The notes under the pieces: model-generated
Databases searched by the model: none
The model's input: the letters and a program-made list of their open reading frames with translations, nothing else
What the model was told of the DNA's origin: nothing
Position numbers and translations under genes: made by a program
Shown here: positions 1 through 37,458 of the stretch, in pieces
How the letters are laid out: each line of letters starts with the position of its first letter
Numbering within the stretch: position 1 is the first letter of the stretch
From: a bacterium
Lineage (GTDB): Bacteria; Arandabacterota; Arandabacteria; Arandabacterales; Arandabacteraceae
NCBI GenBank assembly: GCA_025774845.1
Contig: JALGZP010000043.1
Location: forward strand, 1-37,458
Direction: 5' to 3'
Length of the DNA stretch: 37,458 bases

Positions 1-208
1 AACCTGGACAAGTTTAAGATGCCTCAATTCCACATCTTGCTCCCCGTGCAATCTTCCTATGCTGATGTATGCATTCTGCGCATGGAATCTATCACATGAT
101 TTCAGACCACGCCAGACCAATTCGTGGGTATAGTTGATAAGACGCCAAACTTGCAGGTCAGACAGCCAGACGACAACGACGGCACAACCAGCATCAGGAG
201 GGACGCTC

Positions 209-2707
209 ATGGACCGCATGGACAGCTATCGCTTTGTTACGGTAGTCTCTGTTGTTGCAGTTGCTCTTGGTCTCATCCTCACCTCCACCGCAGCCTTTGG
301 ATTTCAAGAGGGCGTGATCGTAAAGGTGGAAAAACCCATCAGCACCGACGCACTCTCCGGGGCAGGCATGCTCTTTCTAGCTGATCTCGGGGACGCCTAC
401 CTTGGCCAGGGTAGCCCGGTTGCAGCCCGGAGGTTGGCGGAGCTAACGCCATCATTCAATCTCTTAGCATCAGTACATGCAGGAAAATCTGTTTATCTCT
501 TGCAGGCAAAACAGCCTGTAAAAGACTGGCCTTATTCTGTGGCTCTCGTCGAAATCGCGAGAGGCGTGTACCTGGCCCAGTTGGATATGGATGAGGCAGA
601 AGACCCGAGCCTTATCCACTTCTCAAAGGCCAGACTAGTACCCCACACCTTCATTCGGCGAGAGCCGCACCTATCGGCATACGCACCGGCCGCGATCACA
701 CCCAAACCACAGATAGCCGCCCTGGTTGCAGAAGTCTCAGGGGACAGCCTGTGGAGGTACATATCCCAGCTAAGCGGTGAGGAAGGGGCGGTAATAAACG
801 GTGTGCCGGACACAATTCTTACGCGTTACTCCTTTAGCACCGGGATCGATGACGCCGCCGACTACCTGTATGAACGTTTTGAGGAATACGGCGTGGACGT
901 GGAGTTTCAGGAGTACGAGAACTATGGCTGGGTGGTTGGGTACAAACAGAGAATCTACAAGACCACCGACGCGGGACTCACCTGGACCAGACAGAAGACC
1001 TTTGCCTTTAATGACGTATACATTGACGTTTGCTTCATTGACTCGCTTGAAGGCTGGATTTGCGGTGTCTCAGCCGCGATCTACCATACCACGAACGGCG
1101 GGGCCACATGGACCAGGCAGACCGCGTCCGCCGGAAGCCCCGTCTGGCTCAATGACATATACTTTATCGATTCGCTCAACGGTTGGGTCGCGGGTACGGA
1201 CGGCTCTATCGCAAGCACCACCGACGGGGGCATCACCTGGGTAGATGATGTGACCGGGACAACGGAGTCCATCTACGGCCTGTGGTTCAGGTCGGCCACA
1301 AGAGGTTGGGCCTGCGGAGATGTGGGAACCATCCTCTTCTGGGATGGAGTTTCGTGGACTTCCCAGACAAGCGGGGCGAGTGAATTCCTTCGGGATGTCT
1401 GCTTCATCGATGACAATACGGGCTGGATTGCGGGAGCAGACCGGACTCTGCTTAAGACCACAGACGGGGGGCAAAACTGGGTAGCGCAGACGGTTCCCAG
1501 TAGTCCCAATTCCTTTCTCATGGATGTTTGCTTCATCGACTCGCTCGAGGGCTGGGTGGCCGAATATGACGGGACGATTCTTCACACCACAGACAGCGGG
1601 GCCAGCTGGGAGATCCAGCATACCGAAGGATCTCCGGCTCCTTACGGCATCGACTTTGTAAGTGCCTCCCACGGCTGGATTGCGGGCTTGAGTTGTGCGA
1701 TCCAGCACACCGGTGATGGTGGGGACACCTGGGAAAGCCAGACCACAAACCTCTCAACCGGTGCCTGGAAACTAAACAAAAATGTGGTCGCAACAAAGCC
1801 GGGGACTGTCTCCGACGAGCAGGTGATTATCTGCGGTCACTACGACAGCATATCGGAAGCCTCAGCGACAGTGGCACCAGGCGCCGATGACAATGCCAGC
1901 GGTACATCAGCGGTGGTCGAGGCGGCACGGGTCATGGCTGATTTTCCCTGTGAGCGGACGATCAAGTTCATTTGCTTCGCCGGTGAGGAACAGGGTCTGC
2001 TGGGAAGCAGCGAGTATGTCGGACGGGCGCTCTATGCAGGTGATGTGATCGCGGGGGTGTTCAATTGCGACATGATCGCCTATGTCGACACAGCTCCGGA
2101 AGACATCGATATCGTGAGTGATTCTGTCTCGGAGTGGTTTGCCGACCTGGCGATCGATTGTGCCAACGCTTATGTGCCGGCACTTGGGACTGATAAGACC
2201 GTCGATCCGGATATGCTTTACGGGGATCACGCATCGTTCTGGCGGATCGGCTACCATGCTCTGGACTGTGAGGAAGACAACCCGGTCAACTACCCATACA
2301 TTCACACGTCGACAGACAGAATCCACCAGCTGACTCAGTCGCTTGCCACAGATATCACGAAGGTGGCAGTAGCCACACTCGCAGAACTCGCTATACCCGA
2401 TACATCCGTCTCCGGCGTGATTGGATCTGAGATTGCCTCCATTATGTCGGTGGAGCCGAATCCCTTCACCGCAACGACAAGGCTTCGCTTCGCCCTTAAT
2501 GCGACGAGCGATGTCAGGGTGAGTGTGTTTGATGTGGAAGGTAGGCTGGTCAGGACACTTGTTGATACTTCAATGGCTCCGGGCCGGCATGATGTCTTCT
2601 GGGATGGAAGCGATGGGCGGGGGCATAGGGTTTCGCCAGGTGTCTACTTTGCGAGCGTCCGGACTGAACGCGCGAGCAGGCATAGCAAGGTTGTACTCCT
2701 GAAATAG
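209..2707 (+). CDS. exported M28 metallopeptidase with nested seven-bladed propeller and FlgD/T9SS-type C-terminus
   Basis: 832 aa. The ATG at 209 is preceded by AGGAGGGA (196-203); an in-frame ATG at 134 lacks a ribosome binding site. A signal peptide covers about residues 1-35. The M28 zinc-peptidase residues are all visible: His544 (GHYDS), Asp561 (GADDNASG), Glu593/Glu594 (GEEQG), Asp621 (NCDMI) and His699 (IHTSTD), so it is probably an active exported amino- or carboxypeptidase. Between the first M28 helix (DAADYLYERFEEYG) and the strand before His544 lie about 275 residues (roughly 237-514) with seven W-x-x-G...TT-D-G-G-x-x-W repeats of 41-44 aa, the Ycf48/HCF136-type BNR-like propeller. 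The last 80 or so residues form an FlgD/T9SS-type domain (EPNPF, GRLVRTL, GVYF, KVVLLK). The roughly 200 residues after the signal peptide match no family I recognise. The fold assignment is secure; the substrate is unknown. Confidence 0.9.
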   Translation: MDRMDSYRFVTVVSVVAVALGLILTSTAAFGFQEGVIVKVEKPISTDALSGAGMLFLADLGDAYLGQGSPVAARRLAELTPSFNLLASVHAGKSVYLLQAKQPVKDWPYSVALVEIARGVYLAQLDMDEAEDPSLIHFSKARLVPHTFIRREPHLSAYAPAAITPKPQIAALVAEVSGDSLWRYISQLSGEEGAVINGVPDTILTRYSFSTGIDDAADYLYERFEEYGVDVEFQEYENYGWVVGYKQRIYKTTDAGLTWTRQKTFAFNDVYIDVCFIDSLEGWICGVSAAIYHTTNGGATWTRQTASAGSPVWLNDIYFIDSLNGWVAGTDGSIASTTDGGITWVDDVTGTTESIYGLWFRSATRGWACGDVGTILFWDGVSWTSQTSGASEFLRDVCFIDDNTGWIAGADRTLLKTTDGGQNWVAQTVPSSPNSFLMDVCFIDSLEGWVAEYDGTILHTTDSGASWEIQHTEGSPAPYGIDFVSASHGWIAGLSCAIQHTGDGGDTWESQTTNLSTGAWKLNKNVVATKPGTVSDEQVIICGHYDSISEASATVAPGADDNASGTSAVVEAARVMADFPCERTIKFICFAGEEQGLLGSSEYVGRALYAGDVIAGVFNCDMIAYVDTAPEDIDIVSDSVSEWFADLAIDCANAYVPALGTDKTVDPDMLYGDHASFWRIGYHALDCEEDNPVNYPYIHTSTDRIHQLTQSLATDITKVAVATLAELAIPDTSVSGVIGSEIASIMSVEPNPFTATTRLRFALNATSDVRVSVFDVEGRLVRTLVDTSMAPGRHDVFWDGSDGRGHRVSPGVYFASVRTERASRHSKVVLLK

Positions 2708-2740
2708 CACCAACCGGGTCGCCGCGGGCCCAAGTCCTCT

Positions 2741-2758
2741 ACGGCCGGCGGCGGCCGT
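2741..2758. terminator. possible stem-loop after the propeller peptidase gene
   Basis: A 7-bp GC-rich inverted repeat (ACGGCCG, loop GCGG, CGGCCGT) lies 34 bases after the stop codon at 2707. No T-run follows, so an intrinsic terminator is only possible. Confidence 0.3.
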
Positions 2759-2785
2759 TCCCGATATATCACAGGACCCGGATGT

Positions 2786-2806
2786 TGTATGAGTGTTGCT
2801 CATACA
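2786..2806. promoter_or_regulatory. 8-bp-arm inverted repeat, possible operator
   Basis: TGTATGAG, five-base spacer TGTTG, then CTCATACA is a perfect inverted repeat about 100 bp upstream of the ankyrin/MBL gene. It has no T-run and sits outside coding sequence, so an operator is more likely than a terminator. A TATACT hexamer at about 2848 could be a -10 element, but no convincing -35 was seen. Confidence 0.3.
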
Positions 2807-2903
2807 TTCCATCAGATGATTTCACTGTATGCAATGACATGGGTGGGTTATACTAAGAATGTAGGTCCCCGGACAGGGGGCGCGAGAGGAGGAGAAGTAC
2901 ACG

Positions 2904-4385
2904 ATGACGTACCTGTTGGTGATTGTTCTGACTGTTCCGGTTTTGGTCTTGGCATTCGCAGGTCTCACAGCAGCCGGCGAGATCCATGAGGCAATAAGTG
3001 CCGGAGATCCAGGTAAGGTTGAAGCTATCCTGACCGTTGATCCGGACCAGATCTCGGCCCGTAATGATGCTCTTAGCACACCGCTTCACGTGGCGGTCTC
3101 GGACAGCCAGGTGGACATCGCACGGCTTCTCATCTCAAAAGGCGCGGATATCAACGCCGGTGACAGTGACAACTCGCGGCCAATTCATCTGGCCGCAATT
3201 GATGGCAAGCACGAGCTGGTCGAGATCCTTCTGGAAGCCGGAGCAGACCTTGGGGTTGAGGAGGACTACGGGAACTCCCCACTCACTTACGCAATCTTCG
3301 GCGGCGGTATTGAGATCGTAAATCTCCTGCTCGACCGGGGTGCGGATCCGCACCAAACCAATACGCAGGGCCAGATACCGCTCCAGTACGCAATTGCGAT
3401 CGGACAACTGGAGATAGTTCAGATCCTGGTGGCCCATGGCGCTGATGTGAATCATGTGGATGCCTACGGCCTGACGCCGCTCTTTTCGGCCAAGGCCAGG
3501 GGGTGGGATGAGATCGCCGCTTATCTAAGAGAAGTAGGAGCAACCCGTGACTTCGAAATTCCCAAGGCAAAGGTGGAGAAGCTTGCTCCCGCCTTCCATG
3601 CGGTCACGGTTCTGCTTAGCAACCAAACCAACTGCGGGGTGCAAACAGGAGCGGATGGACTGCTGCTGGTCGATACAGGTTACCAATCGGCGGCACCGCG
3701 AATCCTTGAGGCTCTCGGAAAGATATCCGGGAGCAAGCAGACGGACGATCCCGGTGTTGAATTTATCATCACCACCCATTTACATGGGGATCACTTCTCC
3801 GCCCACAGTTATGTAGATAGTACAGCCACGGTGATCGATTTGACAAACCTTGATCAGATGGTCACCGACGGCATTCTGGTTAAGACCGAGAAGGAGATGA
3901 AGGGCCGCACAGACAAGTCGTTTGCCGCACACTACTCCTTTGCGTTTAACGGTGAGGATATCCTGCTGATTCCGGCACCGGGGACGCACTCGGAAACCGA
4001 TATGCTTATCTGGTTCAAGCCGTCGGATGTGGTCTGTACGGGGAGTCTGCTCCTTTCAGAGGCCTTCCCGGGAGTCTCGGCGGGCAAGATCGAGCCCTAC
4101 CTTGAGATTCTTGACACGATGATCGATGTCTTCCCCGATAATACGATTTTCATGACGGGCCACGGTCGCCCGCTCGACATGAATGGGCTCAGGATATACT
4201 CAAAGATGGTTAAAGACTCAGTGCGGCGGATCCGCGAAGCATCGGAGAAGGGTAAGTCAATCGACGATATGCTGGCTGCGAACATCCTCGGCGCCTGGTC
4301 CGAATACGGTGAGTGTCCTTTTATGCCGTACCAGACTCACCGTCTATGGGTCTCGGCCGTGGCGCGAACCTATAGTGCAGAGTAG
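2904..4385 (+). CDS. exported ankyrin-repeat / metallo-beta-lactamase-fold hydrolase fusion
   Basis: 493 aa, ATG after AGAGGAGGAGAAG. A signal peptide of about 24 residues (hydrophobic core VLTVPVLVLAFAGL) predicts export. Residues about 50-212 are five to six ankyrin repeats (the G-A-D-I/V-N turn and T-P-L-H type helices recur every 33 residues). Residues about 225-490 are a metallo-beta-lactamase fold with a complete zinc site: H292-x-H294-x-D296-H297 (HLHGDH), His362 (GTHSETD) and His420 (GHGRP). The position that is Cys in B1 and a bridging Asp in glyoxalase II is Ser381 (CTGSLLL), as in subclass B3 enzymes. Family knowledge predicts a binuclear zinc hydrolase; the substrate is not predictable. 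The ankyrin domain would bind a protein partner outside the cytoplasm, which is unusual. It stands alone between two genes on the same strand. Confidence 0.88.
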   Translation: MTYLLVIVLTVPVLVLAFAGLTAAGEIHEAISAGDPGKVEAILTVDPDQISARNDALSTPLHVAVSDSQVDIARLLISKGADINAGDSDNSRPIHLAAIDGKHELVEILLEAGADLGVEEDYGNSPLTYAIFGGGIEIVNLLLDRGADPHQTNTQGQIPLQYAIAIGQLEIVQILVAHGADVNHVDAYGLTPLFSAKARGWDEIAAYLREVGATRDFEIPKAKVEKLAPAFHAVTVLLSNQTNCGVQTGADGLLLVDTGYQSAAPRILEALGKISGSKQTDDPGVEFIITTHLHGDHFSAHSYVDSTATVIDLTNLDQMVTDGILVKTEKEMKGRTDKSFAAHYSFAFNGEDILLIPAPGTHSETDMLIWFKPSDVVCTGSLLLSEAFPGVSAGKIEPYLEILDTMIDVFPDNTIFMTGHGRPLDMNGLRIYSKMVKDSVRRIREASEKGKSIDDMLAANILGAWSEYGECPFMPYQTHRLWVSAVARTYSAE

Positions 4386-4503
4386 GGTTACGCTCGTGAC
4401 CGTGGGGCGGCGTTATGAGGGGTGACTCCGCTTCTACCTTCCATCCTGTCGGCAACTGGGTGTATACTCAGACCGTCTTGCCCTTGATGGGAGAGCGTGC
4501 AGC

Positions 4504-5625
4504 GTGGCGAATAAGCGAGTTTTGTTCACAGCCGTTGTGACGCTGGTTGTTCTGGTTGCCGGGCTTGTGGGACTCGAACTTTATCTGCGTTACACGGCTC
4601 CCAAGATCGTCGAAAGTGATTCTGGATCCCTGGGGCCATTCGCCCAGGGAAATCCCGACTTGTTGATTCGACATACACCCCGCGGCCGGCGCCTGATCCC
4701 CAATGCCGATGTTGTGATAAGGAATCACAATCTCTCCGGACGCGACATCAGGATGAAGATCAACTCCATGGGTTTCCGCGATGATGAGATTCCTGAGGAT
4801 AAGCAGGAGAATGAGATCAGGATTCTCATACTCGGTGATTCGATCACCTGGGGCGACTACCTGCAGGCCGAGGAAACCTATGTTGAGCAATTAGAGCAAA
4901 TGCTCCGCGATTCATATCCCGCTCACACGATCGAGGCCATCAATGCCGGGATCGGTGACATTGGAATCAGTGAAGAGATCGATGTTCTTCTTGAGACAGG
5001 CTTATCTGTCTGGCCTGATATCGTTATCGTCTCGTTTTACTTAAATGACAGCCGCCCTCCATGGGGATTTCCCGGTGAGATTGGACATCGTGGCTTTCTT
5101 CGCCGTCACAGTCTACTTGCGGAAACCGTTTACAGAAACTTCAAGCTCCGTCGCTGGGTCAAGGACCAGGGCGGGGAGCGCTTCGTGTGGATCCGGGAGC
5201 TTGGTAAACTCGATTGGCACGGTGACCGGCAGGAGTTTATGAAGCTCGCAAAGCTCGCACAGTATGACTGGGGGGCCGCGTGGGAGAAGGACTCCTGGGA
5301 GATCGTCGACGACCGGCTGGCAGCGTTGAAGTCCCTCTCCCGGGAACACGGCTTCGAAGTCGCCGTAGTGGCATTCCCGGTATCATTTCAGGTCTACGCG
5401 GATTTTCTCGAGACGTACCCCCAGGAGCGGCTTCGCGAGATTGCGACCAAGTACGACTTCGGTTTCGTTGATCTACTGCCGGTGCTGAGGCAACACACCG
5501 ATACGAAACTCTTCTTCGATCAATGCCATCCGGGTGTGAGTGCAAATGCTATTATCGGAGAAGAGATCGCAGACTACCTGAAAGAGACGTTCATGGCAGC
5601 TCCCTCTCAGGGATCTCCATTCTGA
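4504..5625 (+). CDS. membrane-anchored SGNH/GDSL-family hydrolase
   Basis: 373 aa starting with GTG; GGGAGA at 4489-4494 fits that start. One N-terminal hydrophobic segment (about residues 6-25) should anchor it with the catalytic domain outside the cytoplasm. SGNH blocks are visible: nucleophile Ser113 in LGDSITWGD, a glycine block around NAGIGDIG, Asn181 in SFYLNDSR, and the Asp339/His342 pair in DQCHPG. Members of this superfamily remove or transfer acyl groups on glycans or lipids, for example O-acetyl groups. No glycan biosynthesis genes flank it here, so the substrate is open. The C-terminal half (about 220-320) carries the usual family helices and no extra domain. Confidence 0.85.
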   Translation: MANKRVLFTAVVTLVVLVAGLVGLELYLRYTAPKIVESDSGSLGPFAQGNPDLLIRHTPRGRRLIPNADVVIRNHNLSGRDIRMKINSMGFRDDEIPEDKQENEIRILILGDSITWGDYLQAEETYVEQLEQMLRDSYPAHTIEAINAGIGDIGISEEIDVLLETGLSVWPDIVIVSFYLNDSRPPWGFPGEIGHRGFLRRHSLLAETVYRNFKLRRWVKDQGGERFVWIRELGKLDWHGDRQEFMKLAKLAQYDWGAAWEKDSWEIVDDRLAALKSLSREHGFEVAVVAFPVSFQVYADFLETYPQERLREIATKYDFGFVDLLPVLRQHTDTKLFFDQCHPGVSANAIIGEEIADYLKETFMAAPSQGSPF

Positions 5626-5703
5626 ACCTATACAGATAATCATGCAGGCAACCGCAACTATCTGAGCGACTCTGCCCTCTAAAGATGGAGGGGAGGAAGC
5701 GAG

Positions 5704-5946
5704 ATGTCAGATACGGTCAAACCCGATAAGACACTTGACTCTATCGGCTTATATTGTCCACAGCCTCTGTTTATGACGCGAGAGGAGATAGATACCCTCG
5801 AAGTCGGCCAGGTACTCGAAGTGCTCAGCGATGACCCGGCAGCGGAGGAGGATTTGAAGCGGTTTGCGAAAAGGACGGGGCATGAACTTCTCAGTATTGA
5901 GAAGCGGGAAGACGTGCTAAGATTCTTGATCAGGAAGGCAAAGTAG
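5704..5946 (+). CDS. TusA-family sulfur-carrier protein
   Basis: 80 aa, ATG preceded by GGGAGGAAG. The TusA hallmark is present: GLYCPQP with Cys18 as the persulfide-carrying residue in a C-P-x-P motif. The rest has the expected two-layer alpha/beta pattern (LEVLSDDPAAEEDLKRF, then a C-terminal strand). TusA proteins accept sulfane sulfur on the cysteine from a desulfurase or rhodanese and hand it to DsrE-type or modification enzymes. It is the first gene of a three-gene run with only 10 bp to the DsrE gene, which supports a sulfur (or possibly selenium) relay. The role in tRNA thiolation known for E. coli TusA cannot be assumed. Confidence 0.9.
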   Translation: MSDTVKPDKTLDSIGLYCPQPLFMTREEIDTLEVGQVLEVLSDDPAAEEDLKRFAKRTGHELLSIEKREDVLRFLIRKAK

Positions 5947-5956
5947 GAGGTGCGTG

Positions 5957-6319
5957 ATGAAGGCCAATAGTTCAATCCTTTATGTCCAGACAAGCGATGA
6001 CGTAGAACGGCAGTATTCCCCTCTGGTTTTGGCACAAACTGCGAAGGCAATGGACATAGATGCCAAGGTGTATTACCTGGGCCAGGCATTGAGAATACTT
6101 AAGCCCGGTGAAGCCGAGAAGATAAAGATGGGAAGCTTCCCGAGTGTCCAGGAGATGATCCAGCAGACCCTTGCAGCCGGTATAGAGATCTATGTCTGTG
6201 AGGCTTCCAAACAGATGCTGGGATGGGACAAGGTCGAGCTGATACCCGGGGTTAAGATAGTCGGGGCCGGGACCTTGAATGATCTGGCTCTCGAAGCCGA
6301 CGCAACGATGTGGTTCTAG
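5957..6319 (+). CDS. DsrE-family sulfur-relay protein
   Basis: 120 aa. The ATG at 5957 is six bases after AGGAGG (5945-5950); an in-frame GTG one codon earlier is too close to it. The protein has the DsrE/F Rossmann-like pattern: SSILYVQTSDD strand-loop, a helix around QYSPLVLAQTAKAM, VQEMIQQTLAAGIEIYVCEAS and a C-terminal GAGTLNDLAL helix. Cys81 (IYVCEAS) sits where the persulfide-accepting cysteine of DsrE lies. TusA and DsrE proteins exchange sulfur directly in sulfur oxidisers, and in selenium-associated YedF proteins the two domains are fused. Here they are adjacent separate genes followed 16 bp later by a desulfurase homologue. Confidence 0.85.
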   Translation: MKANSSILYVQTSDDVERQYSPLVLAQTAKAMDIDAKVYYLGQALRILKPGEAEKIKMGSFPSVQEMIQQTLAAGIEIYVCEASKQMLGWDKVELIPGVKIVGAGTLNDLALEADATMWF

Positions 6320-6335
6320 AGCCGGGGGCAGGTTA

Positions 6336-7496
6336 ATGACCGCATACCTGGATTACCAGTCTTCAAAACCGGTCGATCCCAGGGTGATCGATGCCATGAT
6401 TCCCTATCTCCATGGCAGCTTTGGTAATCCCTCGTCGCTGCACGAGCCGGGAGAGCAAGCCGGAGAGGTTCTGGATAAGTGCCGCCAGACCGTCGCCGCT
6501 TTCATCAACGCCGACAAGGATGAAATCCTGTTCACCTCGGGGGCCACCGAATCAAACAATCTCGCTCTCATAGGTTTTGCACTGCGTAATAAGGACAAAG
6601 GGAACAACATCGTAACGTCAGAGGTAGAGCACATTTCCATCCACAACCTGGCCAAGCACTTGACCAAACTGGGATTCACCGTGTCAGTAGCACCTGTTGA
6701 CCGGTATGGCAGGGTTGACGTAGGTGAGATCGAAGCGCTGATAACTGATGAGACGATCCTCGTGTCCATTGGGTATGCCAGTAACGAGATCGGTACGATC
6801 CAGCCAGTGCAGGAAATCGCCAGGTTATGCGATGAAAGGGACATTGCCTTCCATTCGGATGCAGTAGCGGCTGAAGGCTTGTTGCCTCTGGACGTCAAGG
6901 CGGACAGCATTGGCCTGCTATCGCTGTCATCGAATGATATCTACGGTCCCAAGGGGGTAGGGATTCTCTACAGAAGGAAAGGAATAAGGCTGAAACCGGT
7001 CATAATCGGGGGCGGCCAGGAGTTCGGACTGCGGTCCGGTACAGAGAACATTCCAGGAATAGTCGGAATGGCAGAGGCTGCGAGAATCATGCAACAGGAG
7101 ATGGCTCCGGAAGTCAAGAGGCTCACGGGGTATCGCGACAGGCTGATAGCGACAGTTTTAAAGGAGATCCCCAAGTCTTATCTTAACGGCCACCCGACCG
7201 AGAGACTCCCGAACAATGCGCATTTTCGTTTTGACGGTATCGAAGGAGAGGGTTTGCTTTTGTTACTCGGGGCGAAGGGTATCGCGGCTTCAACCGGCTC
7301 TGCCTGTTCATCAAAAACCCTGGAGCCCTCACGCACCCTGCTGGCCCTGGGACTGTCTCACGAGCAATCGCACGGCTCCCTGGAGTTAACCTGTGGGAGA
7401 TTCAGCAACGACGAAGATGTCGAAGCCGTCTTACATGGATTGCCCAAAGCGGTTGAACGCCTGAGAGAAATATCGCCGATCTATGGCAGCGAGTAA
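6336..7496 (+). CDS. cysteine desulfurase (NifS/IscS) homologue lacking the PLP-binding lysine
   Basis: 386 aa from the ATG at 6336, weakly preceded by GGGGGCAGG. The fold is clearly class V aminotransferase, NifS/IscS type: YLDYQSSKPV, GNPSSLH, TSGATESNN, ASNEIGTIQP, RSGTENIPGIVGM and GSACSSKTLEPS. His99 (stacks on the cofactor in IscS), Asp175 (pyridine nitrogen) and the sulfur-accepting Cys324 are kept. The motif normally S-x-H-K-I-Y-G-P-K-G reads SSNDIYGPKG, so the Schiff-base lysine (IscS Lys206) is Asp201 and the preceding His is Asn200; the IscS Gln183 position is Ala178. The reading frame is intact and the fold otherwise well kept, so this is not a decayed gene. It may be a non-catalytic sulfur acceptor or scaffold, or carry out other chemistry. 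Confidence 0.88.
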   Translation: MTAYLDYQSSKPVDPRVIDAMIPYLHGSFGNPSSLHEPGEQAGEVLDKCRQTVAAFINADKDEILFTSGATESNNLALIGFALRNKDKGNNIVTSEVEHISIHNLAKHLTKLGFTVSVAPVDRYGRVDVGEIEALITDETILVSIGYASNEIGTIQPVQEIARLCDERDIAFHSDAVAAEGLLPLDVKADSIGLLSLSSNDIYGPKGVGILYRRKGIRLKPVIIGGGQEFGLRSGTENIPGIVGMAEAARIMQQEMAPEVKRLTGYRDRLIATVLKEIPKSYLNGHPTERLPNNAHFRFDGIEGEGLLLLLGAKGIAASTGSACSSKTLEPSRTLLALGLSHEQSHGSLELTCGRFSNDEDVEAVLHGLPKAVERLREISPIYGSE

Positions 7497-7582
7497 GCCC
7501 GCTTCCCGCCGGACTACGTCCGTGGTGCTGATACCCTGTTCTATCGGGCTGCCTATCTTGGGGCTCTATTAGGTCCCTTGGC

Positions 7583-7999
7583 TCACCGGCTCGCGGGAGC
7601 GTCTTGGAGCATGATTCCCATCTCCCCGGCCCTTTTAATCCAGTTATCCGGCTCCAGGTCGAACCGTCTCTTACTTTCGTCGCAGCAGAAGTAGACCCTT
7701 TTCCCTGCATAGTCTGAATAGATGTTGCTCTTGACCGGATTGCCCGACATTATATCTTTGGTTTGCTTCTGCGGTGGCCGGAGAGCTATGTCACTCACCG
7801 GAGGACGCTCGGTAGTCTGAGGCGGAACTTCTCGCTCCTTCACTGCAACTTCCTCGGTTTGCTGTGGGGGCTCCACCACCTTCTTTGCTGTGACTTTTGC
7901 CGCCTCCTGGATTGGCTCTTCCTCTTTGGCACACGAGACAACGATGAGTGCCGTTACCATCAGTGATACCAGCAAGATGCTGGAAACTAGTCTGCGCAT
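7583..7999 (-). CDS. YHS-domain lipoprotein
   Basis: 138 aa, ATG after AGGAGGTGCAGT on the minus strand. The signal peptide ends in a lipobox with lipidated Cys23 (IVVSC). A Glu/Pro/Lys-rich linker covers about residues 25-75. The C-terminal part is a YHS-type metal-binding domain (SGNPV, then YSDYAGKRVYFCC with Cys105-Cys106, then a K-R-R-F helix). YHS domains bind metal ions such as copper or iron and occur in metal ATPases and metal chaperones. The usual first cysteine of the domain (C-G-M-P-V) is Ser here. It lies 82 bp downstream of the Cys-rich gene at 8082-9062 and is probably cotranscribed. Exported metal or redox sensing is plausible; the function is unproven. Confidence 0.8.
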   Translation of the reverse strand: MRRLVSSILLVSLMVTALIVVSCAKEEEPIQEAAKVTAKKVVEPPQQTEEVAVKEREVPPQTTERPPVSDIALRPPQKQTKDIMSGNPVKSNIYSDYAGKRVYFCCDESKRRFDLEPDNWIKRAGEMGIMLQDAPASR

Positions 8000-8081
8000 A
8001 CTGCACCTCCTGTTAGGGTAAGACTAAGCAAAATCCGGCTTCGAATCCATAGTTATTGGATATGCACCAGAAGAAAGAGGT

Positions 8082-9062
8082 TCAGGGCAGTTCGCCCTGA
8101 GGGATCTTGACTCTGAAGCGACAGCGGTCATCGCCGGCGAGGACACTTTCAAGGACTTCGACCTCGGTCGGTTCTTCAAACACCACATCGAACTTGAGTT
8201 TGGCATAGCCACCGCTACAGTAACACCAGTCAAGTGGGATATCCGGCTTGCCCTCGATTATGGCCGCCCGCGCCAGCGGACAGTGACAACCATAGTAGCG
8301 CTTCATCACGGGGTCGGTCTCTTCCAGCCAGTCCTTTGGCGCGTATGGAAACTTGGTGATGTAGAGGTACTCTCCATCCCGAACGGCGGAGAGTACTTCC
8401 TGATTGCCTCTCACGAACTCGACTATTCCGGGAGTGATCTCCTGCTCGTACCAAACTTTGCCCTCATTCATATAGTGCTCGAGCTCGGCAACGGCCTCAC
8501 CGTGAACCCTTTCTAAGAAGCCATCGATGCTTCCCGCTTCTTTGAACCACTGCTTGTGCTTTTCGAAGCTCTCTAGGGGGATCTCGTGGTGGTTTCCTGC
8601 GAGGACGTTATGGCAGATTTCTGTACCAAGCTTCATAAGATTCCCGACAAGGCGACCGGTGACTGCTGGATATGCTTCCGGCGGCGACCCGAGAGGCGGG
8701 AGCTCGACATCCTTAAAGACCTCATTCCTCGCCGCCTCGCCTGCAAGCGAAACAAGTCGCCCGGAAATGGAGGGGAGTACCTCTCTCCCATTGAGTATTG
8801 CGGTGAAATAGATAAAGACCTCATTTAAACCGGTTATGTAGACATAACGAGCCAGGGATAGAAACCTATCCATGGTGTTCTTCTTCCCCGCAATCAGGAT
8901 ATCTGCATATTGCTTTACATCGTCAACATCGTGAGAGTCGAGACTCTTACCTTTTGCGGCCAGATGCTGCTCGAACTCCTTGACGTACCCCACGGCAGCT
9001 GAGATCGCTTCATCGGTCTGGTTCCGTGAGCGAAGGTAGCCGATGTATTCCTCTTCCCTCAT
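8082..9062 (-). CDS. conserved protein with integrase-like SAM N-terminus and Cys-rich (DUF6144-like) C-terminus
   Basis: 326 aa. The ATG at 9062 has GGAGGT six bases upstream; an ATG ten codons earlier has none. Residues 1-55 look like the SAM-like core-binding helices of tyrosine recombinases (YIGYLRSRNQTDEAISAAVGYV, then FEQHLAAKGKSL), but there is no catalytic recombinase domain. The middle is helical. The C-terminus has C259-H-C261-P-L-A-R, then W-C280-Y-C282-S-G-G-Y and a closing GDDRCRFRVKIP. This recalls the DUF6144/L-ATC hydrolase/V4R group of cysteine-rich ligand- or metal-binding domains; I assign that from memory of the motif, without a search. No signal peptide, so cytoplasmic. 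Function unknown. Confidence 0.75.
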   Translation of the reverse strand: MREEEYIGYLRSRNQTDEAISAAVGYVKEFEQHLAAKGKSLDSHDVDDVKQYADILIAGKKNTMDRFLSLARYVYITGLNEVFIYFTAILNGREVLPSISGRLVSLAGEAARNEVFKDVELPPLGSPPEAYPAVTGRLVGNLMKLGTEICHNVLAGNHHEIPLESFEKHKQWFKEAGSIDGFLERVHGEAVAELEHYMNEGKVWYEQEITPGIVEFVRGNQEVLSAVRDGEYLYITKFPYAPKDWLEETDPVMKRYYGCHCPLARAAIIEGKPDIPLDWCYCSGGYAKLKFDVVFEEPTEVEVLESVLAGDDRCRFRVKIPQGELP

Positions 9063-9118
9063 GTCTGTACCTCCATAGATACACGTGCGCAACTACAGGG
9101 GAGTTGATTACTGTCCCT

Positions 9119-9124
9119 ACTATA
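9119..9124 (-). promoter_or_regulatory. possible -10 element for the minus-strand operon
   Basis: On the minus strand TATAGT lies 57 bp upstream of the ATG at 9062. The same hexamer is used in stronger promoters elsewhere in this window. No good -35 was found at the right distance. Confidence 0.25.
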
Positions 9125-9229
9125 CCAATGTTCCGGGGCAAGTGCATGCGATTTCGAAGGAGAAGATATATTGACACGAGTCAGCAGGTTGACCCAACAT
9201 ATGATGGACTGGTTGAAAGGAGATGCACG

Positions 9230-9601
9230 ATGGCGAAGGTAATAAACATCGAACAGTGCTTCCGGAGGTTCACGGATACGTATTCACCCAAGATCGTTGG
9301 AGAGCTTAACGGCCAGCACTTCAAACTTGCGCGGCTTGAGGGAGAGAAAGTCCCGTGGCATACCCATGACAATGAGGATGAGCTCTTCCTTGTGGTGGAG
9401 GGCGCGCTGGATGTCTACGAGCGGGATGAGACCGTTACGCTGCATGCGGGGGAGTTCTGTATCGTGCCACGAGGTAAGGAGCATCGCGTTGTCCCCCACG
9501 GGCATGTCAAACTGATCCTGGTTGAACCCATAGATATCGCACACACCGGTAAGGTGCAATCCGAGATAACAAAAGACCACTACGATCGACTTGATGTCTG
9601 A
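9230..9601 (+). CDS. small cupin-domain protein
   Basis: 123 aa from the ATG at 9230, preceded by AAAGGAG (9216-9222). It is a single cupin barrel: motif 1 is PWHTHDNEDELFLVVEG (metal-type His, His and Glu), motif 2 is GEFCIVPRGKEHRV with the final His. Such proteins bind a divalent metal and act as isomerases, dioxygenases or small-molecule sensors; nothing here decides which. It is cytoplasmic and followed 10 bp later by a second cupin gene, so the two are an operon. It is divergent from the Cys-rich gene at 8082-9062. Confidence 0.88.
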   Translation: MAKVINIEQCFRRFTDTYSPKIVGELNGQHFKLARLEGEKVPWHTHDNEDELFLVVEGALDVYERDETVTLHAGEFCIVPRGKEHRVVPHGHVKLILVEPIDIAHTGKVQSEITKDHYDRLDV

Positions 9602-9611
9602 GGAGGCGTGA

Positions 9612-10001
9612 ATGAAGATCAAGGTTGCCGACCCGATTACATACGTAAGGATATACGCCGATTCGGACGGTGAATCGCATTTCGGCGAGAGAGAAATCCC
9701 GTTTAACCTGGCCGACTTTGCACCACCTGCACCACCCATATCGGTCACGGATCTCTGGGAAGGGACCGGCGCGTTCTTGATGTCGAGTCCTCCCGGCTGG
9801 ATCGGGGACTGGCATCCCGCTCCGCGCCGGATGCTGATGTTCTTTCTTAAAGGCACGCTCGAGGTTGAGGTATCGGATGGTGAGGTGCGCTCGTTCGGTC
9901 CCGGATCGGTCATGCTTGTTGAGGATACATCCGGCAAGGGCCATATCTCACGCGTCACGGGTGATGAGCGGGGCTGCCTCGTGGCAATTCCTCTGATTTG
10001 A
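9612..10001 (+). CDS. second cupin-like protein
   Basis: 129 aa, ATG after GAGGAGG. It shows the cupin strand pattern in its second half (MLMFFLKGTLEVEVSDGEV, then FGPGSVMLVEDTSGKGH), as in cupin-domain proteins that close a barrel with a G-x-G-H segment. Candidate metal ligands are fewer than in its neighbour: His at GDWHPAP and His at GKGHIS. The first 50 residues (FGEREIPFNLADFAPPAPPI) are seen in stand-alone cupins of this type. It probably acts together with the preceding cupin because the genes are only 10 bp apart. Substrate unknown. Confidence 0.75.
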   Translation: MKIKVADPITYVRIYADSDGESHFGEREIPFNLADFAPPAPPISVTDLWEGTGAFLMSSPPGWIGDWHPAPRRMLMFFLKGTLEVEVSDGEVRSFGPGSVMLVEDTSGKGHISRVTGDERGCLVAIPLI

Positions 10002-10056
10002 GGTTAAGCATCACGAAAGACCGCGAGAGTCCCCAAAAGTACCTGGAATGAAAAGG

Positions 10057-10092
10057 CCCGGCTGCCGAATCGCAAGTGACCCGGCAGCCGGG
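10057..10092. terminator. bidirectional intrinsic terminator
   Basis: An 11-bp perfect stem (CCCGGCTGCCG / CGGCAGCCGGG, 13-base loop) lies between the convergent ends of the cupin gene (10001) and the metalloprotease gene (10135). Read on the minus strand it is followed by CCTTTT, so it best serves the metalloprotease; on the plus strand the T-tract is weak (TTCTAAT). Confidence 0.8.
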
Positions 10093-10134
10093 TTCTAATA
10101 ACCAGACCTCAGCCTTTGAGGTTAGGTCGTCTGA

Positions 10135-13100
10135 TTACTGCGACAATACGACTTTCCGTGTTACCTCGTATGCACCTGCACACAGCCGCACGAAGTAAAC
10201 ACCCGTTGAGACTTGCTTACCTCTGTTGTCACGACCATTCCAGGTCGGACGATGCTCTCCGGCAGTAAGGCCGCCTTCCTGAATAGTCCGCACAAGGCTA
10301 CCCCTCGCGTCGTAGATGCGCAGGGTCACATGTTCATCCATCGCAAGGGTGAACCGAATCGTCGTGGTGCCAGTGAACGGATTCGGAGCCACCGGGAACA
10401 GCCTTGTCTCGTAAGTAGGGGCTTCGGGTACTTCGACACCTGCTGTGCCCGAGCCCGGGAGATCCACCGGCTGACCCAACCGGAAGATATCAGAGACCAG
10501 ATAGTCTATTCCACCGGCACTCACGTAGTGAAGGCCGACCGGGTCAATCGGGTCACTCACCCATACCTCACCCATCTGCCCTTCGGCCACGTTCTCAACC
10601 AGAGGCTTAACGCCCTCAATCCGGTACCAGACTACTACGTCCATCAGTCCATCACCGTTTTGATCCAACTCTTCCCAGCGATCAGGCACCAACACCCCTT
10701 TGGTGTTACCAACATAGGTCCGGCTCATATCCAGCTGGGTGGCATCGAAGAGCTCTTCAATCATCATAGCCTGGCCGTTCTCACCGACTCCAAATACATC
10801 AGTCCTCGAAGGAATCACGAGTGCAAACGCATTCCGACCGCTCACAAAGCCCGTGCCGTTCTCGTTGAAGCCCGTCGCGGCAAATGCCCCGCCTGACTGA
10901 TCATGGGGCACCCGCACCAAGACCACATCCTCAGCCTCATTCCCAGAGAGGTCCGTAGCGCGGTAGGTTATGGTGTAGATTCTGCCGATTCGCTTGCCGC
11001 TCCGCTCGGCCCGTAAGCGGAAATCATAATCCTCGGTACCGAACTCGGCATCGATATCATCATCGGTCTCTCCGTCTCCACCATCATCGTCAGGCTCGTT
11101 GGATGTTATGTCGACAAGTATGACCTCGGGGCCGTCATCGCAGATATCTTCCACCGTAACCGTGGCAACGATGTCAACCATCTTGTGATTCGGCGGCCAC
11201 AGGACATAGCGGTTGAGCTCGACTGAGATCACCGGTGGCGTCGTGTCCTCCACCGTTACGGTGTCGGTGCACGTGCCTTCGTTACCGGAATCGTCCGTGG
11301 CTGTGAATGTCACCTCGGTATCGCCCAGAGGGAAGCACGCCGGATAGTCGAGCGATGTGACGAGATCGTCATCACAGATATCTGTTGCGGAGAATTCATT
11401 GAAGAAGTCTACGAGCTGTGGATCATCCGCCGGCGTACCGCAGTAGTCGCTGCACTCAACAACGATGTCGGCCGGGCAGGTCATAGCCGGCTCTGTCGTA
11501 TCCTCGACCGTAACGTCAACCTCATCCGTGTCGCTCTCAAGCCCATCAGACACGGTTAAGGTAATCGTGACCATACCGAGTGAAAAAGTACCCGTTGGTG
11601 TAGGTGATGAAGGATCATCGAAGTAACCCTCAGGTGACCACGTATAGTAAAGTACGTCGCCATCCGGATCGGATGACCCGGTCCCGTCAAGCATCACCGG
11701 CGTTCCTGCCGGCCCTGAGCATTCCGCAGTTACATCGGAACCTGCATCAGCCACCGGCGGCTGGTTGACGAAGATCGAGAGGTTATCGCCAAGGTACGGA
11801 CCCGTGGCAGGCGAGGCTGTGCTGTAGCCCTCGACAGCCCACAAGACTTCGTGGTTGTCGCTTCCCCCGATCAGCGTCTGCAGCTGTGCCAGGCTGAGCG
11901 TGGTGCTCGTCGTTGCCAGTCCCGGGATAGTCAGGATCAGGGCGTAGGTCGTGGGGTTGTAGAAGACGAGATCCCACTCGTCGCCCGCGGCGACAGTGCC
12001 GCATCCGACAGCACCGGTCCACGAGAAATCCGCACTGCCCGGCGAGACCGTCGTCCCTGCCGTCGGACTTACTGGTACCGGTCCGACGCCATAATCAGAG
12101 CACATCCCGCCGATGGCGAGATCTGTCTGGTTGTCGGGAATCAGCGACGACGCCCTGAGTGCTCCCCACCCTTCGGTAAGTGTCTCGGAGTTATCAGCAT
12201 CGAACACATCGAAGAGGTCCTTGGCATCAAAAGTCACGTTGTCATTGCCGTCGACAGCGGCATCGTAAAGATCCCAATTGATTCTCATCAGGCTCCGTTC
12301 GTTGTCGTCGCCAGCCAGCGGCTCCGGATTGTCCTCGAGGCTGTACGAAAGATTTTGATCGTCGGTATCCTGATAGCTCACGTCGCCAACGCGCGGTATG
12401 CCGAGCAGATCAAGATTCAACTCTGCCTGGCCGCTGAGTCCGAAGTAGGTCGGCCAGCTTTCACCCCATGCGAGTTTTAGCCCCTCGCTCTTACTAGGCC
12501 GAACGTCGGCGGCGCACTGAGAACTGCTGTGTCCCCCGCCAGGGTTGTCTTCAAAGTTAAACTCATCCATCACATAGTGACCATACTCGTGGTGGAGCAC
12601 ATCCCAATCCCACTTGTCACCCTGGCGTATATTCACACTGGCGCCGTCGTAGAATGCACCGCCGGCCGGCCAGTTGACGGGTATCAGCGGAAGTGCTGCC
12701 CCGCCGTTGAGATTGAACTTCACGTAGGCGGCTATATAGCTCGCCCCGACACAAACGCTGCCTGCAGGGCCGTCACCCGTATCACCGAAGGTGAAGTTCT
12801 CGGTGACCACCGCACCGTCCGCGACGTTGCTGTGGACACTGGACTGCTCTATGTACACACCTCCGTCCTGGACCTGGATCGCTTCATTCTTCGTCACGAA
12901 CTTCACAAAGATGTCCAGGCCGTTCTGCCCGATACCATCGTCGTTGTCGAGAACAAATGAATACTGGCCGTCACTGCCGAGTACATCCAGTGTTAGGAAG
13001 TCATCGATCACTAAATCCTTGTCCCACACCTCGACCTGAACACCGTAGGCTCCATGGGTGGCCCCGTTCTCATCGGTGAAAAGCACCGTTCCCTGGACTG

Positions 13101-13809
13101 TAATGGTTCCGGCGGTACCCGCGGGAGCCCTCCTTACCGGCTCCTCGCCTTCCCGTGCCGCCGCCTTGAGCTTTGGCAGGACCGGGCCGATGGGGACAGC
13201 AGATGCCTCGCGAGGTACCTGATCAGAGTGGCCGTCGGGCCTCAGCGCTTCTTTAATCTGAGTCTGATACTCCTCCTCTGTGATGTACCCGAAGTCAAAC
13301 TCCTGTCTGATGGAGGAGTGTTCCAGTGCGACGAAGCCGTCACGACCGTGATAGACCCGGTCACTACGGGAAAGCGTGTATACACCCTCACGACGTGAGA
13401 TTGACTCACCGGTCTTCGTATCCCGTGCTGATGCTGTTACCAGAACGGCCGCCCGATCCACAGCGAGGTAGTGCACAGGAATATCGATTTCAACCTGCTG
13501 GTCCCGTGTAAGCGACCCGATGTACTCGGTCGCAGCACCCAACAGTTCGACCGCTTCATCGCCTGCAATCCGGACGTCGATGTCATCAAGATCCGCGAGC
13601 GCAGTAATCGTTGCCTGCAGGTCAACCATGGCACCAGCTGACAGATTGGCATCAGGCAGGGAAAGCACGATATCGATAGGCACGGTCTCCTTTCCAGTGC
13701 AGTGATGACTACCGGGGAGGTCAGTATCCTGCGCTACACCGGTAGCAGCTGGGAACCCGACCAAAACCAATAGAACAACCGTCAAAAACACAAAGCGCAA
13801 GTTCTTCAT
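10135..13809 (-). CDS. giant exported HEXXH metalloprotease with PKD/HYR-type domains and FlgD/T9SS-type C-terminus
   Basis: 1224 aa from the ATG at 13809, nine bases from AAGGAGA; a GTG two codons earlier is only three bases from it. A signal peptide of about 25-30 residues predicts export. The zinc motif is HHEYGH (His407, Glu408, His411), with Glu450 in WGESWPTYF as the likely third ligand, the gluzincin layout. After it come a PKD domain (PVADAGSDVTAECSG, SSDPDGD, TVSDG), a HYR-like domain (TCPADIVVECS, TATDDSGNEG), a further DTTPPVISVELN Ig-type domain and an acidic Asp-rich stretch. The C-terminal 85 residues are the FlgD/T9SS-type domain (APNPFTGTTTIRF, GVYFVRL, KVVLSQ). Family knowledge suggests a secreted or surface protease; the substrate is unknown. 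It has its own promoter and terminator, so it is monocistronic. Confidence 0.9.
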   Translation of the reverse strand: MKNLRFVFLTVVLLVLVGFPAATGVAQDTDLPGSHHCTGKETVPIDIVLSLPDANLSAGAMVDLQATITALADLDDIDVRIAGDEAVELLGAATEYIGSLTRDQQVEIDIPVHYLAVDRAAVLVTASARDTKTGESISRREGVYTLSRSDRVYHGRDGFVALEHSSIRQEFDFGYITEEEYQTQIKEALRPDGHSDQVPREASAVPIGPVLPKLKAAAREGEEPVRRAPAGTAGTITVQGTVLFTDENGATHGAYGVQVEVWDKDLVIDDFLTLDVLGSDGQYSFVLDNDDGIGQNGLDIFVKFVTKNEAIQVQDGGVYIEQSSVHSNVADGAVVTENFTFGDTGDGPAGSVCVGASYIAAYVKFNLNGGAALPLIPVNWPAGGAFYDGASVNIRQGDKWDWDVLHHEYGHYVMDEFNFEDNPGGGHSSSQCAADVRPSKSEGLKLAWGESWPTYFGLSGQAELNLDLLGIPRVGDVSYQDTDDQNLSYSLEDNPEPLAGDDNERSLMRINWDLYDAAVDGNDNVTFDAKDLFDVFDADNSETLTEGWGALRASSLIPDNQTDLAIGGMCSDYGVGPVPVSPTAGTTVSPGSADFSWTGAVGCGTVAAGDEWDLVFYNPTTYALILTIPGLATTSTTLSLAQLQTLIGGSDNHEVLWAVEGYSTASPATGPYLGDNLSIFVNQPPVADAGSDVTAECSGPAGTPVMLDGTGSSDPDGDVLYYTWSPEGYFDDPSSPTPTGTFSLGMVTITLTVSDGLESDTDEVDVTVEDTTEPAMTCPADIVVECSDYCGTPADDPQLVDFFNEFSATDICDDDLVTSLDYPACFPLGDTEVTFTATDDSGNEGTCTDTVTVEDTTPPVISVELNRYVLWPPNHKMVDIVATVTVEDICDDGPEVILVDITSNEPDDDGGDGETDDDIDAEFGTEDYDFRLRAERSGKRIGRIYTITYRATDLSGNEAEDVVLVRVPHDQSGGAFAATGFNENGTGFVSGRNAFALVIPSRTDVFGVGENGQAMMIEELFDATQLDMSRTYVGNTKGVLVPDRWEELDQNGDGLMDVVVWYRIEGVKPLVENVAEGQMGEVWVSDPIDPVGLHYVSAGGIDYLVSDIFRLGQPVDLPGSGTAGVEVPEAPTYETRLFPVAPNPFTGTTTIRFTLAMDEHVTLRIYDARGSLVRTIQEGGLTAGEHRPTWNGRDNRGKQVSTGVYFVRLCAGAYEVTRKVVLSQ

Positions 13810-14052
13810 GATCACCAGTCTCCTTTCGAGTGAGTTTCATCCAGATAGCAGCGGAACAACGCGGTGAAACGCTGCCCCTGATGTACGGCCGGGTCAGGGT
13901 GGGGACCGCGTAATGCACCATCGGCTTTTGAGGTACACGTAAACCAACGTCGAACACCAAGCGTACTTCGAATCAAGGATCGTGCACCTGCCCGTCGTTG
14001 TCGACAAACCAACCCCCTCGAGGTACGAACCTCGCAATCTCCGGTTACGCAA
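13810..14052 (-). other. long 5' leader of the giant metalloprotease gene
   Basis: If transcription starts near 14069, the mRNA leader is about 260 nt, long for this window. It contains a 6-bp hairpin (CGAGGT, loop, ACCTCG at 14019-14034) and several GC-rich segments. I recognise no riboswitch consensus and see no protein-coding start with a ribosome binding site in it. Confidence 0.3.
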
Positions 14053-14054
14053 TA

Positions 14055-14083
14055 TTGGCAAACTTTATAGTTTGCTTTATATC
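14055..14083 (+). promoter_or_regulatory. promoter of the lipoprotein gene at 14171
   Basis: -35 TTGGCA (14055-14060), 17-bp spacer, -10 TATATC (14078-14083). The spacer holds the inverted repeat GCAAACT-TTAT-AGTTTGC (14058-14075), a likely operator. Confidence 0.55.
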
Positions 14084-14104
14084 ATAAACATGCGAGAATG
14101 TCAA
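14076..14104 (-). promoter_or_regulatory. promoter of the giant metalloprotease gene
   Basis: Minus strand: -35 TTGACA (14099-14104), 17-bp spacer, -10 TATAAA (14076-14081), a near-consensus sigma70 promoter. Its -10 overlaps the -10 of the plus-strand promoter. Confidence 0.65.
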
Positions 14105-14170
14105 TGATGGCCTGGCAAAAGCCCGAGGTTCTTTGTCTGCCAGCAGATTTACTCAGTTCTGGAGGCGGTC

Positions 14171-14908
14171 ATGCGATCGATACACATGAACAAGTGGAGG
14201 TGTATTCACGTTCTTGGGCTGGGATTTCTCTTATGCCTAGCCGCCGTTGGGTGCCGTCATACACTTGAACGGCAGGCAACGAAAACCCAGTGTGAGTACG
14301 AGCCTGTGGGAGAAGTGACCGTGTGGGTGGATGAGGTTGACGCATTGAAACCGGTAGTCTTCTCGGGAACAATTGATGCGATCTCGGAGGAGGACTACCA
14401 ACGCAAGCAGCTGTCGATCATAGATGAGAACAGCAAAGAATGGTCGATCCGCATTCACGTCCCGGGTATGTCCCTTCCCCTGGAGATTGGACAGCACTAT
14501 GAATTCGAGGTGCAGTACGTCGGTGGTTGGCCGTCAGCCTCTTCGATTCTCATCTGGGACCGAGATGGCCTCCTGTTTGCGGGGGTGAGTGATTGGGAAG
14601 TGGGCACCAACGTAGCCCAGGGCGGCGTACCCGGCTTTGGGATCGAAAAGATCTCCACTGACTGTGGAAGCCGTCCTCATAGTAAGTGTTATGATGAACT
14701 CAGGAACGCCGTTCTGAAAGTCAGTACGGACGGGGAAAGCGTTATGCTCTTCCACGGCGAGTCGGCACGGATTGGATCCTATGAGGTAATGTGTCTCACA
14801 TGCCAGGACGTGGTGTATAACAGCTCTTGCGCGGATGCAGGCCTGAACACGGTCTCTTATGCCATCGTCCGGCTTCGGCCGGTCCCGGCCCGGTTTCCCG
14901 CTGATTGA
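14171..14908 (+). CDS. uncharacterised lipoprotein
   Basis: 245 aa. The ATG at 14171 has GGAGG (14161-14165) five bases upstream; a second ATG five codons later has none. The N-terminus is basic and then hydrophobic (VLGLGFLLCLAAVGC), and the lipobox AVGC predicts lipidation. The mature part has an OB-like or beta-rich stretch (VVFSGTIDAISEEDYQRKQL, SIIDENSKEWSIRIHVPG, YEFEVQYVGG) followed by a Cys-containing C-terminal half (six Cys between GSRPHSKC and SSCADAG). I do not recognise a named family. It is divergent from the giant protease gene, and a separate promoter candidate precedes the next gene. Confidence 0.75.
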   Translation: MRSIHMNKWRCIHVLGLGFLLCLAAVGCRHTLERQATKTQCEYEPVGEVTVWVDEVDALKPVVFSGTIDAISEEDYQRKQLSIIDENSKEWSIRIHVPGMSLPLEIGQHYEFEVQYVGGWPSASSILIWDRDGLLFAGVSDWEVGTNVAQGGVPGFGIEKISTDCGSRPHSKCYDELRNAVLKVSTDGESVMLFHGESARIGSYEVMCLTCQDVVYNSSCADAGLNTVSYAIVRLRPVPARFPAD

Positions 14909-14953
14909 GTTCCCCTGCTGGCCTGTTTCATGGACCCATCTCTGGATACTCGC

Positions 14954-14982
14954 TTGAAACCCGGTCCGGTATCCTGTAGCAT
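14954..14982 (+). promoter_or_regulatory. candidate promoter of the NHL-repeat lipoprotein gene
   Basis: -35 TTGAAA (14954-14959), 17-bp spacer, -10 TAGCAT (14977-14982), 65 bp before the start codon at 15048. Moderate match only. Confidence 0.4.
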
Positions 14983-15047
14983 GTCAAGTGCAGCGAGAAG
15001 TGAATCATTCGACTCGAGACATCTCAATCTACAGGAGGCGACGAGTC

Positions 15048-16337
15048 ATGCGACGAGGCTTCGTACTGGCGGCAGCGATACTTACCCTGGCGGTTCTATT
15101 TACCGCGTGCAGCGAAGACAAGGGCGGTGGCCCCACACCGGATACGACGGCACCTGCTGCCGTTACCAATCTTGCGGCAGTGAACCCCACGTTCAACTCA
15201 ATCCAGCTTACCTGGACGGCGCCCGGGGATAATGGATCCAGTGGTACAGCATCAGAGTATGATGTTCGTTACTCCACAGCGCTTGTCACGGCAGCCAACT
15301 GGGAAACTTGCACCCAGTGTGATGGAGAGCCTGCTCCCCAGCTCGCCGGGAGTGCAGAGACCTTCACCGTTATGGGTCTACTGGAGAATACTACCTATCA
15401 CTTCGCTCTCAAGACGGGAGATGAGGTCCCGAACTGGTCGGGATTATCCAATGAAGTGGGCAATGTCACCTCGGTGGTCACCGCCTATGTTTTCGTGAGA
15501 CTGTGGGGAACGTGGGGTAGTGGGGATGGCCAAATGGATTATGTTGTCGGCGTGGCTCTCGACGGCTCAGGTAACGTATATGTCGCAGATCATGAGAACC
15601 AGCGCGTCCAGAAGTTCACTTCTGATGGGGTCTTCATTACGAAGTGGGGAAGTCAGGGCTCCGGTGACGGCCAGTTCTCATACATGGAGGGTATCGCAGC
15701 GGATGCCTCCGGTAATGTCTACGTGTCCGACGCCGAGCAGTTCAGCATCCAGAAGTTCACTTCCGATGGGACCTTTGTCACAAAGTGGGGAGGCCAGGGT
15801 AGCGGTGACGGCCAGTTTGAGTGGTATCCCCAGGGGATGGCGCCGGATGCGACGGGAAATGTGTACGTTTCGGACAGTGGGAATCGTATCCATAAGTTCA
15901 CATCTGAGGGGACCTTTGTCACAAAGTGGGGAAGTGAAGGCACGGGAGACGGGCAATTCCGGCACCCCTATGGTATTGCTGTTGATGCGTCGGGCAACGT
16001 TTATGTGACTGACTGGCTCAATGGTCGGGTGCAGAAATTCACATCTGACGGGACCTTTGTTATGACCTGGGGAAGCGAGGGTACGGAAGATGGTCAGTTC
16101 ATACGTCCAACCGGGATAGCAGTCGACCAAGCCGGGAATGTCTTTGTAACCGATCATGAGAACGACCGTATTCAGAAATTCACCAGTGACGGAACCTTCA
16201 TAACGAAGTGGGGAACACCGGGGGACGGTGACGGCGAATTTCGAGGACCTAAGGGTGTCGACTTCGATGCATCGGGCAATGTCTATATAGCGGACTCCAA
16301 TAACGATCGCATCCAGAAATTCGCTCCTTCAGAGTGA
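15048..16337 (+). CDS. lipoprotein with fibronectin type III domain and six-bladed NHL-repeat propeller
   Basis: 429 aa. The ATG at 15048 follows AGGAGG (15033-15038). The signal peptide ends in lipobox LFTAC, so it is a lipoprotein. Residues about 28-140 are an FnIII domain (DTTAPAAVTNLAAV, ITLTW-like IQLTW, TYHFALKTGDEVPNWS). Residues about 150-429 hold six NHL repeats with the core GVA-D-x-x-GNVYVAD...R-x-QKF. The repeats are 46-47 codons long and very similar at DNA level. NHL propellers bind proteins, glycans or RNA; a surface sensor or adhesion role is an inference. A stem-loop with a T-tract follows the gene, so it is probably monocistronic. Confidence 0.9.
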   Translation: MRRGFVLAAAILTLAVLFTACSEDKGGGPTPDTTAPAAVTNLAAVNPTFNSIQLTWTAPGDNGSSGTASEYDVRYSTALVTAANWETCTQCDGEPAPQLAGSAETFTVMGLLENTTYHFALKTGDEVPNWSGLSNEVGNVTSVVTAYVFVRLWGTWGSGDGQMDYVVGVALDGSGNVYVADHENQRVQKFTSDGVFITKWGSQGSGDGQFSYMEGIAADASGNVYVSDAEQFSIQKFTSDGTFVTKWGGQGSGDGQFEWYPQGMAPDATGNVYVSDSGNRIHKFTSEGTFVTKWGSEGTGDGQFRHPYGIAVDASGNVYVTDWLNGRVQKFTSDGTFVMTWGSEGTEDGQFIRPTGIAVDQAGNVFVTDHENDRIQKFTSDGTFITKWGTPGDGDGEFRGPKGVDFDASGNVYIADSNNDRIQKFAPSE

Positions 16338-16418
16338 TTCGGGACAGGGGAATCCGTGGCCTCGCCCGGAGAAGAACGATAGGGCTAACTTCCTGCCCGC
16401 TTTATAGTTAAGAGACAT

Positions 16419-16448
16419 GTCTGCTCGCGGGCAGACTCCCTCCTTTTT
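16419..16448 (+). terminator. intrinsic terminator after the NHL lipoprotein gene
   Basis: Stem GTCTGC / GCAGAC with a six-base loop (16419-16436), followed after TCCCTCC by TTTTT (16444-16448). The gap to the T-run makes it a moderate candidate. Confidence 0.5.
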
Positions 16449-16452
16449 CTGC

Positions 16453-16481
16453 TTGACACTTGGGCTCAGATGGCCGATTAT
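16453..16481 (+). promoter_or_regulatory. promoter of the TetR-efflux operon
   Basis: -35 TTGACA (16453-16458) matches the consensus exactly; 17-bp spacer; -10 GATTAT (16476-16481), which has four of six consensus bases. Confidence 0.65.
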
Positions 16482-16489
16482 ATAACCAG

Positions 16490-16502
16490 TTAGTTTAACT
16501 AA
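16490..16502. promoter_or_regulatory. palindromic operator, likely TetR autoregulatory site
   Basis: TTAGTT-T-AACTAA is a perfect 13-bp palindrome with one central base, placed at about the transcription start and 20 bp before the tetR start codon. Binding there would block the operon promoter. Confidence 0.55.
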
Positions 16503-16522
16503 ATAGACGGTGAGGGCGTAAC

Positions 16523-17140
16523 ATGGCAATTTCAAAAGATTTGAAGAGTAGTAAGGAAAGGATTCTCTCGGCGGCACTGGATGAGTTCGCCGAACTCGGG
16601 CTCTCCGGGGCCCGGGTCGACAGTATCGCCGCCAAGGCGGGGATCAACAAGGCGATGATCTACTATCACTTTGACTCGAAGGAGGCCCTGTACGATGAGA
16701 TCCTCAAGGCCCACCTGGAGGCCGGGGTCACCGACCTGTCCAAGGAGATTACAGAAAGCATGGCGCTCGAGGATGCGCTCCGCGCTATAGCCCGCTACCA
16801 TGCCAGGGGCTTGAGAGCGAATGACAAGGTGAGCCGGATATTCCTCCGTGAGATCGCTGCCGGCGGTGAGCGTATCCAGAGCATTCTCCCCAACCTCGCG
16901 GGCAAAGAGGAGATCCGTGGCACGATCGTCCGTCTGATCGAAGAGGGCAAGCAGTCGGGCGAGTACCGCAACATCGACACACGTCACGCGGTTATCTCGT
17001 TTGTTGGAATGAGCATGTTCTATTTGATTATGGCTCCGATGGTAAACCAGATCTGGGGGATCGAAGATGAAACCGAATTCACCGAACAGAGAATCGAAGC
17101 GATCGTGGACCTTCTCATGCATGGACTTAAGGCCAGGTAA
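16523..17140 (+). CDS. TetR/AcrR-family regulator (CecR-like position)
   Basis: 205 aa. The N-terminus has the TetR helix-turn-helix: RILSAALDEFAELGLSGARVDSIAAKAGINKAMIYYHF, here split between positions 12 and 50, with the diagnostic YYHF-x-SKEALY. The C-terminal helical domain (about 60-205) would bind a small ligand. It heads an efflux operon whose order resembles E. coli cecR-ybhGFSR, so it is probably a local repressor that is released by a transported compound. A palindrome between its promoter and start codon fits autoregulation. The next gene overlaps its 3' end by 20 bp. The upstream ribosome binding site is weak (GGTGAGGG). Confidence 0.92.
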   Translation: MAISKDLKSSKERILSAALDEFAELGLSGARVDSIAAKAGINKAMIYYHFDSKEALYDEILKAHLEAGVTDLSKEITESMALEDALRAIARYHARGLRANDKVSRIFLREIAAGGERIQSILPNLAGKEEIRGTIVRLIEEGKQSGEYRNIDTRHAVISFVGMSMFYLIMAPMVNQIWGIEDETEFTEQRIEAIVDLLMHGLKAR

Positions 17141-18446
17141 GCTGGTCGCAGCGGTCTTCGTCGCCTGCGTGCTTGCAATGACGGCGGGAGTCGAAGGGCG
17201 TGATCTCAAGATTACCGAGGCGATAGACCTCGCGCTTGAGCATGACTACGGCATCAAGTCGGCGATGAGTGACTCGGACGCGGCGCGACTTGAGTACGCC
17301 GCGGCACGTGCCGGGAGATTCCCATCGCTCTCACTTGAGGCACGCTCAAGCCGCAAGGACGAAATCCCGAGTCTCGAACTCGAACCGCTCGGGATCACCA
17401 AGGAGATCGGCTCCGAGGAGATCCACCAGGCCGATGCCACTTTGAGTCTTCCACTTTTCACGGGAGGCAGAATCTCAGGCGCGATTCGAGCAAGCCGTGA
17501 GACGAGTCTCGCGGAGGCGTCGAGGGTGCGGGCCAAGCGAATGGGGACTGCCTATGGATGCAGGCGGGCCTATCTTGAGATGCTGCTCGCCGAAGCACTT
17601 GTCCGGAGCGCCGAGGCCTCACTCAGCCGCCTTGAGGCTATCGGGAGAGATGTCGGCGAATTGCACGAGAGCGGTATGGCAGATTCCATCGACATCTTTG
17701 AAGCGGGGATCGCCGCTGAGAGGGGAAGGCAGGCTCTGGCGGAAAAACTCGCCATGAGGGAGATTGCGGAGGCAAATCTTAAGACCCTGACGGGACTAAC
17801 TGAATCCGAGTCGGTTCGTCCAATCGACAATGTCGTACCACCTGATAAGCCGCTGGATGATGCGTTGGATCGCTCTATGCAGTCGGCGCGACCCGAGATC
17901 GATCAGCTCGCACACATGGCACGAGCCGCTGAGCACGCCGTGACCATTGCGACGGCGGACAACCTGCCATCGCTCGCAGCCTTCGGGGGTTATTCAATCG
18001 GGATGCCAAATCAGGATCTGTTTAACAATGAATGGAATGACTACATGATGGTGGGAGTGAGCATTACCTGGGACTTCAATCTTGCAGGGGCGACCGTGAG
18101 GACGAGGTCGGCAGCGCGGGAGCGGGCAAGATCGGCCCGTATCATGCAAGATGACCTGCTTGAGAGGCTCGCGCTTCAGCGTGAGATTGCAATCGAATCC
18201 GCCCAAAGGTCGTATGCAACCATGGAACATACGGGGCACCAGCTCGAACTTGCCAGACGCAGATTCGCACTTGCAGAGGAGCGACAGGGGGCCGGACTTC
18301 TCTCAGTAAACAGGCTTATCGAGATGGAGGATGACCTTAAGTCTTTAGAAGAACAATACCGCGCATCGATCATAGACTGCTATCTTGCCGAAACGGATTA
18401 CTTCTATTCAATGGGTTCAACCAGGATCTATGGAGGTCTGCGATGA
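17121..18446 (+). CDS. TolC-family outer-membrane efflux protein
   Basis: 441 aa from the ATG at 17121, which overlaps tetR by 20 bp; an upstream in-frame ATG at 17067 would add residues before the signal peptide and is less likely. Signal peptide LVAAVFVACVLAMTAGVEG. The protein shows two outer-membrane efflux repeats: an N-terminal ITEAIDLALEHDYGIKSA helix and FPSLSLEARSS strand, then NLPSLAAFGGYSIG with VGVSITWDFNLAGATVRTR and long coiled-coil helices. TolC trimers form the outer-membrane channel for tripartite pumps; here it would serve the adaptor and ABC transporter encoded downstream. Its inclusion in the operon is a difference from E. coli ybhGFSR, which has no tolC of its own. Confidence 0.9.
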   Translation: MDLRPGKLVAAVFVACVLAMTAGVEGRDLKITEAIDLALEHDYGIKSAMSDSDAARLEYAAARAGRFPSLSLEARSSRKDEIPSLELEPLGITKEIGSEEIHQADATLSLPLFTGGRISGAIRASRETSLAEASRVRAKRMGTAYGCRRAYLEMLLAEALVRSAEASLSRLEAIGRDVGELHESGMADSIDIFEAGIAAERGRQALAEKLAMREIAEANLKTLTGLTESESVRPIDNVVPPDKPLDDALDRSMQSARPEIDQLAHMARAAEHAVTIATADNLPSLAAFGGYSIGMPNQDLFNNEWNDYMMVGVSITWDFNLAGATVRTRSAARERARSARIMQDDLLERLALQREIAIESAQRSYATMEHTGHQLELARRRFALAEERQGAGLLSVNRLIEMEDDLKSLEEQYRASIIDCYLAETDYFYSMGSTRIYGGLR

Positions 18447-19330
18447 GACGGTTCCTAGTTGTATCAGCTCTCACGCTGCTGGGCTTAAGCCTGGTTTCAT
18501 GCGGTAACAACAATGGCGTGCCCGCTGGATCGGGATTTATCGAAGCAACCTCGGTCGTGGTCTCGGCCGAGACCGGCGGCAGGCTGGAGGCTCTTTACTT
18601 CGATGAGGGGAAGACAATACGCACGGGTGATACGATTGCGCTTATAGACACAACGACTGTGAGTCTTAAGCTGGATCAGGCACAGGCAAGGTTGGGCGCC
18701 GCGTGGACCCGGGAGAGCTCCGCCCGGCTCAAGATCGAAAAGGCGGATCTTGATAGTTCGCTGGCGCGCACCGATTTCCTCAGGCTTAAGAATCTCGTCG
18801 GCAAGGGATCGGTCAACCGGCAGCAATACGATCAGGCTGAGAATAAGTATCTCCAGACACGGCTTGCCCGGAAGACCGCTGGTGCATCGCTTGCAGGTGC
18901 ACGTGCCGACAGGAAGCGGGCCGAGACCGAGATAGCAATCCTTGAAAAGCAACTTGGTGATTGCCGGCCGGTTTCACCGCTGGCAGGAACAGTTGTGACC
19001 TCGTATGTTGAGCAGGGTGAACTCCTTGGTGTTGGAAAGCCTCTTGTGAAGATCGCACGACTCGATCCGGTCACGGTCAAGATCTACCTGCCACCGAGTA
19101 TGCTTACCAGCGTCAAACTTGGTGCACGGGCCGAAATCGATCCCGAAGATGGAAGGACCGAGCCCATAGCGGGAAAGGTGAGCTGGATCTCACCCGAGGC
19201 CGAATTCACACCGAAGAACGTTCAATCCCGGGAGGCGAGAGCCGACCTGGTCTATGCGGTCAAGATAACGATACCTAACCCTGAGCAGGTTCTGAAGATC
19301 GGGATGCCTGTAATGGTGAGGATACCTTGA
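18443..19330 (+). CDS. HlyD/YbhG-like periplasmic adaptor lipoprotein
   Basis: 295 aa, start overlapping the tolC stop by four bases (ATGA). The signal peptide ends in a lipobox with Cys20 (SLVSC), so the adaptor is probably lipid-anchored. It has the membrane-fusion layout: a split biotinyl-lipoyl domain (SGFIEATSVVVSAETGGRLEAL split by a hairpin; second half CRPVSPLAGTVVTSYVEQGEL), a coiled-coil hairpin between about 75 and 170 and a beta-barrel domain (VTVKIYLPPSMLTSVKLGARAEI). It would link the ABC permeases in the inner membrane to the TolC channel. Confidence 0.9.
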   Translation: MRRFLVVSALTLLGLSLVSCGNNNGVPAGSGFIEATSVVVSAETGGRLEALYFDEGKTIRTGDTIALIDTTTVSLKLDQAQARLGAAWTRESSARLKIEKADLDSSLARTDFLRLKNLVGKGSVNRQQYDQAENKYLQTRLARKTAGASLAGARADRKRAETEIAILEKQLGDCRPVSPLAGTVVTSYVEQGELLGVGKPLVKIARLDPVTVKIYLPPSMLTSVKLGARAEIDPEDGRTEPIAGKVSWISPEAEFTPKNVQSREARADLVYAVKITIPNPEQVLKIGMPVMVRIP

Positions 19331-19355
19331 ACGCAAACGTGGCGGAGATAAATCG

Positions 19356-20321
19356 ATGACACCCGGGAATACACCAGTTCCGATTGAGGTCAGGGGCTTT
19401 AAGAAGCTCTATGGCTCGATCGTTGCGGTCGATGGTATAGACCTCAGCCTGGGCAAAGCCGAGATTCTCGCGGTGGCCGGACCGGACGGGGCCGGGAAGA
19501 CAACGCTGTTTCGTTCGATCTGTGGTCTTGTCGATTTCACCGAGGGAAAGATAAGCGTCGATGGTTACCACATACCCAAAGACTTCGAAGCCGTCAAACC
19601 CATCCTTGGCTATATGCCCCAAATCTTTTCGCTCTACCCCGATCTCTCGGTTGAGGAGAACCTCGCGTTTTATGCGGGGCTTTTTGGACTCAGCCGTGAC
19701 GAGTTCCGGACCAAGAAAGAGCGACTCTATGAATTCTCGGGTCTCGGCGCTTTCGCCGACAGGAGGGTCCAGAACCTCTCCGGAGGGATGAAGCAGAAAC
19801 TGGCCCTGAGTTGCAACCTGATCCACAACCCCGAGATACTTGTCCTCGATGAACCAACAACCGGGGTGGATCCGCTCTCCAGAAGGCAGTTCTGGGACAT
19901 CCTCGCAGACTTGAAGAGAGAGGGCGCATCAATCCTGGTTTCGACACCCTATATGGACGAGGTTGGGCGGGCCGACAGGGCTATCTTCATGAACAGGGGA
20001 AAACTTCTGGCTGAAGGGACCCCGGAAGATCTGGTCAACCGGTATCAAGGCAGAGTCTATGAGGCTCCTGTAGAGGTGACGAGTGCCGGTATGCGGAAAC
20101 TCGATGGTCTCGGCATTAGGGCCGGCCGCTTTGGAGCCACGCTTCATATCTATACCCACGAAATGGTTGATGGTGGCTCGGTCACGACGGCGCTTGAGGG
20201 AGCTGGGCTCGCGCCGGGCGGGGTCAAGGAGATCGAACCGGGTCTTGAAGATGTCTTCATACAGCTGATGGGAGTGGAGCCCGGGAATGAGCATAACAGC
20301 GAAGGGGCAACCCATGATTGA
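19356..20321 (+). CDS. ABC transporter ATP-binding protein (first YbhF-like half)
   Basis: 321 aa, GGCGGAG upstream. It has all ABC ATPase motifs: Walker A GPDGAGKTT (Lys48), Q-loop MPQIFSLYPDLS, signature LSGGMKQK, Walker B ILVLDEPTTGVDP and H-loop region VSTPYMDE, in which the usual switch His is Thr or Pro (STPYMDE instead of T-T-H-x-M-D-E). The C-terminal 90 residues are an extra domain typical of drug/exporter ATPases. Together with the next gene it corresponds to the two fused ABC halves of E. coli YbhF. Energises export by the two permeases. The missing H-loop histidine suggests this site hydrolyses ATP poorly. Confidence 0.9.
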   Translation: MTPGNTPVPIEVRGFKKLYGSIVAVDGIDLSLGKAEILAVAGPDGAGKTTLFRSICGLVDFTEGKISVDGYHIPKDFEAVKPILGYMPQIFSLYPDLSVEENLAFYAGLFGLSRDEFRTKKERLYEFSGLGAFADRRVQNLSGGMKQKLALSCNLIHNPEILVLDEPTTGVDPLSRRQFWDILADLKREGASILVSTPYMDEVGRADRAIFMNRGKLLAEGTPEDLVNRYQGRVYEAPVEVTSAGMRKLDGLGIRAGRFGATLHIYTHEMVDGGSVTTALEGAGLAPGGVKEIEPGLEDVFIQLMGVEPGNEHNSEGATHD

Positions 20322-21054
20322 TAAGGCTGTTGTCGTAGAGGGTCTTACCCGGAAGTTCGGGGACTTTGTCGCCGTCCATCGCATAGACCTTAATGTCGAC
20401 TACGGTGAAATCTTCGGTTTCCTTGGGGCCAATGGAGCAGGCAAGACCACCGCGATCAGAATGCTTTGCGGGCTGCTGCTTCCGACAGCTGGGACAGGCA
20501 CGGTCAGCGGGTATGATATCATGACCGAACCGGAGAGGATCAAGCAGAGCATCGGTTACATGTCTCAGAAGTTTTCGCTCTATCCCGATCTCACGGGACA
20601 GGAGAATCTCAACTTCTACGGCATGGTCTATGGTCTCAATGGAGGCGAGCTCCGGAAGCGGATCGCTGATCTTACGGAGCGGCTTGGACTGGGAGATTTC
20701 ATCAAACGCCTCACGGGGTCGCTTCCCGTCGGGTGGCGCCAGCGAATCGCATTGGCCGCGGCGATCCTTCATGATCCGAAGATTGTCTTCCTCGATGAAC
20801 CGACGGGCGGAGTCGATCCCGTCTTCCGACGGCGCTTCTGGGATATTCTCTACGACATGGCCGAGCAGGGCACCACGCTCTTTGTCACAACCCATTACAT
20901 GGACGAAGCGGAATTCTGCCAACGTATATCGATCATGCATCGCGGTGGGATCGTAGAGGTCGGTCCGCCGCACGAACTTGTTGCGAAGTACGGCGAGAGT
21001 AATCTCGAGGAGACTTTTATCTCGCTGATATTGGAAAAGGAAACGAATGCATAG
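20314..21054 (+). CDS. ABC transporter ATP-binding protein (second YbhF-like half)
   Basis: 246 aa. The ATG at 20314 overlaps the previous stop by eight bases; an in-frame ATG at 20287 would add nine residues that are not typical of the family. Walker A GANGAGKTT, Q-loop MSQKFSLYPDLT, Walker B IVFLDEPTGGVDP and an intact H-loop THYMDE are visible. The signature is degenerate, SLPVGWRQR instead of L-S-G-G-Q, as in the YbhF/drug-exporter group. A dimer with the previous ATPase would combine one normal signature with one degenerate one, giving an asymmetric pump. Confidence 0.9.
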   Translation: MIDKAVVVEGLTRKFGDFVAVHRIDLNVDYGEIFGFLGANGAGKTTAIRMLCGLLLPTAGTGTVSGYDIMTEPERIKQSIGYMSQKFSLYPDLTGQENLNFYGMVYGLNGGELRKRIADLTERLGLGDFIKRLTGSLPVGWRQRIALAAAILHDPKIVFLDEPTGGVDPVFRRRFWDILYDMAEQGTTLFVTTHYMDEAEFCQRISIMHRGGIVEVGPPHELVAKYGESNLEETFISLILEKETNA

Positions 21055-22153
21055 CATCCGCTACATAGCCTTAAAGGAGATCAGGCATATACTGAGGGAT
21101 CCGAGGTCGCTCATGATCGCGATCCTGATGCCGCTCTTGATGACTCTCCTTTATGGCTATGCCATCAACCTCGATATTAAGAACATAAAGCTCGCCATCG
21201 TGGATTATGACAACACCGTGGAATCGCGTGACCTCGCAAGCAGGTTCTACAACTCCGGTTACTTTATAGGACCTGATGCAGTACCCACTCTTACAGATCC
21301 CGAAACAGTGTTAAGGCGTTCACAAGCCCACGCGATTCTGGCGATACGGCCGGGTTTTGGTGCAGCTCTTGAAGATGGAACACCGTACGATTTAGGGCTT
21401 GTCGTGGACGGGGCAGATGCCAACACAGCCACGGCCGCCGCGAGCTACGCCGAGATCGTGCTACAGAGTATGCTCGAGGATAGATTCCCTCCCGGATTTG
21501 AGATCCCGGGAGTTAGACTGTCCCAACAGATACTCTATAACCCCGATCTTAAGTCATCCCACTTCTTCGTCCTCGGACTTATCGCTATCATCCTTATGCT
21601 TGTATCGGCCCTTCTAACGTCACTTACGATCGCGCGGGAAAAGGAGACAGGCACGCTTGAGCAATTGCTCACGGCACCCGTAAAGCCGCGCGAGATCATC
21701 ATCGGAAAGATCATTCCATATATCGGTCTTGCAGGCCTTGACGGGCTCATTGTCTGGTGCTTCGCGGTGTTTCACTTCGGTGTCCCCGTTGCAGGCTCGA
21801 TGGCCCTCCTTGCATTCTTCGCCGTTATCTTTATCGTGGCCGCGCTTTCGATCGGTATCCTGGCCTCCACGCTCGCACGCACCCAGCAGGTAGCCATGAC
21901 CATAACGCTCACACTTACCATGATGCCGTCGGTCCTGCTTTCAGGCTTTGCCTTCGAGATAAAGAACATGCCCAGAATACTCCAGATGATAACACTGATC
22001 GTACCTGCACGATATTTCATAAGCATAATCCGAGGTGTGATGCTCAAGGGCTCGGGGCTCGCCACACTTTGGCCGCAGGCTGTCGGGCTTGCCGTGATCT
22101 CACTCTTGCTTCTCAGCCTTGCAGCCAAACGCTTCAAGGTAAGGATCGGGTAG
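21047..22153 (+). CDS. ABC-2 type permease (YbhS-like)
   Basis: 368 aa, overlapping the upstream ATPase gene by eight bases, with GGAAAAGG just before the start. The layout is the ABC-2 membrane family used by YbhS/YbhR: one N-terminal membrane helix (LMIAILMPLLMTLLYGYAINL), a large periplasmic domain of about 140 residues (IVDYDNT, VVDGADANTA), then five helices in the C-terminal half with the E-K-E-T-G-T-L-E-Q-L-L-T-A-P-V coupling segment. It forms the transmembrane pore with the next gene's product. Substrate unknown; E. coli YbhGFSR has been linked to drug and cation export. Confidence 0.92.
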   Translation: MHSIRYIALKEIRHILRDPRSLMIAILMPLLMTLLYGYAINLDIKNIKLAIVDYDNTVESRDLASRFYNSGYFIGPDAVPTLTDPETVLRRSQAHAILAIRPGFGAALEDGTPYDLGLVVDGADANTATAAASYAEIVLQSMLEDRFPPGFEIPGVRLSQQILYNPDLKSSHFFVLGLIAIILMLVSALLTSLTIAREKETGTLEQLLTAPVKPREIIIGKIIPYIGLAGLDGLIVWCFAVFHFGVPVAGSMALLAFFAVIFIVAALSIGILASTLARTQQVAMTITLTLTMMPSVLLSGFAFEIKNMPRILQMITLIVPARYFISIIRGVMLKGSGLATLWPQAVGLAVISLLLLSLAAKRFKVRIG

Positions 22154-22155
22154 CG

Positions 22156-23259
22156 ATGGGACGACGTAGAACCGTTCTTGCACTTGTTAAGAAGGAGTTC
22201 CTACAGGTCTTTCGCGATAAGATGATGATCCGCCTGATCTTCGTCGCACCTATATTGCAACTCCTTCTCCTCGGATATGCAGTCAACCTTGACGTCAGAC
22301 TGATTTACACGGCGGTCTTCGATCACGATCGTACCGAAATCTCACGCGAGTTCCTGCGCTCATTCTCCGCAGACGACTACTTCGTGATCGATGCCCCGGA
22401 CATACCCATCACTCAGGCTGAGAAAGGGTTCCGGGAGAACCGCTACAATGCAGCACTGGTGATTCCCGAGGACTTCTCCGAGCGGCTCGAAGCCGGTCAG
22501 GAAGCCCGGGTCGGCTTCTGGGTTGACGGTACTAATGCAAATGCGGCGGGTATCGCGATCGGCTATGCGGGACTTATCACCCAGAAGTTCAACGAGCGCA
22601 TGACACCACTCGAGCGCCCGATAACCTTACACAAGAAGTTTCTGTATAACCCCGAGGCAAAGACCATTTACTTCATGGTACCTGCTATTGTTGCGACACT
22701 GCTGACATCGTTAACTGTGATGCTGACATCGATGGCGATCGTGCGTGAGCGCGAGATGGGCACACTCGAGCAGGTCATGGTGACACCCATCTCAACACCG
22801 GCTTTCATCATGGGTAAGACCATTCCATTTGCCATACTCGGTTTCATCGAGATCACGGTCGCACTCGCTGTCGGGATCGCGTGGTTTAGAATCCCATTTG
22901 TGGGCTCACCGCTACTTCTCTATAGCCTCGCATTTGTGTACCTCTTTACCGTCCTGGGCGTGGGCATGTTCATATCAACCATATCCCACACCCAACAGCA
23001 GGCTATGTTCTTCGGCTGGTTCTTCTCGGTCTTTGCTATCCTCACATCCGGCTTCTTCACACCGGTTGCGAACATGCCGGCAGTGGTCCGATACATAACG
23101 CTTGCCAATCCGCTTCAGTACTTCATGAAGATAGTACGCGGCATAATAATGAAGGGGGCCACTGCCGGTGACCTCTATCGTGAGATCGCAGCCATGTTCG
23201 TGTTCGGTGCCGTCATTTTCAGCTTCTCCTGGATCCGCTTCTCCAAGCGCACCAAGTAA
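22156..23259 (+). CDS. ABC-2 type permease (YbhR-like)
   Basis: 367 aa from the ATG at 22156, two bases after the previous stop. Same architecture as the preceding permease: KEFLQVFRDKMMIRLIF leader helix, first membrane helix, periplasmic domain (VFDHDRTEIS, FWVDGTNANA), coupling motif EREMGTLEQVMVTPIS and five C-terminal membrane helices. The two permeases are paralogues, and the pair would make a heterodimeric exporter. Last gene of the operon; the next gene is convergent, 27 bp away, and no clear terminator was seen between them. Confidence 0.92.
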   Translation: MGRRRTVLALVKKEFLQVFRDKMMIRLIFVAPILQLLLLGYAVNLDVRLIYTAVFDHDRTEISREFLRSFSADDYFVIDAPDIPITQAEKGFRENRYNAALVIPEDFSERLEAGQEARVGFWVDGTNANAAGIAIGYAGLITQKFNERMTPLERPITLHKKFLYNPEAKTIYFMVPAIVATLLTSLTVMLTSMAIVREREMGTLEQVMVTPISTPAFIMGKTIPFAILGFIEITVALAVGIAWFRIPFVGSPLLLYSLAFVYLFTVLGVGMFISTISHTQQQAMFFGWFFSVFAILTSGFFTPVANMPAVVRYITLANPLQYFMKIVRGIIMKGATAGDLYREIAAMFVFGAVIFSFSWIRFSKRTK

Positions 23260-23286
23260 CGTGGTGTTCAAATGTTGTATGGCGCC

Positions 23287-24807
23287 TTACGGACAGCAGG
23301 AGCTCCCTACACTCTTGGCCTTAGGCCTCACTTGCTTTGCCTCTTGAGCCTGACCGGTGTCCCCGCAACCGGGCGCACAACCGGGTGTTTTGGTTTGCTT
23401 AGCTTCGACAGTCTCCGGCTTTGTAAGCTTCTCTCGTGAAAGCATGTGATCGAGATTTGCCGTTCCCAGTGCCCCGAGTGCAATCACCGTAGCGGAATGC
23501 TCGAGGTACTCGGGGATCACCTTGTCGTAGGTGTCCTCCGTAGTATGTATCGGATAGCGCACCGTGGAGTCGCCTCTCTGGTGCCACCAGAAACCCGGTA
23601 CCCCGGCTGCGAGAAAGACACTCTGATCGCTGCTTCCTATCGCGACCATCTTCCGCTTGCCCTCGCCGCCTTCGATTTCGACACCCTCTCCAATGTCCTC
23701 AGGGAGCAGTCCCATGGCCTTGAGGTCTTCGATCGTAAGCTCCTGCTCGCCTCCCGCCCCCAGCCCGCACCCTCCGGAGACCACAACTCGCTTCCTGGGC
23801 GAATCGCCGCAGGCCGGCTCCTCACCCTGCTCCAGTTTCTCAAGCTCCTCGGGATCAACCTCCACACGCTCAAGACTTCCGTCCGGCTGTTCTTTGAGCA
23901 TTACGGCGTATACGACAGGTCCGTCTTCTCCGAGAGATACCATCTCGCCATCCTGCGGGCAGCAGTTGGGGTCGCCCTTTAGAAGCCAGTCGACGAGCTC
24001 AACTTCAAATGGCATGTCGGTGTCCAGGTCCTTAACCGGCGCAAAGACCGCATCCAGATCGTCCTTGAGCGGTTCCGTCGCTGAAATACCCGAAATATGG
24101 TGAGTGCCCAGATCCATATTATACATCGCCGATATCCTGGGCATGAGCTCAGGGTGAGCGGCCACGTATCCTCTTGAACCGACGAGTCCCGATTCCTCAC
24201 CCGCAAACAGCACAAACCGGATTGTCCGCTTCGGCCGGGCACCGGATTTCACGAGTAGCCTTGCGGCCTCCATAACTGTGGCGGTGCCGGTACCGTTATC
24301 GAGTGCCCCGGTACCTATCGGCACTGAGTCGTAGTGGGCTCCAACAATCACATACTCATCCGGCGTCTCAGTGCCGGGAATGTCGGCAACCACGTTATAG
24401 ACCGGAACTTTGTCCGTGCCATCTCCCGACCTAAACACACCGGCTACCTTGCTAAAGAATCCCTTGGACCCGCCTTCTTCTGCGCGAGCGCTGACCTCGC
24501 CACACTGCTCAAGGTGTACATTTGAAAGCCCGAATTCCCTGAACTTCCTCTGTGCCCACTCACCAGTCTCTTGGTGGTTCTCACTGCCCGCGGGCCGTGC
24601 ACCGATCTCGTTTGCGAGATAGTCCAGATGTTCCATCGCGAGGTTCTCACTCTTGCTGGCTTCCGTTATCCGCCTGGTTATCTCCGGGTCGTGGACGGCT
24701 GAAGTCCCGACACCCTGAGAGCCGATTACCCCGTCAGCACCGGTGAGGATGACTGCAGCTACCGCCACCAGCATAAGCACAGGTATCGATTTCATTCTTC
24801 TCAACAT
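23287..24807 (-). CDS. exported M28 metallopeptidase with Cys-containing insertion
   Basis: 506 aa. The second of two adjacent ATGs (24807) is six bases from AGGAGGT. A signal peptide covers about residues 1-30. M28 zinc residues are complete: His158 (GAHYDS), Asp170 (GALDNGTG), Glu204/Glu205 (GEESG), Asp232 (NMDLG), His421 (IHTTED). Asp232 and His421 are 189 residues apart, against 78 in the other M28 peptidase of this window, so about 110 residues are inserted. The insert is acidic and holds Cys-Cys (PNCCPQDG) and further cysteines (PACGDS, GGCGLGAGG). The tail is also Cys-rich (TPGCAPGCGDTG, ending SSCCP). It follows the GNAT gene on the same strand with a 73-bp gap and may be cotranscribed. 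Activity likely; substrate unknown. Confidence 0.9.
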   Translation of the reverse strand: MLRRMKSIPVLMLVAVAAVILTGADGVIGSQGVGTSAVHDPEITRRITEASKSENLAMEHLDYLANEIGARPAGSENHQETGEWAQRKFREFGLSNVHLEQCGEVSARAEEGGSKGFFSKVAGVFRSGDGTDKVPVYNVVADIPGTETPDEYVIVGAHYDSVPIGTGALDNGTGTATVMEAARLLVKSGARPKRTIRFVLFAGEESGLVGSRGYVAAHPELMPRISAMYNMDLGTHHISGISATEPLKDDLDAVFAPVKDLDTDMPFEVELVDWLLKGDPNCCPQDGEMVSLGEDGPVVYAVMLKEQPDGSLERVEVDPEELEKLEQGEEPACGDSPRKRVVVSGGCGLGAGGEQELTIEDLKAMGLLPEDIGEGVEIEGGEGKRKMVAIGSSDQSVFLAAGVPGFWWHQRGDSTVRYPIHTTEDTYDKVIPEYLEHSATVIALGALGTANLDHMLSREKLTKPETVEAKQTKTPGCAPGCGDTGQAQEAKQVRPKAKSVGSSCCP

Positions 24808-24880
24808 CATCTTACCTCCTGTGTTTCATGATCCGGGATGGGTGTCTTCCCATCTCATCATCAGTCAGTTCCGTCTATCC

Positions 24881-25360
24881 CTACCCCAAACAACAGCCGG
24901 CAGGATTAAACAGGGGGTTAATCGACTTCATCATAACAACTGCGCTCTCCGGACAGATCGAGGCGAATTCTTCGGTAACCTTCACTTCATCCGGAACAGT
25001 CTTGCGGTCTACCGGGCTGAACCCAAACTGTTCGAAATACCGGGCCGCGTCGTCTGTAAGCAGAAAGACGCGTGTGAGTCCCTTTACCTCAGCCCACGCA
25101 AGGCGGTCATCGACAAGGGCTTTCCCCACCGATGTTCCGCGCCGGGTGATCGCGACAGCCACCGAGCGAAGGAGGCCGTATTGTCCACAGACCTCTATGC
25201 CTGCAACACCGACGATACCCTCCTCACGCGTGGCCACCGCATAGCCCTCTTCTATATGCTCGCCCACCCCGACAATCGGAAGACTGCAGGCTGTGAGCAG
25301 TCGCTCGACCGCACCGAGATCAGTAGATTGGGCTGCTCTTATCTTAAACATCGGACCCAT
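24881..25360 (-). CDS. GNAT acetyltransferase, ArsN2-like, with C-terminal Cys-Cys
   Basis: 159 aa, AGGGA upstream of the ATG. GNAT fold with LLRSVAVAITRRGTSVGKAL, the acetyl-CoA-binding turn, in which the second glycine of R-G-x-G is Ser, and FLLTDDAARYFEQFGF. The pattern of LLRS, LLT-x-x-A, F-x-x-x-G-F and EFASICPESA resembles the arsenic-resistance acetyltransferase family ArsN2; I assign this from motif memory. ArsN enzymes acetylate amine toxins such as the arsenical arsinothricin. The protein ends NPAGCCLG, a Cys-Cys tail I do not associate with the family. A site resembling the upstream MarR operator lies about 85-105 bp before the start. Toxin resistance is likely; the exact substrate is not shown. 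Confidence 0.75.
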   Translation of the reverse strand: MGPMFKIRAAQSTDLGAVERLLTACSLPIVGVGEHIEEGYAVATREEGIVGVAGIEVCGQYGLLRSVAVAITRRGTSVGKALVDDRLAWAEVKGLTRVFLLTDDAARYFEQFGFSPVDRKTVPDEVKVTEEFASICPESAVVMMKSINPLFNPAGCCLG

Positions 25361-25441
25361 ACATTCCCTATCTCCGCACCGGTTAGCTGAACCCCGGCAC
25401 CGCTCCTACAGTGAGGTTGTACACTCCCCGGGCAAAAAAGT

Positions 25442-25460
25442 TGCAACTGACAACTATATT
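25442..25460 (-). promoter_or_regulatory. second MarR-type operator and -10 element, upstream of the GNAT gene
   Basis: Minus strand: a TATAGT -10-like hexamer overlaps TAGTTG...AGTTGCAACT. Aligned with the 19-bp palindrome in the marR promoter, about 17 of 21 bases match, including both TAGTTG and GCAACT arms. No clear -35 was found. Confidence 0.5.
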
Positions 25461-25470
25461 CTCAAAAAAA

Positions 25471-25998
25471 CTAGCCTGCACCGGGTTCCGCATCCGCGGC
25501 TTTGCTTCCAGAGAATCTCCGGGACGCGGTCTCTGCCAGTCGTGCTATAAGCTCTCCGGTAGCCCGGCGCACATCCGGGTCTAGACTCTCAAGCAAGGTC
25601 TTCATTTCACCGACAAGGTCCTGAGTGATCCGTTCATGGAGATCCCGCCCAGTCTTTGTAACCTCTAGCCTGAGCGCCCGGGCGTCGTTGGCGTCGGCTG
25701 ACCTGCGAACATACCCTTTCTTCTCAAGCGAATCGGTGACGCGGCTGGTCGTGCTCTTATCAAGATAAAGTTCGGCTGCAAGGCTATTCAGAGTCATCGG
25801 GCCATCCCCAACGATCACACCGAGGGCGTGGCACTGTGTAACAGAGACATCGTAGTAGCAAATGCGCTTGCGGTCACGGAACTGGTAGACGCGTACAAGT
25901 TCACTTACTGCCCGGTATAGATTCCAGGCATCGGTCGTGAGGTTTGCATCCCGGGTGCCAGCCGTGCCAGCCGGCGACTTGCGTTTTCCTGGTGACAT
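25471..25998 (-). CDS. MarR-family regulator with a Cys pair
   Basis: 175 aa from the ATG at 25998 (AGGA nine bases upstream). An in-frame ATG at 26037 would leave almost no leader after the mapped promoter, so it is less likely. The winged helix is clear: LAAELYLDKSTTSRVTDSLEKKG recognition region and D-A-N-D-A-R-A-L-R-L-E-V-T wing. Cys47 and Cys56 (ICYYDVSVTQCHAL) lie at the start of the DNA-binding domain and could sense thiol-reactive compounds or metalloids, as other Cys-containing MarR proteins do. A palindrome covers its -10 element, so it probably represses itself; a related site precedes the adjacent GNAT gene. Confidence 0.85.
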   Translation of the reverse strand: MSPGKRKSPAGTAGTRDANLTTDAWNLYRAVSELVRVYQFRDRKRICYYDVSVTQCHALGVIVGDGPMTLNSLAAELYLDKSTTSRVTDSLEKKGYVRRSADANDARALRLEVTKTGRDLHERITQDLVGEMKTLLESLDPDVRRATGELIARLAETASRRFSGSKAADAEPGAG

Positions 25999-26045
25999 AG
26001 ACCCACATCCTGCCTGCATGCAACACCGCATGTCCATAGCCTATT

Positions 26046-26064
26046 TAGTTGCTACTAGCAACTA
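26046..26064. promoter_or_regulatory. 19-bp palindromic operator in the marR promoter
   Basis: TAGTTGCTA-C-TAGCAACTA: perfect 9-bp arms around one base. It overlaps the -10 element (26061-26066) and the start of transcription on the minus strand, a classic autorepressor position. Confidence 0.7.
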
Positions 26065-26089
26065 TAATGTGCCGGCGAAGGGATGTCAA
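26061..26089 (-). promoter_or_regulatory. promoter of the marR gene
   Basis: Minus strand: -35 TTGACA (26084-26089), 17-bp spacer, -10 TATAGT (26061-26066). The -35 matches the consensus exactly, the -10 matches five of six bases. Confidence 0.75.
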
Positions 26090-26092
26090 GAG

Positions 26093-26120
26093 AGCGCCCG
26101 CGTGAAACCACGCGGGCGCT
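26093..26120 (-). terminator. stem-loop terminator after the HEWEH protease gene
   Basis: 12-bp perfect stem AGCGCCCGCGTG / CACGCGGGCGCT with four-base loop, 27 bases past the stop codon at 26147 on the minus strand. The T-tract after it is weak (CTCTTG), but the stem is very stable. It sits directly upstream of the marR promoter. Confidence 0.7.
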
Positions 26121-26146
26121 ATAAAAGACTCGGATGTCTTATGAAC

Positions 26147-27802
26147 TTACTTCAGCATCACCAGTTTTCGTGTCGCCTTCCGTCCAGCGGCATTGAGCTC
26201 GGAGAAATAGACGCCGCTTGCCAGCTCATTGCCATAGTTATCCTTGCCTTCCCACCGCAAGGTGTGAATTCCCGGCTGAACCACGCCGGACCCGGCACTC
26301 ATCAGAGTCCTGACGAGGCGGCCCCTGACGTCGTAGACCTTCAGATCCACCGGTGACGCCACGGGAATCGAGAACCTCACCAACGTACCCGATGCGAACG
26401 GATTGGGCACATTGGGCATGAGCGCAAAGGCAAACCGGTCAGACTTGCCGGGTCCGCCGGAGACGTTGTCCTCCACCATCACGGTGAGGCTGCTGCTGTC
26501 GATGTGACCGGGGGAGGTAAGTGATGTTGCATGACAGTAAATAAGATCAGTCGTAAAGGGCGCGCTGTCCGGAATATCGACATAGGTCATGATATCAACC
26601 CATTCACCCGGATTCAGCGGTTCAATCCAGCCATACTGGCCAAGCGGCCAACCCAGCACGCTCGTCAGATTGATGTTGACGATATCGGGTGCCTCACCCT
26701 GGTTGGTTATCGTGAACCCTATGCTCGGCTGGGCAAGAGGGTAGCCGCTTACGTCCGGCCCTGCGGCCACATCAACCACCGGGATAACGTGTATGAAGAA
26801 GAAGTCGCTTGCAGAGTCCATCTGCATCGGCGCGAATCCCGTCGGCTCGGGGAAGATATCCGAGTGAACGTGACACCAGACTTCGTTTCCAATCCCGAGT
26901 TCGACTGTAGGAGGGACTATAACACTGACTTCGAGGGTGGTCTCCTGCTCAGACTCAAGCCAGAGTTCGAACCAGCTAGGCATGATCGGCCATCCCTCGT
27001 CGTCTTCGAAGTAGCCGGAAACGATCTGGGACTCATCTGACGCGTTGGCTATCGTGATCGACTTATGGACTATCTTGTCAGGCAGCATCCTTACAATCCG
27101 ATCGGCAAGCCACGTCGGGTAGATCGATCTGAGTCCCGCTCTTATGTGATAGACCTTCCGCTCCCATATCTCCTGCTTGAGTGAATCGTCGAGACTGGTA
27201 TCACTTCCGAAGTCGGCCTTGAGCTCTGCATTATAGGCCTCGATCTCATGCCAGTGATAAAGCCATGTGCACTTCGCCGGGCCATCCACACCGGGGCCCC
27301 ACTCACCATCATTCTTCTGTTTCACATGTTCCCACTCGTGAATCTTGGTTGACGCGACCCAGTCAGGTCCATCTTTGAATGCGCCTTCACAGAGCCTTAT
27401 ATAACAGCGCGACGAGGTATAGCCATCGGTGTCCTTACCGCACTTCGGGTCATACTTGATATCCGCCCCATGAGGTATGCCGTCGTTAAATGCAGAATCG
27501 ACCTTGGCTATTGTCGAGTCGCGGTTTGCCTGAAGATCATCTTCGGCGTCGTCCATTTCCTCCAGATCCTCGACGGCCGCATCCCTGTTTTCCGTAGTGG
27601 GATTCCCCTGCCAGGTCGTCCCGGACTTGATGAACTCTTCCCGCTTTTTCTCAAACTCTTCTCTGAGTTTCTTTCCCCGGTTCATCATCTGCTGGATTTC
27701 CTGGCGCTCCTTCTTGGTGGGACCGGAGTAGAGGAGTGATGACACCAGGAGACTGAGCCCCACCGCAGCTACAAGGCCTATCCACAGCGTTTTGCGTTTC
27801 AT
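26147..27802 (-). CDS. exported HEWEH metalloprotease-like protein with FlgD/T9SS-type C-terminus
   Basis: 551 aa; the ATG at 27802 is six bases from AGGGGGG, while the ATG at 27808 touches it. An N-terminal signal anchor or signal peptide (IGLVAAVGLSLLVSSLLYSG) is followed by charged coiled-coil segments (KKERQEIQQMM..., VEDLEEMDDAEDDLQANRD). The zinc motif is H155-E156-W-E-H159, and E188 in HWHEIEAYNAEL, 29 residues on, is the probable third ligand. Beta-rich domains follow (about 260-470). The C-terminal 75 residues are the FlgD/T9SS-type domain (VPNPFASGTLVRFS, VYDVRGRLVRTL, GVYFSELN, KLVMLK). It is translated right after the gene at 27814 with an 11-bp gap, so the two form an operon. Substrate unknown. 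Confidence 0.82.
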   Translation of the reverse strand: MKRKTLWIGLVAAVGLSLLVSSLLYSGPTKKERQEIQQMMNRGKKLREEFEKKREEFIKSGTTWQGNPTTENRDAAVEDLEEMDDAEDDLQANRDSTIAKVDSAFNDGIPHGADIKYDPKCGKDTDGYTSSRCYIRLCEGAFKDGPDWVASTKIHEWEHVKQKNDGEWGPGVDGPAKCTWLYHWHEIEAYNAELKADFGSDTSLDDSLKQEIWERKVYHIRAGLRSIYPTWLADRIVRMLPDKIVHKSITIANASDESQIVSGYFEDDEGWPIMPSWFELWLESEQETTLEVSVIVPPTVELGIGNEVWCHVHSDIFPEPTGFAPMQMDSASDFFFIHVIPVVDVAAGPDVSGYPLAQPSIGFTITNQGEAPDIVNINLTSVLGWPLGQYGWIEPLNPGEWVDIMTYVDIPDSAPFTTDLIYCHATSLTSPGHIDSSSLTVMVEDNVSGGPGKSDRFAFALMPNVPNPFASGTLVRFSIPVASPVDLKVYDVRGRLVRTLMSAGSGVVQPGIHTLRWEGKDNYGNELASGVYFSELNAAGRKATRKLVMLK

Positions 27803-27813
27803 CGTCATCCCCC

Positions 27814-28815
27814 CTATTCAAGCGTTATTATGACAGGATCGGATAGCAGCTCTCCCTTCCAGGCACCGATGCCATCGGGGTCGGCGTAGTTCTTGTAGTG
27901 TGCTTCAATCGTATAGTCGCCAAGCAGCTCGAAACCGTAACATCCCCAGAGTTCAAACACCTTACCGATCACGCTGTCAGGGAGTACGGTGGTGAAGTGT
28001 ATCGCTCCCGGGGGGCCGCTCTTTTCGATTTTGCAGACAAAGGGCACGGGCTGTGCGTCGGGGCCGGTGATGTCAAAGCCGAGCTGTGTGTCGGTCTCAC
28101 CCTCTCCAAGTGATAACTCCTTATAGAGGATATGACTCCCACCGCCCGTGTTCGTCAGGCTTATAAAGCAATCGATCGTGTCACCGGCGGTATAGGTAAG
28201 GGGTCCTGGATCAGTAAGACTCTTAGTCATGGACAGTTTGAGGTCAATTTCAGCGCCAATCTCTAACAGGTTTATATCATCCACGTGGAGTCGTCCCTGG
28301 CCCACCGGGTGAAACGAGTAGAATCCAAGATAGTACGTTCCGGGCGTCGGTACTGAAAACGCCACCGAGGCCTTAAGGTAGTCATCGTTGATTATCGCAG
28401 CGTCAGTCCAGATGCCCACTGACATCGACATAGGGTCCTGGGCCGGCCCCGCAGCAACAGTCATCGCCTGGGGAGCCATCGCCGAGCTTGTCTTATATCT
28501 GAATTCAATCATGTAGACCCCAACATCGGAAAGCGTAACACCGTGGGTGAAGAACCAGTCATCCGCAGGTCCTGGAATGTACGGATCGGGGGCATACCGG
28601 ATGCACTGCCGGCCCCAGTTGACCCCGCCATAAGCTTTGGTCTCCCAGACACCCATGTCACCGTTCATGTTGATTGTTACCCACCCAGGTGGAAGTCCGG
28701 GGGGAGATATACCCTCGAAGTCCTCAAACAATACATTCGTGAGACCCGTGCCGGCAAACGACGGCACGGCGATCATCAATACCAGAAAAGCAGCAAAGAA
28801 CGATTTCGCTCTCAT
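27814..28815 (-). CDS. exported choice-of-anchor / cleaved-adhesin-type protein
   Basis: 333 aa from the ATG at 28815, with AGGAGGTGA upstream. A signal peptide (SFFAAFLVLMIAVPSFAG) gives export. Residues about 25-190 read as the cleaved-adhesin / choice-of-anchor J fold: EDFEGISPPGLPPGWVTIN, GDMGVWET, DDWFFTHGVTL, VGVYMIEFRYKT and HVDDINLLE, typical of haemagglutinin-adhesin domains in gingipain-like proteins. Residues about 200-333 form a second beta-sandwich (KLSMTKSLTDPGPLTYTAGDT, YKELSLGEG). No FlgD/T9SS-type tail is seen. Cotranscribed with the HEWEH protease. Confidence 0.82.
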   Translation of the reverse strand: MRAKSFFAAFLVLMIAVPSFAGTGLTNVLFEDFEGISPPGLPPGWVTINMNGDMGVWETKAYGGVNWGRQCIRYAPDPYIPGPADDWFFTHGVTLSDVGVYMIEFRYKTSSAMAPQAMTVAAGPAQDPMSMSVGIWTDAAIINDDYLKASVAFSVPTPGTYYLGFYSFHPVGQGRLHVDDINLLEIGAEIDLKLSMTKSLTDPGPLTYTAGDTIDCFISLTNTGGGSHILYKELSLGEGETDTQLGFDITGPDAQPVPFVCKIEKSGPPGAIHFTTVLPDSVIGKVFELWGCYGFELLGDYTIEAHYKNYADPDGIGAWKGELLSDPVIITLE

Positions 28816-29144
28816 GGCAGATCGGTCACCTCCTGATTGGATACACGCCCCTAGAGTGAACATGTCGGATACCGTAACAACTAAGCTGGCGCCGGTTGGT
28901 CAACTCGCACTACCTCTCAGGCACAGAGCACACTGGTGCCCCGAACACATGGTGCAGGGGGGGGAAACACCAAAACCAAGCCAAAGAAGAATGGCCAGGA
29001 GACTACGTACAACTAACCGTCGAAGGTCGTAGACATAGAACTCTGTCCCCACCCCTTGTCCAGCCAATGCTAAGCATATCACAGGCAGACTACCATTGTC
29101 AACCAAGAGAACGGGGAGGATGGTGTACGCGCCGGTACCGTTTA
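28816..29144. other. 329-bp intergenic region upstream of the adhesin gene
   Basis: No supportable gene. On the minus strand -35 TTGACA (29097-29102), 18-bp spacer and -10 TATGCT (29073-29078) form a moderate promoter candidate for the adhesin-protease operon. The rest shows no repeat or RNA consensus I recognise. Confidence 0.4.
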
Positions 29145-29693
29145 CTACTGAACCCGGACCACTTCCAGCAAGTCCAGGAGGATACCGCCAGGCTGGCGGA
29201 AGCCGCCGGAGTAGACGTTGATTTCCAGACTCCGGCCGGCAGGACACCATATGTCACCGTCTGCGTAGTAATGTCTCCAGTCGTCTCCCTGTACTATGAG
29301 GTCGACCGATCCACTCTCAAAGTCTCGTGCGAGTCTCAGCACAACCCGCCCGGGCGCATGTACCACCCTGGCCCAGCACCTGATCGAGTAGCGACTGCCA
29401 ACCCCCCGTGGTTCCAGTATGAAACTCGCATGGGGTGCAATGCAGCCACCTTCAACACCGAGTGCCCGTGATCCACCGCTCTGAGGGGCATCATCTTCAA
29501 GCCACAGGGCACCATACCCGGTCCAGCCGAGTGTGTCGGCATCAGATTCGAACGAGCAGAAGTAAATGACCTCGCCGAGTCCCGGTCCACAGCCACAATC
29601 CTTGGAGCCCGTGCAACCCAGCACAGCCAGCGCCGCAGCAACACAAAGTAGAGAGACCAGGAAAACACGATCGAGGGAAGACTGACCAGTCAT
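29145..29693 (-). CDS. small lipoprotein with jelly-roll-like beta domain
   Basis: 182 aa from the ATG at 29693, preceded by AAAGGGGG; an in-frame ATG 18 codons earlier starts before any ribosome binding site. The signal peptide ends in lipobox AVLGC. The mature protein starts with a Cys-rich linker (TGSKDCGCGPG) followed by a beta-sandwich resembling carbohydrate-binding or LamG-like modules (FCSFESDADTLGWTGYGALWLEDD, GSRALGVEGG, YSIRCWARVVHAPGRVVLRLARDF, INVYSGGF). No catalytic motif is visible. A surface-binding role is plausible. The family cannot be named. Confidence 0.7.
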   Translation of the reverse strand: MTGQSSLDRVFLVSLLCVAAALAVLGCTGSKDCGCGPGLGEVIYFCSFESDADTLGWTGYGALWLEDDAPQSGGSRALGVEGGCIAPHASFILEPRGVGSRYSIRCWARVVHAPGRVVLRLARDFESGSVDLIVQGDDWRHYYADGDIWCPAGRSLEINVYSGGFRQPGGILLDLLEVVRVQ

Positions 29694-29798
29694 CAAACCC
29701 ACCCCCTTTGAGCAGCCGAACACATAGGGGCATCCGGCCGCACTCACCGGTGCCCGGGGCGGGCACCAGGCATCAAACCAATATTCCTTTCACCAGTG

Positions 29799-29828
29799 AC
29801 TATACCAAGTTATACGCCTTGTTGACAA
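29799..29828 (-). promoter_or_regulatory. promoter of the small lipoprotein gene
   Basis: Minus strand: -35 TTGTCA (29823-29828), 18-bp spacer, -10 TATAGT (29799-29804), about 105 bp before the start codon. Confidence 0.5.
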
Positions 29829-29913
29829 CCACCCTTCGACCACATCAAGGTCACACGGGGGTGTGGACCGAATGACGTGGCCTACCCTGTTGGTAAGTGT
29901 TGGAGTCTCGATC

Positions 29914-30435
29914 TCACATGCCGAGGCGGACTGCTGCACCCAGTGTTATGGTGTCGGTATCGATATCGATCTCTTCGTCCTTAAGATCGCCCCACTTGGT
30001 GAACCTGTAATTGGCGCTTATATCAAGCGCGATCGCCGGGATCAGGCTGAACTCCATCCCGGCGCGCAGGGCATAGAACGGCTCATCGGACCAGTCCCCG
30101 TCGGAGTAATACCAACCGACGCCGCCTGCCACCGTAATAGATTTTCCAAGGACGGCGTAGGCCTGTGGTGCATAGACCTTCTCGGAGGAACCCATAAAAC
30201 CCTCGGGCATGAACTCGAAGTCTGCCTCCCATCCGATCAGCTGGTCGCCTCGCCTCTGATAAGAGATAAACCAGGATGTCCCGTTTCTGTCGAATTCATC
30301 GAAATCGATATCATCGAGAGCATACCAGTAATTCAGTCCCGCCCCTATCCGGCTTCCTGCCTGTGCCCCGGTCAAACCACAGAAACCGATACACACCACG
30401 AGACCCAGAATCCATATTCTCAAGGTTGTTCTCAC
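29914..30435 (-). CDS. small outer-membrane beta-barrel protein
   Basis: 173 aa. The start is a GTG at 30435, six bases after AAGGAGG; an upstream in-frame ATG at 30525 has no ribosome binding site and would bury the signal peptide. Signal peptide: IWILGLVVCIGFCGLTGAQA. The mature chain alternates polar and hydrophobic or aromatic residues in about eight strands (IGAGLNYWYALDD, GTSWFISYQRRGD, WEADFEFMPEGF, ITVAGGVGWYYSDGDWS, FYALRAGMEFSL, ALDISANYRFTKW, DTITLGAAVRLGM), as in OmpW/OmpA-type barrels. It follows the B12-uptake genes by about 150 bp on the same strand; whether it belongs to that unit is open. Confidence 0.8.
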   Translation of the reverse strand: MRTTLRIWILGLVVCIGFCGLTGAQAGSRIGAGLNYWYALDDIDFDEFDRNGTSWFISYQRRGDQLIGWEADFEFMPEGFMGSSEKVYAPQAYAVLGKSITVAGGVGWYYSDGDWSDEPFYALRAGMEFSLIPAIALDISANYRFTKWGDLKDEEIDIDTDTITLGAAVRLGM

Positions 30436-30583
30436 GACATTCCTCCTTCGGCTTCCAGGGGTACCGAGCGTTACCCAGCTGTGCCCACCGGGCCAGCAAA
30501 GAAAAGTCTGCGTGCGAACCCGCACAATGTCAATACAGAAGTGATGTCAATGCCTGGCACGGCCGGCACCGAGGGAACAGAGG

Positions 30584-32068
30584 CTACCGTGTAACAATGA
30601 GCGGAAGAGCCCGCTTGCGACCTTCGACTGAGAGTCTGCAGAAATAGATCCCACCGGCAACAGGCTCACCATACCTGTCCCGGCCGTCCCAGTATGCGCG
30701 ATGGCTCCCGGCGGGCATGCCGCGATTCACAAGGGTTGAAACCAGTCGTCCAAGGGGATCATAGATGCTGATACGAACACCGGTACCCGATGCTTCACGG
30801 GGCACTGTAAACATGATGTTCGTTGCCTGTCTGAAGGGATTGGGATAGGTCCATGCCGTAAGCATTCCTGATTCGTGATCAGGTTGCGTTTCGGGATTCG
30901 TACCGGCCATTGGTGCCTGGATGAATGCGATATCAAAAGGCGGTATACCCACATCACGGAATGCGATCGCTGTATCCGCCACGGTGTCAAAGATGCGGAT
31001 ACCCGGCTGGGTGAGATCGCGGTCGCACAGGTAGAGTTCCCGCTGCCTGTTGAGTTCGATGGTGGCCAGTGAAGCGCCCATACCCGATGTCTGCCGGTGG
31101 AGGGTGTCCTTAACAACACGTGTAGCGCGGTCAAATACGACCAGGCGTCCATAGTTATCAGGCCAGGCCGCAGGATCGAGGACTACGGCATAACCCTTGC
31201 CGTCGGGCGCAAACAGACCGTCGGATATGTCACCCCCGAGCTCGGTCTCGGTTATGGCAACGCCATTGCTTTCAAGAGTCACTGGATTTATGGTCTCAAT
31301 CCCACCATCCAGAACCCCCCACGCACCAAGACATCCGATAACAAGTTCACCGCGGCAGCGGTCATATCTGATCTCGCTGTATGGATTGGGGAGCGCAAGT
31401 GTGATGGGCTGGATACCCGGGGCGAGTAAGTCACAGTCAATCAAGGTATCCGTCTCGGTATCGATTACAGCGATCTTACCCGGCCCGGCGGGGAGCCAGG
31501 TGAAACGGTCTATGTTGTTCAGGGTAACAAAGAGTCTGTTACCCACAATCTCCATGCGATCCATCTCGGGTATGCCGTCGGCGTCCGCAAGGGGTGAGAG
31601 ATCAATAGTTCCCAGAGAGTCCCCGGTATAGGGATGTACGATCAGGAGGGTCTTCCACTCATAGCGGGACACATAGGCCTTGGTCCCGCTCGCTAATCTT
31701 ATGTCATGAGGGTTGGACCCATTTCCGACTGAATACTGCCCGATCGTAGAGAAATCCTGACCGGCCTCGACAATCTGAATATTGTCGGCAAGATAGCGAT
31801 TGATGACGAAAATCATGTCTTCATCTACATCATAGTAGGCCAGAGGATCGCTGCTCACGGGTGCGATGCTTACATCAGCGGTCCGAGGTGGCCCGATCTC
31901 GATAGTCGAGTAATATGCGGCCGAGTAGTAATCCGTGGTCACGACAAATGCGTATTCCTCAGCCGGGAGTGCTGCTGCGATCACGACTACCACGAGTGCA
32001 GCTCCGGCAATGATTCTTATGAGTACTCCCATCCGAACGGGGGCGTGTGTGATGCTGAGTCTGTTCAC
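30584..32068 (-). CDS. BtuG-like YncE-type beta-propeller with FlgD/T9SS-type C-terminus
   Basis: 494 aa starting with GTG at 32068, seven bases after AAGGAGG, which overlaps the stop of the receptor gene. Signal peptide (GVLIRIIAGAALVVVVIAAA). Residues about 40-405 form a YncE-type beta-propeller (NPHDIRLASGTKAYVSRYEW, YTGDSLGTIDLS, GKIAVIDTETDTLID, APDGKGYAVV, GRLVVFDRATR). The C-terminal 75 residues are the FlgD/T9SS-type domain (TYPNPFRQATNIMF, YDPLGRLVSTL, GIYFCRLS). In Bacteroides, BtuG is a seven-bladed YncE-like propeller that binds cobalamin tightly and pairs with BtuB. Here the riboswitch and receptor upstream suggest the same job, which is an inference. BtuG is a lipoprotein; this one would instead use its C-terminal domain. 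Confidence 0.82.
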   Translation of the reverse strand: MNRLSITHAPVRMGVLIRIIAGAALVVVVIAAALPAEEYAFVVTTDYYSAAYYSTIEIGPPRTADVSIAPVSSDPLAYYDVDEDMIFVINRYLADNIQIVEAGQDFSTIGQYSVGNGSNPHDIRLASGTKAYVSRYEWKTLLIVHPYTGDSLGTIDLSPLADADGIPEMDRMEIVGNRLFVTLNNIDRFTWLPAGPGKIAVIDTETDTLIDCDLLAPGIQPITLALPNPYSEIRYDRCRGELVIGCLGAWGVLDGGIETINPVTLESNGVAITETELGGDISDGLFAPDGKGYAVVLDPAAWPDNYGRLVVFDRATRVVKDTLHRQTSGMGASLATIELNRQRELYLCDRDLTQPGIRIFDTVADTAIAFRDVGIPPFDIAFIQAPMAGTNPETQPDHESGMLTAWTYPNPFRQATNIMFTVPREASGTGVRISIYDPLGRLVSTLVNRGMPAGSHRAYWDGRDRYGEPVAGGIYFCRLSVEGRKRALPLIVTR

Positions 32069-32080
32069 GGTGATTCCTCC

Positions 32081-34177
32081 TTAAAGTCTGACCACGAGGG
32101 TCACGATTGTCGATCGACCCGGAAGCGGAAAGCCCATTACATCTTCATATTGCTGATTCGTTATGTTTCTCATCTCGATACCGAAACCGGTGTGCGGGAT
32201 ACCCGTCGGTACTTTCACGCCCGCGGCGTGCAGGCTGCGAGTTGCGAAGAGCGGACCCTTGTTATTGGGTGCGACGCCATTGTACGCATTCCAGTAGTTG
32301 CCCGAGATATGGTCGAATTCATAGAAGGCCGATGCCCCGCGGTACGACCACCTGACCGCGGCCGAAGCTTCGTCCCGAGGCCGGTTTGGCAGATGCTTGC
32401 CTGTCATGTAGGACACCGGTCCCGTATTTATAGCTGTAAGGTGGGTCAGGTTGGCCGATACTGTGAAGCCGCGCCAGGTGCCGCTTGAAATCGAACACTC
32501 ATATCCCTCGATTTCCGCACCGTCGATGTTGATGGCCTGGGCCGCCTGTGCGAAAGGCACGTAGACGAACATGATGAGGTCCTCTACATCAGACCAGAAG
32601 TACGCGAACTCAGCGGCGAGATATTGTCCGGCCCCGAATTGAAAGTCGTAACTGATACCCACGTCACGGTTGAGACCCCTTTCGGGTTTAAGCCCAGGGT
32701 TGGGTACCGTCATGCCGCGGTAGCCGAAGATTTCCATCAGGGACGGTATCCTGTATGAGCGACCGTAGTTGGCCTTGATGCTCAAGCCCGCCCCTGGAGC
32801 TGCAACCAGCCCGACCCTTCCTGATAACTCCGAATGGATGACGGTTGTATCAATGAGATCGCGGTTATACGTTGTCATATCGCGGCGTATCGTTTCAAAG
32901 GGCTGTGTACGATCTGTGTAACGCTCGTATCGACCCGTGGGCACGAGACGCAGGCGCTTCGTGATGAGGTTGATCTCATCCTCAAGATTGAGGACAAGTG
33001 TTCTCCTGGTTTGCCGTTCGCCTTGCTCGACATCGGTTCTTAACTCCTCGGGGCGAAACGCCTCCTGCCCGAACTCCACAAGACCCCGCAGGGTTTGCCG
33101 CCACTTAGAGAGAGGCAGCGACCAGCGCAGGTTTCCACCAAAGGACAGGGTACGATTCTTTTCATCAGGCTTGACACCGACCGTCTTCGGCCGGCGGTCC
33201 TCGAAGTGATCGCGCTGGTAGAGGTAGTAGAGACCCAGCCCTGTCCGGAGTCCGGCCGCGGCAGCCCAGCGCCTGCGCCAACCGATATGCGAGAGATCAT
33301 AGACTTTGGTGATACGTTCCGTTTGTGATTGTATGGCGCTGTAGCCGGGAAGTCCCTGACGGCGGTAGTAGAACTGGTTTGATGCGACCAGGGTACCACC
33401 CGAGAGAGGCCGGCTGACCTTGAGGAGTGCCTCGTACTCATCTACATCGTTGTTGATGCGCTCAACGGTCTCATCGTCATCCGGGTTATAGGGCGTACCA
33501 TTATCATCCAGGAACTCGAAGTTGTTCGCCGACGAGGTGGCGGTTGCGACGGCAAGCATGTCCCAGTTTGACCGGGAGAAGGAGTAACTTCCGTGGTATC
33601 TCGCCGTGGAGAGCGAGCCGTACGAGGCCGAGACCTGTCCACTTCCCGTATCAGCTGCTTTCCTGGTCACCAGGTTAACAACACCACCGATTGAGCTTCC
33701 TGAGAGATCGTACGGTCCGAAGCCTCGATAAACCTCAATCCTCGAAAGCGATGACACGGGAATATCGGCAAGATCGACGACACCACTCTGGGCCTGACCC
33801 AGTGGGATGCCGTCTAAGAACACACGGACCTGCTTTGCGGATGATCCCCTGACTGAAGCTGTGCTGTAGGTACCATAGCCGCCGGTCGAGCGAACATGAA
33901 CACCCACACTGCGGGCGAGGTATTCGGCGGCACTCGAGACCCGGTGACCGGTGTCATCCATGGGGATGATTGTGAGAAATGCCGGACGGTTTCTGAGTCC
34001 CTCTATCTCTGAGATCCGTTCGGCCTCGATAAGGATCTCCGGCAGAGTGAAGACTGTGTCCGGGAAGGCGCCGGTCTCTGAGGCCAGGCAGCAACTACGC
34101 CAGCATGGGATGAACGCAAAACCGGATGTAATCAGAGTGAGTGCAGCAAAGATCGTGAATGACGATGGCCGTTTCAC
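32081..34177 (-). CDS. btuB: TonB-dependent cobalamin receptor, BtuB-like
   Basis: 698 aa from a GTG at 34177, five bases after GGGGGG; an upstream GTG at 34210 has no ribosome binding site. Signal peptide SSFTIFAALTLITSGFAFIP. A TonB box-like VFTLPEILIEAERIS segment is followed by a plug (SSAAEYLARSVGVHVRSTGGYGTYSTASVRG, here several separate motifs; VRVFLDGIPLGQ; SSLSRIEVYRGFGPYDLSG) and a 22-strand-type barrel to the end (PGRSTIVTLVVRL). The protein transports a large nutrient through the outer membrane using TonB energy. The cobalamin riboswitch directly upstream names the ligand. It is cotranscribed with the propeller gene 12 bp downstream. No btuCDF inner-membrane transporter genes are in the window. 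Confidence 0.88.
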   Translation of the reverse strand: MKRPSSFTIFAALTLITSGFAFIPCWRSCCLASETGAFPDTVFTLPEILIEAERISEIEGLRNRPAFLTIIPMDDTGHRVSSAAEYLARSVGVHVRSTGGYGTYSTASVRGSSAKQVRVFLDGIPLGQAQSGVVDLADIPVSSLSRIEVYRGFGPYDLSGSSIGGVVNLVTRKAADTGSGQVSASYGSLSTARYHGSYSFSRSNWDMLAVATATSSANNFEFLDDNGTPYNPDDDETVERINNDVDEYEALLKVSRPLSGGTLVASNQFYYRRQGLPGYSAIQSQTERITKVYDLSHIGWRRRWAAAAGLRTGLGLYYLYQRDHFEDRRPKTVGVKPDEKNRTLSFGGNLRWSLPLSKWRQTLRGLVEFGQEAFRPEELRTDVEQGERQTRRTLVLNLEDEINLITKRLRLVPTGRYERYTDRTQPFETIRRDMTTYNRDLIDTTVIHSELSGRVGLVAAPGAGLSIKANYGRSYRIPSLMEIFGYRGMTVPNPGLKPERGLNRDVGISYDFQFGAGQYLAAEFAYFWSDVEDLIMFVYVPFAQAAQAINIDGAEIEGYECSISSGTWRGFTVSANLTHLTAINTGPVSYMTGKHLPNRPRDEASAAVRWSYRGASAFYEFDHISGNYWNAYNGVAPNNKGPLFATRSLHAAGVKVPTGIPHTGFGIEMRNITNQQYEDVMGFPLPGRSTIVTLVVRL

Positions 34178-34182
34178 CAAGA

Positions 34183-34188
34183 CCCCCC
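34183..34188 (-). promoter_or_regulatory. ribosome binding site that decides the btuB start
   Basis: GGGGGG on the minus strand, five bases before the GTG at 34177. The alternative GTG at 34210 lacks such a site. Confidence 0.6.
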
Positions 34189-34229
34189 GCTCGGTAAACG
34201 ATTTCACCACGGAGACTCTTGCGACCTAC

Positions 34230-34263
34230 AAAAAACCCGATCTTCACAGAATAAGAGATCGGG
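34230..34263 (-). terminator. intrinsic terminator: expression platform of the cobalamin riboswitch
   Basis: On the minus strand an 8-bp perfect stem (CCCGATCT / AGATCGGG, 12-base loop) is followed directly by TTTTTT. It lies between the riboswitch aptamer and the btuB start codon, so B12 binding would favour premature termination. Confidence 0.85.
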
Positions 34264-34299
34264 CCGCCCATCTCTTTGGCCACGAAGAGTTCCATGGGC

Positions 34300-34440
34300 C
34301 CTTCCCGGCAGGTCTCCTGACTTATGGCTCAGCCGCTCACCCTCGCCTTCCAGGTGGGGCCACCCGTGGCTATCTGAGGTTGAGCTCACCAATCACAGTG
34401 GCGGGACCGCGGAGGAATCGCACCTCACTTCCCTTTTCAG
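34300..34440 (-). ncRNA. cobalamin (B12) riboswitch
   Basis: The minus strand shows the aptamer consensus in order: AAAAGGGAAG, GAGGTGCGATTCCTCCGC, GTCCCGCCACTGT, then ATAGCCA, and the closing B12-box AGTCAGGAGACCTGCC (34307-34322). It controls the BtuB/propeller operon through the terminator at 34230-34263. Confidence 0.95.
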
Positions 34441-34484
34441 TCCCTACGGACACCGAGAAAGAGTATTCAGTTTTCTTGTCAACA

Positions 34485-34513
34485 AATCTATCAGGCTATC
34501 GCGCGGGTGTCAA
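34485..34513 (-). promoter_or_regulatory. promoter of the B12-controlled operon
   Basis: Minus strand: -35 TTGACA (34508-34513), 17-bp spacer, -10 TAGATT (34485-34490). Transcription would start near 34478 and run through the riboswitch. A second TTGACA lies at 34477-34482 without a matching -10. Confidence 0.6.
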
Positions 34514-34522
34514 CACAATTGC

Positions 34523-34597
34523 ATAATTCGGTACCAGTCACCAAATTACACGGTCGTGAATTTGTTGGTTTGAATTTGTAAGCTGGTACGGAATTAT
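34523..34597. repeat. 75-bp AT-rich imperfect inverted repeat
   Basis: Outer arms ATAATTCGGTACCAG (34523-34537) and CTGGTACGGAATTAT (34583-34597) pair with one mismatch. Inner CAAATT / AATTTG arms continue the stem after symmetrical four-base gaps. It lies between the B12-operon promoter and the end of the DUF4136-type gene, has no T-run, and shows no clear target-site duplication. Confidence 0.6.
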
Positions 34598-34610
34598 CTG
34601 CCCGGCAGCG

Positions 34611-35138
34611 CTATTCCGGAGGAAACTCCTCGAAGAGCTCGGTTACGGCTTCGAGAATCCTTGCCTCCATATCCCTTGGATTGTAGACCGCACCCACCGC
34701 CGTACCACGCCAGATGAGCTGCTTCACATCCGCATCGACCAGATCCAGTAGCAGAGTGCCTTCCTTGTACCTGTGGACATCGACGTGTCTTCCGACCCAC
34801 CGGCCTCTTGGACCGTAGCGGTAGCCGTGTGTGGTGACATCGACCTTGTTCTTGGATCCAATGTGATATGCAACGAGCAGGTCGGGCTTGCCCGCCGTTA
34901 CCCGCTCGTAACCCTTGACCGCAAGCTCGGCCTCAACAGCACCTCGAAGTCGCTTGTCAAAAAGCGTGGCATCGAAAGCTCGCCTCGGCGGGACTTTGGA
35001 TTTCTGCTTTATCCAGTCAAAGGTCTTGTATTGGGTGAAGTCGGTATCCTGATCATAGTCGGTGGTGACCGACATTGTTGCACAACCGTATGTGCCGCTC
35101 AGCATGAGCAGCACCAAAACCAGTGCCGGGTATTTCAT
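34611..35138 (-). CDS. DUF4136-type lipoprotein
   Basis: 175 aa from the ATG at 35138; GGAGGGAGGGA lies upstream, and an in-frame ATG at 35219 has no ribosome binding site. The signal peptide ends in lipobox GTYGC. The mature protein matches the DUF4136 pattern: TDYDQDTDFTQYKTFDWI at the start, then RLRGAVEAELAVKGYERV, DLLVAYH, a Gly/Tyr/Arg-rich loop (YRYGPRGRW), GTLLLDLVDADVKQLIWRGTA and a C-terminal helix (EARILEAVTELFEEFPPE). This family consists of small periplasmic lipoproteins of unknown function. It stands alone, divergent from the gingipain-type gene. Confidence 0.88.
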   Translation of the reverse strand: MKYPALVLVLLMLSGTYGCATMSVTTDYDQDTDFTQYKTFDWIKQKSKVPPRRAFDATLFDKRLRGAVEAELAVKGYERVTAGKPDLLVAYHIGSKNKVDVTTHGYRYGPRGRWVGRHVDVHRYKEGTLLLDLVDADVKQLIWRGTAVGAVYNPRDMEARILEAVTELFEEFPPE

Positions 35139-35241
35139 TGGACGTCCCTCCCTCCACGCCGGATGTTCGCATATGGCAAACTGGTTGGCAAACCAAAACC
35201 ATATTGCCTGTTTGCTCATGCCCTGAGGACCCGGTGCAGTC

Positions 35242-35270
35242 TTGGCAGGAGGCCAAAAGTGTGGTAAAAT
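35242..35270 (+). promoter_or_regulatory. promoter of the gingipain-family gene
   Basis: -35 TTGGCA (35242-35247), 17-bp spacer, -10 TAAAAT (35265-35270), about 85 bp before the start codon. Confidence 0.6.
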
Positions 35271-35356
35271 AGGGGGTGGAACACCAGCGGTAAGGACGGA
35301 GCCTACCCTTATAGCTGTCCCCTGTTAAAGCAGGCCGGGCCACAGGAGGTAGTGAC

Positions 35357-37458
35357 ATGCACTCACGCTTAGCGGGCCGTTGGCAGACGACCGGTATCAC
35401 GTTCTGGATGCTAGTACTTGCCCTGACCATTTTGATAGCGCTTCCATGTATTTCGTTGGGTAGGAGTCTTCAGGCACAGGTGAAAAGTCAGACAGACGGT
35501 GCTGTTATCGAGACACGCGTCGCTCTTTCCTTCTCGCAGGACGGTCTGAGCTTCAGTAGTGTTGATGGTTACGATGCGGTGCATCTTGAGGATGCCTCCT
35601 ACCTTGCCGAAGCAGGCAAGCCCAGGTTACCGGCAGCCACTATGTGGGTCGCGCTCCCTGCCGGAATGACCGTAACCGGCGTCCGCGTGATCGACGTCGC
35701 GACGGAGGAGATTCCCGGTCGTTTTCTTGTCGCGCCAGCCCAGCTCCCGCGGCCCATGACATCAGCCATACCCTATGACGCGACGCTGAAACCTGATGCC
35801 GCTTTGTATGCATCGTGCACACCATACCCCGTTGAGCGAGTTGAGTTTCTGCGCCAGGCCGACCTTGCAGGTCAGAACATCGCGGCATTTCATGTGCGCC
35901 CCGTTCGCTACGTCCCCTCGGAGGGCAGGCTCACGCTTGCTACGCGTATTGAGATGGTGATCGAGGGAACAGAGGGAAGGCAGTGTGGTGATTATCTGCC
36001 TCGAAACCTCCGGAGCGACTCTCGGGTGACATACGAGCAGCGACTCAAGACAATGGTCGTCAATCCCGAGGACGTCGAGCTCCGGACTGTCTTTGGGCCA
36101 CAACCGATGGGAGTCGATCCGGATCAGTATGATTATGTGATCATAACGTCTGAGGCTCTGAAGCCCGGGCTTGAGGAACTTGCCGACTGGAGAACGCGGC
36201 AGGGGCGACGGGCAACCATCGTGACCACCGAGTGGATCTACACCAGCGGAGGCTACACCGGTACCGATATTGAGATGATCAGAGCGTTCGTGGCCGATGC
36301 CCACGCCAACTGGGGCGCTACCGATTTCCTGCTCGGAGGAGAGTCCGACATCATCCCCTACCATATCCGGACGATCACGGTCCCGGAATACTGGACCGAT
36401 GACATTGCGAACGACACCTACTACGGCGATTACGATGACGACTGGATACTTGAAGTCAACATCGGCAGGATATCTGTACCATCTGCTTCAGCGGCCAGGA
36501 AATTCAAAAACAGGGTACTGATATATGAGAGAACTCCACCGCTGACCGGTTATGCGAAGACGGCCCTTCTTCTCGGTTTTGATACTCAAGCATGCAACGA
36601 TCTTGATGGCGAGACCTTCCAGGAGGACTATATCCGCACGCCGTTTATTCCGGGAACGTGGAGTATTGACACCGAGTACGACAGCGAGCCGGGTACCCAC
36701 AGGGGTGACGTGATCGCTTACCTCAACCAGGGTTATCACCTTGTGAACCACTATGACCACTGCAACACAACCGTTATGGCTATGGGCTGGAACTGCCACA
36801 CCGAGGACATAACCTCAGCTGACATGGATGCTCTCACTAATGGCGATCGGCGGAGTATCCTCTTCCCTATCGGCTGCTTTCCTGCCGATTTCCGCACGTT
36901 CAAGTGTATCGGTGAGGCTGCAACCACCAATCGATTCGGCGGGAGCATTGCCTTCATAGGCAATACCTGCTACGGGTGGGGAGGCCCTATGGGAGATATG
37001 GCCCACTATACATGTGCTCAGAACGAAAACTTCTACCGGAACCTCTTCGATCTGGGTATGACATCTCTGGGGGATAACTTCTCGCTGGCGAAGAACGACC
37101 AGTATGACCCTTATGATCCTTACAACCTCAATATGTATTGCTTCACGGAACTTCATCTCCTCGGGGATCCGGCACTCACTGTCTGGACGGATGATCCCGA
37201 CAGTCTTGTTGTTACCCACCAAGAGGGCCTCTTGCCCGGAAATCCGGTCACATTCCCCGTCGATGTGTATGGCGGCGGAGGACCAGTCGACGGCGCGACG
37301 GTCTGTCTGTATAAGGACGATGACGTCTATGAAGTGGGAGTGACCTCAGGAGGAATAGCATCGTTCGGATTTACTCCTGCAACCGAGGGAACGCTCCTCG
37401 TAACTGTCTGTCATCAGAACTGCATACCGTATGAGGGCTTTGCCGTCGTGAGTGCCAG
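35357..37458 (+). CDS. gingipain-family (C25) cysteine protease, 3' end outside the window
   Basis: At least 700 codons, open to the right edge. The ATG follows AGGAGGT (35344-35350) by six bases. A hydrophobic segment (about residues 15-32) is the signal peptide. Residues about 45-225 are a propeptide-like region as in gingipains. The catalytic domain follows: DYVIITSEALKPGLEELADWR, ADAHANWGATDFLLGGESDIIPY, a candidate catalytic His465 (LVNHYDH) and Cys507 (PIGCFPADF), GGSIAFIGNT and ELHLLGDPAL, then an Ig-like domain (NPVTFPVDVYGGGGPVDGATV). Family members are secreted, usually self-processing, cysteine proteases. The C-terminal domain, which could be FlgD/T9SS-type, is not in view. Confidence 0.88.
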   Translation, partial: MHSRLAGRWQTTGITFWMLVLALTILIALPCISLGRSLQAQVKSQTDGAVIETRVALSFSQDGLSFSSVDGYDAVHLEDASYLAEAGKPRLPAATMWVALPAGMTVTGVRVIDVATEEIPGRFLVAPAQLPRPMTSAIPYDATLKPDAALYASCTPYPVERVEFLRQADLAGQNIAAFHVRPVRYVPSEGRLTLATRIEMVIEGTEGRQCGDYLPRNLRSDSRVTYEQRLKTMVVNPEDVELRTVFGPQPMGVDPDQYDYVIITSEALKPGLEELADWRTRQGRRATIVTTEWIYTSGGYTGTDIEMIRAFVADAHANWGATDFLLGGESDIIPYHIRTITVPEYWTDDIANDTYYGDYDDDWILEVNIGRISVPSASAARKFKNRVLIYERTPPLTGYAKTALLLGFDTQACNDLDGETFQEDYIRTPFIPGTWSIDTEYDSEPGTHRGDVIAYLNQGYHLVNHYDHCNTTVMAMGWNCHTEDITSADMDALTNGDRRSILFPIGCFPADFRTFKCIGEAATTNRFGGSIAFIGNTCYGWGGPMGDMAHYTCAQNENFYRNLFDLGMTSLGDNFSLAKNDQYDPYDPYNLNMYCFTELHLLGDPALTVWTDDPDSLVVTHQEGLLPGNPVTFPVDVYGGGGPVDGATVCLYKDDDVYEVGVTSGGIASFGFTPATEGTLLVTVCHQNCIPYEGFAVVSA

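Follow-up and report, generated by a model that had tools for sequence, protein, structure and literature searches.

We describe a bacterial operon of tusA, dsrE, and an iscS-like gene in which the IscS-like protein lacks the Schiff-base lysine of cysteine desulfurases and, by its motif and its monophyly with the solved structure 4EB5, belongs to the Lys-less clade of A. fulgidus IscS. The operon lies in the window, the stretch of 37,458 nucleotides of contig JALGZP010000043.1 analyzed here. Our preferred reading, to which we assign a probability of about one half, is that the ISC branch typified by A. fulgidus IscS, to which the gene belongs, no longer draws its sulfur from cysteine, and that TusA and DsrE load the loop cysteine, Cys324, from which sulfur passes to IscU. 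The direction of sulfur flow in this reading is suggested by gene linkage and by the pattern of residue losses, and the persulfide chemistry and the reductase role are proposals.

The three genes of the operon are on the forward strand, and the gaps between them, 10 bp from tusA to dsrE and 16 bp from dsrE to the iscS-like gene, suggest that they are an operon. The tusA gene (5704..5946) encodes an 80-residue TusA sulfur carrier (Pfam TusA, E 2.5e-25), with the cysteine of its CPxP motif, Cys18, encoded at 5755-5757. The dsrE gene (5957..6319), which starts with the ATG at 5957 and has an alternative GTG at 5954, encodes a 120-residue DsrE-family protein (Pfam DsrE, E 5.8e-17) with a conserved cysteine, Cys81, encoded at 6197-6199. 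Both window proteins were placed in their families by the respective family tests, and the CPxP cysteine of TusA and the DsrE cysteine are preserved in their relatives from such operons. The Lys-less IscS-like gene (6336..7496) is an intact frame of 386 amino acids. Its product is a class V (IscS/NifS) protein by its Aminotran_5 domain (Pfam E 2.3e-71), yet it falls under the NCBIfam equivalog cut-offs, with 464 bits against a cut-off of 531 for the NifS model. Direct re-reading of the sequence bore out the initial annotation in its three reading frames, their coordinates, and the residues it had named (Asn200, Asp201, Ala178, and Cys324). Elsewhere in the window, a forward-strand gene at 2904-4385 encodes a fusion of ankyrin repeats and a metallo-beta-lactamase domain, and on the reverse strand a 336-residue protein with a C-terminus weakly matching DUF6144 (8082-9092) lies beside a YHS-domain protein (7583-7999).

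Alignment to E. coli IscS shows which parts of the desulfurase machinery have been lost. The His-Lys site, H205 and K206 in E. coli, is Asn200-Asp201 in the window protein (6933..6938), so an aspartate stands where an active cysteine desulfurase has its Schiff-base lysine. Structural study of DndA assigned Asn150, Gln178, and Arg353 (CsdB Arg379) to the substrate carboxylate (PMC3343029); in the window protein Asn150 is present, the glutamine is replaced by Ala178 (6867..6869; E. coli Q183, and Gln in 93/93 homologues with His-Lys), and the arginine by Glu350 (7383..7385; E. coli R354). The absence of this arginine, a loss that had escaped the initial annotation, is general: Arg350 is found in 0/92 Lys-less proteins versus 92/93 His-Lys proteins. 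The sulfur-carrying loop cysteine, Cys324 (7305..7307; E. coli C328), is retained, as are His99 and Asp175 (E. coli H104 and D180), and each of these three residues is present in all 92 Lys-less proteins; the equivalent of His99 is cited as an activator of the catalytic cysteine (PMC3343029). Positions of the phosphate site are also mostly preserved in the alignment of Lys-less proteins. Three residues beyond the loop cysteine, at position 327, a basic residue occurs in 90/92 Lys-less proteins, versus mostly Gly or Ser in the His-Lys proteins (Lys in 17/93). With the lysine, Gln178, and Arg350 gone and Cys324 kept, we conclude from these sequences that Lys-less proteins have lost cysteine binding and activation and have retained the sulfur-carrying end. 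The residues corresponding to the E. coli TusA contacts W45, E49, and D52 vary in both Lys-less and Lys-bearing groups and are not specially conserved. A salt bridge between Lys11 and Asp201 was considered as a compensating pair and rejected as a general rule, as position 11 is Cys, Ser, Ala, Met, or Tyr in archaeal Asn-Asp proteins. An AF2 monomer model of the window protein (pLDDT 83.5) is no basis for judgments on the active site: residues 1-9, residues 225-235, and the Cys loop, all of which need the dimer, are poorly modeled.

The Asn-Asp motif defines a large and taxonomically broad group. We compared 185 distinct homologues, including those from added archaeal and bacterial surveys, together with A. 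fulgidus IscS, and the His-Lys site was Asn-Asp or Asn-Glu in 74, otherwise Lys-less in 18, His-Lys in 93, and Asp-Lys in one. The 74 proteins of the first class form a single clade (support 100/99) that includes A. fulgidus IscS, a conserved clade of the kind that the initial annotation had proposed looking for. Because the site is Asn-Asp in 73 of them and Asn-Glu in the other, a sequencing error or strain-specific mutation is ruled out. A scan of genome contigs contributed about 50 close relatives, with Asn-Asp or Asn-Glu wherever the motif was covered; their bacterial records are from WOR-3, Aminicenantes, Stahlbacteria, Eisenbacteria, Syntrophaceae, Actinobacteria, and Nitrospinota, and their archaeal records from Lokiarchaeota, Helarchaeota, Sigynarchaeota, Thorarchaeota, Bathyarchaeota, and Euryarchaeota. 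The earlier suggestion that the loss was selected agrees with an intact frame in the window and with fixation of the loss in a clade found beside tusA and dsrE.

Gene neighborhoods tie the Lys-less proteins to sulfur carriers and to IscU. Among loci flanked on both sides by 900 bp or more, counting partners within 1.5 kb, TusA was near 71/77 Lys-less loci (62/63 Asn-Asp/Glu and 9/14 other) versus 1/85 Lys-bearing loci, DsrE near 51/77 (44/63 and 7/14) versus 0/85, and IscU near 70/77 (60/63 and 10/14) versus 40/85. The Fisher p of 1e-37 for the association of tusA with Lys-less iscS overstates the evidence, since the loci are related and the TusA model was trained on matches from these loci, and a phylogeny-aware test of lysine loss against TusA linkage finds 2-3 independent pairs, too few to reach significance. 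The one exception among Lys-bearing loci, L082 (6001-7137), has TusA nearby and no DsrE; its protein carries Asp-Lys and a Tyr at the Gln178 site, and may be an intermediate. His-Lys relatives beside tusA-dsrE had been proposed as a counter-indication to genuine loss, and this degenerate protein was the only TusA-linked Lys-bearing relative that our search recovered.

The IscU partner, also absent from the initial annotation, is encoded by the fourth gene in relatives, and in most Asn-Asp loci the gene is flanked by tusA, usually dsrE, and iscU. Archaeal relatives 77-87% identical to A. fulgidus IscS likewise have TusA, IscU, and mostly DsrE adjoining. The Cys/Asp set of IscU is conserved in the partner IscU sets examined. 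The partner is often a protein of about 260 residues, in which a segment weakly matching pyridine-nucleotide reductases comes after the IscU domain, and reaches about 450 residues in three loci (L044, L047, and L085); in L047 (8232-9575) IscU is fused to a complete thioredoxin-reductase-like domain, and the segment after IscU in other operons is shorter and remnant-like. Encoded directly 3' of the operon in L042 (8203-10593) and other Lokiarchaeota loci is a protein that resembles disulfide/persulfide reductases and bears rhodanese and TusA domains. In eight WOR-3 relatives (L009, L011, L012, L015-L018, and L020) rubrerythrin-like genes, one confirmed by Pfam, lie upstream of the operon along with genes that read as desulfoferrodoxin- and flavodiiron-like, hinting at oxidative-stress control of these operons.

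A second, bacterial group of Lys-less proteins carries HQ, QQ, QT, HR, SQ, NQ, PQ, QH, NS, SS, or QN at the His-Lys site, and most of its members neighbor IscU, TusA, or DsrE. In none of the bootstrap trees (0%) was one change enough to account for all Lys-less IscS, and the AU test did not reject a single origin (p 0.08); a separate origin of the second group is thus favored by the phylogeny but not proved. Placed beside this group is a His-Lys protein with no Arg350 and a PGSTC loop (L232:1504-2634).

As catalysis is gone and the docking surfaces are known from E. coli, the simplest use of the Lys-less protein would be the transfer of sulfur from TusA/DsrE to Cys324 and on to IscU. TusA and DsrE would be charged from inorganic or other persulfide and would load the loop at Cys324, the reverse of the E. 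coli flow from IscS to TusA, and the loop would then pass sulfur to IscU; alternatively or in addition, it could act as a cysteine ligand during cluster formation on IscU. In many relatives the reductase-like domain fused to IscU could give electrons for persulfide reduction, and in the organism of the window IscU would have to work in trans. Counting for this route, beside the clade, the linkage counts, and the residue pattern given above, are the conserved TusA and DsrE cysteines, the IscU Cys/Asp set, the fusions of IscU to reductase-like domains, some Asgard drafts in which no other IscS/SufS-like protein was found, the E. coli docking geometry, and the reported inactivity of A. fulgidus IscS. 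Counting against it are the absence of DsrE from about a third of Lys-less loci, the lack of special conservation at the E. coli TusA contacts, the small number of independent pairs behind the TusA link, an iscU outside the operon in the window genome, and the ordinary His-Lys desulfurases of that genome. The persulfide-acceptor role raised in the initial annotation is close to what we consider the best reading, a putative non-catalytic persulfide carrier. It is possible, if more doubtful, that these proteins represent a widespread and unrecognized form of ISC with no cysteine desulfurase step, in which catalysis was lost probably at least twice and IscS became a dock that receives sulfur from TusA/DsrE and passes it to IscU, a protein that often has its own reductase-like domain.

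A cluster-ligand scaffold is a rather unlikely alternative: the dead IscS would hold IscU and lend its loop cysteine as a ligand during cluster assembly from iron and free sulfide, with TusA and DsrE serving a separate linked task such as tRNA or cofactor thiolation. This is the published interpretation for A. fulgidus IscS-IscU (PMC7585200), and sulfide is able to feed Fe-S assembly in E. coli without IscS (PMC13015791) and in SMS (PMC12192291). It does not account, however, for the finding that TusA accompanies Lys-less IscS, in two Lys-less groups, but not the Lys-bearing form.

We think it improbable that the Lys-less protein is a relay downstream of an active desulfurase. In such a scheme an ordinary IscS within the same cell would supply sulfur to TusA/DsrE, or would pair with the Lys-less protein in mixed dimers, and the Lys-less protein would hand that sulfur onward. 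A His-Lys IscS is indeed also encoded by the window genome and by many Asn-Asp genomes; several further class V genes lie in the window genome, and among their products are His-Lys enzymes that retain Arg350. The single TusA match of this genome is that of the operon described here, and its single IscU, encoded elsewhere, has its best relatives among the IscU proteins that partner the second Lys-less group; the nearest relative (G001) likewise has no adjacent iscU. Against such a relay, none of the second IscS copies in Asn-Asp genomes is TusA-linked, and no other IscS/SufS-like protein was found in the draft genomes of Helarchaeota G077 and Lokiarchaeota G079, where the remaining class V proteins resemble, on reading their sequences, SepCysS, aminotransferases, and decarboxylases. 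As all of these genomes are drafts, this is no proof of absence, and the case is weaker in G088, where one class V protein is larger and ends in a Cys-containing segment, making it a candidate desulfurase, and in G081, where part of an IscS lies at the edge of a contig.

Changed cofactor chemistry, with PLP or PMP bound without a covalent lysine and another reaction catalyzed or a ligand sensed, is very improbable. It would suit the invariant His99 and Asp175 and the largely preserved phosphate site, which also make the term "non-PLP scaffold" in the initial annotation too strong, and as-isolated A. fulgidus IscS is reported to contain PMP. But neither the base lysine nor the carboxylate arginine is present, and the second group tolerates Q, R, T, N, S, and H at the lysine site, a breadth more like relaxed constraint than like a new catalytic role. 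A decaying pseudogene or assembly error, which loss of a catalytic residue taken alone might suggest, has virtually no chance of being correct given the intact frame and a motif conserved in 74 homologues across many phyla.

In conclusion, while the literature already records that A. fulgidus IscS and M. acetivorans IscS1 lack the lysine, the tusA(-dsrE)-iscS-iscU set, the second Lys-less group, the TusA adjacency counts, and the loss of Arg350 with Cys324, His99, and Asp175 kept are new here. In the open-access literature, with most subscription papers outside its scope, we found no paper linking Lys-less IscS to TusA/DsrE and no description of the second group. Linkage to TusA(-DsrE) across bacteria and archaea, including Asgard, provides concrete candidates for the sulfur donor of the Lys-less A. 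fulgidus IscS-IscU pair, and the sulfur source of that pair, a question since its structure was solved, becomes directly testable. If our preferred reading is true, the best-known machinery for iron-sulfur assembly also has an entry route that needs no cysteine. A further caution is that many genes labeled as cysteine desulfurases are not.

A comparison with known systems places A. fulgidus IscS as the closest solved relative of the window protein, with the shared motif SSNDIYGPKG, and as the closest by fold, with Foldseek TM values of about 0.9 to IscS structures. A. fulgidus IscS 2 (PDB 4EB5, 4EB7, and 4HVK; D199K mutant 4R5F) has an IscU partner and shares the Asn-Asp pair, Ala178, the loop cysteine, and the fold; the Arg350 site is Leu in A. 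fulgidus and Glu in the window protein. The two are about 52-55% identical in structural alignment, and the window operon differs in being bacterial and in having no adjacent iscU. Published work reports desulfurase activity as absent from A. fulgidus IscS and a cysteine ligand given to the IscU cluster, and describes M. acetivorans IscS1 (MA0808-MA0807 for the IscS1-IscU1 pair) as similarly lacking the catalytic lysine and paired with IscU, their genes sharing a cluster with four others of unknown function (PMC7585200). The dead desulfurase core that the initial annotation called unusual is not unprecedented: the motif recurs in A. fulgidus IscS, whose structure is solved and whose inactivity is published, and M. 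acetivorans IscS1 lacks the lysine as well. In E. coli, TusA and IscU occupy different docking sites on IscS, and Cys328 faces TusA Cys19 (PMC2854127). The fold and both partners are as in the Lys-less set; unlike the window protein, E. coli IscS is an active PLP cysteine desulfurase that sends sulfur to TusA, and E. coli tusA lies outside the isc operon rather than with the iscS-like gene. In sulfur-oxidizing microbes, TusA and DsrE are persulfide carriers for inorganic sulfur that feed Dsr or Hdr-type oxidation, whereas their partners here are an IscS-like protein and IscU. The SMS system (SmsCB) also builds clusters without a cysteine desulfurase and is fed by sulfide (PMC12192291), but it does so from free sulfide on a SufBC-like scaffold rather than on IscS/IscU.

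Follow-up and report, generated by a model that had tools for sequence, protein, structure and literature searches.

The window, a stretch of 37,458 nucleotides, carries on its minus strand a cobalamin riboswitch followed by genes for a BtuB-like TonB-dependent receptor and a BtuG-like beta-propeller protein, and the pair is probably a vitamin B12 importer of the BtuB/BtuG type in which the lid reaches the outside by type IX secretion (T9SS) in place of lipidation. What sets it apart is the secretion tail where known BtuG lids carry a lipid anchor, in a host that is far from the gut Bacteroides. BtuG has been stated to be found in Bacteroidetes only (PMC6143338), and lipoprotein-capped TonB transporters have been described as apparently exclusive to Bacteroidetes (PMC10404256); in contrast to this published exclusivity, we found a BtuG-like partner in at least five other phyla. 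The features of the locus, in order of transcription, are as follows:

34485..34513, minus strand: sigma-70-like promoter (TTGACA, 17 bases, TAGATT) ahead of the riboswitch, from a motif scan
34290..34472, minus strand: cobalamin riboswitch aptamer (RF00174; 118.6 bits, E 2.2e-29)
34230..34263, minus strand: intrinsic terminator with an 8-bp stem, a 12-base loop and six T, read from the sequence and formed in the computed fold
32081..34210, minus strand: BtuB-like TonB-dependent receptor of 709 amino acids (open reading frame [ORF]; Pfam)
30584..32068, minus strand: BtuG-like propeller protein of 494 amino acids (ORF; GTG start; no lipobox)
31961..32068, minus strand: putative signal peptide region, about residues 1 to 36, without Cys, read from the sequence
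30914..31954, minus strand: beta-propeller domain, residues 39 to 385, BtuG-like by profile search, predicted structure and Foldseek
30587..30862, minus strand: C-terminal FlgD_ig/T9SS type A-like tail, residues 403 to 494, from Pfam and TIGRFAM-type profiles

The riboswitch claimed in a preliminary description of this DNA was confirmed as a complete aptamer: the match covers RF00174 at full length (positions 1 to 189 of 189), scores 118.6 bits where 31.5 bits is the gathering threshold, and is the only RF00174 match in the source genome. Between the aptamer and btuB, the minus strand reads CCCGATCT (34263-34256), a 12-base loop, AGATCGGG and then six T (34235-34230). The terminator of the preliminary description stands insofar as this stem-loop can be read in the sequence and folds; against it, the fold is not stronger than those of shuffled sequences (z −0.88), and a consensus scan does not list it because the loop is longer than 8 bases. 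The promoter is a weak candidate, since one such match was found in comparison to 0.4 expected by chance. As described earlier, the propeller gene follows the receptor gene closely, starting 12 bases past the btuB stop codon, with an AAGGAGG ribosome-binding site just 5′ of its GTG start. We propose an operon for corrinoid uptake that is repressed by B12, in which plentiful cobalamin would cause the riboswitch terminator hairpin to halt transcription and scarce cobalamin would lead to coproduction of the BtuB-like barrel and the BtuG-like propeller. To speak of a complete uptake unit was too strong: searches for btuF and btuC in the window and at the tailed loci examined (read to ∼19 kb) gave generic ATPase matches only, and a dedicated btuFCD operon at the tailed loci was dropped as a candidate. 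Homologues of btuF, btuC and btuD are located in or adjoining the same locus in three lineages whose propellers have no tail.

The first Cys of the propeller protein is residue 212, in agreement with the reported lack of a lipobox, and since the N-terminal lipobox Cys is missing, we filed the protein as BtuG-like and not as a BtuG. Its Ig-like tail begins with PNP and matches FlgD_ig (PF13860) at residues 417 to 478 with 30.0 bits, which passes the cut-off of 27, and TIGR04183 (T9SS type A sorting domain) with 21.4 bits, just short of the cut-off of 23; the FlgD/T9SS-type C-terminal domain noted previously was thus recovered. Among five relatives, two reach the TIGR04183 cut-off (28.8 and 23.2 bits) and three do not. 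Both relatives above the cut-off are close relatives of the source. A C-terminal Ig-like tail starting with PNP is common to the propeller and T9SS type A cargo (TIGR04183/PF18962; FlgD_ig PF13860), from which the source tail differs in falling just under the TIGR04183 cut-off, and the source genome likewise has SprA (SprA_N, E 1.7e-28, over the cut-off), PorU (508.5 bits, cut-off 420) and a PorV family protein (206.8 bits, cut-off 90). The tail is a genome-wide module; among the matches listed, up to 26 for each genome, nearly all cover the tail only. A tail specific to B12 uptake was rejected, since the module occurs on many other proteins of the source genome.

To set the locus among other genomes, we used a collection in which 200 to 300 genomes per phylum were asked for and 80, 4, 3 and 1 were returned, with few relatives of the source in its own class. 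The propeller was present in 65 of the 80 genomes of a second phylum, mostly as a single copy per genome; 53 of 68 propeller matches there had a co-oriented cobalamin riboswitch 2119 to 2463 bases upstream, a BtuB-like ORF lay upstream of the propeller at 62 of the 68 fetched places, and the tail was present on all complete propeller C-termini (59/59). Two matches of less than 400 bases from the phylum of G032 (G117 C65 and G096 C69) were left out of the BtuB and tail counts, and no BtuB was found upstream of the second propeller copy of G132 or of the weak match in G075. In other lineages, RF00174 was matched at 27 of 35 places (17 of 19 loci plus 10 of 16 loci), always upstream and co-oriented (27/27), with no RF00174 match at 8 places and no BtuB-like ORF at 8; such places are partly contig ends and partly weak matches, which may be other propellers. 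Several weaker places (e.g., G446, G188, G270, G319 and G269) are not part of this set. Altogether, BtuG-like propellers next to BtuB-like receptors under a cobalamin riboswitch occur in at least five phyla taken as non-Bacteroidota, an assignment that we infer from the few genomes per phylum in the collection. The linkage of riboswitch, receptor and propeller is far above chance, and its order recurs across several phyla. The propeller is not equally common beside unrelated TonB receptors; its partners are BtuB-like receptors under cobalamin riboswitches.

The suggestion that the tail takes the place of the lipobox holds throughout the 80-genome second phylum. A regular-expression scan found a lipobox-like motif in 6 of 68 N-termini there; these were not counted as lipoproteins because four of the proteins are tailed and two are cut off before the tail, and some may nevertheless be lipoproteins. 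SprA_N was detected in 51 of the 58 tailed genomes of this phylum and in none of the three tailless genomes tested (0/3). It is possible, if unlikely, that the propeller does bind corrinoids as BtuG does but has an ordinary FlgD-type Ig domain for a tail, the protein being periplasmic or released. This would fit with FlgD_ig as the best Pfam match and TIGR04183 under its cut-off, with the 7 of 58 tailed genomes (drafts of varying completeness) in which SprA_N was not found, and with one lineage (G049, G141 and G143) that has neither tail nor lipobox. Set against it are the two close relatives that attain the TIGR04183 cut-off, the same module on many other proteins of the source genome, the presence there of SprA, PorU and PorV, and the observation that lineages without the tail mostly carry a lipobox instead. 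We prefer export by type IX secretion: as the tail is of the T9SS type, the protein would cross the outer membrane via SprA, PorU would cleave it, and either PorV/LPS or the barrel itself would keep it on the cell surface, the C-terminal tail replacing the N-terminal lipid anchor.

In a tree of 45 propellers, which leaves out four domains (G047_2, G335, G149 and G411), the switch between a tail and a lipid anchor has to be made four times, and the starred branches force just one such switch, so that repeated swapping between the two is suggested by the tree and not required by it. With modest confidence, we lean toward the view that BtuG-type lids are an old and multiphylum component of B12 uptake, not an invention of the Bacteroidetes, and that they can exchange one way of reaching the surface for another, with an N-terminal lipid anchor in hosts without T9SS and a C-terminal T9SS tail in hosts that have it.

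The likeness of the propeller to BtuG is borne out by its predicted structure (pLDDT 94.8): the 11 best entries in the structural comparison are all BtuG (Z 29.7 to 31.7, 299 to 304 residues aligned, rmsd 2.8 to 2.9), at 14 to 18% identity. The earlier label of a YncE-type propeller was too loose, as Foldseek ranked BtuG well above YncE. The sequence profile agrees: when a profile of 60 propeller sequences was searched against the PDB, nine BtuG-group sequences came first (E 5.5e-8 to 8.3e-7; these include 8puj and 8baz, judged to be BtuG from near-identical scores and lengths), the match spanning about 115 of 337 profile positions, and the best non-BtuG protein followed at E 0.0056. The relation is detectable by profiles only; a single-sequence phmmer search of the PDB at E 1 returned no BtuG, only relatives of the tail (FlgD and PorU). 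No Pfam family matched the source propeller at E 1, PF16819 included, which we take to cover BtuG, and PF16819 was also absent from the Pfam matches of nine members of the propeller group. PF16819 has been reported as a propeller family beside DUF4465 genes (PMC13398666). Counting against the BtuG reading, beside the limited span of the profile match, Trp194 of BtuG2, which narrows the ligand cavity, is paired with Gln/Asn of the source group in the alignment used.

The receptor ORF matches Pfam Plug and TonB_dep_Rec, both over the cut-off. It shares plug and barrel homology with E. coli BtuB and falls far under the equivalog cut-off of TIGR01779 (TonB-B12; 121.7 in comparison to 599.7 bits), for which reason we call it BtuB-like. 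It is nearer to the Bacteroides BtuBs: a profile of nine such receptors placed BtuB1, BtuB2 and BtuB3 of B. thetaiotaomicron at places 2 to 5 of the PDB ranking, E. coli BtuB next, and named siderophore receptors below the BtuBs; the top match, 9gbc, has no named ligand. The missed equivalog cut-off, together with XusB (9hqk and 9hqe) among the next Foldseek neighbours after BtuG, would suit a pair that imports another ligand, such as a siderophore. XusB is likewise a propeller, a siderophore-binding lipoprotein of a Bacteroides uptake system. We consider another ligand highly improbable, given the cobalamin riboswitch that heads the source locus and most relatives' loci, the first ranks of the PDB profile search, which all go to the BtuG group, the lower structural rank of XusB in comparison to BtuG, and the position of the BtuBs in the receptor ranking. 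A generic propeller of the surface-layer or YncE type that shares the transcript by coincidence is scarcely credible: the fold is common, with the archaeal YVTN propeller 1l0q (Z 29.6) level with the lowest BtuG entry and lactonase-like propellers alongside it (Z 28 to 29.6), but the linkage to riboswitch and BtuB recurs across phyla, mostly at one copy per genome, and the sequence similarity is specific to BtuG.

For the preferred BtuB/BtuG-type importer, the closest known systems are BtuB1/2/3-BtuG1/2/3 of B. thetaiotaomicron (PMC6143338, PMC10404256), in which both partners are homologous to the source pair, a BtuB-like receptor adjoins a BtuG-fold propeller, and control by a cobalamin riboswitch is common to both. 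Those BtuGs have a lipobox and a lipoprotein export signal, whereas the source propeller has neither and carries the FlgD/T9SS-type tail instead, in a different phylum, at the low identity given above and, in the alignment used, without Trp194. BtuG is further marked by binding corrinoids very tightly and by capping the BtuB barrel in a stable complex. For the source pair, we infer B12 binding and complex formation, as well as the surface route and a propeller that sits on the barrel as a lid and catches corrinoids outside the cell, the part played by BtuG in Bacteroides. The known lid depends on its lipidated N-terminus: changing Cys-32 of BtuG to alanine left no detectable protein, and growth did not recover with protein purified from E. 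coli (PMC6143338). With a lid anchored at the opposite end, the need for an N-terminal hinge in the lid mechanism becomes directly testable. A literature search turned up no T9SS cargo that acts as a lid on a TonB receptor; if our reading is true, no type IX cargo before the tailed propeller would have been known to cap a TonB-dependent transporter, and a likely role would be assigned to one of the anonymous proteins with T9SS tails that are numerous in uncultured lineages. For the receptor, translation could alternatively start at an internal GTG (34177), which follows a G-rich run.

Re-examination of the window found the coordinates of the cobalamin (B12) uptake unit in the preliminary description to be correct, and confirmed its elements: a riboswitch, a TonB receptor and a propeller protein that lacks a lipobox (an N-terminal lipid-anchor motif with Cys) and has instead a C-terminal FlgD/T9SS-type domain (here, the tail). 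In transcription order, the elements are as follows.

34513-34485, minus strand: weak promoter-like site
34472-34290, minus strand: full-length cobalamin riboswitch (RF00174, 118.6 bits)
34263-34230, minus strand: hairpin and six T between aptamer and receptor gene (from sequence and fold)
34210-32081, minus strand: TonB-dependent receptor gene (open reading frame [ORF] and domain matches)
32068-30584, minus strand: propeller protein gene (494 aa), 12 bases past the receptor gene, with an AAGGAGG site in the gap

Taken together, the results largely support the interpretation offered there: the genes encode a BtuB/BtuG-like pair for B12 uptake in which the lid would be placed in a new manner. 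A genome scan found this riboswitch to be the only one of its kind in the window's genome. Immediately upstream of it lies a DUF4136 protein gene (34611-35219, minus strand); such genes also occur near the corresponding locus in genomes G002 (locus L042) and G001 (L040), and this is possibly a conserved neighbor. A co-directional gene for a small outer-membrane beta-barrel-like protein (29914-30525, minus strand; Pfam match below the cut-off) follows 58 bases past the propeller gene, and two relatives from the window's family carry a MatE-family transporter gene near the locus (L041, 8870-10222; L042, 14751-16133).

The propeller domain comprises residues 39 to 385. A PDB search with the single protein sequence returned relatives of the tail only and none of the propeller; a nine-member profile matched, through the propeller stretch, nine BtuG-group sequences and nothing else in the PDB at an E value of 1. 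With a 60-sequence propeller-only profile, the same nine came out on top (E values of 5.5e-8 to 8.3e-7), and the first protein outside the group followed at 0.0056. Of these nine sequences, seven carry BtuG in their title or have been reported to be BtuG, and 8puj and 8baz were assigned to it by judgment, on the basis of near-identical scores and lengths. Comparison of the predicted domain structure (mean pLDDT, 94.8) with BtuG, a check suggested in the preliminary description, showed BtuG entries to be best by fold: Foldseek placed BtuG chains at ranks 1 to 12 and 14, the archaeal propeller 1l0q at 13, XusB at 15 and 16, and YncE lower. A second structural aligner placed 11 BtuG entries on top (Z, 29.7 to 31.7; 299 to 304 residues; rmsd, 2.8 to 2.9), followed by 1l0q (Z, 29.6) and lactonase-type propellers (Z, 28.4 and below). 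An earlier full-length model (pLDDT, 78.4) gave a similar ranking, but with 1l0q as the top Foldseek match. The predicted fold by itself would be insufficient to discriminate BtuG from 1l0q; the profile, the neighbor and the riboswitch taken together decide for BtuG.

The best NCBIfam matches of the receptor were TonB receptors of several kinds, none of those listed reaching its cut-off (TIGR01779, 121.7 of 599.7 bits). A nine-receptor profile searched against the PDB returned, in order, 9gbc (listed in the PDB as a TonB-linked outer membrane receptor, with no ligand named), Bacteroides thetaiotaomicron BtuB1, BtuB2 and BtuB3, Escherichia coli BtuB, and the colicin I receptor. Since BtuB1, BtuB2 and BtuB3 rank near the top, we consider the receptor BtuB-like; judged by sequence, it is closer to the BtuG-partnered BtuBs than to E. 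coli BtuB.

Across lineages, the propeller's neighbors were recurrently BtuB-like receptors under cobalamin riboswitches. In the window's class, a BtuB-like ORF directly precedes the propeller in all five other propeller-bearing genomes. Of nine loci retrieved from this class and from four further genomes, eight contain RF00174, and the ninth contig ends too early (L002 and L003 duplicate the contigs of G003 and G002 and were counted once). In a second phylum (that of G032; 80 genomes), the propeller occurs in 65 genomes and a cobalamin riboswitch in 70; for 53 of 68 propeller matches, such a riboswitch lies co-oriented 2119 to 2463 bases upstream, exactly room for one BtuB gene. Among the other 15, most are incomplete, short matches or lie close to the end of a contig; G134 is the one complete exception, with its riboswitch elsewhere. 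When 68 places were retrieved (66 belonging to this phylum and two to that of G049), a BtuB-like ORF lay upstream of the propeller in 62; the remaining six comprise four that extend past the contig end, a second copy in G132 and a weak match in G075. Some propeller match was found in 95 of 386 genomes picked as relatives at all depths, and of 35 places retrieved from 34 of these genomes, 27 contain RF00174 (upstream and co-oriented in all) and 27 a BtuB-like ORF. This linkage is not chance, given that a genome of several megabases carries about one such riboswitch. In L191 (G374) and L192 (G239), the order is reversed, with the riboswitch immediately before the propeller and BtuB after it. Tandem pairs of differing propeller copies follow BtuB in L036 (G047), L199 (G352) and L200 (G219), perhaps as two lids or as one lid plus a carrier.

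The pathway is settled by three lineages without the tail, in which homologues of btuF, btuC and btuD accompany the locus, as identified by BLAST and, for part of the genes, by Pfam. In G047, one riboswitch precedes btuF, btuC, btuD and btuB homologues and two propeller copies, and G021 has btuF, btuC, btuD, btuB and a propeller. G049 has a riboswitch, btuB, the propeller and a TonB gene, with btuF, btuC and btuD adjoining on the opposite strand. Unlike these, the tailed loci examined have receptor and lid only (BLAST).

Bacteroides BtuG is a surface lipoprotein. The 494-aa protein has a hydrophobic N terminus, and its first Cys is residue 212; its tail matches the FlgD_ig type (30.0 bits; cut-off, 27) and scores 21.4 bits with the T9SS type A model, below the cut-off of 23, which two of five scanned relatives reach and three do not. 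All 59 propeller proteins of the G032 phylum with a complete C terminus carry such a tail, as do further families (e.g., G298, G425, G190, G282, G451, G325, G239 and G235). Others have a lipobox without a tail (e.g., G318, G369, G021, G047, G240 and G414), and G049, G141 and G143 have neither. In G211 (L188), G448 (L190) and G345 (L196), a long extra region without a Pfam match separates lipobox and propeller. G235 has both kinds: one copy is tailed and accompanied by riboswitch and BtuB, and another, elsewhere in the genome, bears a lipobox (L197, L203). A 45-protein tree set comprised 24 tailed proteins, 18 with a lipobox and 3 with neither, as read from the termini by eye, with judgment calls for G374 (divergent tail) and for G241 and G311 (atypical lipoboxes). 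A search for SprA_N matched each of the five window-class genomes having a complete tailed protein, 51 of the 58 second-phylum genomes with the tail, and none of three tailless genomes tested; PorU and PorV-family proteins scored above cut-offs in the window's genome, where the tail is a general module rather than a B12 feature. The simplest reading is that anchor type tracks the export machinery present in each lineage. At 36122-37456 (plus strand), a gene reaching the contig end encodes a C25 (gingipain-family) peptidase that includes an Ig-like domain and is probably T9SS cargo.

According to the available parts of the respective papers, BtuG homologues are exclusive to Bacteroidetes (BlastP at 1e-10, 313 gut genomes; PMC6143338), and lipoprotein-capped TonB transporters seem to be so as well (PMC10404256). 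The phyla with the propeller here are judged to be distinct from Bacteroidota, since each has at most 80 genomes in the collection. A wide spread of B12-scavenging proteins is already published, as DUF4465 B12 binders, often adjoining propeller family PF16819, span eight clades (PMC13398666, available part). Within the accessible text of the papers, a literature search on BtuG (PMC11287211 included) found none on a tailed or non-Bacteroidetes BtuG. The pair with this lid placement is widespread and probably old.

As described in the part of PMC10404256 available, BtuG serves as a B12-catching lid that, by closing over BtuB, passes the vitamin to the barrel with the help of loop EL8, and a linker beside the lipid anchor may serve as a hinge. 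By homology, the window's propeller would act as a lid in the same manner, with its hinge or tether at the opposite, C-terminal end, or it may be held by the barrel alone. Caution is warranted in transferring the mechanism, because the ligand cavity differs: in the nine-member profile alignment, Trp194 of BtuG2 (numbering from our reading of the entry's residue range) is replaced by Gln or Asn. Since it departs from the lipoprotein feature of BtuG, we term the protein BtuG-like.
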